From assembly GCA_030425195.1 (NCBI GenBank), contig JAUIAV010000005.1, positions 1 to 64,000 on the forward strand: a stretch of 64,000 bases of DNA. The letters run 5' to 3'. Every line of letters begins with the position of its first letter. The stretch's first letter is position 1. Under the pieces are notes generated by a model. That model was given only the letters and a program-made list of their open reading frames with translations. It was not told the DNA's origin and did no database searches. This document shows, one piece after another, positions 1-64,000 of this stretch. A program made the position numbers and the translations under genes. This stretch comes from Gammaproteobacteria bacterium (GTDB lineage: Bacteria > Pseudomonadota > Gammaproteobacteria > Pseudomonadales > Azotimanducaceae).

Positions 1-196
1 TCTGATAAGCCGCCACCGCCGCGAGCTCGATCTGCAGCCGGCTGTATTCTCCCGCCGCCCGGTCGAGCTGGGACTGCAGCGCCTGCAGCTCCCGATGACG
101 CTCACGCACGTCCTGGGTCGCGAAGGACACCTGAATCCCCGACAGGACCAGGAACACGAGCGCCACGAGGAAAGCGAGGAAGCTGCGGCCGGTCAA
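1..196 (-). CDS. ftsL: Cell division protein FtsL (partial, runs off the window start)
   Basis: Reverse strand reads TTG-start LTGRSFLAFLVALVFLVLSGIQVSFATQDVRERHRELQALQSQLDR...; single TM followed by coiled coil, directly after rsmH and overlapping its TGA stop. Confidence 0.8.
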   Translation of the reverse strand, partial: MTGRSFLAFLVALVFLVLSGIQVSFATQDVRERHRELQALQSQLDRAAGEYSRLQIELAAVAAYQ

Positions 197-1152
197 TGCA
201 GACGCTCCAGTACCCGCAGCGTGGCACTGCGCGCACGGGGATTGGCAGCCAGTTCGCGCTCACCCGCGCGCACTGGACCGCCCACGATCTTCCCGGCCGG
301 TTCCACGTCGGCTGCCCGCACGGGCAGCCCCTTCGGCAGCACGGGACCCCTCGCCAGCGCCCGGAAGACGCGCTTGACGGTGCGGTCTTCCAGCGAGTGA
401 AAGCTGATGACGGCCAGCCGTCCGCCGGGTTGCAGCACGCCGAACGCCGCCCGGATCCCGGTTTCGATTTCCGCCAGCTCTTCGTTGACATGCATGCGGA
501 TGGCCTGGAAGGAGCGGGTCGCCTCGTCGCTCTTCTTCTCGCCGCGAACCGGGCGACGGGCCGGAATGGCGCTGCGGATCACGTCCGCCAGCACCCGGGT
601 ATCCGAAAGCGGACGAGCGCGGACGATGGCCGCGGCTATCCGGTTGGCATGACGTTCTTCTCCGTAGGTACGGATCACCTGCGCGATCTCTTTCTCGTCC
701 GCCCGGTTCAGCCATTCGCCGGCGGATTCGCCCTCTTCCGGATCCATGCGCATGTCGATGGGGCCGCTCGTCCGGAAGCTGAAGCCCCGGGCAGGCTCGT
801 CCAGCTGCGGCGAGGAAACTCCGAGATCCATGATGACGCCGCGCACCTCCGTCACCCCTTCCGTCTCCAGCACCTCAGCCAGCGCGGAGAAGCGCGACCG
901 ACGCACACGGAGCCTGGGTTCGCTGTCCGCCAGGCGTTCGCCGGCACGGACTGCTTCGGGATCGCGGTCGACGGCGATCAGGCGATCCTCAGGACCGAGC
1001 CGCTCGAGCAGGGCAAGCGCGTGACCGCCTCGACCGAACGTGGCGTCCAGATAAACGGCAGGCCCGTCAGCCGCCTCGGAGTTGGGTGCCCCGCCGGTCA
1101 CCAGCTCGATCGTCTCCCTGCAAAGTACCGGACGGTGTGATTCATCGCTCAC
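193..1152 (-). CDS. rsmH: 16S rRNA (cytosine(1402)-N(4))-methyltransferase RsmH
   Basis: VSDESHRPVLCRETIELV...YLDATFGRGGHALALLERL...; GTG start overlaps the mraZ stop. The longer ORF to 1476 overlaps mraZ and is not the real start. Confidence 0.96.
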   Translation of the reverse strand: MSDESHRPVLCRETIELVTGGAPNSEAADGPAVYLDATFGRGGHALALLERLGPEDRLIAVDRDPEAVRAGERLADSEPRLRVRRSRFSALAEVLETEGVTEVRGVIMDLGVSSPQLDEPARGFSFRTSGPIDMRMDPEEGESAGEWLNRADEKEIAQVIRTYGEERHANRIAAAIVRARPLSDTRVLADVIRSAIPARRPVRGEKKSDEATRSFQAIRMHVNEELAEIETGIRAAFGVLQPGGRLAVISFHSLEDRTVKRVFRALARGPVLPKGLPVRAADVEPAGKIVGGPVRAGERELAANPRARSATLRVLERLH

Positions 1153-1604
1153 ACCGACAGACCGGTGAATTCTTCCGCATCCGTGGCCAGCCCGGACTCG
1201 TCGGACAGCCATTCGTTTCTCCGCGCCTCCCAGTGATCGGCGCTCCAGATTTCCAGCTTGTTTCCCTGGCCCACCAGAACCAGCTTCTTTTCGAGCATCG
1301 CGAATTCGCGCAGCATGCCGGGCAGCAGAATCCGGCCCTGAGCGTCCATGTCCACGTCGGTCGCGTGACCGATCAGGAGCCGCTGCAGGCGCCGCGCGTT
1401 CTCGAGGATGTTGGGCAGCCCTTCGAGCTTGCGCTGAACGATTTCCCACTCGAACAGCGGGTAGAGGAGCAGGCACTTTTCGCCCGTATCAATGGTGACG
1501 ACGATCTTTCCGTCCGAGGCGACCGTGAGCGACTCCCGAAAACGGGCAGGGAGCGCCATGCGCCCCTTGCTGTCCAGGGTTGCTGAATTGATCCCGCGAA
1601 ACAT
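1149..1604 (-). CDS. mraZ: Transcriptional regulator / division protein MraZ
   Basis: MFRGINSATLDSKGRMALPARFRESL... AbrB-like MraZ signature; first gene of the dcw cluster. Confidence 0.96.
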   Translation of the reverse strand: MFRGINSATLDSKGRMALPARFRESLTVASDGKIVVTIDTGEKCLLLYPLFEWEIVQRKLEGLPNILENARRLQRLLIGHATDVDMDAQGRILLPGMLREFAMLEKKLVLVGQGNKLEIWSADHWEARRNEWLSDESGLATDAEEFTGLSV

Positions 1605-1668
1605 GGTCCCCGCCCACCGGTTTTCCGGACCTCTCGGTCAGCGCAGCCAGACCATACTCAGACTGCAC

Positions 1669-1754
1669 GGTCCCGCCCGATCGTCCCGAAAAAACCACTT
1701 TTTCCCACAAAATTCCAATTCTTGACACTATATGGTGCCCGAAAGCCGTGTCAA
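1669..1754 (-). promoter_or_regulatory. mraZ promoter with MraZ-box-like repeats
   Basis: Minus strand: TTGACA (1754-1749), 16 bp, TATAGT (1732-1727), then GTGGGAAAAAGTGGTTTTTTCGGGACGATCGGGCGGGACC (1708-1669) resembling TGGG-type MraZ direct repeats. Confidence 0.65.
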
Positions 1755-1937
1755 CCAGCGAGAGAGCCATAACTCTCGGATTCATAAGGTTTTTTAGTGG
1801 TTCTGAGGGGCTTTGACAGGGTTAATCGTTAAAAGACCTCAAGTAGCCGCGGATATCTAGAATTTACTTTAACTATGAGATCGTTTCGGACTAAGAAATC
1901 TGCTGTGAAGACCGAATCGAGATAAAAAGTGCAGAAA

Positions 1938-2345
<408 letters not shown>

Positions 2346-2382
2346 CGCGCATTATATAACGCCGCGCCGGCCGGGAAGCCCT

Positions 2383-3282
2383 CTACTTACCATCACCCGT
2401 CATCCCGTACAGCGCCTTCTTCCGAACCCCGAGAATCTGAGCGCCGATCCGCGCCGCCTGAGCGGGCGGGAGTTCGGCTGCGAGAATCCGCATGACCCGT
2501 TTCTGCTCCGCCACGTCCGAACCTTTCCGGCCTTCCCCTTCCAGAATGCACACCACTTCACCCCGCCACTGGTCGGCTCGATCGATCTGGTCGATCAGAC
2601 GCGCGGGGGTGTCGACCAGGTAAGTCTCGAACCGTTTGGTCATCTCCCGGGCAACGAATACGCGCCGATCGGGAGCCAGCTTCTCCAGTGCGGTGAGACA
2701 CTCCCGCAACCGATGCGGTGCTTCGAAGAACAGCGTGGGCTGACCCGATTCCAGCAGCTCTTTCAGGACCGCCTCACGCGGCCCCGAACGGGCAGGCAGA
2801 AAGCCGGCGAACCGAACGCCGGACAGGGGCAGCGGACAGACGCTCATGGCAGCGACGACGGCGCTCGGACCCGGCACGGGGCGGACCGGAATCCCCTGCG
2901 CGTAACAGTGCCGGATCAGCGTGTAACCCGGATCCGACAGCACGGGTGTGCCCGCATCGCTGACCAGCGCCACCGCTTCACCCGCCTGGAGCCGGGCAAG
3001 AACCGTCCTGCTGGCCGCCTCCTCGTTGTGCTCGTGCAGGGCCACCAGGTTCCGGCGCGGCAGGCCCAGCGCGCTCAGCAGTGACAGCGTCCGTCTGGTA
3101 TCCTCCGCGGCGATTGTCGTAACGGTACCCAGGACATTCACCGCTCTTCTGGAGATGTCATCCAGGTGTCCAATGGGCGTGGCAACCACATAGAGCACTC
3201 CGGTGTCGGTATCGGTGTTGATATCGGTATCGATGTCGGTATCGATGTCGGTATCAGAGTCGCTGTCGGTTTTTTCGGCCAT
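2383..3282 (-). CDS. rsmI: 16S rRNA (cytidine(1402)-2'-O)-methyltransferase RsmI
   Basis: GVLYVVATPIGHLDDISRRAVNVL...AEDTRRT...; likely start MAEKTDSDSDTDID... The N-terminus contains a D-T/D-I dipeptide repeat. Confidence 0.95.
   Translation of the reverse strand: MAEKTDSDSDTDIDTDIDTDINTDTDTGVLYVVATPIGHLDDISRRAVNVLGTVTTIAAEDTRRTLSLLSALGLPRRNLVALHEHNEEAASRTVLARLQAGEAVALVSDAGTPVLSDPGYTLIRHCYAQGIPVRPVPGPSAVVAAMSVCPLPLSGVRFAGFLPARSGPREAVLKELLESGQPTLFFEAPHRLRECLTALEKLAPDRRVFVAREMTKRFETYLVDTPARLIDQIDRADQWRGEVVCILEGEGRKGSDVAEQKRVMRILAAELPPAQAARIGAQILGVRKKALYGMTGDGK
3202..3270. repeat. 6-bp tandem repeat (GRTRTC-type) in the rsmI 5' coding region
   Basis: ggtgtc ggtatc ggtgtt gatatc ggtatc gatgtc ggtatc gatgtc ggtatc agagtc gctgtc; encodes DTDIDTDIDTDINTDTDT in RsmI. 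Confidence 0.9.
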
Positions 3283-3306
3283 GCGGAAACGCAGTACGCA
3301 AAGAGT

Positions 3307-5154
3307 ATGAGCATGTGCAGTAAACACATCCTCCGGGTGAACGGGAAGACCCGATTCACTGCCATCTCCGGTTCGTTCCGGCCCGGATCGCTGGCCATCA
3401 CACTGCTCATCTGGCTGCTTGCCGGCTGCGCCGGCGCGCCGCCGCCGGTCACCACTGCACCCGTGGCAGTCCCGGAAGGCAGCGCCTCGGCGGCGGAGCT
3501 CATGGAGCGCGCCCGTCGGTCAGCTGCGGACAGAGCAGCCCAGCTCTATCTGCAGGCTGCCTGGGCGTATCTCGAGGCAGACGATCCGGACAGCGCGGAC
3601 ACGGCCTTTCAGGCTGTGGAACCCGGCTGGCTGGACGGGAACGCGCTGCCCGAGTATCGACTGCTCTCGGCAACCATGGCCATGCACCAGGACGATCTGC
3701 CGCTCGCCCGGTCCGCCATGGACAGTCTGCCCGCCGATCTGCGCAGCACCGACCGAGCCCGGCGTATCCTCAGCACCCTGTGCGAAGCGGAGGCCGACTA
3801 TGACTGTGCGGTGCGGAATCTGGTCGCCGCCGCAGGGGAAGATCCTGCCGACAACGACCGGATCTGGCACCTGCTGGGTGCCTCACTCACTCTGGCTGAC
3901 ATACCGCCCGGCGCCGCCCGATCTGCCGATGCGCAGCAGCTTCCGGGCTGGCGCTCACTCCAGCAGGCGGCCATCGTACCCTTCTCTGCCGAAGAGAGTC
4001 GCACGGCCGTTCAGCGCTGGATTGCCTCGCATCCCGATCATCCGGCCGCCCTGATACCTCCGGCGGCTGTCTCCAGGCTGCTCGAGCGGGAGAGCGGCCC
4101 GCGCCGGATCGCGCTGCTGCTGCCGCTCTCCGGACCGCTGGCGCGCGCCGGCGAAGCCGTCCGGGACGGTTACCTCGCAGCCAGCTTCCTGACCGGCGCG
4201 TCCGGTCGGATCTCGATCAGCATCTACGACTCGGCCTCCGAACCGATACCCGTGCTGTATGAGCGCATTCTCGCCGATGGGGCCGACCTTCTGATCGGAC
4301 CGCTGCAGAAGTCGGCCGTCACCGAGCTCGCCGCATTGAATCCGGAGCTGCCCGTGCTCGCGTTGAACTACCTCGACGAGACCGGAACGCCGGCCGGCGC
4401 TTTCAATCAGTTCGGTCTGGCCATCGAAGACGAGGCTGCCACCATCGCTTCCCGTCTGCATCGGGATGGCGTCCAGCGGGCGCTTCTGTTTCACAACTAC
4501 GAAGACTGGTCCCTCCGGGCCCGGCGGGCGCTGTCAGCCAGCGGGGATATCGCGCTTACCGTGCAGCCGTTCACCGATCTGAGAACCATCACCGAGGCGG
4601 TGGGCACGGCCATGCATGTGGAGAGCAGCCAGGCCAGGCATGAGGAACTGGCGCAACTGCTGCGTACCGACCTGGAGTTCCTGCCACGGGCCAGGGAGGA
4701 CGTGGACGCGGTCGTTGCACTGGTGAGTAACACGGAAGCCAACGCTCTGGTCCCCGCCCTGAGGTTCCATTTCGCCAACCAGCTGCCCGTCTACTCGAGT
4801 TCTCAGATCACCCGGCGAACGCGCACCCGCAGTCTCGGTGAGCTGAACGGATTCCATGTCAGCGAACTGCCGTTTTTCCTCGAAGGTGATGCGGTCTACG
4901 ATGCCCTTGCAACCGCCTTCGGGCTGGCGGACAACCCGTTCGCTCCGCTGATGGCGCTGGGAACGGATGCCTTCAGAATCGGTGAGCGCCTGGACGCAAC
5001 GCCCGGTTCGCTGGTGCTGCTCGGGAGCACGGGACTGCTGAAACAGCATCCGGACGGCCGCATTACCCGGGAACTGGCCTGGGGCGTCGTTTCCGGCGGC
5101 GCCGTGCGTCCCGACCACGCCTCCCGGCCCGACAGGCCCGGGGTGGGAGACTGA
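3307..5154 (+). CDS. lpoA: LppC/LpoA-family penicillin-binding protein activator lipoprotein
   Basis: Lipobox LLAGCAGAPPP; C-terminal PBP-like domain RIALLLPLSGPLARAGEAVRDGYLAA...LLIGPLQK; adjacent to rsmI and yraN. Confidence 0.9.
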   Translation: MSMCSKHILRVNGKTRFTAISGSFRPGSLAITLLIWLLAGCAGAPPPVTTAPVAVPEGSASAAELMERARRSAADRAAQLYLQAAWAYLEADDPDSADTAFQAVEPGWLDGNALPEYRLLSATMAMHQDDLPLARSAMDSLPADLRSTDRARRILSTLCEAEADYDCAVRNLVAAAGEDPADNDRIWHLLGASLTLADIPPGAARSADAQQLPGWRSLQQAAIVPFSAEESRTAVQRWIASHPDHPAALIPPAAVSRLLERESGPRRIALLLPLSGPLARAGEAVRDGYLAASFLTGASGRISISIYDSASEPIPVLYERILADGADLLIGPLQKSAVTELAALNPELPVLALNYLDETGTPAGAFNQFGLAIEDEAATIASRLHRDGVQRALLFHNYEDWSLRARRALSASGDIALTVQPFTDLRTITEAVGTAMHVESSQARHEELAQLLRTDLEFLPRAREDVDAVVALVSNTEANALVPALRFHFANQLPVYSSSQITRRTRTRSLGELNGFHVSELPFFLEGDAVYDALATAFGLADNPFAPLMALGTDAFRIGERLDATPGSLVLLGSTGLLKQHPDGRITRELAWGVVSGGAVRPDHASRPDRPGVGD

Positions 5155-5510
5155 GCAGCAGCATCGGCCGATGGGCGGAAGACCAGGCACTACAGAATCT
5201 GGTCAGTCAGGGGCTTACGCCGCTGGAGCGGAATTTCCGCCGCAGATGTGGAGAGCTGGATCTGATTCTCGAGGATGGCAGCACCCTGGTCTTCGTCGAG
5301 GTCCGCTATCGTTCGAGCAGCCGCTGGGGAGACGGACTGGCCAGTGTCACGGTCAGAAAGCAGCGGCGTCTGATCAATGCCGCCGCCAGCTGGCTCAGGC
5401 GGAACCCGGGCTTCGCCGGACGCCCTTGCCGCTTCGACGTGGTCTCGGTCAGTGGAACCGTCTCCCGGCACGAGCTCAAATGGGTCCGCTCGGCCTTTAC
5501 GACGAACTAG
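5151..5510 (+). CDS. yraN: UPF0102 family protein YraN (no ATG/GTG/TTG start; probable CTG start coupled to the lpoA stop)
   Basis: Translation from CTG at 5151: LSSSIGRWAEDQALQNLVSQGLTPLERNFRRRCGELDLILEDGSTLVFVEVRYRSSSRWGDGLASVTVRKQRRLINAAASWL...CRFDVVSVSG. Absent from the supplied ORF track. Confidence 0.87.
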   Translation: MSSSIGRWAEDQALQNLVSQGLTPLERNFRRRCGELDLILEDGSTLVFVEVRYRSSSRWGDGLASVTVRKQRRLINAAASWLRRNPGFAGRPCRFDVVSVSGTVSRHELKWVRSAFTTN

Positions 5511-5560
5511 CCGCCTGTTGAAAAGTCTGGAAGAGTGCAGAGGCCCCCTGGCGCCTTCTG

Positions 5561-5968
5561 TTATTTCACCACTTTGAGGTGGCCGGACGGCCCAGGCGAG
5601 TGCGGAGGTTCCGGAGGTTCCGGAGGTTCCGGAGGCGGACGATCAGAGTCCTGCTGCTCCGGATCGAACATCATGCCTTCGCCGGTCTCCTTGGCGTAGA
5701 TCGCCTGAACGTTGTTCATGGGCACATACACGGGAAACGGCCGGCCACTGAACCTGCCGGAGAAGGAAACGGCCTCGTGGCCCAGATCCAGCTCCCTGAC
5801 GGCCATGGGGGACACATTGAGAACGATTTTTCCCTCGCTGACGTATTCCCGGGGCACCTGAATCGACTCACCTTCCACTGCAACCAGCAGATACGGGGTG
5901 AGCTCACTGTCCACGATCCAGTCATAGAGCGCCCGCAGGAGATACGGGCGTTTAGGCCGGGCAGTCAT
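5561..5968 (-). CDS. sspB: ClpXP protease specificity-enhancing factor SspB
   Basis: MTARPKRPYLLRALYDWIVDSELTPYLLVAV...; C-terminal GHLKVVK ClpX-binding tail; next to sspA. Confidence 0.95.
   Translation of the reverse strand: MTARPKRPYLLRALYDWIVDSELTPYLLVAVEGESIQVPREYVSEGKIVLNVSPMAVRELDLGHEAVSFSGRFSGRPFPVYVPMNNVQAIYAKETGEGMMFDPEQQDSDRPPPEPPEPPEPPHSPGPSGHLKVVK
5603..5638. repeat. 9-bp tandem repeat (cggaggttc) in sspB
   Basis: Three exact copies plus a partial; encodes PPEPPEPPEPP in the SspB linker. Confidence 0.9.
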
Positions 5969-5986
5969 GGGCTGGAAAGTCGCCCT

Positions 5987-6619
5987 CTATTCGCGCATCT
6001 CGAGTTCAGCCTCGGTCAGACTCGCTCTGAATCCGTCACGCTCAAAGATCATCTGCATGTATTTCTGCAGCGGTCTCGTCGACTTCTCCGGAAGGGTGAT
6101 GTCCACTTCCTTGAGCCGCCACAGGATGGGTGCTACGCAGCAGTCCACCAGCGTGAATTCCTCATTCATGAAGAACGGCTTCTCGGCGAAGATCGGCGCG
6201 ATGCTGATGATGCTCTCCCGGAGCTCCTTGCGCGCCTTGGTGATCACGGTCTCACGGCCCTTGCCGGCCATCAGAACATCCAGCCGGCCGCTCCATTCCC
6301 GTTCGACGCGCGTGATCCACAGACGCGACAGCGCTCGCTGAACCGGATAAACGGGCAGCAGCGGCGGGTGCGGAAAGCGCTCATCGAGATACTCCATGAT
6401 CACGTTGGCTTCGTAGAGGACCAGATCCCGATCCAGGAGAGTCGGCAGGCTGTTGTAGGGATTGATCTCCGCCAGATCTTCCGGCTTGTTGGCGGGGTCC
6501 ACGTCGACGATATCCACCGTCACACCTTTTTCCGCCAGCACCATCCGCACCCGGTGCGAATACTGATCACGCGCGTCCGAAAACAGCGTCATGGAAGATC
6601 GTTTTGTCACTACGCTCAT
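5987..6619 (-). CDS. sspA: Stringent starvation protein A
   Basis: GST-fold protein MSVVTKRSSMTLFSDARDQYSHRVRMVLAEKGV...; upstream of sspB. Confidence 0.95.
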   Translation of the reverse strand: MSVVTKRSSMTLFSDARDQYSHRVRMVLAEKGVTVDIVDVDPANKPEDLAEINPYNSLPTLLDRDLVLYEANVIMEYLDERFPHPPLLPVYPVQRALSRLWITRVEREWSGRLDVLMAGKGRETVITKARKELRESIISIAPIFAEKPFFMNEEFTLVDCCVAPILWRLKEVDITLPEKSTRPLQKYMQMIFERDGFRASLTEAELEMRE

Positions 6620-6756
6620 GTTCTACCTATGATTCTTCCGGTCCAAGAGTTGGCCGGTTCTGAATTGTCCGTTGCGGACCGCCAGTGCGTGTTCCACATG
6701 CTCATTCCGCGGGCTTCCCGGCGTTCGCGCCGGGAGCCGGGCGCCGCACGGAGCGT

Positions 6757-7569
6757 CTACTTCACATCCTTCTGGAATTCACGGCCCAGCAGGAAGGTGA
6801 ATACGTAGAGGATGACCAGGAACAGAATGACGAACACACCGGTACGGTGCCGTTCGAGCCGGCTGGGTTCGCCGGTGTAGTAGAGGAAGTTCACGATGTC
6901 GTACACCGCCTGGTCGAACTCCTCCTCCGTGAACAGACCGGTGCCTTCATCCACCACCAGCTGGCCACAGCGTTCTTCCGTAACCGGCGCGCCGGTGAGC
7001 GGATCACGCATCTCGCCGCCGTTCGCAGCAAGCTTGGGCATCTGCACGCAGTCTGAGCGCTGCACACCCTGCAGTTCGGCCATCACGTTCGGCATGCCGA
7101 CGTTCGGGAAGACCTTGTTGTTGACTCCGAAAGGCCGGGAATCGTCGATGTAGAACGTCTTCAGATAGTTATACAGCCACTCTGTTCCCCGGATCCGGGC
7201 AACCATGGTGAGATCCGGCGGCGGGGCACCGAACCACTGCTTGGCCAGATCTTCCGGCATGGCGTTGGTCATCTGTTCACCGATCTTCTGGCCCGTGAAC
7301 ACCAGCTGCTCGAGCGCAATCTCGTGAGGTACGCTCAGGTCATCCGCCGTGCGCTCATAGCGCTGGTAGGCCAGCGAATGGCATCCCAGGCAGTAATTCA
7401 CGTACAGACGCCAGCCGTTCTGCAGAGACGGCAGATCCTGGAGATTCGGCTTCATGGGTTCCATGGGCCAGTCCGAGGTACTTGCCGCCATCGCAGCGCC
7501 CGGGATCATCAGTGCCATCAGAGCCGTTCGCGCGAGCAGGTTTTTCGTTTTTCTCATCGTGCTGTTCAT
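6757..7569 (-). CDS. petC: Ubiquinol-cytochrome c reductase, cytochrome c1
   Basis: CLGCHSLAYQRYERTADD haem motif; C-terminal TM; follows cytochrome b. Confidence 0.95.
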   Translation of the reverse strand: MNSTMRKTKNLLARTALMALMIPGAAMAASTSDWPMEPMKPNLQDLPSLQNGWRLYVNYCLGCHSLAYQRYERTADDLSVPHEIALEQLVFTGQKIGEQMTNAMPEDLAKQWFGAPPPDLTMVARIRGTEWLYNYLKTFYIDDSRPFGVNNKVFPNVGMPNVMAELQGVQRSDCVQMPKLAANGGEMRDPLTGAPVTEERCGQLVVDEGTGLFTEEEFDQAVYDIVNFLYYTGEPSRLERHRTGVFVILFLVILYVFTFLLGREFQKDVK

Positions 7570-7583
7570 GCCTTTCTCCCCGC

Positions 7584-8864
7584 TCAGTGCGATACCGTGA
7601 TCCGGTCCGGAACCGGTTTGGTCTTCTCAACCCTGGTGTACCAGGGCATGAGCACAAAGTAGGCGAAGTAGATGGCTGTGCCGATCTGGGCGATCAGGGT
7701 CGCCACCGGCGAAGGCGCGATGGTGCCCAGATAGCCGAGCACGAAGAACGTCACCACGAACAGCCCGAGCATGAACTTCGAGAGCACGCCTTTGTAGCGG
7801 ATGGACTTCACAGGCGAGCGATCGAGCCAGGGCAGCGCGAAGGGAATCACTATGGCACCCGCCATCACGACGAAGCCCCAGAATTTGGCCGGGATGCCGA
7901 ACAGCGGGAACGTGGCCGCCCGCAGCATCGCGTAGAAGGGGGTGTAGTACCAGACCGGCGCGATATGCTCGGGTGTCTTCAGGGGATTCGCGGCTTCGAA
8001 GTTGGGCTTCTCGATGAAGTAACCGCCCATCTCCGGCGCGAAAAAGACCACCGCGCAGAAGAAAATGAGGAACAGGGCGATGGCAGGCAGGTCGTGACCG
8101 ATGGTGTAGTAGGGATGGAACTGGATGCCGTCCAGCGGGATTCCGTTCTCGTCCTTGTGCTTCTTGATCTCCACACCGTCCGGATTGTTCGAACCCACGT
8201 GGTGAAGTGCCACGATATGGACGAACACCAGCATCACCAGAATCAGAGGCAGCGCGATCACGTGCAGGGCGAAGAACCGGTTCAGCGTGATGTCCGACAT
8301 CAGAAAGTCGCCGCGCACCCACTCCATGAGATCCGGACCGATGACGGGGATCGCCCCGACGAGAGAGACGATGACCTGTCCTGCCCAGAAGGACATGTTG
8401 CCCCAGGGCAGCAGGTAACCGGCAAAGCCTTCGATGATGAGGACGGCGAAAATCGCCATGCCGATGATCCAGAGCAGCTCCCGAGGCTTACGGTACGAGC
8501 CGTACATCATGCCGCGGAACATGTGCAGATAAACCACCACGAAAAACGCGCTCGCCCCGGTGGAATGCAGATAACGCAGCAGCCAGCCGTATTCCACGTC
8601 GCGCATGATGTACTCGACGGATGCGAAGGCGGTGGCTGGTGAGTACTTCATGGTGAGCCAGATGCCGGTCAGCAGTTGAATGACCAGCACCACCATGGAG
8701 AGGACGCCGAAGTAGTACCAGAAGTTGAAGTTCTTCGGCGCATAGTACTTCGACATGTGATATTCGAAGGTCTCGGTGAGCGGGAACCGCTCATCCATCC
8801 AACCCATGAACTCGGTCCAGGCTTTGACCATCTTCCCGGAATTGCCCGCGCTCTGGTCCGCCAT
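7584..8864 (-). CDS. petB: Ubiquinol-cytochrome c reductase, cytochrome b
   Basis: FNFWYYFGVLSMVVLVIQLLTGIWLTMKYSP...LHSTGASAFFVVVYLHMFRGMMYGSY; cytochrome b. Confidence 0.97.
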   Translation of the reverse strand: MADQSAGNSGKMVKAWTEFMGWMDERFPLTETFEYHMSKYYAPKNFNFWYYFGVLSMVVLVIQLLTGIWLTMKYSPATAFASVEYIMRDVEYGWLLRYLHSTGASAFFVVVYLHMFRGMMYGSYRKPRELLWIIGMAIFAVLIIEGFAGYLLPWGNMSFWAGQVIVSLVGAIPVIGPDLMEWVRGDFLMSDITLNRFFALHVIALPLILVMLVFVHIVALHHVGSNNPDGVEIKKHKDENGIPLDGIQFHPYYTIGHDLPAIALFLIFFCAVVFFAPEMGGYFIEKPNFEAANPLKTPEHIAPVWYYTPFYAMLRAATFPLFGIPAKFWGFVVMAGAIVIPFALPWLDRSPVKSIRYKGVLSKFMLGLFVVTFFVLGYLGTIAPSPVATLIAQIGTAIYFAYFVLMPWYTRVEKTKPVPDRITVSH

Positions 8865-9565
8865 TATGCCGTCTCCTCGTCTACGCCAACCTGGATGACA
8901 CTGTCACTCAGGAACTGATAGGGCGGTACAGGCAGGTTGTCGGGAGCCGGAACGCCCCGGAAGACTCTCCCCGCCATGTCGAACCTGGAGCCGTGGCAGG
9001 GGCAGAAGAAACCACCCTGCCAGTTCGGATCGAAGGGCTCCGGAACGACCTCGCCATGGAACTTGGGTGAGCAGCCGAGGTGAGTACAGAGCCCGACATA
9101 GACACCGATCTCCGGGCGCTTGGAACGCCAGGGATTCTGCGCGTAGCCCGGCTGCATCTCGGTGTTTTCCGAATTGGGATCCGCAAGATCGTTCCGCTCC
9201 TGCTCGAGAATCTCGATCGCTTCCTGCTTGCGGTAGATCACGAAGACGGGCTGTCCCCGCCATGCCGGTACCGGACCGAGCATCTCACCCGGCTGAAGCT
9301 TGGAGATGTCGATGGTGATCGGTGCTCCGAGCGCCCGGGCCTTTGCGGAAGGCTGCCAGGAAGCGACGAACGGGATCGCCGCGCCGATCACACCCACGCC
9401 GCCGACCACCGAGGTGGCACCGATCAGGAAGTAACGTCTCTGTTTGTTGAAGCCCGTCTTGTCGATACTGGCCGGGCCAGGTTCTGAATCCGGAGTGGAG
9501 GTCTGGGAAGACTCCTGGGAAGAATTGACTGGATCGCTGCTGCTCACAGCTTCTTGCTCCCGCAA
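8864..9565 (-). CDS. petA: Ubiquinol-cytochrome c reductase, Rieske iron-sulfur subunit
   Basis: [10 protein letters not shown]...[31 protein letters not shown] Rieske motifs. Confidence 0.97.
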
Positions 9566-9716
9566 TTGGTGAAAAACGCCCTAGTTTACCATAGCTACCC
9601 CCTCTGGCCGGGGGTTTCGGTCAATTCGAAGCCACTGTCTACCGGATCTCAGCGGCAGCTACGGACCGGCCACTCCGTGCCTCTCCATCACGGATGATGT
9701 GACCGGTGGGAAAAAA

Positions 9717-10100
9717 TCAGCGCTTGGAGTACTGGGGACGCTTCCGCGCCTTTCTCAGACCCACTTTCTTGCGCTCGACCTCGCGTGCATCGCGGGTCAG
9801 GAAGCCGGCTCTCCGCAGCGCCACGCGCAGGTTCTCGTCCTGCTCCACCAGCGCTCTGGCGATGCCGTGCCGGATGGCACCTGCCTGTCCGGAGTTTCCG
9901 CCGCCGCGCACCGTGACCTTCACGTCCACCCGGTCACTGACCTCAGCCACTTCCAGCGGCTGACGGACGATCATGCGCGCCGTCTCCCGCCCGAAGTACT
10001 GATCGAGCGGATGGTTGTTTACCGTGATGTTGCCGTTGCCCGGGGTGATGAAAACCCGCGCTGCCGAGGTCTTGCGACGACCGGTTCCGTAGTTCTGCAT
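9717..10100 (-). CDS. rpsI: 30S ribosomal protein S9
   Basis: [18 protein letters not shown]...[14 protein letters not shown]. Confidence 0.98.
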
Positions 10101-10111
10101 GCCCTTCCTAC

Positions 10112-10540
10112 TCAGATTTCCAGGGGTTGCGGTTGCTGTGCGGTATGAGGGTGCTCGGCACCTGCGTACACCTTCAGCTTCTTGATCATGGCCCGTCCAA
10201 GCGGATTCTTAGGCAGCATGCCCTTCACCGCCTTCTCCAGGATCCGCTCAGGATGACGTTCCTGCATGTCCCTGAAGTTCATCTCCTTGATGCCGCCGGG
10301 AAAACCGCTGTGACGGTAGTACTTCTTGTCGTTGAACTTGTTCCCGGTAACCCGGATCTTTTCCGCGTTCACCACCACGATGTAGTCGCCCGTATCCACG
10401 TGCGGGGTGTACTCGGGCTTGTGCTTGCCTCGCAGCCGCAGCGCCACTTCCGTCGCCAGGCGGCCAAGCGTCTTGTCCTCTGCGTCCACGACGAACCAGG
10501 AATGGTCGACGTCTTGTGGACGGGTGCTCACAGTCTTCAT
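10112..10540 (-). CDS. rplM: 50S ribosomal protein L13
   Basis: [62 protein letters not shown]. Confidence 0.98.
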
Positions 10541-10731
10541 GCGGTGTACTTAATGTCGTTTTACAAGTTCCAGGCTCTCTTGCGGCCAGCCCCACAGGGG
10601 CTGAAAACGCCGGATCCGGGCCCGGATTTTTGGGAGCGCGAATGTTAGCGGAGCGTCCAGCCATTTACAACACAATCCAGGGGGGGCTTCCGGTCCGTCC
10701 TGATACCGTCGAAACGCCCGGAATCCGGGCG

Positions 10732-11817
10732 TCAGGCCAGGTGCGTACGGCCCAGATACTCGTGGGACTGCATTTCCAGAAGCCGGCTTTTGGTCCGCTC
10801 GAACTCGAACCGGAGCCGTTCACCGGCATAGAGGTCTTCGATCGGCGCATCCGCCGACAGAATCAGCTTCACGTTCCGGTCATAGAACTCGTCCACCAGG
10901 GAGATGAACCGGCGGGCAGCGTCCTCGTCGCGGCCCGTGAACCGGCGTACGTTGCTCACCAGCACTGCGTGAAAAATACGCGAAAGCTCGATGTAGTCGT
11001 TCTGGCTGCGCGGTCCTTCACAGAGCTCGCTGAAATCGAACCACGCGACGTCCTCTGCCACCATCCTGGCGTTGATCGTCCGGTTCGCGATGTCGAGGGC
11101 CACCTTCTCCTTGGGCGTGTCCGGCGCCAGCGCATGAAAACTCGCCGACAGGCTCTTCTCCGCGGCCGCATCCAGAGGCACATGATAGATCTCCGCCCTT
11201 TCCAGCACCCGGAGGCGGTAGTCGGTTTCGGAATCCAGGCAGTGCACGCGGGTATGGCACTTGATGGCCTCGATGGCCGGAAGAAAACGACGCCGCTGCA
11301 GACCGTTCTCGTAGAGGTCATCCGGCGCCACGTTGCTGGTCGCCACCAGCGTGACGCCCCGTTCGAACAGGCATTCGAGCAGTTCGCCGAGAATCATGGC
11401 ATCACCGATGTCGGAGACGAAGAACTCGTCGAAACAGAGCACGCGGGTTTCCCCGGCGATCCGGTCTGCCACCACCTTCAACGGATCGCTGGTACCGGAA
11501 AGCCCGTTCAACTCGCCGTGGACCCGGTGCATGAACCGGTGGAAGTGCATGCGCAGCCTGTCTGCCGGCGGCAGGCATTCGTAGAAGAGATCCATGAGCA
11601 TGGTCTTTCCGCGCCCTACCCCGCCCCAGAGATAAAGGCCCATCACCGGCGTTTCCGCCTTGCGGGTGAACCGGCCGAACAGCCCCTGGCCCCGCCTCCC
11701 CCGCGCCCGCAGAATCTGGAACAGGGCTTCGAGCAGATCGACCACCCGGCGCTGCTCTGGATCTTCGAAAAACTGAGGGTCGGCCAGTAGTTGCTGGTAT
11801 TTTTCTACTGGAGTCAT
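10732..11817 (-). CDS. zapE: Cell division protein ZapE (AFG1-family ATPase)
   Basis: MTPVEKYQQLLADPQFFEDPEQRRVVDLLEALFQ...GLYLWGGVGRGKTMLMDLFYE; AFG1/ZapE P-loop. Confidence 0.93.
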   Translation of the reverse strand: MTPVEKYQQLLADPQFFEDPEQRRVVDLLEALFQILRARGRRGQGLFGRFTRKAETPVMGLYLWGGVGRGKTMLMDLFYECLPPADRLRMHFHRFMHRVHGELNGLSGTSDPLKVVADRIAGETRVLCFDEFFVSDIGDAMILGELLECLFERGVTLVATSNVAPDDLYENGLQRRRFLPAIEAIKCHTRVHCLDSETDYRLRVLERAEIYHVPLDAAAEKSLSASFHALAPDTPKEKVALDIANRTINARMVAEDVAWFDFSELCEGPRSQNDYIELSRIFHAVLVSNVRRFTGRDEDAARRFISLVDEFYDRNVKLILSADAPIEDLYAGERLRFEFERTKSRLLEMQSHEYLGRTHLA

Positions 11818-11908
11818 CAGATCGACTTTAGCTGCTTGCCCGATGGTCGACAACGCAATTGCCACTCCCCGGGAGGGGGTTGCGAAGCGCTTGCCGGACG
11901 CCGGAAGC

Positions 11909-13240
11909 TCAGGGTTGCGGGTCGTTGTGACCCACGCCGGCGACTCGCGCTTCCGCGGCCCGGGCGTGGGCCGTCAGGCCCTCGCCGTGCGCCAGGGTTG
12001 CCGAAGCCCGGGCCAGCGTATCACTGCCCTCTGCGGACAACTGGATCACCGAGCTCTTCTTCTGGAAGTCGTAGACGCCGAGTGGAGACGAGAAGCGTGC
12101 CGACCCGTAAGTCGGCAGCACGTGGCTAGGGCCGGCCGTGTAGTCCCCCATGACCTCCGGCGAGTGCGCGCCGAGGAAAATGGCGCCCGCATGCCGGATC
12201 TGATGCAGCCAGCGTTCGGGCGAACTCACGCAGAGCTCCAGATGCTCAGGCGCAATCCGGTTGGCGATCCGGATTGCTTCTTCGACGTCCCGAACCCGGA
12301 TCAGCGCGCCCCGCCGGTTGAGAGAGGCGGTGATGATCTCCCGCCGCGGTGCGTTCACCAGCTCGACGGCCATGGCGGATCTCACGGCGTCCAGATAGTC
12401 CGGATCAGGACAGAGCAGCAGCGCCTGGGCAGCCTCGTCGTGCTCCGCCTGTGAGAACAGATCCTGAACCACCCAGTCCACGGGTGAGGAGCCGTCCGCA
12501 ATCACGAGAACCTCGCTCGGCCCGGCCACCATGTCGATGCCCACCTCACCGAACACGAGACGCTTGGCAGCGGCGACGAAGACACCACCCGGGCCCACGA
12601 TCTTGTCCACTCTCGGAACGGTGGCGGTGCCGACCGCCAGTGCAGCAACCGCCTGGGCGCCGCCGATGGTGAAGCCGCGGTCCACACCAGCCACATGGGC
12701 GGCGGCGAGCACGAGATCGTTCCGCTGACCGTCCGGGGTGGGTACCGTCATGATGACCTCCCCCACACCGGCTACCCGGGCGGGTATGGCGGTCATGAGC
12801 ACCGTGGAGGGATAGGCGGCCTGGCCCCCCGGCACGTAGACGCCAACCCGATCCAGCGGGGTGATCTTCTGCCCGAGCCGGTTTCCCATCGAATCCGTGT
12901 AGGTCCAGGATTCGGTCTGCTGATGCTCGTGATACGCACGGATGCGCTCCGCCGCCGTCGTGAGCGCCTCCCGCTCCGCTTCTCCGATCCGGTCCCAGGC
13001 CGCCGCGAAGTCTGCCGGTGTCAGCACCGTTTCCGCCATCGCCGGGATGGACAGGCGATCGAAACGCCGGGTGTAGTCCAGCACGGCCGCATCACCGTCG
13101 GACCTGACCCTGGCGATCACCTCCCGGACGATCTCCAGCACTTTACTGTCCTCGGCGACGTCCCAGGCGAGCAGAGCATCCAGACACGCGTCGAAGTCCG
13201 GATCCGAGCTTTCGAGCCTGGCGATGGCGAGTTCAGCCAC
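11909..13240 (-). CDS. hisD: Histidinol dehydrogenase
   Basis: [28 protein letters not shown]...VDKIVGPG...[11 protein letters not shown] start overlaps the hisG stop. Confidence 0.97.
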
Positions 13241-13898
13241 GCCAGCCGCCCTCATCATTCCCAGCCGCGTCCCGGAGCACGGAAAGCAGCGACTGCACCT
13301 CGCCGAAGCGCGTCCGCATGGACGCCCGATTGACGATCACCCGGGAAGAGATGTCCGCGATGGTTTCGAGCGCCACCAGACCATTCGCCTTCAGCGTGTT
13401 GCCCGTATCGACGATGTCCACGATGCAGTCCGCCAGATTCATGAGAGGGGCGATCTCCATGGCGCCCGACAGCGGAATCAGCGTCACCTGTCTGCCTTCG
13501 GCTTCGAAGTATCGACGTGCCACGTTGACGAACTTGGTGGCCACCCGCAGCGGACCGCGCACGTCCCTGCCCTGTGCCAGCGCGCTGTCGGCGGGTGCCG
13601 CCGTCATCAGCCGGCAGCGGCCGATACCCAGATCGAGCTGTTCATAGAAGTGCGCACCACCCCCGTACTCCATGATGGTGTCCTTGCCGGTCACCCCCAC
13701 GTCCGCGGCGCCATATTCCACATAGGTGGGAACGTCGGAGCCGCGCATCACCACCAGCCGGTGGCCGCCGGTCCGACTCTCGAAAATGAGCTTGCGGCTC
13801 GATTCCGGGTCTTCCGAAGGCTCGATACCCGCCTGCTGCATCATGGGCAGAACCTCTGACAGGATACGGCCGCGGTTCAGTGCAATTGTCAGTCCCAT
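13233..13898 (-). CDS. hisG: ATP phosphoribosyltransferase, short form
   Basis: [25 protein letters not shown]...[15 protein letters not shown]; ~220 aa short-form HisG. Confidence 0.96.
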
Positions 13899-13930
13899 CG
13901 TCTCTCTTCAATCAGGAAACATCCGGCGGG

Positions 13931-15211
<1,281 letters not shown>

Positions 15212-15436
15212 CTAGCCTTCGTCGGGCGTCAGCGCCCGGATGGTCACGGCGTGCAGACTGCCGTCGCGGATGAACCCGTCAATGCAGGCGTACACCATCT
15301 GCTGCTTCTGCACCCGCGACAGACCTTCGAACGCCGCACTCACCACGGTGATCAGCGCCCGGTTTCCGTCAACGACCACTTCCACCCCGGCCCCGTCGAT
15401 TCCGGCCTGAACCGCCTGGACGATGGTATCGTTCAT
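15212..15436 (-). CDS. ibaG: BolA-family protein (IbaG-like)
   Basis: MNDTIVQAVQAGIDGAGVEVVVDGNRALITVVSAAFEGLSRVQKQQMVYA; between mlaB and murA. Confidence 0.88.
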   Translation of the reverse strand: MNDTIVQAVQAGIDGAGVEVVVDGNRALITVVSAAFEGLSRVQKQQMVYACIDGFIRDGSLHAVTIRALTPDEG

Positions 15437-15458
15437 GCTCAAATGCTCAATCTCGAGT

Positions 15459-15791
15459 TCATGCGCGGGTATCCTCTGCATCCGTTCCGGTCGCCGCAAC
15501 GGAGGACACCTCCGGATTCTCCGGATCGACGATGGGCAGCACGTCCGTGAGATCGCTGACTTCGATGATGTTCATGATGGCGACGGGTACCCGCAGAAAA
15601 CGCACCACCTTGCCATGGCCGTGCGCATAACGAAACCAGGCGATGAGCAGCGCGACCACGGCGGAGTTCGCCTCCGTCAGGCCGGACAGATCGAACTCGG
15701 CAGTCTCGGCGCCGTCGATGTGGGCATTACCCGCTTCACGCACTTCCACCAGGTTGGGAAAATCGACCACCGCGGGCAGCTCGAAGGGCAT
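15459..15791 (-). CDS. mlaB: STAS-domain lipid asymmetry protein MlaB
   Basis: STAS-like AETAEFDLSGLTEANSAVVALLIAWFRYAHGHGKVVRFLRVP; follows mlaC. Confidence 0.87.
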   Translation of the reverse strand: MPFELPAVVDFPNLVEVREAGNAHIDGAETAEFDLSGLTEANSAVVALLIAWFRYAHGHGKVVRFLRVPVAIMNIIEVSDLTDVLPIVDPENPEVSSVAATGTDAEDTRA

Positions 15792-16474
15792 CAGTCGGCT
15801 TCGTCGGCAGCCGTTTCGTCCGCGGCTTCACCGTTACCCGTATCGATGGTTCCCAGTGACGCCACCCAGCCGTCGATCGCGCGATCCATGTCGCCACCAT
15901 ACGCAGGATCATTCACCGCGCTCGCGAACTGATTCCGGTAGGTCAGACCCATGTTGATACCGTTGATGATCATGTTCATGACCCGCCACTCGCCCTGGGA
16001 GTTGAGCGCCATCGAGTAGATGACCGGATACACCTCCCCTTCCGAGCGGATTTCCTGCTTGACGCTTGCGCGATCGGGGCGTTTCGGCGGCCGGTCCGAC
16101 GGGATGATGTTCACGCCGCCGTCGTTGAACTCGGTCAGAGCCAGCGCATAGGTCCGCACCAGGCTCCACTTGAATCCTTCCGCGAAACGCTCCCGCTGCT
16201 CGGGGGTGGCACGCTTGTAGTGCACGGCCATCACGCTCCGGGCGAACCTGGGAAAATCGATCACCGGATTGAGCAGCGCTTCCACCGCCACGTAGAAACG
16301 CTCCGGGTCCTCATCCACGTAAGTCTGGGCTTCCTCGATCAGCTCGAGCATCTGGGCCGTCGTCTGCGCGACCAGATCTTCGGCCTCCCGGATCTGCGCG
16401 CCGGCAACGGGCACGACGGACAGCGCCGCCAGCGCGAGCAGCAGCGGGTGGATGTAATGGCGCAAACGGATCAT
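15791..16474 (-). CDS. mlaC: Phospholipid-binding protein MlaC
   Basis: Signal peptide; VIDFPRFARSVMAVHYKRATPEQRERFAEGFKWSLVRTYALAL; mla operon. Confidence 0.94.
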   Translation of the reverse strand: MIRLRHYIHPLLLALAALSVVPVAGAQIREAEDLVAQTTAQMLELIEEAQTYVDEDPERFYVAVEALLNPVIDFPRFARSVMAVHYKRATPEQRERFAEGFKWSLVRTYALALTEFNDGGVNIIPSDRPPKRPDRASVKQEIRSEGEVYPVIYSMALNSQGEWRVMNMIINGINMGLTYRNQFASAVNDPAYGGDMDRAIDGWVASLGTIDTGNGEAADETAADEAD

Positions 16475-16488
16475 CGGTCAATCTCCTC

Positions 16489-16947
16489 TCAAGAGGCCCC
16501 CAGGCGGGTGATCAGATCGCCTACCAGGTTTTCCAGCACCAGCGCGCCCTGGGTTTCTTCGATCAGGTCGCCGTCCGCCAGCGTCTCGACATCCGCCCCC
16601 GGGAGCAGGCTCACGTAGCGGGCGCCGAGTATACCCTCGGTGAGTATCTGAGCACCCGTATCCAGGGACAGATTGCCCGGTTGTCCCTGAATCTCCAGGT
16701 AGACGATCGCCTCGCCGTATTCCATGTCCACCTCGATCCTGGCCACCCGACCCACGGTCACCCCCGCCATGCTCACCTTGGCACGCGGACGGAGACCCGC
16801 CACGTCGTCGAAACGGGCCTGGACGACGTAGGAGTCGCTGCTCTGTGACAGGTTCACGCCGCTGACCTTGACGGCCAGAAACACGAGCGCCAGCGCACCG
16901 GCGAGCACGAAGGCGCCGACGCTGATTTCAACGGTCCGCATGTGCAT
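16489..16947 (-). CDS. mlaD: Outer membrane lipid asymmetry protein MlaD (MCE domain)
   Basis: MCE-domain VVQARFDDVAGLRPRAKVSMAGVTVGRVARIEVD. Confidence 0.95.
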   Translation of the reverse strand: MHMRTVEISVGAFVLAGALALVFLAVKVSGVNLSQSSDSYVVQARFDDVAGLRPRAKVSMAGVTVGRVARIEVDMEYGEAIVYLEIQGQPGNLSLDTGAQILTEGILGARYVSLLPGADVETLADGDLIEETQGALVLENLVGDLITRLGAS

Positions 16948-16956
16948 CGAGGTTCC

Positions 16957-17739
16957 TCACTTAAATTCTCCGTACATGCTGAGAGTCAGAATGAAGTCCA
17001 TGGCCAGAATCATCACCGAAGAGGTGACCACCGTCCGGGTGGTGGCGAGCCCGATTCCTTCCGGGGTGGGGTCGGTATCATACCCCTGGAACACGGCGAT
17101 CCAGGTGACCACGATCGCAAACAGCACGCTCTTCACCATGCCCTTGCCCACGTCTTCCCACAGCTCGACGCTGTCCTGCATGCCGGACCAGAACGATCCC
17201 ACGTCGGAGCCGAGCCATTCCACGGCCACCACCATGCCGCCGTAGATGGCCACCACGTTGAACATCGCGGTCAGCAGCGGCAAGCTGATCATGCCCGCCC
17301 AGAGTCGCGGCGCAACGATTCTGCGCAACGGATCCACGCCCATCATTTCCATGCTCGACAGCTGCTCGGTGGTCTTCATCAGGCCGATCTCCGCCGTCAC
17401 CGCGGAGCCCGCACGGCCGGCGAACAGCAGGCCGGTGACCACGGGGCCGAGCTCCCGGAGCAGCACCAGGGCCAGACCGAGCCCCACGGCGTCCTCCGCA
17501 CCGAACCGAGCCAGCTGGGTGTAGAACTGCAGCGCAATCACCGCACCGATGGAGAACGCCGAGAGGACGATGATGATGAGCGACAGCACACCGACGTTGT
17601 AGATCTGACGGATCACCAGCGGCAGCTCCGAAAGCCGCGGCAGGCCCCAGAGCGCGGCGGCCCACATCACACTGGCCCGGCCCAGGCTGCCCAGGCGTTC
17701 CAGGCTCCTGTCACCCAGCGCGCGAACCAGATCCATCAT
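16957..17739 (-). CDS. mlaE: Lipid asymmetry ABC permease MlaE
   Basis: LLRELGPVVTGLLFAGRAGSAVTAEIGLMKTTEQLSSMEMMGVDPLRRIVAPRLWAG. Confidence 0.97.
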   Translation of the reverse strand: MMDLVRALGDRSLERLGSLGRASVMWAAALWGLPRLSELPLVIRQIYNVGVLSLIIIVLSAFSIGAVIALQFYTQLARFGAEDAVGLGLALVLLRELGPVVTGLLFAGRAGSAVTAEIGLMKTTEQLSSMEMMGVDPLRRIVAPRLWAGMISLPLLTAMFNVVAIYGGMVVAVEWLGSDVGSFWSGMQDSVELWEDVGKGMVKSVLFAIVVTWIAVFQGYDTDPTPEGIGLATTRTVVTSSVMILAMDFILTLSMYGEFK

Positions 17740-18581
17740 CGCCGGAACCCGCCGAGCAGATCGTAGGCCAGCTCGTCCGCCGGATAGTGGAAAGGCACCG
17801 GGCCATCCGGCGAGCCTGTGATGAACTGCCGGACCCGATCCGATTCATGATTGGCCAGTGCCGAGGGTTCGCCGCCCGCCACCACCTTGCCGGCATCGAG
17901 GATGAAGATCTCGTCCGATATCCCGGCGGTCTCGTGAATGTCGTGGGACACCAGGAGGCTGGTGGCTCCGAGCGCCGAGTTCAGCCGCCGGATGAGGGAA
18001 ACCACCACGCCCATGGAGATGGGATCCTGACCGGTGAACGGCTCGTCGTACATGAGCAGGCAGGGGTCGAGCGCGATGGCCCGCGCCAGCGCCACCCGCC
18101 GGGCCATGCCGCCGGAAAGCTGGCTCGGCATCAGGTCCCGCGCGCCTCTGAGGCCCACCGAGTTGAGCTTGATCAGCACCAGGTCCCGGATCGCATCCTC
18201 CGGCAGGTCCGTGTGCTCGCGGAGGGGGAAAGCCACGTTTTCGAACACGGACAGATCCGTGAACAGCGCGGAAGACTGAAAGAGCATGCCGATGTCCTTT
18301 CTCAGCTCCAGCAGCTCCGCCCGCTTCAACCGGGTCACATCCCTGCCGCGTACGCGAACGGAGCCCGAGTCCGGCTTCAGCTGACCGCCGATGATCCGCA
18401 GCAGCGTCGTCTTGCCGCAGCCGCTCGGGCCCATCAGAGCCGTGATACTGCCCGTTGGGACGGTCATGCTGAGCCCGTCGAAGATCAACCGTTCTCCACG
18501 CCGGAAAACCAGGTCTTCTATCTCGATCAGGGGAGTGACCACCGGTGTCTGGACAGCCTGGCCGGCTGCTGCCTCGGTCAT
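17736..18581 (-). CDS. mlaF: Lipid asymmetry ABC ATPase MlaF
   Basis: LMGPSGCGKTTLLRIIGGQLKPDSG...PSQLSGGMARRVALARAIALDPCLLMYDEPFTGQDPI. Confidence 0.96.
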   Translation of the reverse strand: MTEAAAGQAVQTPVVTPLIEIEDLVFRRGERLIFDGLSMTVPTGSITALMGPSGCGKTTLLRIIGGQLKPDSGSVRVRGRDVTRLKRAELLELRKDIGMLFQSSALFTDLSVFENVAFPLREHTDLPEDAIRDLVLIKLNSVGLRGARDLMPSQLSGGMARRVALARAIALDPCLLMYDEPFTGQDPISMGVVVSLIRRLNSALGATSLLVSHDIHETAGISDEIFILDAGKVVAGGEPSALANHESDRVRQFITGSPDGPVPFHYPADELAYDLLGGFRR

Positions 18582-18784
18582 TTACTGGTTGCCTCGTGAA
18601 CGACCCGCAACTATAACACTCCGCTGATTTGGAAAGCGGGCACTGTTACCATTCGAAACAGAAATGACATCCGAGAAGTGACACCCGAGACGTGAACGGC
18701 ACAGCCGAACCCAACCACCCCCGACCACCGGACCAGGCGCCCTGCCTGAACCGTACGTCTGACCGTTCGACCCGTCACTGACCC

Positions 18785-19765
18785 ATGTGGTTCCTGATTC
18801 TGGCGCTGATTCTGGGTTTCATCACGCTCGTATGGAGTGCCGACAAGTTCCTTTCGGGCGCCGCCAGCACTGCCAACCACATGGGCGTTTCGAAGATGCT
18901 CATCGGCCTGACGGTGGTCTCCGTCGGCACTTCCGCCCCTGAAATTCTCGTGGCTGCGGCCGCGGCTGTCGAAGATTCAGGCATTCTCGCGGTGGGCAAC
19001 GCCATCGGCTCGAACATCGCCAACATCGGACTCGTCCTCGGCATCACCGCCCTGCTGGCGCCTCTGCCCTTCTCTCAGACGGTTCTCAAGGCTGAGCTGC
19101 CCTGGCTGCTGGGCGCCACGCTGCTGGCCCTCATCCTCATGTTCGATCTGCATCTGTCGCCGCTGGACGGCCTGCTGCTGATGACCGGCCTGGGTCTGAT
19201 TCTCTGGCGCCTGGTCCGGAACCAGCAGACGGCCGGCGCCGAGGTGTCGGAGAGTATCCAGGAGGAGCTGGACGAGCTGCAGCACATGCCCCGGGGGCAG
19301 GCAGTCTTCTGGCTGGTCACCGGGCTCCTCGTCCTGCTGGTGAGTGCTCAGGTACTGGTCTGGTCCGCTACTCAGATTGCCGCCGCACTCGGGGTATCCG
19401 AGCTGATCATCGGCCTGACCATCGTGGCGGTGGGCACCAGCCTGCCGGAGCTCGCCGCCACCGTCGGGTCGGCCGTCAAGGGTCATTCGGACATCGCCAT
19501 CGGCAATGTGGTCGGCTCGAACATTCTCAACATCCTGGCCGTACTCGCCATCCCCGGCCTGATCGGCGGCACGGATATCGAGATCGTCGCCCTCTGGCGT
19601 GATTGCGGCATGATGCTGGCGCTGACTCTGCTGCTGGCGCTGTTTGCCTACGCCATCGGTTCGACCCCCGTCATCACCCGCTTCGAAGGTGCCGTGATGC
19701 TGGCGGCCTGGTGCGGCTACAACCTCCTGCTGATCAACCAGGCGGCCGCCTGGCAGGGCGCATGA
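18785..19765 (+). CDS. yrbG: Calcium/sodium antiporter (YrbG family)
   Basis: Duplicated Na/Ca exchanger motifs GLTVVSVGTSAPEILVAA...GNAIGSNIANIGLVLG and GLTIVAVGTSLPELAATV...GNVVGSNILNIL. Confidence 0.95.
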   Translation: MWFLILALILGFITLVWSADKFLSGAASTANHMGVSKMLIGLTVVSVGTSAPEILVAAAAAVEDSGILAVGNAIGSNIANIGLVLGITALLAPLPFSQTVLKAELPWLLGATLLALILMFDLHLSPLDGLLLMTGLGLILWRLVRNQQTAGAEVSESIQEELDELQHMPRGQAVFWLVTGLLVLLVSAQVLVWSATQIAAALGVSELIIGLTIVAVGTSLPELAATVGSAVKGHSDIAIGNVVGSNILNILAVLAIPGLIGGTDIEIVALWRDCGMMLALTLLLALFAYAIGSTPVITRFEGAVMLAAWCGYNLLLINQAAAWQGA

Positions 19766-20262
19766 AGATCGCCGACATCGCCGGGCGTATCCGCCTGATC
19801 AGCTTCGATGTGGACGGCGTGCTCACGGATGGCCGGATCGTCTACACGGATGACGGCCGGGAGATCAAGGCTTTCAACGTTCAGGACGGCGCAGCGCTGA
19901 AGATGCTGGCCGCCGCGGGTATCGAGATCGCGCTGCTCACAGGTCGCCGTTCGCCCATGGTGGAACGCCGGGCGGCCGAGCTCGGCATCCGTCATCTGGA
20001 GCAGGGTCTGGAAGACAAGGCTCCGGCCTTCCGGTCTCTGTGCGAACGTCTGGCCATTCCGCTCGCACAGAGCGCTCACGTGGGCGACGATCTGCCGGAC
20101 CTGGCGCTTTTCGAACTGGCCGGCCTGTCCATCAGCGTCCCGAACGGTCATCCGACGGTGCAGGCCCGGGCCGATCACGTGACCGTGACGGCAGGCGGTG
20201 AGGGCGTGGTCCGGGAGCTGGCCGAACTGTTTCTGCGTGCCCGGAACGCCTGGCCGTACTGA
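19762..20262 (+). CDS. kdsC: 3-deoxy-D-manno-octulosonate 8-phosphate phosphatase KdsC
   Basis: MKIADIAGRIRLISFDVDGVLTDGRIVYTDDGREIKAFNVQDGAALKML; ATGA overlap with yrbG. Confidence 0.95.
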   Translation: MKIADIAGRIRLISFDVDGVLTDGRIVYTDDGREIKAFNVQDGAALKMLAAAGIEIALLTGRRSPMVERRAAELGIRHLEQGLEDKAPAFRSLCERLAIPLAQSAHVGDDLPDLALFELAGLSISVPNGHPTVQARADHVTVTAGGEGVVRELAELFLRARNAWPY

Positions 20263-20268
20263 TCCGGC

Positions 20269-20889
20269 ATGGACCGGCTGCCACTGACCAACCTCCGACT
20301 GCTCGGCATCGCCCTGCTCGGCAGTCTGGTTCTGGCCGCCGCCGTTTTCTTCCAGCCGACCCTGCCGGAGGAAGAACGGCTGCCGGACCCGGGTGTGAGC
20401 GATGAGCCCGATCTGCTCATCGAGACCGCGGTGATCCGGCAGTACCGGGAAACCGGCGGCCTCCGCTATCTGCTGCGTTCACCGAAAATCGAGCACTTTC
20501 AGGACCGGGCTTTCACCCGGCTGACAGAGCCTGATCTCGAGCTGCACGACGCGCCTGCACCACCCTGGCGGGTGAAGGCAATCCGCGGCGCGATCTACAA
20601 TGCCGGTGAGGGGCAGCAGAGCGCCGAAGAGGAAGTCAGGCTCGAAGGCGACGTGAAGATGCTGCAGACGTTCGAGGACGGCAGACGTTACGACCTGCGA
20701 ACGCCCAGCATCACGATTTATCCCGGGCGCGAATACGCCGAGACGCACCAGAATGTTATGATCACGACCCATGCGGGGCGCACCAAAGCGGTGGGCCTGG
20801 AAGGCAGTCTGGACAAGGGACTGCTGAAGATGTTTTCGAGCGATGAACAACGCGTACACACCATCATTCTGCCGGATCAGTTCAAGTAG
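20269..20889 (+). CDS. lptC: LPS export protein LptC
   Basis: Single TM; LRYLLRSPKIEHFQDRAFTRLTEPDLELHD; between kdsC and lptA. Confidence 0.92.
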   Translation: MDRLPLTNLRLLGIALLGSLVLAAAVFFQPTLPEEERLPDPGVSDEPDLLIETAVIRQYRETGGLRYLLRSPKIEHFQDRAFTRLTEPDLELHDAPAPPWRVKAIRGAIYNAGEGQQSAEEEVRLEGDVKMLQTFEDGRRYDLRTPSITIYPGREYAETHQNVMITTHAGRTKAVGLEGSLDKGLLKMFSSDEQRVHTIILPDQFK

Positions 20890-21487
20890 CCGGGGCCTGG
20901 CCCTTGCCGCCGTCCTGTTTGCAATGCTGTCGATCGCACGGCCCGCAGGCGCGCTGCCTGATGATGCTGACAAGCCGATCAACATCCGTGCCGACTCGGT
21001 GGAATACGATCAGACCGGCAACCGCATCGTCTATCGCGGTTCGGTTCAGGTGGACCAGGGCACCCTCAGGGTGACGGCTGAGACCATGACCATCGACCTC
21101 CAGGACGGTAATAAAGTGCTCCGCATCACCGCCGAGGACACGCCCGCCCGATACCAGCAGCAGATCGAAGTGGATGAAGCGCCGGTGAAGGCACAGGCGC
21201 TCACCATCGTCTACCACACTCAGGAGGAACGGGTCGATCTGAAAGGATCCGCCAATCTGGAACAGGAAGGCAGCACGTTGACGGGCGACCTGATCGTCTA
21301 CGACATCGTTGCCGGCCGGGTAGACGCGAGCGCGACGCGCGAAGCGCCGGTCACCATGACGCTGCAGCCGAACACCCTCGAATCATCCGATGCGGGCGGG
21401 TCATCACCGGTGCCCGCAGAACGCACGGAGAGCTCCGGGACTTCTCCTGAAGAATCCGATCCTGCAGCCGGCGACGACGGTTTCTAG
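20843..21487 (+). CDS. lptA: LPS transport periplasmic protein LptA
   Basis: Signal peptide then PINIRADSVEYDQTGNRIVYRGSVQVDQGTLRVTAETMTI. Confidence 0.93.
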   Translation: MNNAYTPSFCRISSSSRGLALAAVLFAMLSIARPAGALPDDADKPINIRADSVEYDQTGNRIVYRGSVQVDQGTLRVTAETMTIDLQDGNKVLRITAEDTPARYQQQIEVDEAPVKAQALTIVYHTQEERVDLKGSANLEQEGSTLTGDLIVYDIVAGRVDASATREAPVTMTLQPNTLESSDAGGSSPVPAERTESSGTSPEESDPAAGDDGF

Positions 21488-21490
21488 CTT

Positions 21491-22216
21491 ATGGCAAGAC
21501 TTCATGCCACGGACCTGCGCAAGCAGTACAGAAACAAGGTGGCCGTAGAAAGCGTCAGTCTCGGGGTCGAGAGTGGAGAGATCGTCGGCCTGCTGGGACC
21601 GAACGGCGCAGGGAAGACCACCACGTTCTACATGATCGTCGGTCTGCTCAAAGCCGATGCCGGTGAGATCGGGCTGGATGCGAAGGTTCTGACCGACGCG
21701 CCCATGCACATCCGCGCCCGGGAAGGCATCGGCTACCTGCCGCAGGAGGCCAGTGTCTTCAGAAAGCTCTCCACCGAAGACAACATCATGGCCATTCTGG
21801 AGCTCAGGCCCGATCTCTCGGGCAGCCAGCGCCGGGACCATCTCGAACAGCTCCTGGACGAATTCCATCTGCAGGGCGTGAGAAAGTCCATGGGGGAGAG
21901 GCTGTCCGGCGGGGAACGCCGGCGTCTGGAAATCGCCCGGGCGCTGGCCACGGAGCCCGGTTTCATGCTGCTTGACGAACCCTTCGCCGGCGTGGATCCC
22001 ATCTCGGTCTCGGACATCAAGAACGAGATCCGGGATCTGGCCAACCGCAGGATCGGCGTGCTGATCACCGACCACAACGTGCGCGATACGCTGGATATCT
22101 GTGATCGGGCCTATATCGTCAGCGCCGGCCAGATCATCGCCGAGGGTGAGCCTTCCGAAATCCTGAAGAACGAGCAGGTGCGCAGCGTCTACCTCGGCGA
22201 CTCGTTCAGCCTCTGA
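21491..22216 (+). CDS. lptB: LPS export ABC ATPase LptB
   Basis: [24 protein letters not shown]...[19 protein letters not shown]...[17 protein letters not shown]. Confidence 0.97.
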
Positions 22217-22232
22217 TGAGCAACCCGCGCGC

Positions 22233-23825
22233 ATGAAGCAGACCCTTTCGCTCAAGCTCGGGCAGCAGCTCACCATGACCCCGCAGCTGCAGCAGGCCAT
22301 CCGTCTGCTGCAGCTGTCGAGCCTGGACCTGCAGCAGGAAATCCTCGAAACCCTGGAATCCAATCCCATGCTGGAGCTGGACGAGGAGGAAGCAGCGCCC
22401 GACGGAAACGACATTCCGGAACCGGAAGGCAGCGAGACGGGCGAGGAAGCGTCGGCCGGAGACGATGGCTTCGAGGACGCGGACGATTTTCCAGAGCTGC
22501 CCGGCGAGGGCGAAACCGGGAGCATGGCCGATGCCGACGCCCCGGAACCGGAAGACTTCACCGTGGAATCTGCGGCGGCAGCGGACGAGACACCCATTCC
22601 GGAAGATCTGCCGGTGGACACCAGCTGGGATGACATCTACGAGCCTTCCGGAACCTCGAGCACGTCCTCCGGCGAGGATGGCGACTGGAGCCTGGAGGAA
22701 CGCAACTCGGCGGGAGAATCGCTGCAGGAACACCTGCTCTGGCAGCTCAACCTGACACCCATGTCCGACCGGGACCGGATGATGGCCACCGCCATCATCG
22801 ATGCCGTGGATTCGGACGGCATGCTTACCTCGCCGCTGGAAGATCTCCTGGCTGCCCTGAACGCGGACGAACCGGAGGATGCGGATCCGGAATCTCTGGT
22901 GGAGCTCGATGAGATCCAGGCCGTGCTCAAACGCCTGCAGCAGTTCGATCCCGTGGGCGTCTGTGCCCGGGACCTGCCGGAGTGCCTTGCGCTGCAGCTC
23001 AACGCATTGGATCCCGACACACGCTGGCGCGCAGAGGCACTCAACCTGGTGACCGAGCATCTGGATCTGCTCGCAGCACGGGATTTCAATACGCTCAAGC
23101 GGCGGACCCGGCTGGACGAATCGGATCTGGCCAGCGTCGTCACTCTCATCCAGTCCATGAACCCGCGCCCGGGCTCGAGCATCGGCGGCGAAGCGGCCGA
23201 GTACATCGTCCCGGACGTGATGGTTTTCAAGGACAACGGCCGCTGGCAGGTGGAGCTGAACGGCGAGGCAACGCCGAAACTGAAGATCAACGAGCTCTAC
23301 GCCGGAATGGTCAAGCGGGCGGATTCCAGCGCGGACAACGTCTATCTCAAGGACAACCTGCAGGAAGCCCGATGGTTTCTGAAGAGCCTGCAGAGCCGGC
23401 ACGAAACCCTGCTGAAGGTGGCGACCAAGATCGTCGAGCACCAGCGGGGTTTTCTGGAGTACGGCGAGGAGGCCATGAAACCGCTGGTCCTGGCGGACAT
23501 CGCGGAGGCCGTGGACATGCACGAATCCACCATCTCACGCGTCACGAGCCGGAAATACATGCACACGCCGCGCGGCATATTCGAGCTGAAATACTTCTTT
23601 TCCAGCCACGTTTCGACAGCCAGCGGCGGCGAAGTTTCGAGCACGGCCATTCGGGCTCTAATCCGCAAGCTTACTGCCGATGAGAACCCCAGAAAACCGT
23701 TGAGTGACAACAAGATCGCAGCAATACTGGCCGAGCAGAACATCAAAGTGGCACGCAGAACGGTAGCGAAATACCGGGAATCCATGGCGATCCCTCCCTC
23801 CAATGAGCGGAAACGGCTGGTCTAG
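22233..23825 (+). CDS. rpoN: RNA polymerase sigma-54 factor
   Basis: [37 protein letters not shown]; RpoN box [10 protein letters not shown]. Confidence 0.98.
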
Positions 23826-23870
23826 CCGGGTATTCAGACCGGATCAAACACGGATACAAGGAGGACCTTC

Positions 23871-24170
23871 ATGCAGCTCAACATCTCTGGACACCATGTG
23901 GACGTATCGGATGCTCTGAGGTCCTACGTGGAAGAGAAGTTGCAGAAACTCGAACGCCATTACGATCACATCACCAACGCCCACGTCATCCTCACGGTGG
24001 AGAAGCTCCAGCAGAAGGCAGAGGCCACCGTCCACATCAGCGGTGCCGAGGTCTTCGCCGATGCGGACTGCGAGGACATGTACGCGGCAATCGACAAGCT
24101 CACCGACAAACTGGACCGACAGATTCTGAAGCACAAGGAGAAGGTCCAGGATCGTCACCACGGGCGCTGA
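23871..24170 (+). CDS. hpf: Ribosome hibernation-promoting factor
   Basis: MQLNISGHHVDVSDALRSYVEEKLQKLERHYDHITNAHVILTVEK. Confidence 0.95.
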   Translation: MQLNISGHHVDVSDALRSYVEEKLQKLERHYDHITNAHVILTVEKLQQKAEATVHISGAEVFADADCEDMYAAIDKLTDKLDRQILKHKEKVQDRHHGR

Positions 24171-24192
24171 GCCCCGGCAGACCGGTTCTTAC

Positions 24193-24657
24193 ATGAGCGA
24201 CATCCCTCGAATTCTCGAACGGAGCTGCACCAAGGTCGGCGTGCCGGTCAGCTCACGCAAGGCGCTGCTGCAGTACGCCAGCGATCTGCTCGCAGACGAA
24301 TACGATCTCCCCGCCCGGCAGGTCTTCGATGAGCTGATGAACCGGGAACGGCTCGGCAGCACCGGGCTCGGCGAAGGCGTCGCCATTCCCCACTGCCGGG
24401 TTGACTGTCAGACCATTCACGCAGCCTGTCTCACCCTGGCCGAGCCCGTGGACTATGACGCCATCGATGGCGAGCCGGTGGACCTGATCTTCGTGCTGCT
24501 GGTACCGCCGGAGGAGAATTCCGCCCACCTGGAGCTGCTGAGTGACCTGGCCCGCCTCTACGGCAGCGACGAAAACCGCTCAACTCTGCGGCGCGCCGTC
24601 ACCGACGACGAGCTGTTCGAAACCTTCACCGGATTGATAAGCAGCCGGGCGGCATGA
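24193..24657 (+). CDS. ptsN: PTS IIA-like nitrogen regulatory protein
   Basis: ERLGSTGLGEGVAIPHCRVDCQ motif; downstream of hpf. Confidence 0.95.
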   Translation: MSDIPRILERSCTKVGVPVSSRKALLQYASDLLADEYDLPARQVFDELMNRERLGSTGLGEGVAIPHCRVDCQTIHAACLTLAEPVDYDAIDGEPVDLIFVLLVPPEENSAHLELLSDLARLYGSDENRSTLRRAVTDDELFETFTGLISSRAA

Positions 24658-25529
24658 AGCTCATCATCATCAGCGGCCGTTCCGGATCCGGAAAATCCAC
24701 GGCGCTGAGAGCGCTGGAAGACGCCGGCTTCAACTGCATCGACAACTTTCCCGTGGAGCTCCTGCCGTCGCTGGTCGGCAACGTGCTTTCGGAGCCGGCG
24801 GCGAGCGCACCCGCCTACGCCGTCTGCATTGATGCCCGCAGCCACGGGCTGTCCACCTTCCCGGAGTTCCATGCCCAGCTGGATCCGGCGGCCATCCACT
24901 GCGAGATCATCTATCTGGATGCCTTGTCAGGCACGCTCGTGAAGCGGTTCAGTGAAACCCGGCGCCGGCATCCGCTGACCAACGACGAAACCGATCTGCT
25001 TCAGGCCATCGAAGCGGAGAAGCAGATGCTCGGCAGCATCGCCAACCTGGCCGACCTGACGCTGGACACCACGCTCATGCGCGGCAGCGAGCTCGTGGAG
25101 GTGGTGCGCAAACAGATCGCCGAGGATCGCAGTCCGGGAATTTCGCTGCTGTTCCGTTCTTTCGGATTCAAATTCGGCGTTCCCGTGGATGCGGACATGG
25201 TGTTCGACATCCGCTGCCTGCCCAACCCCTACTGGGTGGAAGCGCTCCGTCCGCTCACCGGTGCGGACGCCGCCGTGGTGGACTATCTGGCCGGCCAGCC
25301 GGAAGTGCAGGAAATGTTCGACGACATCCGCAGCTTCCTGGAGCGCTGGATCCCACGGTTCGAAGCAAACAACCGGGCCTATCTGAACATCGCCATCGGC
25401 TGCACGGGCGGCCGGCACCGGAGTGTGTACATGACCGAGCGCATGCGGTCGCACTTCGCGGAAACATTCGACAACGTTCTGGTGCGCCACCGCGAGACGG
25501 CGCTGCCGGAAAGGCAGCCGGAAGAATAG
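24654..25529 (+). CDS. rapZ: RNase adapter protein RapZ
   Basis: MKLIIISGRSGSGKSTALRALEDAGFNCIDNFPVELLP...IAIGCTGGRHRSVYMTERM. Confidence 0.97.
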   Translation: MKLIIISGRSGSGKSTALRALEDAGFNCIDNFPVELLPSLVGNVLSEPAASAPAYAVCIDARSHGLSTFPEFHAQLDPAAIHCEIIYLDALSGTLVKRFSETRRRHPLTNDETDLLQAIEAEKQMLGSIANLADLTLDTTLMRGSELVEVVRKQIAEDRSPGISLLFRSFGFKFGVPVDADMVFDIRCLPNPYWVEALRPLTGADAAVVDYLAGQPEVQEMFDDIRSFLERWIPRFEANNRAYLNIAIGCTGGRHRSVYMTERMRSHFAETFDNVLVRHRETALPERQPEE

Positions 25530-25799
25530 ATGCTCGAGCAGACGCTCACCATCGTGAACAAGCTCGGCCTGCACGCCCGCGCCGCAGGCAAGCTGGTGCA
25601 TCTCACCAAGACTTTCTCCAGTGACGTCACCCTGGCCCGCGACTCAGAAGCCGTGGACGGCAAGAGCATCATGGCGGTCATGCTGCTGGCCGCCCCGGCA
25701 GGCACAGAGATCTGCGTGCGCGTGGATGGAGAAGACGAAGCAGAAGCCATGGCCGCGATCGCCGCGCTCATTGCCGACCGTTTCGGCGAAGACGAGTAG
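25530..25799 (+). CDS. ptsO: HPr-family phosphocarrier (NPr)
   Basis: LTIVNKLGLHARAAGKLVHLTKTF...VDGKSIMAVMLLAAPAGTEI. Confidence 0.93.
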   Translation: MLEQTLTIVNKLGLHARAAGKLVHLTKTFSSDVTLARDSEAVDGKSIMAVMLLAAPAGTEICVRVDGEDEAEAMAAIAALIADRFGEDE

Positions 25800-25811
25800 C
25801 AACCCCTCCTC

Positions 25812-27149
25812 ATGCAGCTCCAGGAACAGATCAGCGACGTCATACGCCTGCACGGGTCCGGCTCCGTGGACGAGACCCGGTTCCTGCTCGCCTCCATGCG
25901 TCCGCCCGAGCTGGCGGTGCTGCTGGAATCCACACCACCCAAGGTGCGTAGGGTGCTGTGGGAGCTTCTGGACGAGGAGGAGAACCATCAGGTTCTGCAG
26001 CATCTCCATGACGATGTGCTCCTCGAGTTTCTCGGAGGCATGGATACGGAGGAGCTGGTCGCGGCAGCGGACGAGCTCGAGACGGACGACTTCGCGGACA
26101 TCCTCCAGCAGCTTCCGGATACGGTTTCCGATCAGGTGCTGTCTTCGCTGGATGCCAGCGACCGGGCCCGGGTCGAAGCGGTGCTGCCGTATCCCGAGGA
26201 TACCGCCGGCGGCCTGATGAACACGGACACCATCACCGTCCGGCCCCGGCACTCCATCGAAATCGTGCTCCGCTACCTGCGTCTCCGGAAGGAGCTGCCG
26301 GAAACCACCGACATGCTGGTGGTGACGAACAGCCGCGACGAGTACGCCGGGACGCTTTCGCTCACCACGCTGCTCACCTCCGATCCTTCCGTCACCGTGC
26401 GCGAGGTGATGGATTCCAAAGCCCCCGCTCTGCCCTACGACATGCCGGACACGGAAGTGGCGCGGATCTTCTCCGAGCAGGACCTGGTTTCCGCACCGGT
26501 GGTGGACGAGCGCGGCGTGCTCCTCGGCCGGATCACCATCGACGACGTGGTCGACGTGATCATGGAGGACGCGGAGGAAGCCATGCTCGCGCCTCAGGGC
26601 CTCGATACCGAGGACGACACCTTCGCGCCCATCCTGAAGTCAGCGCGCAGACGCGTCCTGTGGCTGACCATCAACCTGCTCACGGCTTTTCTGGCCGCAT
26701 CCGTGATCAGCATCTTCGAGGACACCATCGCCAAGGTAGTCGCTCTGGCCGTGCTCATGCCCATCGTCGCCAGCATGGGTGGGATCGCGGGCACACAGAC
26801 CCTGACGCTGGTGGTGCGCGGGATCGCCGTGGGTCAGATCGGCCGGGCCAACCTCATGTATCTGCTCAATCGGGAGTTTCTGCTGGCGGCCCTGAACGGC
26901 GTTCTGCTCGCGGCCATCGTGGCCACCGTGGCTGCCTTTGCGTTCAACGACCTGGTTCTGGGCCTCGTGATCGCGCTGGCCATGGTGATCAACCTGATCG
27001 TCGCCGCCGTGTCCGGCAGCCTGCTGCCGAGCCTGCTGATCCGGATCGGTATCGATCCCGCCATCGCCGGAGGCGTGGTGCTCACCACCATCACCGATGT
27101 CGCCGGCTTCTTCGTCTTTCTGGGTCTCGCGACCTGGGCCTACGCCTGA
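25812..27149 (+). CDS. mgtE: Magnesium transporter MgtE
   Basis: N domain, CBS pair, membrane domain MPIVASMGGIAGTQTLTLVVRGIAVGQI. Confidence 0.96.
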   Translation: MQLQEQISDVIRLHGSGSVDETRFLLASMRPPELAVLLESTPPKVRRVLWELLDEEENHQVLQHLHDDVLLEFLGGMDTEELVAAADELETDDFADILQQLPDTVSDQVLSSLDASDRARVEAVLPYPEDTAGGLMNTDTITVRPRHSIEIVLRYLRLRKELPETTDMLVVTNSRDEYAGTLSLTTLLTSDPSVTVREVMDSKAPALPYDMPDTEVARIFSEQDLVSAPVVDERGVLLGRITIDDVVDVIMEDAEEAMLAPQGLDTEDDTFAPILKSARRRVLWLTINLLTAFLAASVISIFEDTIAKVVALAVLMPIVASMGGIAGTQTLTLVVRGIAVGQIGRANLMYLLNREFLLAALNGVLLAAIVATVAAFAFNDLVLGLVIALAMVINLIVAAVSGSLLPSLLIRIGIDPAIAGGVVLTTITDVAGFFVFLGLATWAYA

Positions 27150-27150
27150 C

Positions 27151-28497
27151 TCAGCTTCCGGCCAGCGTCATCTGTTCGATCAGCATCGATGGCGATCGGA
27201 TGTTGCCCCGGGTATCCAGGTCATCGCCCAGGCACACCACGCGGTTGAGCATGTCCTTCAGGTTCGAGGCGATGGTGATCTCGTCCACCGGGTGTGCGAT
27301 TTCGCCATTCTCCACCCAGAAACCGGCGGCACCCCGGGAATAGTCACCGGTCACCGCATTGACTCCCTGGCCCATCAGATCGGTCACGAGCAGCCCGGTG
27401 CCCAGCTCCGAGAGCAGCCCGGAAGCCGGCACCGTGCGCCCGCTCACCGTCAGGTTGTAGACACCTCCGGCATTTCCCGTCGTCGCCATGCCGAGCTTGC
27501 GCGCGGAGTAGCTCGACAGCAGATAGCTCGACACCACGCCCCGATCGATGAAGGCCTTCGGCGTGGTTGCCACCCCTTCGCCGTCGAAAGTCGCGCTGCC
27601 GAGACCCTGGAGCAGATGAGGGTCCTCCGCCAGGGTCAGATGATCCGCGGCCACCTTCTCCCCCAGGGAATCGAGCAGGAAGGAGGCTTTCCGGTACAGG
27701 GCGCCACCGCTGATCGCGCCCAGCAGATGTCCGGCGATACCACCGGCAGTCTGGGCCGAAAACAGCACGGGGAACGTGCCGGTACGCACCCGGCGGGGTG
27801 ACAGCCGGGCAACGGTGCGTCGGGCGGCTTCCAGTCCCACCGCCTTCGCCGCTTCCAGCCGCCCGGGCACCCGTGACGTGCTGTACCAGTAATCCCGCTG
27901 CATGCCGGCGTCGTCGGTGGCGATCAGCACACAGGACAGAGAATGACGGCTGCCGAGGTAACTGCCGATGAAACCGTGGCTGTTACCGTAAACCCGACAG
28001 CTCTGCTGCGTGCTGACGCTGGCACCATCTGAATTCCTGATCCGCGGGTCGTGTTCGAGCCCGGCGTCCTCGCAGGTCAGCGCCAGCTCCCGGGCCTCGT
28101 CCGCATCCACCGACCAGGGATGATAGAGATCGAGATCCCTGAGATCCGTCGCCATCCGGTCGGCATCCGCAAGGCCGGCCGCCGGATCCTCCTGAGTATG
28201 ACGGGCGATGTTGGCCGCAGCGCGGACCGTTTCTCTGATGGCCTCTGTCGAGCTGTCCGAGGTGCTTGCACTGCCTTTGCGCTGGCCGAAGTAAACGGTG
28301 ATGCCGAAACCGCGGTCGTGGTTGAACTCCACGGACTCGAGCTCGCGCATGCGCACGGTCACGCCGAAGCCCACGTCCTCGCTGACTGAGACCTCTGCGG
28401 CATCCGCACCCTGTTTTTTTGCCTCGGTCAGGATATCGCCTACCAGACCCCTGAGCCGTTGTTCACCGGTTCTCAGATCCGGGAGTTGGTTCGTCAT
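27151..28497 (-). CDS. pmbA: Metalloprotease PmbA/TldE
   Basis: GADAAEVSVSEDVGFGVTVRMRELESVEFNHDRGFGITVYFGQRKGSASTSD. Confidence 0.95.
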   Translation of the reverse strand: MTNQLPDLRTGEQRLRGLVGDILTEAKKQGADAAEVSVSEDVGFGVTVRMRELESVEFNHDRGFGITVYFGQRKGSASTSDSSTEAIRETVRAAANIARHTQEDPAAGLADADRMATDLRDLDLYHPWSVDADEARELALTCEDAGLEHDPRIRNSDGASVSTQQSCRVYGNSHGFIGSYLGSRHSLSCVLIATDDAGMQRDYWYSTSRVPGRLEAAKAVGLEAARRTVARLSPRRVRTGTFPVLFSAQTAGGIAGHLLGAISGGALYRKASFLLDSLGEKVAADHLTLAEDPHLLQGLGSATFDGEGVATTPKAFIDRGVVSSYLLSSYSARKLGMATTGNAGGVYNLTVSGRTVPASGLLSELGTGLLVTDLMGQGVNAVTGDYSRGAAGFWVENGEIAHPVDEITIASNLKDMLNRVVCLGDDLDTRGNIRSPSMLIEQMTLAGS

Positions 28498-28545
28498 GTG
28501 GGTATTCGCTGTCCTCGTCAAAGAAATCCGCTACTCTCGTCAACG

Positions 28546-29061
28546 ATGAACGACCCCGATGAACCATCAGACGCCGCCGTCACGTCCAGAACTCAGCGTA
28601 AACGCGAGGCGCTGAATCTGCAAAATCTCGGGCAGCGCCTGGTCGAACTCGATACCGGCGACCTGGCCACGGTCCCTCTGACGCCCGAGCTCGCCGAAGC
28701 CATCGCCCTGTGGAAACGGATCCGTTCCCATGAAGCCAGGCGGCGGCAGCTTCAGTTCATCGGCAAGCTGATGCGCCGGATTGAGCTTGCGCCCATCGAA
28801 GAAGCGCTCAGCCGCATCGACGGAACCTCCGCTCAGGCCCGCTACGCCTTTCACCAGCTCGAGCACTGGCGGGACCGGCTGATCGAGGAGCCGGACGCGC
28901 TCACCGACTACCTGAACGAGCACCCGCAGGCGGACCGGCAGGCGCTCCGGCACCAGATCGCCCGGGTGACGAAAGCGGCGGACGAGGCCAGGCGCAAGAC
29001 GGAAGCCCGGGCCCTGTTCCGCCTGCTCCGTGACTTCGAGGAGGCCGAACGCGCGGATTGA
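28546..29061 (+). CDS. darP: Ribosome biogenesis factor DarP/YjgA (DUF615)
   Basis: SRTQRKREALNLQNLGQRLVELDTGDLATVPLTPELAEAI...RRQLQFIGKLMRR. Confidence 0.93.
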   Translation: MNDPDEPSDAAVTSRTQRKREALNLQNLGQRLVELDTGDLATVPLTPELAEAIALWKRIRSHEARRRQLQFIGKLMRRIELAPIEEALSRIDGTSAQARYAFHQLEHWRDRLIEEPDALTDYLNEHPQADRQALRHQIARVTKAADEARRKTEARALFRLLRDFEEAERAD

Positions 29062-29067
29062 AGCCGC

Positions 29068-30516
29068 CTAGCCCGTGCTGGTGCCGCCGACCACCACCTC
29101 ATCGATTTTCAGGCTCGGTTGCCCCACGCCTACGGGTACCGACTGTCCATCCTTGCCGCAGACGCCGACGCCACGGTCGAGCTCGAGATCGTTGCCCACC
29201 ATGGAGATGCGCGTCATCACTTCAGGGCCGTTGCCGATCAGCGTCGCCCCGCGGATGGGGGCGCCGATCCGGCCCCTGTGTATCCGGTAGGCTTCCGTGG
29301 CCGAGAACACGAAGCGCCCGGAGGTGATGTCCACCTGACCGCCACCGAAGTTCACCGCGTAAATCCCGTCGTCCACGCTGGCGATGATCTCTTCCGGGTC
29401 GTGGTTGCCCGGCCGCATGAAGGTATTGGTCATTCGGGGCATGGGAGCATGTGCATACGACTGGCGGCGGCCGTTGCCGGTCGCCGACACGCCCATGAGG
29501 CGCGCATTCTGCTTGTCCTGCATGTAGCCGCGGAGAATGCCTTCCTCGATCAGCACGGTTGCCTGGGTCTGCGTCCCTTCGTCATCGATGGTCAGAGAAC
29601 CGCGCCGGCCATCCAGGGTCCCGTCATCCACCACCGTGCACAGGGAAGAGGCCACCTGCTCACCGACACGGTTCGAGAAGGCGGAAGCGCCTTTGCGGTT
29701 GAAGTCGCCTTCGAGGCCGTGGCCCACGGCTTCATGGAGGAGGACGCCCGGCCATCCCGGTCCGAGAACCACCGTCATCGGTCCCGCCGGCGCATCTTCC
29801 GCCGACAGGTTGACGAGCGCCGTGCGCACCGCTTCCCGCGCCAGCGCACCCGGCTGATCACCGCCGGTCAGCCGTTGTAGATCGTAGCGGCCGCCCGCGC
29901 CGGCGGAGCCGCGCTCCCGTCTGCCGTTCTCTTCGACGATGACCGATACGTCGAGCCGGACCAGCGGCCGGACGTCGGCCGCCAGCGTGCCGTCGGATGC
30001 AATCACCAGAACGGATTCGTGGCTGGCGGCGAGTCTGACATTCACCTCTTTCACCCGCGGGTCCTGCGCTCGGGCTTCGGCATCCACCTGGTTGAGAATG
30101 GCCACCTTAGCCGCATCGTCCAGGGAGGAGATGGGATCATCGGCTCCGTAGCGGGCCGGCACATCGAGCCGGAACGGCGTCGGCAGCCGTCCGGACTGCC
30201 CCTGCCGGGTAATGGAACGGGCGGCTTCGGTCGCCGCCGTCAGCGACGGCAGCATGATGTCCTCCGCATAGGCAAACCCGGTTTTTTCGCCGGCGACGGC
30301 ACGCACGCCCACGCCCTTGTCCACACTGAAAGCTCCGTCCTTGACGATCCCGTCCTCCAGCGACCAGCTCTCATGGCGCTGGTGCTGAAAAAACAGCTCA
30401 CCGAGATCCACATCAGATCCCATCAGACGCCCTATCAGGTGGTCCACGTCGGACTGTTCGATACCGGCGGGGCTGAGCAGCTGGTTCCTGGCTTGATCGA
30501 TCAGGTTGTTATCCAT
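29068..30516 (-). CDS. tldD: Metalloprotease TldD
   Basis: [42 protein letters not shown] ([11 protein letters not shown]). Confidence 0.97.
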
Positions 30517-33500
30517 TCAGGTCGTCGTTCCCGTATTCTGGTTGTTTTCGCCTTCGTCACCCGGAAGCACTTGTGACTCTCCCGGTGGCTCTCCTTTCTC
30601 TTCGGCGGATTCCCCTTCGACGGGTTCCACCTCCAGCTGCTCGAGACTGACCTGAGGCTGATCCATCTTCGTATCCCAGACGTTCACGAACTTCAGCTCG
30701 GGGTCTTCGAGCGTGCCGCCGATCTGGTATTTCGCACTGGAGAACTGTTCGAGCGGCTTGCGCAGGACCCGTTCACCCACCAGCACACCGAGTCCCGCCA
30801 GCGGATTGGCGAGCGCCACGTAGGCCGCATACCAGGGCAGGCCCTTGGTCACCGGGAGGGTGACGATCATCTCGTTGTCGAGAGCGCCGGTCACCAGGTT
30901 CACCGAGCCGCCGATCCGGAAGTTCGATCCGGAGCCTTCCACCGTCATGGGCTCCACGAACTGCATGGTGCCTGTCCGGAATTCCGTTGTCGCGGTCAGG
31001 GAGTCGAAGCTCACACCCTCGCCCACCACGTCCGAGAAGTCGAAGTTCAGACGCTTGGCGATGGTGGAGAAGTTGACGAGCGAGAATATCTTCATTGCGT
31101 CCGCACCCTGAGTCACCTCCAGGAACCGGCCATTTTCCGCCTCGAAGGCCGCCGTTCCATCGAGGCGCGTCAGATCCACCGCGGCCGGTGAACCCGCCCA
31201 GCTCAGATCGGCCGTCATGATCGCGCGCTCCGTTCTCACGCTTGCCGCGTATCCCCACTGTGGCAGCACAGTCGCCAGATCGTCTGCCGTCAGCACCCCG
31301 GCGAAGTGGCTGCGGTTCTCACCGCCGTTCCAGACCAGGCTCTCCGCCGAGATCTGCACACCACGCAGATTCGCCTCGAGCCCGTTCAGGGCGACACTGC
31401 CCGCTTCCGGCCGGAGCTGGAACGACCAGGCACCATAATCCGTCTGCCCCACCCTGAAACGTCCGATGGTCACATCCGCATCCACGAGCTGATCAATGAC
31501 GTCGACGCTCAGGGGATCCGGCGAAGGGCCGGTTCCATTCGCCTCGACCGCCTGTGCCGGCAATGTGAGACGGTCGAGGTCGAGCCGCAGGGGGGAACCA
31601 GCCGTGATCGCAATCGCACCTTCGATGTCCCGGCTCGACAGACCGAGCGCCAGATTGAGCCCGCTGCCTGCCTCGATCCTGCCATCGAGCGTCACGTTCT
31701 CGAACAGCACACCACTCACATCGACCCGGTCGGCAATCAGTGCATCCAGATGCACGGGCAGGGCCAGCGAGAATCCGGTGGTGTCGGCGCCGCCACTCCC
31801 GTCTTCCTCCGTCGGAAACAGCTCTTCGATACTGAAACCACTGATCCGGCCGCCCAGGACCAGGGCATTCAGGTTTCCCTCCACCAGCGGCGGCGGCGCG
31901 GAGAAACCGACGGCGCCCCGAAGCAGCACTTCGTTCACGTGCAGCCAGCCTCTGGACGCTCCGTAACGGAAGCGGGCGGACTGATAGTCTTTGAGGAACT
32001 GCAGAGTGAGCTCGGTGGGCACCGAGTCATCCGGTGCCTTGGCCAGCTCGCCGGGCAGATCCAGCGCCAGGCCCGTCAGATCCGTCGCCACTTTCAGCCG
32101 CGAGACGGCGTCGCCGAGCTCGATGTGCAGGTCCGCCATGAAATCGAAGCCACCATGCAGCCGACCCGGATCCCTCACGTTCAGCAGCGTCAGCACTTCC
32201 TCATAGGGGGCCTGGCCATCCACGTGGAAGATCACCGTATCCCGATCCGAGTCGGCGCCGAACACGGCCGGCCGGTCGAACAGGCGCCCGTTCACCCCAT
32301 CCGCGCTCAGCCGATACGGGTAGGTGTAGTGGACCGGGCCAGCGAGCGAACCCAGCTTGAGCCCGAACCCGGGCAGATCCAGATCCGCACCATTCAGATC
32401 GATGTCCAGATCGATCTCGAGGGCATCGGTCGGATTCACCTCGCCGATGTGTTCGGCGGAGAGCTTCAGCGGCACACGGAGACGTCCCGCCATGCTGAGC
32501 GGGCCCTCGCCGGCCCAGTCGTCGGTGACGAAGGACATCCATTCCCTGAGCGGCGTGCTGCGGATGAAAGCGAGCGCCTCTCTCACATTGGTGGAGGACC
32601 TGAGATCGATGTCGGCCACGCTCGCATTGTCCGCCAGGTGGATGCGGCTGCCGGACAGGTCGGTCTGCTCGAAGCTGAGGCCGCGCGCCACGTCGATCCG
32701 CACATCCCGTCCACCGACGCTGATGAACCCCGACAGATCCCGCACCGCAGGCCAGTCCGGATGGTACTGCACATGGCCGTCATGGATGCGCCCGGACAAC
32801 GCCACCCGGCGACCGAGCTCGAAGGGCCGGGTTTTGATCTGTCCCTGATAGGCGAAGGTGACATCGGTGAGTCGGCCGGAACGGGGACCGTCTTCCAGCC
32901 ATTCCGGCAGTCCCGCCGGCAGCTGATAGGGAATGTACGCCTTGCCCCGGGCCACCGTGGTTTCGTCCACGTTGATGATCAGGCTGAGGTGCTCCCGGTA
33001 GCGGTCGCCTCGCGGCCGGCTCAGCGCGAAACCGGCGAAAGCCTGAGTGTCACCCACCTGGGCCTTGATGTGCGTGCCGCGCAGAGCGAAGTAATCCAGG
33101 GAAACATAGGCCTGCAGACGGCCGCTGAGGTGATCCATCTGCCAGCGCTGGTGGAACATGTCCGGAAACTGAACACCCACTTCGTCCGTGTTCATCAGGA
33201 GCTGCAGAGACCGGTTCGAACCCAGAAGCTCGCCAGCTGCGCCGCGGATCCGGGGAGCGCCGTTGTAGCCGTCCAGGGAGATGTCTTCCAGGGTCGCCAT
33301 ATAACCGGCGTCCAGATCCGGAAAGCGGAGAAAGCCGTGCACGTTCAACGCCGTTGCCCTGGCGTTCAGCGCATTCAGCCAGCGGAACGCCGCGGTTTCC
33401 CTGGGCGCCAGCGCGCTGAAGAATCTGAATCCCGGTCCGGTCTCGATCCGCTCCGTCCAGCCGGTGAGCAGACCGCCGTCCCCGTTCTGCTCATAGGTGA

Positions 33501-34404
33501 GCCACAGGGGCGGCAGTCCCCAGCTGCTGTCCTCGTTGTGTACCTGGAAATCGCGGAGCACGATGTGATGAACATCGCCTTCGCCACGACTGGCGATCGT
33601 GAGATCACCGCCGAGACGCTCGTCGTCGAAGGCGATGTCGGAAAGCGCCAGGCTGCCCTCACCCCCCGAGCGGACGCCCCGCCGCCACCAGCGGCCACTG
33701 GCAGCCCGGAACAGCCCGCCTTCGGCGCCGATCAGCGGTTCGGGGATCCGCAGATTCCCGCCGGCGATGCTGGCCTGCTGATCCCGTTCCCTGAGGAACG
33801 GGATGGCTTCCTCCTCATCCAGGGACAGTGCCAGCAGACAATCGTCCAGACAGTCCGGATTGGCGATGTGTATCCGATGACGGTGAGTGCCGGCCCGGTT
33901 CGTCGCGCGGTAACGCACGACCAGATCGTCCGCTGACTCGCTCGTGCCCTCGTCACCGGCGAAGCCGAGCGTCAGATTCACGTCGATCTGGTCGCTGTGA
34001 TAGAGCGTGGGAAAGGGCTCGAAGGCGCCCGTGCCCCGGCTGCCCAGCAGCCCCCAGCCCTGCTCGTTCCGGGCCAGCATCAGCCGGCCGTCGGCGAGAC
34101 CGATGCGCCGGAAGACGAGTCTGTTTCTGATCAGACTCTCCAGCCAGTCGATCTCCGCATGCACGCCTTCGAGCTCGCCGGCCGGCAGTGAAACCGATTC
34201 GATGCGCAGGACCGGATTGATCCTCCGCCAGTCGCCCTCCAGACCCGTTATGAAGATCTGCTGCGGTGAGAGCCACTGATTGATGCCCGCTTCCAGATCG
34301 CCCAGCACGCCGAACAGCAGCCGGCCGCTCACCTGGAAGAAGGCCAGAACGATCATGGCCAGCGTGAGAAAGACGAACAGAGGCCGGACGACGAGCCTGA
34401 TCAC
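30517..34404 (-). CDS. yhdP: YhdP family AsmA-like phospholipid transport protein
   Basis: 1295 aa, N-terminal TM, DUF3971/AsmA-like; lies between tldD and rng as in many gammaproteobacteria. Confidence 0.92.
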   Translation of the reverse strand: MIRLVVRPLFVFLTLAMIVLAFFQVSGRLLFGVLGDLEAGINQWLSPQQIFITGLEGDWRRINPVLRIESVSLPAGELEGVHAEIDWLESLIRNRLVFRRIGLADGRLMLARNEQGWGLLGSRGTGAFEPFPTLYHSDQIDVNLTLGFAGDEGTSESADDLVVRYRATNRAGTHRHRIHIANPDCLDDCLLALSLDEEEAIPFLRERDQQASIAGGNLRIPEPLIGAEGGLFRAASGRWWRRGVRSGGEGSLALSDIAFDDERLGGDLTIASRGEGDVHHIVLRDFQVHNEDSSWGLPPLWLTYEQNGDGGLLTGWTERIETGPGFRFFSALAPRETAAFRWLNALNARATALNVHGFLRFPDLDAGYMATLEDISLDGYNGAPRIRGAAGELLGSNRSLQLLMNTDEVGVQFPDMFHQRWQMDHLSGRLQAYVSLDYFALRGTHIKAQVGDTQAFAGFALSRPRGDRYREHLSLIINVDETTVARGKAYIPYQLPAGLPEWLEDGPRSGRLTDVTFAYQGQIKTRPFELGRRVALSGRIHDGHVQYHPDWPAVRDLSGFISVGGRDVRIDVARGLSFEQTDLSGSRIHLADNASVADIDLRSSTNVREALAFIRSTPLREWMSFVTDDWAGEGPLSMAGRLRVPLKLSAEHIGEVNPTDALEIDLDIDLNGADLDLPGFGLKLGSLAGPVHYTYPYRLSADGVNGRLFDRPAVFGADSDRDTVIFHVDGQAPYEEVLTLLNVRDPGRLHGGFDFMADLHIELGDAVSRLKVATDLTGLALDLPGELAKAPDDSVPTELTLQFLKDYQSARFRYGASRGWLHVNEVLLRGAVGFSAPPPLVEGNLNALVLGGRISGFSIEELFPTEEDGSGGADTTGFSLALPVHLDALIADRVDVSGVLFENVTLDGRIEAGSGLNLALGLSSRDIEGAIAITAGSPLRLDLDRLTLPAQAVEANGTGPSPDPLSVDVIDQLVDADVTIGRFRVGQTDYGAWSFQLRPEAGSVALNGLEANLRGVQISAESLVWNGGENRSHFAGVLTADDLATVLPQWGYAASVRTERAIMTADLSWAGSPAAVDLTRLDGTAAFEAENGRFLEVTQGADAMKIFSLVNFSTIAKRLNFDFSDVVGEGVSFDSLTATTEFRTGTMQFVEPMTVEGSGSNFRIGGSVNLVTGALDNEMIVTLPVTKGLPWYAAYVALANPLAGLGVLVGERVLRKPLEQFSSAKYQIGGTLEDPELKFVNVWDTKMDQPQVSLEQLEVEPVEGESAEEKGEPPGESQVLPGDEGENNQNTGTTT

Positions 34405-34534
34405 CGTATGCGCCTGCCTAACCGTGTATCCGGCAGGGGCTGAAAGAACGTTGCGGGCTGATGTTCATCACATATCGGACCACAGAGTCGTCCACAAGAT
34501 TCAAAAAGGATCCGCAACGCGAGCCGGCTCGGGC

Positions 34535-36040
34535 TCAACTCGACGATCGCATGGGCTGAACGAGCACGATGTCGAAGTCGCCGGGCCGGCAGCTCGGTTC
34601 CACCTGAATGGTGATGTCCCGGCCAATCTGTTCGGACAGACGCTTCAGCGGCTCCGCGTCCTCGTCGAGCAGCCGGTCCACCACGTCAGCCGTCGATCGG
34701 ATGAGGTAGTCCTGCCGTGGGCCATCGCAGCGAACCCGGGCGTCCTCGACGATAGCGCGGAACACCTCCAGACAGGTACTCTCAGGTGTCTTGACAAAAC
34801 CCGCGCCCCCGCATTGGGCACAGGGCTCACAGATCTGCTGAATCAGACTCTCCCGCGTCCGCTTCCGGCTCATCTGCACCAGGCCAAGCGAGGAGAAACC
34901 TTCAATCCGCATGCGGGCGGGGTCCGATTCGGCGGCCTTCTCCAGGGTGCGCATCACCTGCCGCTGGTGCTCCTCGTCCTCCATGTCGATGAAGTCGACG
35001 ACGATGATGCCGCCCAGATTGCGCAGCCGCAGCTGCCGCGGAATGATCGCCGCCGCCTCCAGGTTGGCACGGAACACGGTCTCCTCCAGGCTCCGGTTGC
35101 CGAGAAACCCGCCGGTGTTCACGTCGATGGTGGTCATGGCTTCCGTCTGCTCTATCACGAGATGACCGCCGCACTTCAGACTCACCTTCCTGTCCAGAGC
35201 CCGGGCGATCTCATCGTCGATCCCGTAGCGCTGAAACAGCTGTCTTTCTTCGTCATAGTGACGCATGCGAGCAGAAAACTCGGGAATGAACTCGTCCACG
35301 AAACGCCGGACGCGCTCGTAGGTTTCCCGATGGTCGATCCGGATCTTCTCCACATCCGGGTCCGTCAGGTCCCGCACCACCCGGATGTGCAGCGGCAGCT
35401 CCTCGTAGATCACAGACGGCGCCCGGGTGCGGGCTTTGTTCTCGAGGATCCTGTCCCAGATCCGTGTGAGCACCCGGACGTCCAGCTCGACTGCTTCCCG
35501 ATCCGCGCCTTCCACCGCAGTCCGCGCGATGAAACCCATGCCGATTCCCGCATTCTGACGCACCTGATCGATGAGTTGCCTCAGCCGCTCCCGCTCCGTC
35601 TCGTCCTCGATGCGCTGGGAAATGCCGATATGGTCCGTGAAAGGCATCAGCACCATGTAGCGTGAGGCTATGGCAAGCTGGGTGGTCAGCCTGGCCCCTT
35701 TGCCGGAGATCGGATCCTTGGCGATCTGCACCATGAGCTCCTGGCCTTCATGGAGCAGACTGCGGATGTCTGGCGTCTGAGCGGGTGCGCCATTGTCCGA
35801 CTGCATGAGCCGCGGCCCTTCGATGTCGCGCACGTGCAGGAATCCGGGGCGTTCCAGGCCGATGTCCACGAAGGCTGCCTGCATGCCCTGAATGATGCGC
35901 TCAACCTTTCCGAGGTAGACGTTCCCGGTGAGGCTGTAGCCGCTGGCGGGCGCCAGGTGCAGTTCCTGAACGGCACCGCCGGCCAGCTTGGCCACTCGAG
36001 TTTCAAACTCGCTGACGGTGATCAACAGCTCTTCAGCCAT
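34535..36040 (-). CDS. rng: Ribonuclease G
   Basis: MAEELLITVSEFETRVAKLAGGAVQELHLAPASGYSLTGNVYLGKVERIIQGMQAAFVDIGLERPGFLHVRDI. Confidence 0.96.
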   Translation of the reverse strand: MAEELLITVSEFETRVAKLAGGAVQELHLAPASGYSLTGNVYLGKVERIIQGMQAAFVDIGLERPGFLHVRDIEGPRLMQSDNGAPAQTPDIRSLLHEGQELMVQIAKDPISGKGARLTTQLAIASRYMVLMPFTDHIGISQRIEDETERERLRQLIDQVRQNAGIGMGFIARTAVEGADREAVELDVRVLTRIWDRILENKARTRAPSVIYEELPLHIRVVRDLTDPDVEKIRIDHRETYERVRRFVDEFIPEFSARMRHYDEERQLFQRYGIDDEIARALDRKVSLKCGGHLVIEQTEAMTTIDVNTGGFLGNRSLEETVFRANLEAAAIIPRQLRLRNLGGIIVVDFIDMEDEEHQRQVMRTLEKAAESDPARMRIEGFSSLGLVQMSRKRTRESLIQQICEPCAQCGGAGFVKTPESTCLEVFRAIVEDARVRCDGPRQDYLIRSTADVVDRLLDEDAEPLKRLSEQIGRDITIQVEPSCRPGDFDIVLVQPMRSSS

Positions 36041-36051
36041 AACAGAGGTAT

Positions 36052-36666
36052 TCAGTTACTGCTGACGTCGCCTCTCCGCCTCGGTTTTCTCCGGCTCCAG
36101 GTATCGACGCCGAGACCGCCGAGCAGCTGCTCGGTTTCCGGTAGCGGCAGGCCTACGACGGCGCTGTAACTGCCCGTAATGCTTTCCGCCAATATACCCC
36201 CAATGCCCTGAATCCCATAACCGCCCGCCTTGTCCGACCCTTCTCCGGTCGCCCAGTAGGCTTCGGCCAGCGCTTCATCCACCGGCACGAAGCGCACGCG
36301 GGTTGCCACCAGGTGTGTGCGCTCTGCGCGCGCGCTCCGGCCGGTGATCGCCGTGAGCACCTCATGCTCCCTGCCGCCGAGCTCGAGCAGCATCCCGATC
36401 CCCGCCTCGCGGCTCTCGGGCTTGCCGAGAATCCGTCCGTCCAGCACCACCACGGTGTCTGCCGCCAGCACCACGGCATCGGCTCCCGGATTGACGGCGC
36501 CTGCCTTGGACCGGGACATCCGCTGGACGTACCCGGCCGGCACCTCGTCAGGGTGAGGGGTCTCGTCCACCTCCGGCACCCGGACCTGGAAGTCCAGACC
36601 GATCTGCCGGAGCAGCTCAGCCCGGCGGGGTGATCCGGAGGCGAGAATCAGGTCCTTACTCGACAC
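36052..36666 (-). CDS. Maf-like nucleotide pyrophosphatase (YhdE type)
   Basis: LILASGSPRRAELLRQIGLDFQV...KAGGYGIQGIGGILAESITGSYSAVVGLPL. Confidence 0.95.
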   Translation of the reverse strand: MSSKDLILASGSPRRAELLRQIGLDFQVRVPEVDETPHPDEVPAGYVQRMSRSKAGAVNPGADAVVLAADTVVVLDGRILGKPESREAGIGMLLELGGREHEVLTAITGRSARAERTHLVATRVRFVPVDEALAEAYWATGEGSDKAGGYGIQGIGGILAESITGSYSAVVGLPLPETEQLLGGLGVDTWSRRKPRRRGDVSSN

Positions 36667-37150
36667 GGACCTGAATCTTCAGCCGGGAGAGCAGCAGATA
36701 GAGGAACGGCCAGACCATGAAACTCGTGAACGCGGGCACCAGCACGCCCCAGCTCCAGCCCCGATCGAACACCATGTCCTGAACGATCAGCCGGAAGATT
36801 TCGCCCAGCAGCACCACGGCGAAGAGCACCACCCCCTGCTGAACGATGGAGTACATGCGGAAACGCTCATAGAAACGCCAGCCGAGATAGGTGACCGACG
36901 CCAGCACCACGCCGTTCAGGCCGAGCGGATCGGCGTAGAGCACGTCCAGCAGCAGGCCCACCAGCCAGGCCGTGACCAGGCCCATCCGGTGCGGAAGCTC
37001 CATGACCCAGAAGAACACGACCATCACCACCCAGGCTGGCCGCAGCCAGCCGAGCCACTGAGGCCAGGCTTCGGGCAGATGCACCACTGCCAGCAGCAGC
37101 GCCGCCACCAGGGTTGCCAGAATCAGCCAGCCGCCCTGGGTCGGGTTCAT
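36656..37150 (-). CDS. mreD: Rod shape-determining protein MreD
   Basis: Small polytopic protein between mreC and maf. Confidence 0.93.
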   Translation of the reverse strand: MNPTQGGWLILATLVAALLLAVVHLPEAWPQWLGWLRPAWVVMVVFFWVMELPHRMGLVTAWLVGLLLDVLYADPLGLNGVVLASVTYLGWRFYERFRMYSIVQQGVVLFAVVLLGEIFRLIVQDMVFDRGWSWGVLVPAFTSFMVWPFLYLLLSRLKIQVRVE

Positions 37151-38031
37151 GGCGCACCCTCCGACGCCGGATCATCGGATACCCGCAGATCGCCGAGCTC
37201 GTCTTCCACCGGGGCGCGGTCGAAGACCAGAAGCACGTGCCGGGAGCGGTCCAGAGCCGCCAGCGGCCGGACTTCCACCGCGGCATACGGGCTGGTGTCG
37301 TCGATCACGACCGACGCAACGATGCCCACCGGATAACCCCGCGGAAAGCGCCCGCCGAGCCCGGAACTCTCCATGAGGTCGCCTTCCTGAATGTCCGCCG
37401 TCACCGGCACGTTCTCGAGCACCAGATGGTCGAGCGCTCCGGTACCCGCGGCGACGCTGCGAACCCCGGACCGGTTCACCTGCACGGGCACCGCGTGGGA
37501 CTCGTCCACGATCAGCAGCACCCGGCTGGTGAAGCGGTCCACCTCCACCACCTGGCCGAACAGGCCCTGGGCATCCAGCACGGCCTGGCCCAGAGTGACC
37601 CCGGAATCCGCACCCTTGTCGATGATCACCTGATAGGTATTGGGCGTAGGCACCACGGCCACCAGCTCTGCCACCATCACTTCCGCAGGCAGCCGTGCAC
37701 GGCTGCCGAGCAGGCCCCGCAGGCGCTCGTTTTCGGTTCGGAGTGACAGGAACTGCTGAGAGATCTGTGTGAGTTCCAGAATCCGGCGCTCGAGCTCCGC
37801 ATTCCGGGCCCTGAGCGATTCGTGGGTGGAGGCCACTTCACCGACCTCGTCTGCCAGCAGATAAGGGACTTCCGCCATCACCTGAAGGGGGCTGACGAGA
37901 GTCCCGATGGTCGCCCGGACGGGCTCGAGCAGGCGGGTGGTCGCATCCAGGGTGATCAGCACCGCCGACACAAGCACCAGGCCACTCAAGAGGTAGCCGG
38001 CGCCAGACTCCCGGACGAACAGTGCTTTGAT
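37147..38031 (-). CDS. mreC: Rod shape-determining protein MreC (probable ATC start)
   Basis: LLIVDESHAVPVQVNRSGVRSVAAG...; N-terminal extension IKALFVRESGAGYLLSGLV from an ATC codon preceded by AGGGGG; track start is TTG at 37989. Confidence 0.93.
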   Translation of the reverse strand: MKALFVRESGAGYLLSGLVLVSAVLITLDATTRLLEPVRATIGTLVSPLQVMAEVPYLLADEVGEVASTHESLRARNAELERRILELTQISQQFLSLRTENERLRGLLGSRARLPAEVMVAELVAVVPTPNTYQVIIDKGADSGVTLGQAVLDAQGLFGQVVEVDRFTSRVLLIVDESHAVPVQVNRSGVRSVAAGTGALDHLVLENVPVTADIQEGDLMESSGLGGRFPRGYPVGIVASVVIDDTSPYAAVEVRPLAALDRSRHVLLVFDRAPVEDELGDLRVSDDPASEGAP

Positions 38032-38074
38032 CGGCGGCCCCCTCTACGCGACCACGCTCGTGAATGGAAAGATT

Positions 38075-40991
<2,917 letters not shown>

Positions 40992-40992
<1 letters not shown>

Positions 40993-42446
40993 TGCAGTGG
41001 GAAGCCGTCATCGGTCTGGAAGTGCACGTCCAGCTGGCCACGAAGAGCAAGATCTTCTCCGGTGCCGCCACCGCCTTCGGCGCCGAACCGAACACCCAGG
41101 CCTGCCCGGTCGACCTGGGTCTGCCTGGTGTGCTGCCGGTGCTCAATGAGGAAGTGGTCCGTATGGCGGTCACCTTCGGACTCGCCATCGGGGCCGAAAT
41201 CAATCCGTACTCCGTCTTCGACCGCAAGAATTACTTCTATCCGGATCTGCCCAAGGGTTACCAGATCAGCCAGTTCGCCGACCCCATCGTCGGCCGCGGC
41301 CACCTGACCATACAGCTGGAAGGCCAGCCGCCGAGACGGGTCGAGATCACCCGGGCGCACCTGGAGGAAGACGCGGGTAAATCGCTGCACGAGGCCTTCG
41401 CCGGCAAAACGGGCATCGATCTGAACCGCGCCGGCACGCCGCTGCTCGAGGTGGTCTCCGAACCGGACCTCAGAAGCGCGGCCGAAGCCGCCGCCTACTT
41501 CCGGCAGATGCACAGCCTGGTCCGGCACCTGAAGATCTGTGACGGCAATCTGGCGGAAGGGTCCATGCGCTGTGACGCCAACGTGTCGGTCCGGCCCAGA
41601 GGCCAGACCGAGCTCGGTGAGCGTACGGAGATCAAGAACGTCAACTCCTTCCGCTTCCTCGAGCTCGCCATCAATTACGAGATCGAGCGCCAGATTCACA
41701 TTCTGGACGCGGGCGGCAGGGTGGAGCGGGACACGCGTCTCTACGACGCGGAACGCAACGAGACCCGGTCCATGCGCTCCAAGGAGCTCTCGAACGACTA
41801 CCGTTACTTTCCGGACCCGGACCTTCTGCCCGTGCACCTCGACGAGGCTTTCATCGAATCCGTGCGCCGGGAGCTGCCGGAGCTGCCGGGCGAGAAGCAG
41901 GCCCGCTACCAGTCCGAGTTCGGACTGTCCGACTACGACGCCGGTTTCCTGACCCAGGATCCGGATCTGGCCGGATACTACGAGGCCGTTGCAGCATCGG
42001 CCGGAGACGCCAAGCTGGCGGCAAACTGGGTGATGGGCGAACTGTCGGCGGCTCTGAACCGGGCCGATCTGACGCCGGATGCCTGCCCGCTGCCGGCTGC
42101 CAGCCTCGGGACGCTCATCCGGCGCATTCAGGACGGCACCATCTCAGGAAAGATCGCCAAGGGTCTCTTCGAGAAGCTCTGGTCGGCGGGTGTCGACGGA
42201 CAGACACCGGACGTGGACGCGATCATCGAATCGGAAGGCCTCACCCAGGTATCCGATACCGGCGAGATAGCCGCCATCATCGATGAGATCGTCGCCGCCA
42301 ATCCGGCCCAGGTGGAGCAGTTCAAGACCGGCAAGGAAAAGGTGCTCGGCTTCTTCGTCGGCCAGGTGATGAAGGCGACTCAGGGCAAGGCGAATCCGCA
42401 GATGGTGAACGAGCTGCTCCGGGAGGCGCTGGCGCGCCAGGACTAG
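40992..42446 (+). CDS. gatB: Asp/Glu-tRNA amidotransferase subunit B
   Basis: [50 protein letters not shown]. Confidence 0.97.
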
Positions 42447-42868
42447 CGGCTCCCGCGTTTTCTGCGCTCCGGGTGAATCAGAAAATCCTGCACCGCCCGG
42501 AGCACGTCACGGCGGGAGATCTGGCCCACCAGCTTGCCGTTCTTCACCACGGGATAACGCCGGCGGTGCTCCTTGAGAAACCGCTCGGCCAGAGAGTAGA
42601 TGTCCATGTCCGGCTCGATCGTATCCACCGGAGTACGCATGTAGTCCGCCACGATGCCCTGAGCCTCGTCGTAGTAGCTGTCCTGAACGATGACCTCCAT
42701 CAGATCCACCTCGGACAGGATGCCCACCAGAGCGCCCTCGTCGTCCACTACCGGTGCGCCTGAGATCTTCCGGTCGAGGAGGTCGCCCAGCGCCGTCACC
42801 ACGTTGTCATTCAGGTGGAAGGTCACCACCTTCCGGGCCATGTAATCGCTGACTTTCACCGATTTCAC
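42443..42868 (-). CDS. CBS-domain protein
   Basis: Two CBS motifs: [34 protein letters not shown] and [31 protein letters not shown]. Confidence 0.93.
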
Positions 42869-43017
42869 ACGGATACCCCTTTCTCTCTACCCTCCGGGTG
42901 CACATTGCGCCATTTCCGGGAAATCGTCTACTCCCGCCCGTATCGCGCATCAATTGTCGGCCAGCCGGGCAGATAGTATGCTCTGTCGGCTGAATTACTT
43001 GAGTTTTAGGGGGACCA

Positions 43018-43434
43018 TTGAGCGCACAACCACTACCCGTCGTACCCTATCTGAAGATTCCGGAGGACGGCGAGCCGTATCTGGAAGGCCAGAAATGCGG
43101 AAACTGCGGCGCAACCTTCCTGGGCGAACGTTCGGTCTGCTCCAAATGCGGGGCCAGAGACCAGATGTCCGCCGTCACCCTGCCCAACAAGGGCGAACTG
43201 TACGCCTATTCCATCGTCCACCGCTCCTTCCCGGGCATCGAGGTGCCTTACGTGAGCGCGGTGGTCGACCTCGAGGACGGCACCGCGATCAAGGGTAACC
43301 TGATCGACGTGGAGCCGGATCCCGAGAAGATCCCGTTCGGAATGCCGGTCGAAGTGGTATTCGATGACGCCCTCGGTCGTAAGGACAAGGACGGCAATTC
43401 CTATCTTTCCTACTTCTTCAAACCCGCTTCCTAG
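43018..43434 (+). CDS. OB-fold/zinc-ribbon DUF35 acyl-CoA-associated protein
   Basis: CGNCGATFLGERSVCSKCG zinc ribbon then OB fold LYAYSIVHRSFPGIEVPYVSAVVDLEDGTAIKGNL; TTG start after AGGGGG. Confidence 0.88.
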   Translation: MSAQPLPVVPYLKIPEDGEPYLEGQKCGNCGATFLGERSVCSKCGARDQMSAVTLPNKGELYAYSIVHRSFPGIEVPYVSAVVDLEDGTAIKGNLIDVEPDPEKIPFGMPVEVVFDDALGRKDKDGNSYLSYFFKPAS

Positions 43435-43446
43435 GAGATTCGACAG

Positions 43447-44589
43447 ATGACTGATGCATATATCGTAGGTGTCGACATGATCAAGTTCGGTCGTTTTCCT
43501 GACCGGACCGTTCCCAACATCGGCGCCGAAGCCGCGCTGCTCGCCCTGGACGACTGCGGACTGACCATTCAGGACATGCAGGCGCTGTACTGCGGCAACC
43601 TGGGTCAGGCCAGCGGCATGGTCGGCCAGCGTCTGCTGCAGGAAATCGGCCAGACGGGCATCCCGGTCGTCAACGTTGCGAACGCCTGTGCCACGGGTGC
43701 CACCGCCTTCCGGGAAGGCTGGGCCGCGATCAAAGCCGGACTCTACGACCTGGTGCTCTGCGTGGGCGTCGAGCAGATGGGCAAAGGCCTCCTCGGCGGC
43801 GCCGGCGGCGGCACCGGCATTCCGAAAGAAGGGCTGCTCGGCTCCGGCACCATGCCGGCCGTGTTCGCCGAAGCCGGCATGGAGCACACCCGCAAATACG
43901 GCACCACCTTCGAGCAGTTCGCCAAGGTCTCGGTGAAGAACCACCATCACTCCACGCTGAACCCCAAGGCGATGTATCAGATCGAGACGCCGCTGGACGT
44001 GGTCATGAACGCGGAGATGATCTCCTACCCGAACACGAAGCTCATGTGCTCCGTGAACGTGGACGGATCCGCTGCTGCAGTCATCGCCTCGGAGAAGAAA
44101 GCCAAGGAACTCGGTCTCATGGATCGTGCCGTGAAGGTGCGCGCATCCGTCATGAGCTCCGACCCCTGGCAGGAGCGCGATCTCGTCATGCCCGACGTGA
44201 ACAGCTGCACCCGCAAGGCCGCCAGAGAGGCCTACGAGATGGCGGGTATCGGACCGGACGACATCGACCTGGTGGAGCTGCACGACTGTTTCGCCACGGC
44301 GGAGATTCTGCACTACGAGAACCTCGGTCTCTGCGGAGACGGTGAGGCGGGTCAGTTCATCGACAGCGGCGCTTCCGCCCTCGGCGGCAAGTGTCCGGTG
44401 AACGTTTCCGGCGGTCTGCTCTCCAAGGGCCACCCGCTGGGTGCGACCGGCATCGCCAACATCTACGAGGTGTCCACGCATCTGCGCGGCGAAGCCGGCC
44501 AGCGCCAGGTGGAGGGTGCAAAGCTGGGGATGACGCACGTGATCGGCCTCGGCAGCGCCTGCGGCATTCACATCCTCGAAAAAGTCTGA
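43447..44589 (+). CDS. Thiolase family protein (SCP-x/acetyl-CoA acetyltransferase-like)
   Basis: VANACATGATAFREGW, VELHDCFATAE, GGLLSKGHPLGATGIAN; paired with the DUF35 gene. Confidence 0.93.
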   Translation: MTDAYIVGVDMIKFGRFPDRTVPNIGAEAALLALDDCGLTIQDMQALYCGNLGQASGMVGQRLLQEIGQTGIPVVNVANACATGATAFREGWAAIKAGLYDLVLCVGVEQMGKGLLGGAGGGTGIPKEGLLGSGTMPAVFAEAGMEHTRKYGTTFEQFAKVSVKNHHHSTLNPKAMYQIETPLDVVMNAEMISYPNTKLMCSVNVDGSAAAVIASEKKAKELGLMDRAVKVRASVMSSDPWQERDLVMPDVNSCTRKAAREAYEMAGIGPDDIDLVELHDCFATAEILHYENLGLCGDGEAGQFIDSGASALGGKCPVNVSGGLLSKGHPLGATGIANIYEVSTHLRGEAGQRQVEGAKLGMTHVIGLGSACGIHILEKV

Positions 44590-44608
44590 GCGGCGCTCAG
44601 CCTGAAAG

Positions 44609-44634
44609 CGCCGGGCCCGGAGCCCGGCGTTTTT
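44609..44634 (+). terminator. Rho-independent terminator after the thiolase gene
   Basis: CGCCGGGC-ccgga-GCCCGGCG-TTTTT; perfect 8-bp stem plus U-tract. Confidence 0.9.
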
Positions 44635-44662
44635 GTATCTGAGCCCGATTCAGCGAGCGCTC

Positions 44663-45163
44663 ATGAAAATCGGCATCGTCAGCGACACGCACAACAACCT
44701 CCGCAACGTCCATCGGATCGTTGAGCTCTTCAACGATTCGGGCGTCGATCGGGTGATTCATACCGGCGACATCACCCAGGCGAAGACGCTCGACATCTTC
44801 GCTCACCTCGATATGCCCATGTACGGCGTGTACGGCAACAATGACGAAGGCGAGCGGGAAAGCCTGGCAGCCGCAGTCGCGGCACACGGATTCGTGTTTC
44901 AGGAACCGCCGTTCGTGCTGGAGTGGCACAAGCGGTCAATCATGGTGGTGCACGACCCGCTGGAGTTCGAGGGACATCTGACCTCCGGTCACGAGCTGGC
45001 CCTGCATGGCCACACCCACCTGTACCGGTACGAAGAGACCCGGGTCGAAGGCATACGGCAGGTCATCTTCAACCCCGGCGAGTGCGCCGGGCATATGAAG
45101 GGATTCAATGCCATCGGCGTGCTCGACCTGGAAACGCTGGCAGCCGAGCTGCTCCGCTTCTAG
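44663..45163 (+). CDS. YfcE/MJ0936-type metallophosphoesterase
   Basis: MKIGIVSDTHNNLRNVHRIVELF...VIHTGDITQ...VYGNNDEGE...ALHGHTH. Confidence 0.92.
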   Translation: MKIGIVSDTHNNLRNVHRIVELFNDSGVDRVIHTGDITQAKTLDIFAHLDMPMYGVYGNNDEGERESLAAAVAAHGFVFQEPPFVLEWHKRSIMVVHDPLEFEGHLTSGHELALHGHTHLYRYEETRVEGIRQVIFNPGECAGHMKGFNAIGVLDLETLAAELLRF

Positions 45164-45172
45164 GCCAGGCAA

Positions 45173-45928
45173 TCATCCCGCGTTCCGCACCCCGTCGAGA
45201 ACTCGAAGGATCCGCGCCGCGTTCGCACCCAGATCCGAGAGCCCGACCCGCGACACGCTCCGCACATCCACGACGGAACCACTCTCCGACGGCCGTACCC
45301 GCACGACCACATCGTCCTTGAATCCGAACCAGAACGTGGTGTCCGTCGCTTCCACCACGCCCCCGGCGGGATCGACGGTGACGATCTCGAGACCCAGATC
45401 TTCCAGCACCCCGCGGACGCGTTCGACCGTCTCATCCTTCGGCGCGTTCACCAGGATCGTCTTCACATCAGGATACGCACCCTGCTGCAGAATCGCCAGC
45501 TCATCCGCATCGTATTCCAGAGGATTGCTCGTATCGCCACGCAGCGCGACGATCGCCTCCGTGAACTGCGGAGGATCGCTGACGTCCGTCGATATGTTGT
45601 GGATCGCAGGAACCGAGGTCCCTTTCTGAAACTGCATGCCCATGGTCACCAGGATGACCGCGCAGATGGCGATGCTGGTGAAGAGCGCGGGCGGATCACC
45701 ATCGTACCCCCGCTTCCGGGAAACGAACAGAGACACCAGCCCGACGAGCAGGCCGATCGCGGCCAGCAGGACGGCGGCCGGCACGATGAGCAGCAGCCCG
45801 GTCTGAAAGCCCCAGACTCCAAGGCGGGTGCCCACAGGCCCGAGGAACAGGAGGACCAGCGCGACCACCGACCCCACCAGAATCGCCCTGGCCCACCATG
45901 AACGATTGGCCACCGTTGCTTCCGTCAT
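45173..45928 (-). CDS. DUF1499 domain membrane protein
   Basis: IHNISTDVSDPPQFTEAIVALR...AYPDVKTI...TFWFGFKDDVVVRVRPSESGSVVDVRSVSRVGLSDLGANAARI. Confidence 0.88.
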   Translation of the reverse strand: MTEATVANRSWWARAILVGSVVALVLLFLGPVGTRLGVWGFQTGLLLIVPAAVLLAAIGLLVGLVSLFVSRKRGYDGDPPALFTSIAICAVILVTMGMQFQKGTSVPAIHNISTDVSDPPQFTEAIVALRGDTSNPLEYDADELAILQQGAYPDVKTILVNAPKDETVERVRGVLEDLGLEIVTVDPAGGVVEATDTTFWFGFKDDVVVRVRPSESGSVVDVRSVSRVGLSDLGANAARILRVLDGVRNAG

Positions 45929-45966
45929 CTCAGCTCCCCTTTCTGAACAGCTTCCAGGCTACGCGG

Positions 45967-46749
45967 TCATCGGCCGATGGTCGAGCCGCCATCCACGACG
46001 AAGTTCTGTCCGGTGGTGAAGGAGCCCGCCCGGGATCCGAGGTAGACGGCGATGCCCGCGATCTCATCCGGCTCACCGATCCGCCGCAGCGGGTCCGCCG
46101 CCGTCGCGCGTTTCAGGATGTCCGGGTTTTCCCAGAGCGCCCGGGCGAAATCGGTGCGGATGAGTCCCGGCGAAATGGCGTTCACCCGCACGTTGTCAGG
46201 ACCGTGTTCCACCGCCAGATTCCGGACCAGCTGCAGATCCGCGGCTTTGGAGATGGCGTACGCGCCCAGATCCGTGCTTCCCCGCAGACCGCCTACCGAG
46301 GACACGATGATGATGGCGCCGTCCTGACGTTCCTTCATCTCCGGGAGCACCATCTGGCACAACCAGTGATTGGACTTGATGTTGATATCGAGAATCTTGT
46401 CGAAGGCGGAGTCCGGCAGGTCGGTCATCGAGCCATAGAAAGGATTCACCGCCGCGTTGCAGACCAGGATGTCGATTTTGCCGAGCTGTTCCCGGGTCTC
46501 GGAAACCAGCATCTCCAGGGCGGCCTTGTCACCGATGTGTGCCGGGATCGCCACGGCACCGCCCGGCCCGCCTTCGCACTCCGTGTTGATCTCATCGGCC
46601 ACCTGCTGGCAGATGTCCCCTTTCCGGCTGGAGATGACCACCCGTGCACCCTGTCGCGCCATCTCCTGCGCGATGGCTTTTCCGATACCTTTGCTGGAGC
46701 CGGTGATCAGGGCCGTCCTGCCGGTCAGGTCGAATAGATTGCTGGTCAA
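45967..46749 (-). CDS. SDR family oxidoreductase
   Basis: TALITGSSKGIGKAIAQEMARQGARVVISSR...YAISKAADLQLVRNLAVEHG. Confidence 0.95.
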   Translation of the reverse strand: MTSNLFDLTGRTALITGSSKGIGKAIAQEMARQGARVVISSRKGDICQQVADEINTECEGGPGGAVAIPAHIGDKAALEMLVSETREQLGKIDILVCNAAVNPFYGSMTDLPDSAFDKILDINIKSNHWLCQMVLPEMKERQDGAIIIVSSVGGLRGSTDLGAYAISKAADLQLVRNLAVEHGPDNVRVNAISPGLIRTDFARALWENPDILKRATAADPLRRIGEPDEIAGIAVYLGSRAGSFTTGQNFVVDGGSTIGR

Positions 46750-46851
46750 TTCAGTTTCCTCTCTCGGGCTGTTGCGGCGGACAAAGCTACCGAACGGAGG
46801 ACGCCAAGGAAAGGGTTCTGATGTGCCGGAGCGGCGGGTTGGAGTTCGATC

Positions 46852-47163
46852 TCAGTGCTGGATCTCGAGCATCAGGTCGTCGAGGGTCACATCCGTCTCG
46901 TTTTCTTTGGGGACTATGGACAGGCCCGGACCATCGGCCGACGCGGCTCTCAGCTGCCGCGAATTCTGGAAGCGCTCGAGGTCCTGCCGTTCACGCGCGT
47001 AGCGCGCCACTTCCTCGAGTGCCCGCTCGCGCGTTCTGAATGGGCCTACTTCGCCTTCCCGGGCGGTGAAATACCACTGCCCGTTCATGGCAAACACCCG
47101 CTCCTGGGTGCGGAAGAATCGCCGGCTGGTCTGGTCTGTATCTGTGCGGCGCATGGACTGCAT
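46852..47163 (-). CDS. DUF6316-like small protein
   Basis: RTDTDQTSRRFFRTQERVFAMNGQWYFTAREGEVGPFRTRERALEEVARY. Confidence 0.65.
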   Translation of the reverse strand: MQSMRRTDTDQTSRRFFRTQERVFAMNGQWYFTAREGEVGPFRTRERALEEVARYARERQDLERFQNSRQLRAASADGPGLSIVPKENETDVTLDDLMLEIQH

Positions 47164-47391
47164 TCACCTCTCTGTACCGGCGCTCAGAGGTCCCGCCGGC
47201 ACTACTGATTGCACCACATCGCCGCCCAGCGCGTGCATCTCCCTTGTGCCCGAACTGTGACATGCATGTGAAGCATGTAAGGAAGGTCTGAAACCGTCCG
47301 ACAGGCCTTGTGCTGGCGCGTTTTCCCCGCAGATCCGGTATAGTCGCGGCCCTCGCAAAAACTTCAGGGTTTTCAGGTGCCTGCATCATCC

Positions 47392-48738
47392 ATGGAAGAG
47401 CTCGTTTCGCTGTGCAAGCGGCGGGGATTCATATTCCAGTCCTCCGACATCTACGGGGGACTGCAGGGGATGTACGACTACGGGCCCCTGGGCGTGGAGC
47501 TGAAGAACAATCTGAAGGCCGCCTGGTGGCGGGCCATGGTGTATGAGCGGGACGACGTCGAGGGCCTGGATGCGGCCATTCTGACCAACCCGCTGACCCT
47601 GCGCTATTCGGGCCACGAGGACACCTTCACCGACCCGCTGGTGGACTGCCGGGACTGCAAGGCCCGGCACCGGGCCGATCACCTGGAGGACGACGTCTGC
47701 CCGAACTGCGGCTCCAGGAATCTGACGGACCCCCGCCCGTTCAATCTGATGTTCAGGACGGCCGTCGGACCCGTGGACGACGGTTCCAGCTTTGCCTACC
47801 TGCGTCCGGAAACGGCTCAGGCGATCTTCACCAACTTCAAGAACGTCATCGACTCCACTGCCCGGAAGCTGCCCTTCGGTATTGCTCAGATCGGCAAAGC
47901 CTTCCGCAACGAGATCACACCCCGGAACTTCATCTTCCGGGTCCGGGAGTTCGAGCAGATGGAGCTTGAATTCTTCGTGAAGCCGGGCGAGGACGAAGCC
48001 TGGCATCAGAAGTGGGTGGAGGACCGTCTCGACTGGTGGGTGGACCAGGGCGTGGAACGGAACGCGCTGCAGCTCTACAACGTACCGGCCGACGAGCTGG
48101 CTCACTATTCCAAAGCCACCTTCGATGTGATGTACAAATTTCCGCACGGGCTGGAAGAGCTGGAAGGCATTGCCAACCGGACGGATTTCGATCTCGGCTC
48201 CCATACCAAGGCGCAGGCGGAGTTCGGCCTTCACGCCAAGGTGATGGAAAACCGGGACTCCAACACCAAGCTGGCCATCCGTGATGTGGAAGCCAACGAG
48301 TGGGTGGTGCCCTACGTCATCGAGCCATCGGCGGGCGTGGACAGGGGCGTGCTGGCCGTGCTGAACGAAGCCTACAGGGTGGAGGAGCTGGAGGACGGTA
48401 AGACGAGAACCGTGCTCTCCTTCAAACCGCACCTGGCACCGATCAAGGCCGCCGTCCTGCCGCTGAAGAAGAATCACGAGGGCATCGTCGGGAAGGCGAA
48501 AGGAATCAAGCGTGAGCTGCAGGCCCTGGGGCTCGGACGCGTGCTCTATGAGGACACGGGGAACATCGGCAAGGGCTACCGCCGCCATGACGAGGTCGGT
48601 ACACCCATCTGCATCACCGTGGACTTCCAGACCATCGAGGATGACGACACGGTGACGGTGCGCGACCGGGATACCATGGAGCAGAAGCGGATCGCCGTCG
48701 CCGAGCTGCCCGACTACTTCAGAGAGGTGATCCGCTGA
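47392..48738 (+). CDS. glyQS: Glycine--tRNA ligase, one-chain (alpha2/eukaryotic-like) type
   Basis: [46 protein letters not shown]...[15 protein letters not shown]...[36 protein letters not shown] at 47339-47344 upstream. Confidence 0.96.
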
Positions 48739-49271
48739 TGAGCCGGCCCGCCGAGGAGAAAGCCGTCGTCGCGACGCTCGCAGAGGACCGGCCCGGGCTC
48801 GTCTCCGAGCTTTCGTCCATGGTCCATGGGCTCGGCCTCAACATCGAGGACAGCCGCATGACCGTGCTCGGCGGCGAGTTCGCCGTGCTGATGAGTGTGG
48901 CAGGCGAAGGATCCGCACTCACCGCGCTCGAGTCACAGCTGGCGGCACAGTCCGACGACCGCGGCTTCGTCTATCTCTTCAGACGAACCTCGGACAGAGC
49001 CACGGGCCAGCGGCAGCCCTTCACCGTGACCGTGGAATCCATGGACCATCCCGGGATCGTTTCCGGCGTGACACGCTTCTTCAGCGAGCGCGGGGTGAAC
49101 ATCCGGGAACTCAGCACCGACACGGAGAGAGCCGCGCATACGGGCGCACCGGTCTTCAACCTGACGATGGAGATCGAAGTGGCCTCCGATCAGGAAATCC
49201 GGGAGCTTCGGGAGGCCTTTGCCGCCTTCTGCGAAGCACAGGCGCTGGACGGAGATCTGATCGCGGTCTAG
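48738..49271 (+). CDS. ACT-domain protein, glycine cleavage regulator-like
   Basis: Two ACT-like halves: [43 protein letters not shown] and [31 protein letters not shown]. Confidence 0.85.
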
Positions 49272-50437
49272 CCCGGCTGCCGCCACTGGGAGACACAGGG
49301 AATCTTGGTGGTATCGCAGCGGGATGCATACTTCCTGGCGATCTCTGTGACCTCTTCGAGCAGCCCCGCTTCGAGCGTGATGGGATCCAGCCCCAGACCC
49401 AGGAAACGCTCGTTCTCCACGTGCAGTTCATTCTCATCGGCTTCGTTTCTCGGATTCTCGATGAAGCTGATTTCAGCGCCGGTCAGCTCCGAGATCATCT
49501 TCGCCAGATCCCGAACCCGGTGGGTTTCCGTCATCTGATTGAGAATGTTCACCCGCTCACCCGTCTGCGGCGGATTGTTCACGGCCAGCTCGATACAGCG
49601 CGCCGTATCCTGTATGTGAATGAAGGCCCGGGTCTGTCCGCCCGTGCCGTGCACGGTCAGGGGATAGTCGATGGCCGCCTGCATGAGAAACCGGTTCAGC
49701 ACGGTGCCGTAGTCGCCATCGTAGTCGAACCGGTTGATCAGGCGTTCATCACGACGGGTCTGCTCCGTCTGTGTGCCCCAGACGATGCCCTGATGAAGAT
49801 CGGTGATTCTGAGCCGATCGTTCTTGTTGTAGTAGAAGAAAAACAGCGCGTCCTGGGTTTTCGTCATGTGGTAGATCGAACCGGGATTGGCCGGGTACAG
49901 AATGGCCTGGTCGATCAGGCCTTCGGGTGTCTCGATCTTCACGTCCAGATACCCTTCCGGGATCTTCATACCCGCGGTGCCGTAACCGTAGACGCCCATG
50001 GTGCCGAGGTGGACCAGATGCGCATCCACGCCACTCTCGACGATCGCGGCCAGCACATCGTTGGTGGCATTCAGGTTGTTGTTCACGGTGTAGCGCTTGT
50101 GCCAGGACGACTTCATCGAATACGGCGCCGCGCGCTGTTCGGCAAAATGAATGATGGTGTCCGGCCGCTCGTCGATGATGAGCTTCAGCAGCCGGTCATA
50201 ATCCTGCCCGAGCGTCAGGTTGACCGAGCGGATCTCCTTCCCTGTCAGCTCCCGCCAGGCGCCGAGACGGACGGAAAGCGGCTTGATCGGGGTCAGCGAT
50301 TCCACTTCCAGCTCGACGTCGATCTTGCGCCGGGAAAGGTTGTCCACGATCACCACATCGTGCCCTGCATCCGAGAGATGCAGGCTCGTCGGCCAGCCGC
50401 AGAAGCCATCGCCGCCGAGTACCAGGATCTTTGCCAT
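49268..50437 (-). CDS. sqdB: UDP-sulfoquinovose synthase-like SDR (SqdB family)
   Basis: [50 protein letters not shown]...[12 protein letters not shown]...GTMGVYG. Confidence 0.88.
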
Positions 50438-50634
50438 GCTTACGCCCCCAGGGTTAACCGCTTGTTTTTATTGTTGTTTCTGGTATCGATAATGTTTTCG
50501 CGCCGGCAACGACAGCGGCTGCCGGCAGATTTCGGGCGCAACTGTACGCAATACGGTAAGTGACGGCCAGCCCGGGCGGGCCAGAGATGGCCCCGGACAG
50601 GCCATCGGTCTGCCCGGAACTGATCACGATCAGA

Positions 50635-51294
50635 CTATCGGGTGAGCGGCTTCAGAATCAGCTCGACCCGCCGGTTCAGCTGCCTGCCTTCCGCGGTCGC
50701 ATTGTCTGCCACGGGATAGTGCGGGCCGAACCCCTGCGTGAAGATCCGTTCCGAGGCAACGCCGCGGGTTTCCAGGTAGTCGGCCACACTGCGGGCGCGC
50801 CGATGGGAAAGCTCCATGTTGTATTCGACCGTCCCAGTGGAATCGGTATGGCCGTTCACGTCGATCAGCGTCTTGTTGTACTCCTTGAGGACCAGCCCGA
50901 CGGAGTTCAGAACCGGATAGAAGTTGGACTTCACGGCGGACTGATTCACATCGAAGGTCACATTGCCGGGCATGTTGAGCACGATGTCGTCGCCCAGGCG
51001 GGTGACGCTCACACCCGTGCCGCGGAGCTGCTCGCGCAGCTTGGCTTCCTGAGCGTCCATATAGGCGCCGACGGCAGCGCCACCCAGCGCACCCACACCG
51101 GCACCGATCATGGCGTTCTTGCGCCGTTCGTCCGCATCATCGCCTGTCAGAACACCGATGACCGCGCCGGCTGCAGCGCCGATGGCGGCGCCTTTGGCGG
51201 CATTGGACGCCTGTTCTTCGCCGGTATAGGGGTTGGTGGTGCAGGCGGTAACCAGAAGAAGACTGGAAATCCCAACGGATCTCAGGATGTTCAT
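50635..51294 (-). CDS. OmpA-family lipoprotein with glycine-zipper domain
   Basis: Lipobox LLLVTACTTNP; AAKGAAIGAAAGAVIGVLTG glycine zipper; OmpA C-domain VNGHTDSTGTVEYNMELSHRRARSVADYL. Confidence 0.93.
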   Translation of the reverse strand: MNILRSVGISSLLLVTACTTNPYTGEEQASNAAKGAAIGAAAGAVIGVLTGDDADERRKNAMIGAGVGALGGAAVGAYMDAQEAKLREQLRGTGVSVTRLGDDIVLNMPGNVTFDVNQSAVKSNFYPVLNSVGLVLKEYNKTLIDVNGHTDSTGTVEYNMELSHRRARSVADYLETRGVASERIFTQGFGPHYPVADNATAEGRQLNRRVELILKPLTR

Positions 51295-51413
51295 AGTGGG
51301 CCTCTCGTCCGAGCAGAAGTCGATTTTTCCGGATTCTATTTCATCCGCGCTGAACCCGACATGAACACGCGCACGCAATCAGAAACGCAATTTTATCGCC
51401 CACCTGAGCTAAA

Positions 51414-52619
51414 ATGGTGCGGTTACTCTCCAGAGACCCGCCTTTGACCGCGGACACCCCCAGACTCAGAACGCTCTGTGTATTCGGAACACGGCCGGAA
51501 GCCATCAAGATGGCGCCTGTCGCGACCGCGCTCGCCGGGCATCCACACATGGACGCGCGGGTCTGTGTGACCGGACAGCACCGCGAAATGCTGGATCAGG
51601 TTCTAAAACTGTTCGACATCCAGCCGGACCACGACCTCCGTGTCATGCAACCTGATCAGGATCTGAACGAACTGACCGGCAGGATTCTCATCGGCATGCG
51701 CGACGTGCTGAAAGCCGAGACCCCCGACATCGTCCTCGTTCACGGTGATACTACGACCACATTCGCCACCGCCCTTGCCTGCTATTACCAGCAGATCCCG
51801 GTCGCCCATGTCGAGGCGGGGCTGAGAACGGGAAATCTGCTGTCCCCCTGGCCGGAGGAGGCCAACCGGAAGCTGACGGGCGCTCTGACCACCCTGCATT
51901 TCGCGCCGACCGAGGGCGCCCGGGAGAATCTGCTCCGCGAGGGCGTATCGGAAGACAGGATTCTGGTAACGGGCAATACGGTGATCGATGCGCTGCTGCG
52001 TGTCATCTCACGCCTTCAGACCGACGCCGCGCTCCGAGCCAGCCTTCGAGACCAGTTTCCCGATCTCCGCTGCGGAGCCCGACTGCTGCTCGTTACCGGA
52101 CATCGGCGGGAGAGCTTCGGCGGGGGCTTCGAGCGGATCTGCACAGCGTTGAAGCAGATCGCGTCGGCGTATCCCGATCTGGACATCGTCTATCCCGTTC
52201 ACCTGAACCCGAATGTGCAGGGGCCGGTGAATCGGGCGCTCCGGGACGTGGAGAACGTTCACCTCGTCGCGCCGCTCGACTACCTTCCGTTCGTCTACCT
52301 CATGAACCGCGCGCATCTGCTGATGACCGACTCCGGAGGTATCCAGGAGGAAGCGCCTTCTCTGGGTAAGCCGGTGTTGGTCATGCGCGACACCACCGAG
52401 CGCCCTGAGGCGGTCACCGCAGGCACCGTGCGTCTGGTGGGCACGTCGGTCGAGGCGATGGTCGGCAGCCTGCGCGAACTGCTGGATGATCAGCAGGCAT
52501 ATGACGCCATGAGCTACGCACACAATCCCTACGGAGATGGCAAAGCTGCCGAGCGGATACTGAATCGGCTTCTGGAGGACAGCCACCACCTGACGAGACG
52601 GACTGCGAATGGCATTTGA
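51414..52619 (+). CDS. wecB: UDP-N-acetylglucosamine 2-epimerase (non-hydrolysing)
   Basis: [23 protein letters not shown]...[33 protein letters not shown]...[29 protein letters not shown]. True start may be TTG at 51444 because ATG 51414 overlaps a TAAAAT box. Confidence 0.96.
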
Positions 52620-53856
52620 CCGTGTAGCCGTCATCGGGCTCGGATACATAGGCCTGCCCACGGCCGCCGTGCTCGCTTCCAGGAAGCTCGAGGTGATCGG
52701 CGTCGACGTTCAACCGAGCGTGGTCGACACCATCAATCGGGGCGAGATTCACATCGTTGAACCGGATCTGGACATGGTGGTCAAGGCCGCGGTGAATCAG
52801 GGATACCTGCGCGCCAGCCTGACGCCCGAACCTGCGGACGCCTTCCTGATCGCGGTACCAACACCCTTCCAGGGCGATCATCAGCCCGATCTGAGCTACA
52901 TCGAGGCAGCAGGTCGGGCAATCGCTCCGGTGCTGAAATCCGGCGACCTGGTCATTCTCGAATCCACCTCGCCCGTGGGAGCAACCGAGCAGCTCGCCGA
53001 ATGGCTGGCGGATGAGCGGCCCGACCTCAGCTTTCCGCAGCAGTCGGGTGACGCGTCGGACATCCGCATCGCCCACTGCCCCGAGCGGGTGCTGCCCGGA
53101 CACGTTCTGAGAGAGCTGGTGCAGAACGACCGGGTGGTTGGAGGGATGACGCCGTCCTGCTCCGCAGCGGCCGTCGACCTGTATCGACAGTTCGTCGATG
53201 CGGACTGTCTGGTTACGGATGTCCGAACGGCGGAGATGTGCAAGCTCACTGAAAACAGCTTCCGGGACGTCAACATCGCATTCGCCAACGAGCTGTCGCT
53301 GATCTGTGACCGCCACGGCATCGACGTCTGGAACCTGATCCGGCTCGCGAATCATCATCCCAGGGTACAGATTCTCCAGCCCGGCCCGGGGGTCGGCGGT
53401 CACTGCATTGCCGTGGATCCATGGTTCATCGTCAGCCAGACACCCGAGGAAGCACGCCTGATCCGGACGGCCCGTGAGCGCAACGACGGCAAGCCGACGT
53501 TCGTCGCCGATCGCATCGAAGCACAGGCAAACGCGCTGGGAATCCGCGATATCGTCTGCATGGGGATCACTTTCAAGCCCGATATCGACGATGTCAGACA
53601 GAGCCCGTCGCTGATCGTCGTCAGACAGCTTCTGGACCGGGGTTTCAGATTGTCCATTGTCGAACCCAACCTGCAGCAGATTCCGGAGGAGCTCGAGCCC
53701 CATCGACCTCAGCTGATCAGCCTCGAGGAAGCGCTCAGCAGACACTCCGACGCCCTGTTCTCCGTGCTTGTCGCCCATCAGCAGTTCCAGCCGCCTGACA
53801 TTCTCGAAGGGCGCCATGCGCTGGACTTCTGCGGGGCGCTCGCAGGCGGAAGGTGA
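52609..53856 (+). CDS. wecC: UDP-N-acetyl-D-mannosamine dehydrogenase
   Basis: [34 protein letters not shown]...[14 protein letters not shown]; follows wecB. Confidence 0.95.
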
Positions 53857-53904
53857 TTCGATCATGGCCACGGGCCGACGGAAGAGACAGACAGGTAAGA
53901 GAGC

Positions 53905-54660
53905 ATGCAGAAGCTTGATAGCGTAAAGAAACACAAGGCCTGGCAGGAGTTTCAGGACCAGACGAACATCTCCCTGCGGAACCGCTACGTTTACTTCGCG
54001 ATCGGCAAGGTGGCCAACTCCACCATCAAGCACTGTCTGTTCCAGATCGAATATGAAGATCAACCCAGGGAGGCGCTTTCGCTGTTCGATAAAAGAGCAT
54101 CCCCCCTGCTGTCGCCGTTCCAGCTCCGCGACGAGGATTTTCTGAACATCATCAACGGCCGGGAGTTCTTCAAGTTCGCCATCGTCAGGAACCCGTTTTC
54201 CCGTCTGCTGTCATGTTATCTGGATCGGATCCGCACCCGGAGCTCGCCGCCATCACGGGCGATCAGGCGCTACATACGTGCCCAGGGAGGCGAGCCCAAC
54301 CCGCTCACCTTTGCGGTATTCGTGCGGGCCGCGTGCAGTCAGGATTCACCGCAGCAGAACGCACACTGGCGTGTGCAATGGGATGATATCTGCTATCCGG
54401 AGATCGACTTCGATTTCATCGGCCATTTCGAGCATCTCTGGGAAGACCTTGAGACGGTCAACCGGAAGATCTGGGGGAGACTGCGGCCCGAATTCGCTGA
54501 TCCGCAGGCGAACTACTCACCGAAGCGTACAGACGCCAGCGCTCAGCTGAGAGAGTTCTACACGGACGAACTGATCGAGCTGGTGCTCGATCGATACCGT
54601 ATGGATTTCGAGACCTTCGGCTACGGGGATTCCATCGAGAATCTGATGCCACGCCGCTGA
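53905..54660 (+). CDS. Sulfotransferase family 2 (carbohydrate sulfotransferase-like)
   Basis: PAPS-site motifs YFAIGKVANSTIKHCL and FKFAIVRNPFSRLLSCYLDR. Confidence 0.85.
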   Translation: MQKLDSVKKHKAWQEFQDQTNISLRNRYVYFAIGKVANSTIKHCLFQIEYEDQPREALSLFDKRASPLLSPFQLRDEDFLNIINGREFFKFAIVRNPFSRLLSCYLDRIRTRSSPPSRAIRRYIRAQGGEPNPLTFAVFVRAACSQDSPQQNAHWRVQWDDICYPEIDFDFIGHFEHLWEDLETVNRKIWGRLRPEFADPQANYSPKRTDASAQLREFYTDELIELVLDRYRMDFETFGYGDSIENLMPRR

Positions 54661-54705
54661 GGCCGCCATCATGCGGACAACAGACCGGCCAGCCGCCACT
54701 GCGTA

Positions 54706-57057
54706 CTAAAGTCTGCGGGCAAGCTCTGCAGACGTAAGGAACACGGATTCGCTGCAGCCACCTACAACGTGAAGGCCTTCATCCGTTGTCTGGGCAACTA
54801 GCGACTCTTCACAACCCGTTGGAGCGATTCGAATCCTGGATATCAGCACCTCGAGACCGTCTCGCTCGGCAGTGGCAAAATCCAGCTCGACAGTCAGATT
54901 CGACGCCTCCAACCCGGACAAACCAAGCTCACCGAACCTGACCTCTAACTGGTCGGACGCCAATACCGGCTTCAGCTCCACAACCGTCGAATCGCGCACG
55001 AAGTTAGCTACCATACGTTCACCGTCAGAGAGACGGGCAACATCAACCAGAGTTCCGAGAACCGCATCATCCGTTGCGGAAACGTCCAGCCACCTGCTGA
55101 GCTGTCGAGGAAAGTTGGACCTGGCGAACAGCCTGCAACTGTGCTCACCCTTACTCGCCATCTGCAACGCGCCATCGACCGCCCGACCGCGACAACCACC
55201 CGGGCCCATTGTGCATCCCGGATTGCGGTTCGGTTCAATCCAGGTGACCGTGTGACTCCGTGCCGAACGTGAAAGACTTCGCGGGACCTGCCGGAGCTCA
55301 CCGATGACAGGGCCATCACCCACCCGGACGGTCAGAGCGCCGAGGTCCCAGTCCCTGTTGTGGGTTCGGTGGTATGGCATGGAGGTCAAACCAAAGGCTA
55401 CTGGTGTCTGGTCAACCCAGGACTCCGCCAGCGCAAGCCCGGAATCACCCAGAACCTCGCAGGTGAATTCCGTCGGGTCACCGGATTCCTCCGCATCGCT
55501 GCCTCCGGTTTTCAGAGCGATTCCCGGATAAAGTGCCTCTCTAACAGGCAAGCTCATCCAATCGGCCTGATACAGCGCCATGAGATTTCTCATGTCTTCG
55601 CGCCAGAGATAATCCGAACTGTCGCCGTAGTGGAGCCAGCGGCGCCCACTGGAACTCGTCAGCTTCCGTGAGATCGTCGAAAATTCCCGGAGGACATGAC
55701 CAAAGTAGCGTTCAAGGCCTTCCTGCAAGTCAATCCTTTCACAGCGCGCTGTCACCCAGGCACCGAAGGTACTCTCGGCGAGAAACACCTCACCGTAAGA
55801 GAGCGACTCGAGATACACCCCTTCGTCGAACGATGCATCGAGAAGCCCATCGAACACATCTCTGAGCTTCTTCCCTTCCGACGTCGACTCACAGCCGCTG
55901 ATCATCAGCTCCGCACCGATGAGATTCCCGAGAATGATCGCTGCATGATTGGTCGACCTTCGAATCCAATGCGTCGTCGACGGGTACCGTTCGGAGAGGA
56001 TGGGGCCAAGTGCCTGTTCCTGGAACTTCAGCTCTGGATCCTCCGCCTGCAGGGGCATTCCGTAAGCTCGAGCCAGCAGGAGGGCTGTCGCATACGCCGC
56101 CGGAAGGAATCCGTTCGCCCAGTTACCTCTATCCCAATCTGCCAGATCGTCGCTCCTCTGCAATTCACCCCAGTCGAGAATTGCGTTGTACGGCCGCCAC
56201 GACGGCCAACTGTGAAGCGTTTGCACGGTTTCCCGAGCGACTGTCGACGCCCTTGAAATGATCGATCGGCAGGCATCGTCGTGTCGTATCCGCTCATCGA
56301 ACCCGCAGATTCCAACAGCCTCCGCCACTAGCAACAGCGATGCGAAGCGATGCTGGGACTGCAGTTCCCAGGAGACGACACTGGACACCTCTCCGAGCGG
56401 ACCTTTGATCTGCTCCAACTGGGACAAAGGAACCGCATGCCACTTACTTCCGGAGTAACGCTGCACGTTTGCAGCATACCCCTCCGCGGACCAGCGAAGG
56501 CTCACATGCTCGCCTTTCCCGATCTTCGTGCACGACACTGAAAAACACAGATGAGTATCACCGTCCAGCGCGAAGACGTTCACGGAAACCCATGGTGATT
56601 GCGGAGAGACGTACCCGCTCAGGTGCTCGACTGATAGCGGGAACACGTATTCTTCGTTGATCGTTAATGAGCCACCACCCAGCGGGCTCATCTCAAGGTA
56701 GATGGCCTGGGATTCAGGGACAAACAGAGCCTCCCTAGATCCGTATCGGGGTTTGCCGGGGCTCGGCATGAAGTAAAACCGATGGCCAGTCACAAAGCCG
56801 TGATAACGACTCAACTCGTTACGCTCATATTCATCCAGCCAGGACACAGCGTGCGCAAGCAGTGCCGCTGCACTCTCATGCTCCTCGGCCGGGACGGGAA
56901 GCGCAAACAAGCTGGAAAAAACCTCCGACCGATCCACGGGCGGGTTTTCGGATTCGGATGGCGCCCCGCAAGCAGACAGCAGAAACGACAGGGCGAGTAC
57001 ATGAAACTGAAGAAGCCGCACAACCAGCCAGGAGCGGTTGACAATCCAGCGGATCAA
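54706..57057 (-). CDS. Heparinase II/III-like polysaccharide lyase, lipoprotein
   Basis: Lipobox LSFLLSACGAP; NHAAIILGNLIGAELMISG...DGLLDASFDEGVYLESLSYGEVF...; TTG start overlaps the upstream GT stop (TTGA). Confidence 0.7.
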   Translation of the reverse strand: MIRWIVNRSWLVVRLLQFHVLALSFLLSACGAPSESENPPVDRSEVFSSLFALPVPAEEHESAAALLAHAVSWLDEYERNELSRYHGFVTGHRFYFMPSPGKPRYGSREALFVPESQAIYLEMSPLGGGSLTINEEYVFPLSVEHLSGYVSPQSPWVSVNVFALDGDTHLCFSVSCTKIGKGEHVSLRWSAEGYAANVQRYSGSKWHAVPLSQLEQIKGPLGEVSSVVSWELQSQHRFASLLLVAEAVGICGFDERIRHDDACRSIISRASTVARETVQTLHSWPSWRPYNAILDWGELQRSDDLADWDRGNWANGFLPAAYATALLLARAYGMPLQAEDPELKFQEQALGPILSERYPSTTHWIRRSTNHAAIILGNLIGAELMISGCESTSEGKKLRDVFDGLLDASFDEGVYLESLSYGEVFLAESTFGAWVTARCERIDLQEGLERYFGHVLREFSTISRKLTSSSGRRWLHYGDSSDYLWREDMRNLMALYQADWMSLPVREALYPGIALKTGGSDAEESGDPTEFTCEVLGDSGLALAESWVDQTPVAFGLTSMPYHRTHNRDWDLGALTVRVGDGPVIGELRQVPRSLSRSARSHTVTWIEPNRNPGCTMGPGGCRGRAVDGALQMASKGEHSCRLFARSNFPRQLSRWLDVSATDDAVLGTLVDVARLSDGERMVANFVRDSTVVELKPVLASDQLEVRFGELGLSGLEASNLTVELDFATAERDGLEVLISRIRIAPTGCEESLVAQTTDEGLHVVGGCSESVFLTSAELARRL

Positions 57058-58679
57058 TCTTCGGCCAACAATCCGGTCAAGCGACGGGCAACAGAGTCGA
57101 ATGTATGCGGCTTCGAGGCTTCGAACAACCTGTCTACGGCCATGTTCCCGACATCCTCAACCCGCATTGCCTGCCTGACCTGTCTCGCAGCTCCGGAGCT
57201 GGAGCGGGCAAACAGAGGATAGTCCGCACCCAGAAAGTCAACGTTGATCTGATTCGGATACAGCAGGACGGGAACGCCGCAGGCCCCGTACTCCAGAAGC
57301 TTGGTCGAGAGCTCGCGCGTTCCTTCCTCCAGGGACGCCCTGCGCCAGGCCCAGGCCAGGTCCATATCCTCGAGCCGGCTCAGCACTTCCTGACGGGGGA
57401 CCGATCCGTACCAGATGATTCCGGGCTCTGCTCTCAGCCGATTCCGCAACCGGTTCCGGAAAGCCGGGTCGCCCTGGAACTTGTCACCGAAGATGTGCAG
57501 CTCAGCGTCCAGGCCCTCACTGCGAAGTCCGCGGAACACGTCGAGCAGCTCTTCCACTGCCCAGTCGGGCGCGAACTTTCCGGCATACACGATCCTGTAG
57601 GGGCCCTCGCGCCGGTCGCGTTCCCGTGGCTTCAGGTCTACCGGGGGAATCATGGGGGGCAGAACGGCCAGCTTGGCATCCGCCGCGGGATCGAGGCTCC
57701 GGTAGTACTCGCCGATTTCCTCGGTCTGACACAGAATCAGCCGGGCCGACGCAATGATCTGCCGCAGTTCCCCGCGCTCACGCCTGCTCAGGCTTTCCCG
57801 CGGAGGCAGGTCGGTGATATACGGCACGAGGCGACCGGCTAGCCAGTCATGACCCGCCGCGATGGCATTCGCTTCGAAACCACGAATGACAACCCACTTG
57901 AACGGCGACCCGGCGTGCATGGATCGAAGCACGGCCGGCAGCACCGAACCGGTGATGGGAGCGCCTTCCATGCACGTGATTCCGACTTCCGGATGAGCGC
58001 CGAGCGGAGCGATGACCGTATTTCTGCTCGGCGCACGCTTCAGAATCAGCTCCACCTGCGCTGTCTCCGTCAGCGCGAAGACCTGGGCGAGCGAAACGAG
58101 CCAGATCGATGAACCATCCACGATGTTCACATCGAGGTCCCCATACAGCGCGACCCGGTTCGGCCGATCCCGCTCGACGGACTTCAGAACCTTGAGCTCC
58201 GGTGGCGCCTTCAAAATACGGAGATTCCGGACGAACACCCTCGATCGTGCCTGCCATGGCGCGGCCGTCACCCTGACCGTTTCCGCATCCGGCGGAACAC
58301 CGATGGAGCATCGGCAGCGGCCTTCCCGGTCGGGTTCCAGCGGCGCCGTGTCCCGGTCAGCTCCCGCAAACCCCCCGCCCTGAACCGGCACGGAGGAGCC
58401 GTTTCCGTCGGTGAACTCGAATCGCAGCCCGGCTACCCTCGAGTCGGCCTCTTCCGTGCTGGACAGCAGCTCGAGCTCCACCGTGATGAGATCGATACCC
58501 GCACACCCGGCGGTTGCGGAAGGCCTCTCCCGGATTTCCGACCAGGATCTGTCACGCACCCGGTCGGGTGCTTTGGCGTTGAACCAGCGGAAGAATCGAT
58601 ACCAGCCGCGACTGCGAAGCCACTGAACCTCCACCTGGACGTAGGCGGTCTGTTGACGGACCAGGTCGATATCCGTCAT
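57054..58679 (-). CDS. Glycosyltransferase (GT4-like C-terminal) with N-terminal beta-rich domain
   Basis: C-terminal YRIVYAGKFAPDWAVEELLDVFRGL...LHIFGDK...TKLLEYGACGVPVLLYP; start MTDIDLVRQQ. Track ORF to 59363 is over-extended. Confidence 0.82.
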   Translation of the reverse strand: MTDIDLVRQQTAYVQVEVQWLRSRGWYRFFRWFNAKAPDRVRDRSWSEIRERPSATAGCAGIDLITVELELLSSTEEADSRVAGLRFEFTDGNGSSVPVQGGGFAGADRDTAPLEPDREGRCRCSIGVPPDAETVRVTAAPWQARSRVFVRNLRILKAPPELKVLKSVERDRPNRVALYGDLDVNIVDGSSIWLVSLAQVFALTETAQVELILKRAPSRNTVIAPLGAHPEVGITCMEGAPITGSVLPAVLRSMHAGSPFKWVVIRGFEANAIAAGHDWLAGRLVPYITDLPPRESLSRRERGELRQIIASARLILCQTEEIGEYYRSLDPAADAKLAVLPPMIPPVDLKPRERDRREGPYRIVYAGKFAPDWAVEELLDVFRGLRSEGLDAELHIFGDKFQGDPAFRNRLRNRLRAEPGIIWYGSVPRQEVLSRLEDMDLAWAWRRASLEEGTRELSTKLLEYGACGVPVLLYPNQINVDFLGADYPLFARSSSGAARQVRQAMRVEDVGNMAVDRLFEASKPHTFDSVARRLTGLLAED

Positions 58680-58684
58680 CCCCG

Positions 58685-59749
58685 TCAACCCTGCAAAGCC
58701 TTGTCCAGCAGACTCAGGTAGTGAGATCCGAGCCGTGACGGGCTGAAGGATTCCAGGCGACGCTCCATTCCCTCGAGTACCTTCTGCCGCTCTTCCGAAC
58801 CACCAGCCAGATGCCGCAATCCACGCACCGCACCCGGAACATCTCCGTCGTCGTAGATCCAGCCCGATTCTCCGGATTCGACGAATTCCGCAACCGCACC
58901 GGAGCGGCGGGAAACGGCCGGCACGCCACACCGGGCTGCCTCGTGTACGACCATCCCGAAGGACTCCGAGATCGAGCACTGCAGAAGCATGCCGCCGCCC
59001 GCCGCAACTTCGCGGTACAGCGACGGCATCTCCGCATATGGCACGTTGTGCAGCCATCGGACGACGCGGGTCAGCCCGTAGTCCAGCACTCGATCGAGAA
59101 ACTCGTTCATGTCCCGGTCGGGCAACCGTCCACCGGTGACGAAGTAGGCCCGCGGGTCTTTCAGCTCGGCGAAGTACTCCCGCATGATCTGCAGCGCCTC
59201 CTCCCAGTTCTTGTGCTCTGAAAGTTTTCCTACCCAGATGAGGTCTGCCGACCTGCTGGACGGACCCGGAGAGAAGAGATCCGCATCGACGATGTTGGCG
59301 CACACCTGGACCTGACTGTCGGGCACGGCGGGAAATCGGTGCAGTATCTGCGCCTTGAGCCATTCCGACGGGACGACGACCATCCTGCAGGCTGTCAGCG
59401 CTTCGTTGCTGTTTTTTAGAATCACGGACTCGATCCCGCTGTGGATCTCATAGATCAGCGCGGTCCGGAGATCGGCAACCGCGAGGCTGGTGGCGAGTTC
59501 CGGCATGTCGACGATCGACACGACGTCGTAGTCGTCCGCCAGCTCACCGACCGCATCGAGCTCGGCCCGGGACACGGTGACGTCTGCCATGCCGTTGGCA
59601 AGCAGATCGTCGACCCCGCCATAATCGACGCCGAAGAGACCGTGAACCTCGTAGCCGGCTGATCGCAAGGCAGACAGGCGCTGCTTGATGGCCGAAGAAA
59701 CACCGCCGAGGTTACAGAACGGGTAGACGTAGAGCAGCCGTCTGGACAA
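58685..59749 (-). CDS. Glycosyltransferase family 4
   Basis: LLYVYPFCNLGGVSSAIKQRLSAL...ADLIWVGKLSEHKNWEEALQIM...CSISESFGMVVHEAARCGVPAVSRRSGAVAEFV; TTG start next to the upstream stop. Confidence 0.87.
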   Translation of the reverse strand: MSRRLLYVYPFCNLGGVSSAIKQRLSALRSAGYEVHGLFGVDYGGVDDLLANGMADVTVSRAELDAVGELADDYDVVSIVDMPELATSLAVADLRTALIYEIHSGIESVILKNSNEALTACRMVVVPSEWLKAQILHRFPAVPDSQVQVCANIVDADLFSPGPSSRSADLIWVGKLSEHKNWEEALQIMREYFAELKDPRAYFVTGGRLPDRDMNEFLDRVLDYGLTRVVRWLHNVPYAEMPSLYREVAAGGGMLLQCSISESFGMVVHEAARCGVPAVSRRSGAVAEFVESGESGWIYDDGDVPGAVRGLRHLAGGSEERQKVLEGMERRLESFSPSRLGSHYLSLLDKALQG

Positions 59750-59750
59750 T

Positions 59751-60716
59751 CTAAACCGCCACGGCGATGCCGGTATCCGGTCCGGAATCGGAAAGTGTCG
59801 ACAGATACCTGGCCTTGGTGCTGTCACCGCTGCCTCGGAATTCGAACGACCAGCCGTTGGCGACGAAGTAATTCGCGGACAGCACCGAATAGTATCCGGT
59901 CTGATCGACGGTCAGCGTGCGTGAAACGCCGGAACCGACGGTAGCAGCAATCTGCTGATAGCTGTCGTCAAAAAGATCGACGCTGAAGCGGTGCACGTCG
60001 GCGCTCCCGTCGCCATCCGTCCCGTCGCAGAAGAACAGACCGGTTCCCTCGACAGGCGGGGCCTGGCTGTCACCCAGACGGCCCTGATACCAGACGGTGA
60101 CGGGAGAACGGCCATCGAGGGCTTCGATGACGGAAAAGAGTGTTTTCCGCTGGACGTCGATCGTCTCACCGATCGCTCTGACAGACAGGTCCGATACGAG
60201 AACGTTTCCATCCGCGGACCAGCCGACGAGATATACGCGCATCACCGCCGCACCATCGGGCGGGTCGACTGCCAGTCGGAAAGTCTCGCCTTCCGGCGAA
60301 GCCGGCAGATAGCTGAAGAAGCCCCAGCGGCCGGAAAAAGTGAAGCCGCTTTCCTCCCAGCCTATGGTCTCCCGAGCTTTGTCCAGATACTCAATCGAGA
60401 GCAGGACCGCTTTTGCCTGACTGATCTCGCTCGAAAGGCGCATTCTGATCTCGCAGCGATGGCCTTCAGAGAGATCAAGCTCTGTGGTCGTCTGACGGTT
60501 TTTCCAGAGCATGGCAGTCCCCGCCTGCACCGGCAGCCACATTTTCAGATCTGCAAGGAACGAGGCCCCTTCCCTGAGGACGATCTTGAGGAACTGCCGG
60601 AGCAGCAGCCCGGTCCGCAACAGTCTGGAAGAAGTGATCCTGGATCTTTCTTCCTGAGCCCGGCGCAACTCGGCGACGGCCGCAGCTAACTCACGGTCGG
60701 AACTGACAGTGCTCAT
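59751..60716 (-). CDS. Hypothetical beta-rich protein of the glycan locus
   Basis: MSTVSSDRELAAAVAELRRAQEERSRITSSRLLRTGLLLRQF...; shares a beta-sandwich-like block with the 57054-58679 product; first gene of a tightly packed minus-strand operon. Confidence 0.75.
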   Translation of the reverse strand: MSTVSSDRELAAAVAELRRAQEERSRITSSRLLRTGLLLRQFLKIVLREGASFLADLKMWLPVQAGTAMLWKNRQTTTELDLSEGHRCEIRMRLSSEISQAKAVLLSIEYLDKARETIGWEESGFTFSGRWGFFSYLPASPEGETFRLAVDPPDGAAVMRVYLVGWSADGNVLVSDLSVRAIGETIDVQRKTLFSVIEALDGRSPVTVWYQGRLGDSQAPPVEGTGLFFCDGTDGDGSADVHRFSVDLFDDSYQQIAATVGSGVSRTLTVDQTGYYSVLSANYFVANGWSFEFRGSGDSTKARYLSTLSDSGPDTGIAVAV

Positions 60717-60792
60717 CGGCTCAGGTAGACTTCCGCAGGACGTCGAATTATCGCCCTTCGTCTTGGCAAATTCCACACGCCGCACACCCGGA

Positions 60793-60858
60793 CGCCGTAT
60801 ACATGCCGCACCGACGCCGCATGAACGCCGCATAGACGCCGCATAGACGCCGCATAGT
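60793..60858. repeat. 11-bp tandem repeat array, six units
   Basis: CGCCGTATACA TGCCGCACCGA CGCCGCATGAA CGCCGCATAGA CGCCGCATAGA CGCCGCATAGT; a related unit starts at 60778. Confidence 0.92.
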
Positions 60859-60860
60859 AA

Positions 60861-62630
60861 ATGAACCGACCACCAACGCCATCTGACACGCGGCCCGCGT
60901 CCGGAGTCCCTGGAACCGCCAGATGGCTGGTTTCACTGTCGATGAAGATGTTCCGGAGCTCGCCCTACGTCACGGTTCAGGTCATCTGCTTCACGCTGCT
61001 GGCTCAGGTCTGCCAGCTGCTGGCCATGCTGCTTCCGCTCAAGGTCATCCTCATGATGGGCTCAGACGGCATCCCGTCTTTCTTTCCTTCGTTCATGCAG
61101 ACCATGGAGAGAACGTCGCTCGTCATCGGGCTCAGCTTCGGTGCCGTTCTGCTGTATCTGGCCTATCTGGGAATGGCGACCGCCGCAGACCGCACCGCCG
61201 CCATCGGCGCCGCCTCACTCAATCGGCGGAATCAGAAGCTCGCCCTGTTCCCCAATCAGGAAGACTTCACCCGCGAGATCTACGCTCGCGTCGCCAGATC
61301 TTCGGCCGGACTCATCTTCACCCTGCTCGCTCTGACGGGGATCGGCATCGTCTACCCTCACCTCGCGGCAACGGCCGCGCTGTTCCTCCTGCTCGCCGGG
61401 GTCGTCGCAACCTATCTGAACAGCCGCTTCGAGCCGTTCCGCCAATGGCTGTCCTCACACTATGCGCCTCTGATCGGCAATCTCGCAGCAGCCTGTCTCT
61501 TCGTCTGCCTGGGAGTGGCCATTTACGACTATCTGAACGGCACGTTTCCGCCGTTTCTCTTCGCCGTCATATCGATTCTGCTCACCCGACAGTACCTCAC
61601 CAAGCTTCAGGCAAGCCTGATAGAAATGTTCCGTCTCGTCGGGCAGCGCGCGAAGCTCGACAGCCTCGTTTTCTTCTCCGTGCCCTTTGCGGGGCAGGGT
61701 AAGCGCATCAGCGAAAAAGACATTCTGGATCCCGAAACCCTCGAGACCTGGCTGCCGGACTTTCTGGGTTCAGCCACGGGCAGAGAGACCCGGATCCTGG
61801 GTACGCAGTGGGTTCAGCTTGGGTCTCCCATGGCTCTGCTCTTCGAATGCCGTACTCGGGACGCAGCCGGTGACGGGTACTACTACGTGAAGATATATCC
61901 TCGATCGAATCGCCACCTGGCTGAGCACGAACGCATGCTCGCCCGGGAGCCGGGGGCGCTGGAGCTGATGCCCGAACTCGTCGGGAACATGCGCATGGGC
62001 GACGATGAATGCCTGCTCTTCTCCGCCCTCGGAACATCCGGTGTTCCGAACGATCAGTTCAGCCGGCTTCACCAGCAGATGCTGAAGACCACCGCACGGT
62101 TCAAACCGTCGTCCGGACTCGCTCGCGCCTACTCGCGCTCGAAAGTCCGCATGATCGAACGGATCGATGAGGATCTGTGCGGTCTGCTGAGGCTGGCGGC
62201 GACCTCGGCCGAAGAGCGTCAGCAGGTGAATGACTTTCAGCGGCGGCTGCCTTCCCTCAGGAACGAGGTCGACAACCTGCCGCTGTGGCTGTTCAGCCCG
62301 GATCTGAATGGCAATACGCTCCGGATCGGCCCGCAGGGAAATCCCCTCTGTCTGCATTGGCCCAGATGGTCGATCGAGCCGCTCGGAGCCGGCCTGCCAA
62401 TTGCCCTGCTGCCGGAGCTGGAGACCGTCCTCGAGCTCGACAGCGGACACCGTCCCGACCTGAAGGGCGCCAGTCCGATCCACATCAGGCTGGCCGCCTA
62501 CCTCTTCAGGCTCGATCGTTTGTGCGGTCGCAACCGCTATCGGGATGGCCTCAGGCTGCTGCCTTTCATTCTGTCGCCGGAGTATGCCGCGAACGACGTT
62601 CCGTCGTCCGTCATGACATCCGACTACTGA
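60861..62630 (+). CDS. Polytopic membrane protein (ABC-exporter TMD-like) with C-terminal APH/pseudokinase-like domain
   Basis: About six hydrophobic segments in the first ~270 aa, then YYYVKIYPRSNRHLAEHERML...CLLFSALG...LPLWLFSPDLNGNTLRIGPQGNPLCLHW resembling a degenerate APH fold. Confidence 0.7.
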   Translation: MNRPPTPSDTRPASGVPGTARWLVSLSMKMFRSSPYVTVQVICFTLLAQVCQLLAMLLPLKVILMMGSDGIPSFFPSFMQTMERTSLVIGLSFGAVLLYLAYLGMATAADRTAAIGAASLNRRNQKLALFPNQEDFTREIYARVARSSAGLIFTLLALTGIGIVYPHLAATAALFLLLAGVVATYLNSRFEPFRQWLSSHYAPLIGNLAAACLFVCLGVAIYDYLNGTFPPFLFAVISILLTRQYLTKLQASLIEMFRLVGQRAKLDSLVFFSVPFAGQGKRISEKDILDPETLETWLPDFLGSATGRETRILGTQWVQLGSPMALLFECRTRDAAGDGYYYVKIYPRSNRHLAEHERMLAREPGALELMPELVGNMRMGDDECLLFSALGTSGVPNDQFSRLHQQMLKTTARFKPSSGLARAYSRSKVRMIERIDEDLCGLLRLAATSAEERQQVNDFQRRLPSLRNEVDNLPLWLFSPDLNGNTLRIGPQGNPLCLHWPRWSIEPLGAGLPIALLPELETVLELDSGHRPDLKGASPIHIRLAAYLFRLDRLCGRNRYRDGLRLLPFILSPEYAANDVPSSVMTSDY

Positions 62631-63835
62631 GCAGCAACGCCGAGCAGGATGTCGAGCAGATTCCGAGACTGAACCTCCCGGCTGAATGACGGGGACGCCT
62701 GTCGTCCGGACTGCCCCAGTTTCTCAACCAGTCCGGGCACATCTCTGAGCTCTGCAATCGCTTCCACCATCCTCTTCACGTCCCCAGCCGGTACGTGAAC
62801 GCCACATCCCCATGACGCCAGCAGCTCAGAGGCGTCTCCTGGTGGTGCTGCCAGCAGAACCGGCTTGCCCATCGCCATCGCCTCGAAGATCTTTGAGGGT
62901 ATGGCCGTCTCCAGCAGGGGCAGATCGCGCAGGGCCACGAGTGACACGTCACAGCGCCCGATCACTGCCGGCATGAGCTGGCGGGGTTGAGGTGGAACGA
63001 AGTAGACGTTCTCGATCTGCCGCTCCGCCCGACGATCCACGAGCGCCTGGTGCTGAGCGCCGTCCCCGACGAAGAGAAACGCCACATCAGGCATCTGTTC
63101 AGCAACCTCCAGCACGAATTCCAGTCCGTGTGCGAGCCCCTGAGTACCAAAGTAACCCACAATGAAGCGCTGGTTCATATCCGGCAGCACATCCGGTTCA
63201 GCCGGAGCGGCAGGCGAGAACAGTTCGAGCTCCACACCATTCAGAACCACCTCCACCGTCGATGGGTCGAAACCGCGCCCGGTGATCTCGGTCCGGAATC
63301 CTTCGGTAAGGCAGACGATTTTCGCTGCCCGCCGGTACATGAACTCCTCCAGCTGCCGCAGCACCCAGAACGTCGGCGACTTCCACATCGTACCCAGAGA
63401 TACGGCGAAAGCCGGCCAGAGGTCTCCTATCTCGAGCACGAAGGGCCGCCCTCGGAGAAGCGCAGCCAGGCAACCGGCAAGCCCGGCGAAGAAATTTGGC
63501 GATGCTGCGACCACCACATCTGCCTGCTTGTGCAGAGTGGCGACGGGAGTGGCCGTGAACAGGAAGCTCAGAAGATCCAGCTGCCGCTTCCATTTCCCTT
63601 TGTTCTCGGCCATGTAGGTCTTCACCCGGATCACACGGACGCCCCCGATATCCTCCGTCTGGTACCAGCTGTTCCGGTAGCCCGGAAAAACCCTGCCTCT
63701 GGGAAAGTTGGGTACGCTTGTCACCACGGTAACGTCGTGCCCCCAACTCACCCAGTACTTTGCGCGTTCGAAGACACGGCTTGCCGCCGCATTGGTCTCC
63801 GGGTGGAAGAAGTCCGTTACGAAGAGAATCCGCAC
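62624..63835 (-). CDS. Glycosyltransferase, WbuB-like GT4
   Basis: MRILFVTDFFHPETNAAASRVFERAKYWVSWGHDVTVVTSVPNFPRGRVFPGYRN...VLEIGDLWPAF...IPSKIFEAMAMGKPVLLA. Confidence 0.92.
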   Translation of the reverse strand: MRILFVTDFFHPETNAAASRVFERAKYWVSWGHDVTVVTSVPNFPRGRVFPGYRNSWYQTEDIGGVRVIRVKTYMAENKGKWKRQLDLLSFLFTATPVATLHKQADVVVAASPNFFAGLAGCLAALLRGRPFVLEIGDLWPAFAVSLGTMWKSPTFWVLRQLEEFMYRRAAKIVCLTEGFRTEITGRGFDPSTVEVVLNGVELELFSPAAPAEPDVLPDMNQRFIVGYFGTQGLAHGLEFVLEVAEQMPDVAFLFVGDGAQHQALVDRRAERQIENVYFVPPQPRQLMPAVIGRCDVSLVALRDLPLLETAIPSKIFEAMAMGKPVLLAAPPGDASELLASWGCGVHVPAGDVKRMVEAIAELRDVPGLVEKLGQSGRQASPSFSREVQSRNLLDILLGVAAQ

Positions 63836-63841
63836 CCGAGC

Positions 63842-64000
63842 TCAGCCAGGCGATACAGTGATGGCGCTTCGCCGGAGCGCTGTCACATAGGCGCTCAGCA
63901 GGGCGGGCACCTGAGAAGACCAGTCCAGGTGCGGTGCTGCATTCAGCGCGGCTTCTGACAGCCGGGCACGGAGCTCCGGGTCCTCTGTCAAACGGGTAAG
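63842..64000 (-). CDS. C-terminus of a probable glycosyltransferase (partial)
   Basis: Reverse strand: LTRLTEDPELRARLSEAALNAAPHLDWSSQVPALLSAYVTALRRSAITVSPG*; typical GT4 tail. Confidence 0.6.
   Translation of the reverse strand, partial: LTRLTEDPELRARLSEAALNAAPHLDWSSQVPALLSAYVTALRRSAITVSPG

Follow-up and report, generated by a model that had tools for sequence, protein, structure and literature searches.

The window, a stretch of 64,000 nucleotides, carries on its plus strand an open reading frame of 589 codons in one intact frame with an ATG start. From the sequence alone, its product had been read as an ABC-exporter-like transmembrane (TM) domain fused to an APH-like pseudokinase domain, and every peptide quoted in that sequence-only reading is present in the 589-aa protein. 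The gene sits within a polysaccharide cluster (~50.5-69 kb of the contig) which also encodes a UDP-GlcNAc 2-epimerase, a UDP-sugar dehydrogenase, a sulfotransferase, several GT4 glycosyltransferases, a heparinase-like protein and a Wzy polymerase/ligase (Table 1). It is a lone plus-strand gene between minus-strand genes and is not co-directional with its glycosyltransferase neighbour. Two further cluster proteins, encoded on the minus strand at 59751-60833 and 54706-57057, gave no Pfam match; the latter belongs to the same family as a protein (L087:7196-9532) adjoining a Marinobacter relative of our gene.

An 11-bp tandem repeat, GACGCCGCATA, occupies positions 60791-60857 of the window (6.1 copies, 78% matches) and stops 3 bp upstream of the start codon, ahead of which a clear ribosome-binding site is not visible. 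Because 11 is not divisible by 3 and there is no clear ribosome-binding site, slippage in the repeat could change expression of the gene.

Table 1. Features of the locus in window coordinates; fractions of 34 refer to family members.
Feature	Position	Strand	Details
Whole gene: ABC-exporter-like TM domain and APH-like putative pseudokinase domain	60861..62630	+	589 aa
Amphipathic elbow helix, ABC-exporter-like position	60906..60959	+	residues 16-33; model
Six predicted TM helices, N-in/C-in, short cytoplasmic loops	60963..61643	+	residues 35-261; model, loop charges
K61, TM1 (LPLK motif)	61041..61043	+	32/34; Q in two adhesin-locus members
R243, TM6	61587..61589	+	33/34; K in the remaining one
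Predicted cytoplasmic APH/choline-kinase-fold domain	61713..62594	+	residues 285-578; model, Foldseek PDB, profile against APH
K344 (VKIY), beta3 ATP-lysine equivalent	61890..61892	+	K in 29/34
E357 (HLAEHE), alphaC glutamate	61929..61931	+	E in 34/34
Degenerate catalytic loop F478-S-P-D481-L-N-G-N (to 485), HGDxxxxN position	62292..62324	+	catalytic Asp in 13/34
H499-W500, IDW/DFG position	62355..62360	+	Mg-binding Asp in 5/34 (H 12, N 10)
W503-S-I-E-P-L-G509, family signature WGxWxxEPLG	62367..62387	+	nearly invariant
Adjacent GT4 glycosyltransferase	62624..63835	-	cluster C1, as genes after the family gene elsewhere
GT4 glycosyltransferase, common to Halomonas/Marinobacter family loci	57054..59363	-	cluster C8, 9 loci; N-terminal start probably over-called
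Carbohydrate sulfotransferase (PF03567), common to other family loci	53905..54660	+	C17
UDP-GlcNAc 2-epimerase and UDP-sugar dehydrogenase of the polysaccharide cluster	51414..53856	+	

A two-domain family in Gammaproteobacteria

The whole protein gave no significant match in a Pfam scan, which returned one irrelevant sub-threshold hit, and none among NCBIfam models and PDB chain sequences. No second copy was found in its own genome, and none of the 206 other genomes in its taxonomic family yielded a relative. PADLOC had no match to the protein, and a defence function was rejected. A single-protein search of GTDB genome contigs returned nothing, while the alignment-based search found relatives. 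Three full-length relatives of 20-29% identity came from 399 genomes scanned across the phylum; profiles built from them recovered members from 10 of 392 genomes in the order and more from the class. The GTDB genomes hold 19 named family loci, in Halomonas, Billgrantia, Chromohalobacter, Salinicola, Marinobacter, Microbulbifer, Zobellella, Stutzerimonas and Thioalkalivibrio. When a further 299 genomes of the phylum were sampled, none from outside that order contained a member, and no family gene was found on plasmids. Altogether the family comprises at least 36 gammaproteobacterial proteins, a count that is non-exhaustive since the genome samples were drawn subsets. It has no Pfam or NCBIfam model and no PDB sequence match, and among open papers it is apparently a conserved, undescribed family. 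Divergence within the family alignments (A1 and A3) was too high for a pattern search.

All relatives but one share the two-part architecture, and its recurrence in full-length relatives, both within the order (10 of 392 genomes) and in the wider class, indicates that the layout did not arise by chance. The exception is a 298-aa relative consisting of the membrane half only (L080:7760-8656, G1074), which shows that the TM domain also occurs on its own. Its gene adjoins that of a GT2 glycosyltransferase resembling the GT2 beside the family member at L043. The family tree mixes taxa, with Microbulbifer and Zobellella inside a Halomonas group; together with the sparse distribution, this suggests horizontal spread with gene clusters.

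The degenerate kinase motifs described below could be taken as signs of a decaying, non-functional gene. This explanation is highly improbable and is contradicted by the selection data, as dN/dS over five species pairs was 0.06-0.15 for the TM domain and 0.15-0.22 for the pseudokinase domain, indicating that both halves are maintained by purifying selection. Moreover, the frames are intact at 36 diverse loci, and E357, P59 and G509 are invariant across the family.

The kinase-like C-terminal half

An AF2 model was built on the 34-sequence family alignment and reached a mean pLDDT of 88.6; a single-sequence AF2 model of the window protein had a pLDDT of 40 and was not used. Confidence in the C-terminal domain was mostly above 90, with most of residues 285-570 above 85. 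When the model was searched against the PDB with Foldseek, the first match was pneumococcal LicA choline kinase (E 2.2e-5, probability 1.0), followed by APH(4)-Ia, fructosamine-3-kinase, APH(2''), MphH and CcrZ, and all 50 matches listed were APH/choline-kinase-type enzymes. The TM-scores against these kinases were only 0.4-0.5 (target-normalised), which marks the domain as a divergent member of the fold. We then compared the family profile, by hhalign, with APH proteins from the window's own genome. The score was 36.5 over 184 collinear columns spanning the lysine strand, the alphaC glutamate, the catalytic loop and the DW motif, as against 14.8 for the reversed APH alignment; 40 shuffles gave no more than 15.4, and eight other families no more than 16.9. 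Among the proteins retrieved with the family profile is a genuine soluble APH kinase (E 2.2e-4; motifs HGDLHRNN...VDWDRW; 43 bits against Pfam APH). The family itself falls below Pfam detection for APH (PF01636).

Together, the model and the profile alignment assign the C-terminal ~300 aa to the two-lobed, protein-kinase-like APH/choline-kinase fold. The sequence-only reading had proposed this fold by eye and had placed the VKIY lysine, the HLAEHE glutamate, an HGD-like loop and an IDW-like site; profile alignment, controls and fold match agree with each placement, and a C-terminal model of some other fold, which would have told against it, was not what emerged.

In common with APH and choline kinases (PF01636, LicA), the family keeps the fold, the ATP-lysine, the alphaC glutamate and the tryptophan that follows the Mg-site position, which is nearly invariant. 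It differs in its fused membrane domain and in the degradation of HGDxxxxN and the Mg-binding aspartate: where active APH enzymes have HGDxxxxN and IDW, the window protein has SPDLNGN and LHW. Substitution of the HGD histidine and the Mg-binding aspartate had been noticed earlier in the window protein, and it extends as degeneracy across the family, so the earlier suggestion of a pseudokinase holds for nearly all members; sugar or lipid binding, suggested alongside it, may be a role of the domain. Judged by its motifs, the domain thus has a kinase fold with at least one catalytic motif lost, and is a pseudokinase in nearly all members. The nucleotide pocket may persist in the family and may bind ATP; nearly all members are unlikely to catalyse Mg-dependent phosphotransfer.

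A soluble 394-aa protein encoded in a glycosyltransferase context (L072:655-1839, G256) has intact APH motifs (HGDLHRNN, VDWDRW..PLG). Its motif is similar to the WGxWxxEPLG signature of the family and could mark the cytosolic ancestor type.

Only one of the 34 members, at L042, carries both the catalytic and the Mg-binding aspartate (HD...DW), so that loss of activity is not universal. Small cytidylyltransferase genes adjoin the family gene at L042, L047 and L075, with LicD-like transferases nearby, an arrangement that recalls the Lic phosphocholine pathway, whose APH-fold kinase is LicA. These neighbours, the retained motifs at L042 and the rank of LicA as best fold match would suit an active, membrane-tethered LicA-like small-molecule kinase feeding a phosphorylated substituent into the polymer. 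We regard this as quite unlikely, since the Mg-binding aspartate is missing in 29 of the 34 members and the catalytic one in 21, and the members at L047 and L075 also have no ATP-lysine.

The membrane half and its likeness to ABC exporters

The several hydrophobic N-terminal helices first seen by eye resolve in the model into an elbow helix and six long helices (residues 35-67, 84-123, 133-164, 166-189, 191-225 and 232-261), with a tight turn between TM3 and TM4. The mean number of lysines and arginines was 4.4 at the N-terminus, 5.1 in the TM2-3 loop, 2.9 in the TM4-5 loop and 4.3 after TM6, and 0.9, 0.15 and 0.18 in the remaining loops; this distribution of positive charge predicts a cytoplasmic location for the kinase-like domain. 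Two conserved charged residues, K61 and R243, lie within the membrane.

The family TM profile was aligned with 30 ABC_membrane domains. Over the whole domain the score was 27.6 (reversed 16.7, shuffled at most 19.5, other families at most 18.1), and for TM3-TM4 against the PF00664 set it was 27.3 with P 2.7e-4 (reversed 14.2, shuffled at most 12.7). TM1, TM2 and TM5-6 alone did not rise above the controls, although the best matches of TM2 and TM5-6 fall at collinear positions. Searching 19 genomes with the TM profile gave an MsbA-like ABC TM domain as the best non-family match (E 0.012), followed by unrelated membrane proteins (E 0.05). Of the matches listed when a viral structure library was searched with Foldseek, just one was a transporter, a phage-encoded ABC exporter (probability 1.0, E 0.022). 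The PF00664 and PF13748 profiles matched no family locus in the genomes searched, and ABC_membrane_3 was rejected as the TM family after no family locus was matched in 19 genomes. PDB sequence-profile searches with either half returned nothing, and single-sequence and profile searches of Pfam and the PDB with the N-terminal half gave neither an ABC family nor any non-ABC family; a match of the latter kind would have told against the original assignment.

Like the ABC_membrane (PF00664) exporters MsbA and PglK, the family combines in its model an elbow helix with six TM helices, resembles them in TM3-TM4 by profile, and has a C-terminal domain, predicted to be cytoplasmic, straight after TM6. 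Unlike them, it has no nucleotide-binding domain (NBD), far shorter loops of the kind that reach the NBD, and no significant family match. Neither Walker A nor LSGGQ follows the TM part, as had been reported, and the type IV exporter's NBD is replaced at residues 285-578 by the kinase-like domain. By comparison with MsbA, such a shortening of the two cytoplasmic loops would be expected where there is no NBD to drive them. SbmA/BacA (SLiPT) offers a parallel, being an ABC-exporter-related TM domain without an NBD, but it is proton-driven and has no kinase-like domain, and the family gave no PF05992 match in Pfam-A scans.

The earlier ABC-type assignment finds moderate support in the TM3-TM4 profile, the listed Foldseek exporter and the layout; TM1, TM2 and TM5-6 taken singly stay within the controls. 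The failure of those helices to exceed the controls, and of any ABC family in Pfam or the PDB to match by single sequence or profile, would agree with an unrelated six-TM bundle whose ABC likeness is convergent, making the protein a membrane-anchored pseudokinase scaffold. We think this unlikely, given that the TM3-4 match tops every control, that Foldseek retrieved an ABC exporter, and that the elbow-helix layout is accompanied by collinear best matches for TM2, TM3-4 and TM5-6. A relation to the ABC-exporter TM domain is likely, and its derivation from such a domain, with the cytoplasmic loops shrinking as the NBD was lost, is well supported but not proven.

Genomic setting and proposed role

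Family genes lie mostly in Wzy-type exopolysaccharide or capsule clusters, often sulfated, where epimerase, dehydrogenase, sulfotransferase, Wzy and sugar-transferase genes recur. Two GT4 glycosyltransferase genes on the strand of the family gene come immediately after it at 15 of the 36 loci; in the Halomonas clade, sugar-phosphate transferase (PF02397) and Wzy genes lie downstream, and other loci are flanked by APS kinase and sulfotransferases. Two diverged members from the Halomonas family (L044 and L045) lie outside polysaccharide clusters, in giant-adhesin/type I secretion loci, together with HlyD, LuxR and a 1063-aa Mur-ligase-like protein (Mur_ligase_M/C). In both, K61 is replaced by Q and the Mg-site aspartate is kept.

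We tentatively favour the view that the family protein is a polytopic inner-membrane scaffold or regulator of extracellular polysaccharide assembly. It would neither pump with ATP nor phosphorylate. Its TM domain, a probable dimer like ABC TM domains, would engage an anionic lipid-linked glycan intermediate through K61 and R243, and the pseudokinase would serve as a docking or regulatory module gated by a ligand (a nucleotide, a nucleotide-sugar or a glycan end), holding or regulating the GT4 glycosyltransferases encoded alongside. The fold, topology, motif loss, selection and context come from the computation, and the further steps are what we infer. Docking of glycosyltransferases cannot be the sole role, as L044 and L045 lie in adhesin loci and the relative at L080 has no kinase half. 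The opposite strands of the window gene and its glycosyltransferase neighbour also speak against the favoured view.

The logic of such a mechanism would be that of mycobacterial MviN, a MurJ flippase whose cytoplasmic pseudokinase (ActPs3), without ATP and Mg binding, recruits a regulator to the flippase (PMC12599244). Both proteins join a polytopic transport-type domain to a C-terminal cytoplasmic pseudokinase and are linked, in our case by context, to envelope glycan assembly. In MviN the TM part has the MOP/MurJ fold and the pseudokinase, which recruits an FHA protein, is of the Ser/Thr-kinase type, whereas the family has an ABC-exporter-like domain of six TM helices, no MurJ match and an APH/choline-kinase-type domain.

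In a study of Cobetia, Wzy-type loci without Wzx were described, and an unknown hypothetical protein was proposed as translocator (PMC11766843), which led us to check the family loci for Wzx. No PF01943/PF13440 flippase was found in the chromosome of G992, in G1154 or G1178, within 700 kb of the family gene in G252, or near it in G919. The window's own cluster has Wzy, and no Wzx was found inside it. The nearest Wzx-like gene, a weak Wzx/MOP match, lies ~19 kb past the window gene (L174:1306-2652, contig ~79.3-80.7 kb), with apparently unrelated genes between it and the polysaccharide cluster. A Wzx/MOP gene was found within 35 kb of the family gene in G705, G862 and G944, and in the same gene string in Marinobacter (L087, L089) and Halomonas socia (L092), and the idea that every family cluster is without Wzx was rejected. 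These mixed results indicate that the family does not simply stand in for Wzx at every locus, although it could do so in some clusters.

The main alternative to a scaffold or regulator is that the family protein is the clusters' flippase, an ATPase-less, ABC-derived TM domain that replaces Wzx in moving undecaprenyl-linked (sulfated) repeat units, driven by an ion gradient or by polymer pull, with the pseudokinase as gate or substrate checkpoint. Wzx proteins of the MOP type have 12-14 TM helices and match PF01943/PF13440; the family protein has six and no Pfam match. Most family loci have no Wzx nearby, K61 and R243 are conserved intramembrane residues, and PglK is an ABC flippase for a lipid-linked oligosaccharide (PMC5395944). 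SbmA transports on the proton gradient with an ABC-type TM domain and no NBD (PMC13316013), which keeps this explanation alive. Against it stand the Wzx/MOP genes named above, the incompleteness of Pfam-based detection for the hypervariable Wzx, by which some could be missed, and the adhesin-locus members, which have no obvious lipid-linked substrate and no K61. We consider a flippase role possible, although on the improbable side. A bolder proposal, unlikely in our view, is an undescribed class of envelope-glycan transporter in which the ATPase of an ABC exporter was swapped for an APH-type pseudokinase. Such a protein, gated by a ligand and independent of an ATPase, would act as flippase or checkpoint for lipid-linked, often sulfated polysaccharide units and would fill the missing-Wzx gap in halophile clusters.

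To our knowledge, no described protein carries a kinase-like domain in place of the ATPase on an ABC-exporter-type TM domain. If the ABC origin is true, exporter TM domains would have outlived their motor by two routes, that of SbmA and that of this family, and MviN would be joined by a second, independent case of a pseudokinase coupled to a membrane transport domain in the assembly of envelope glycans. The family would further offer a testable candidate for the workings of those sulfated Wzy-type polysaccharide clusters in marine and halophilic bacteria in which Wzx is not found.
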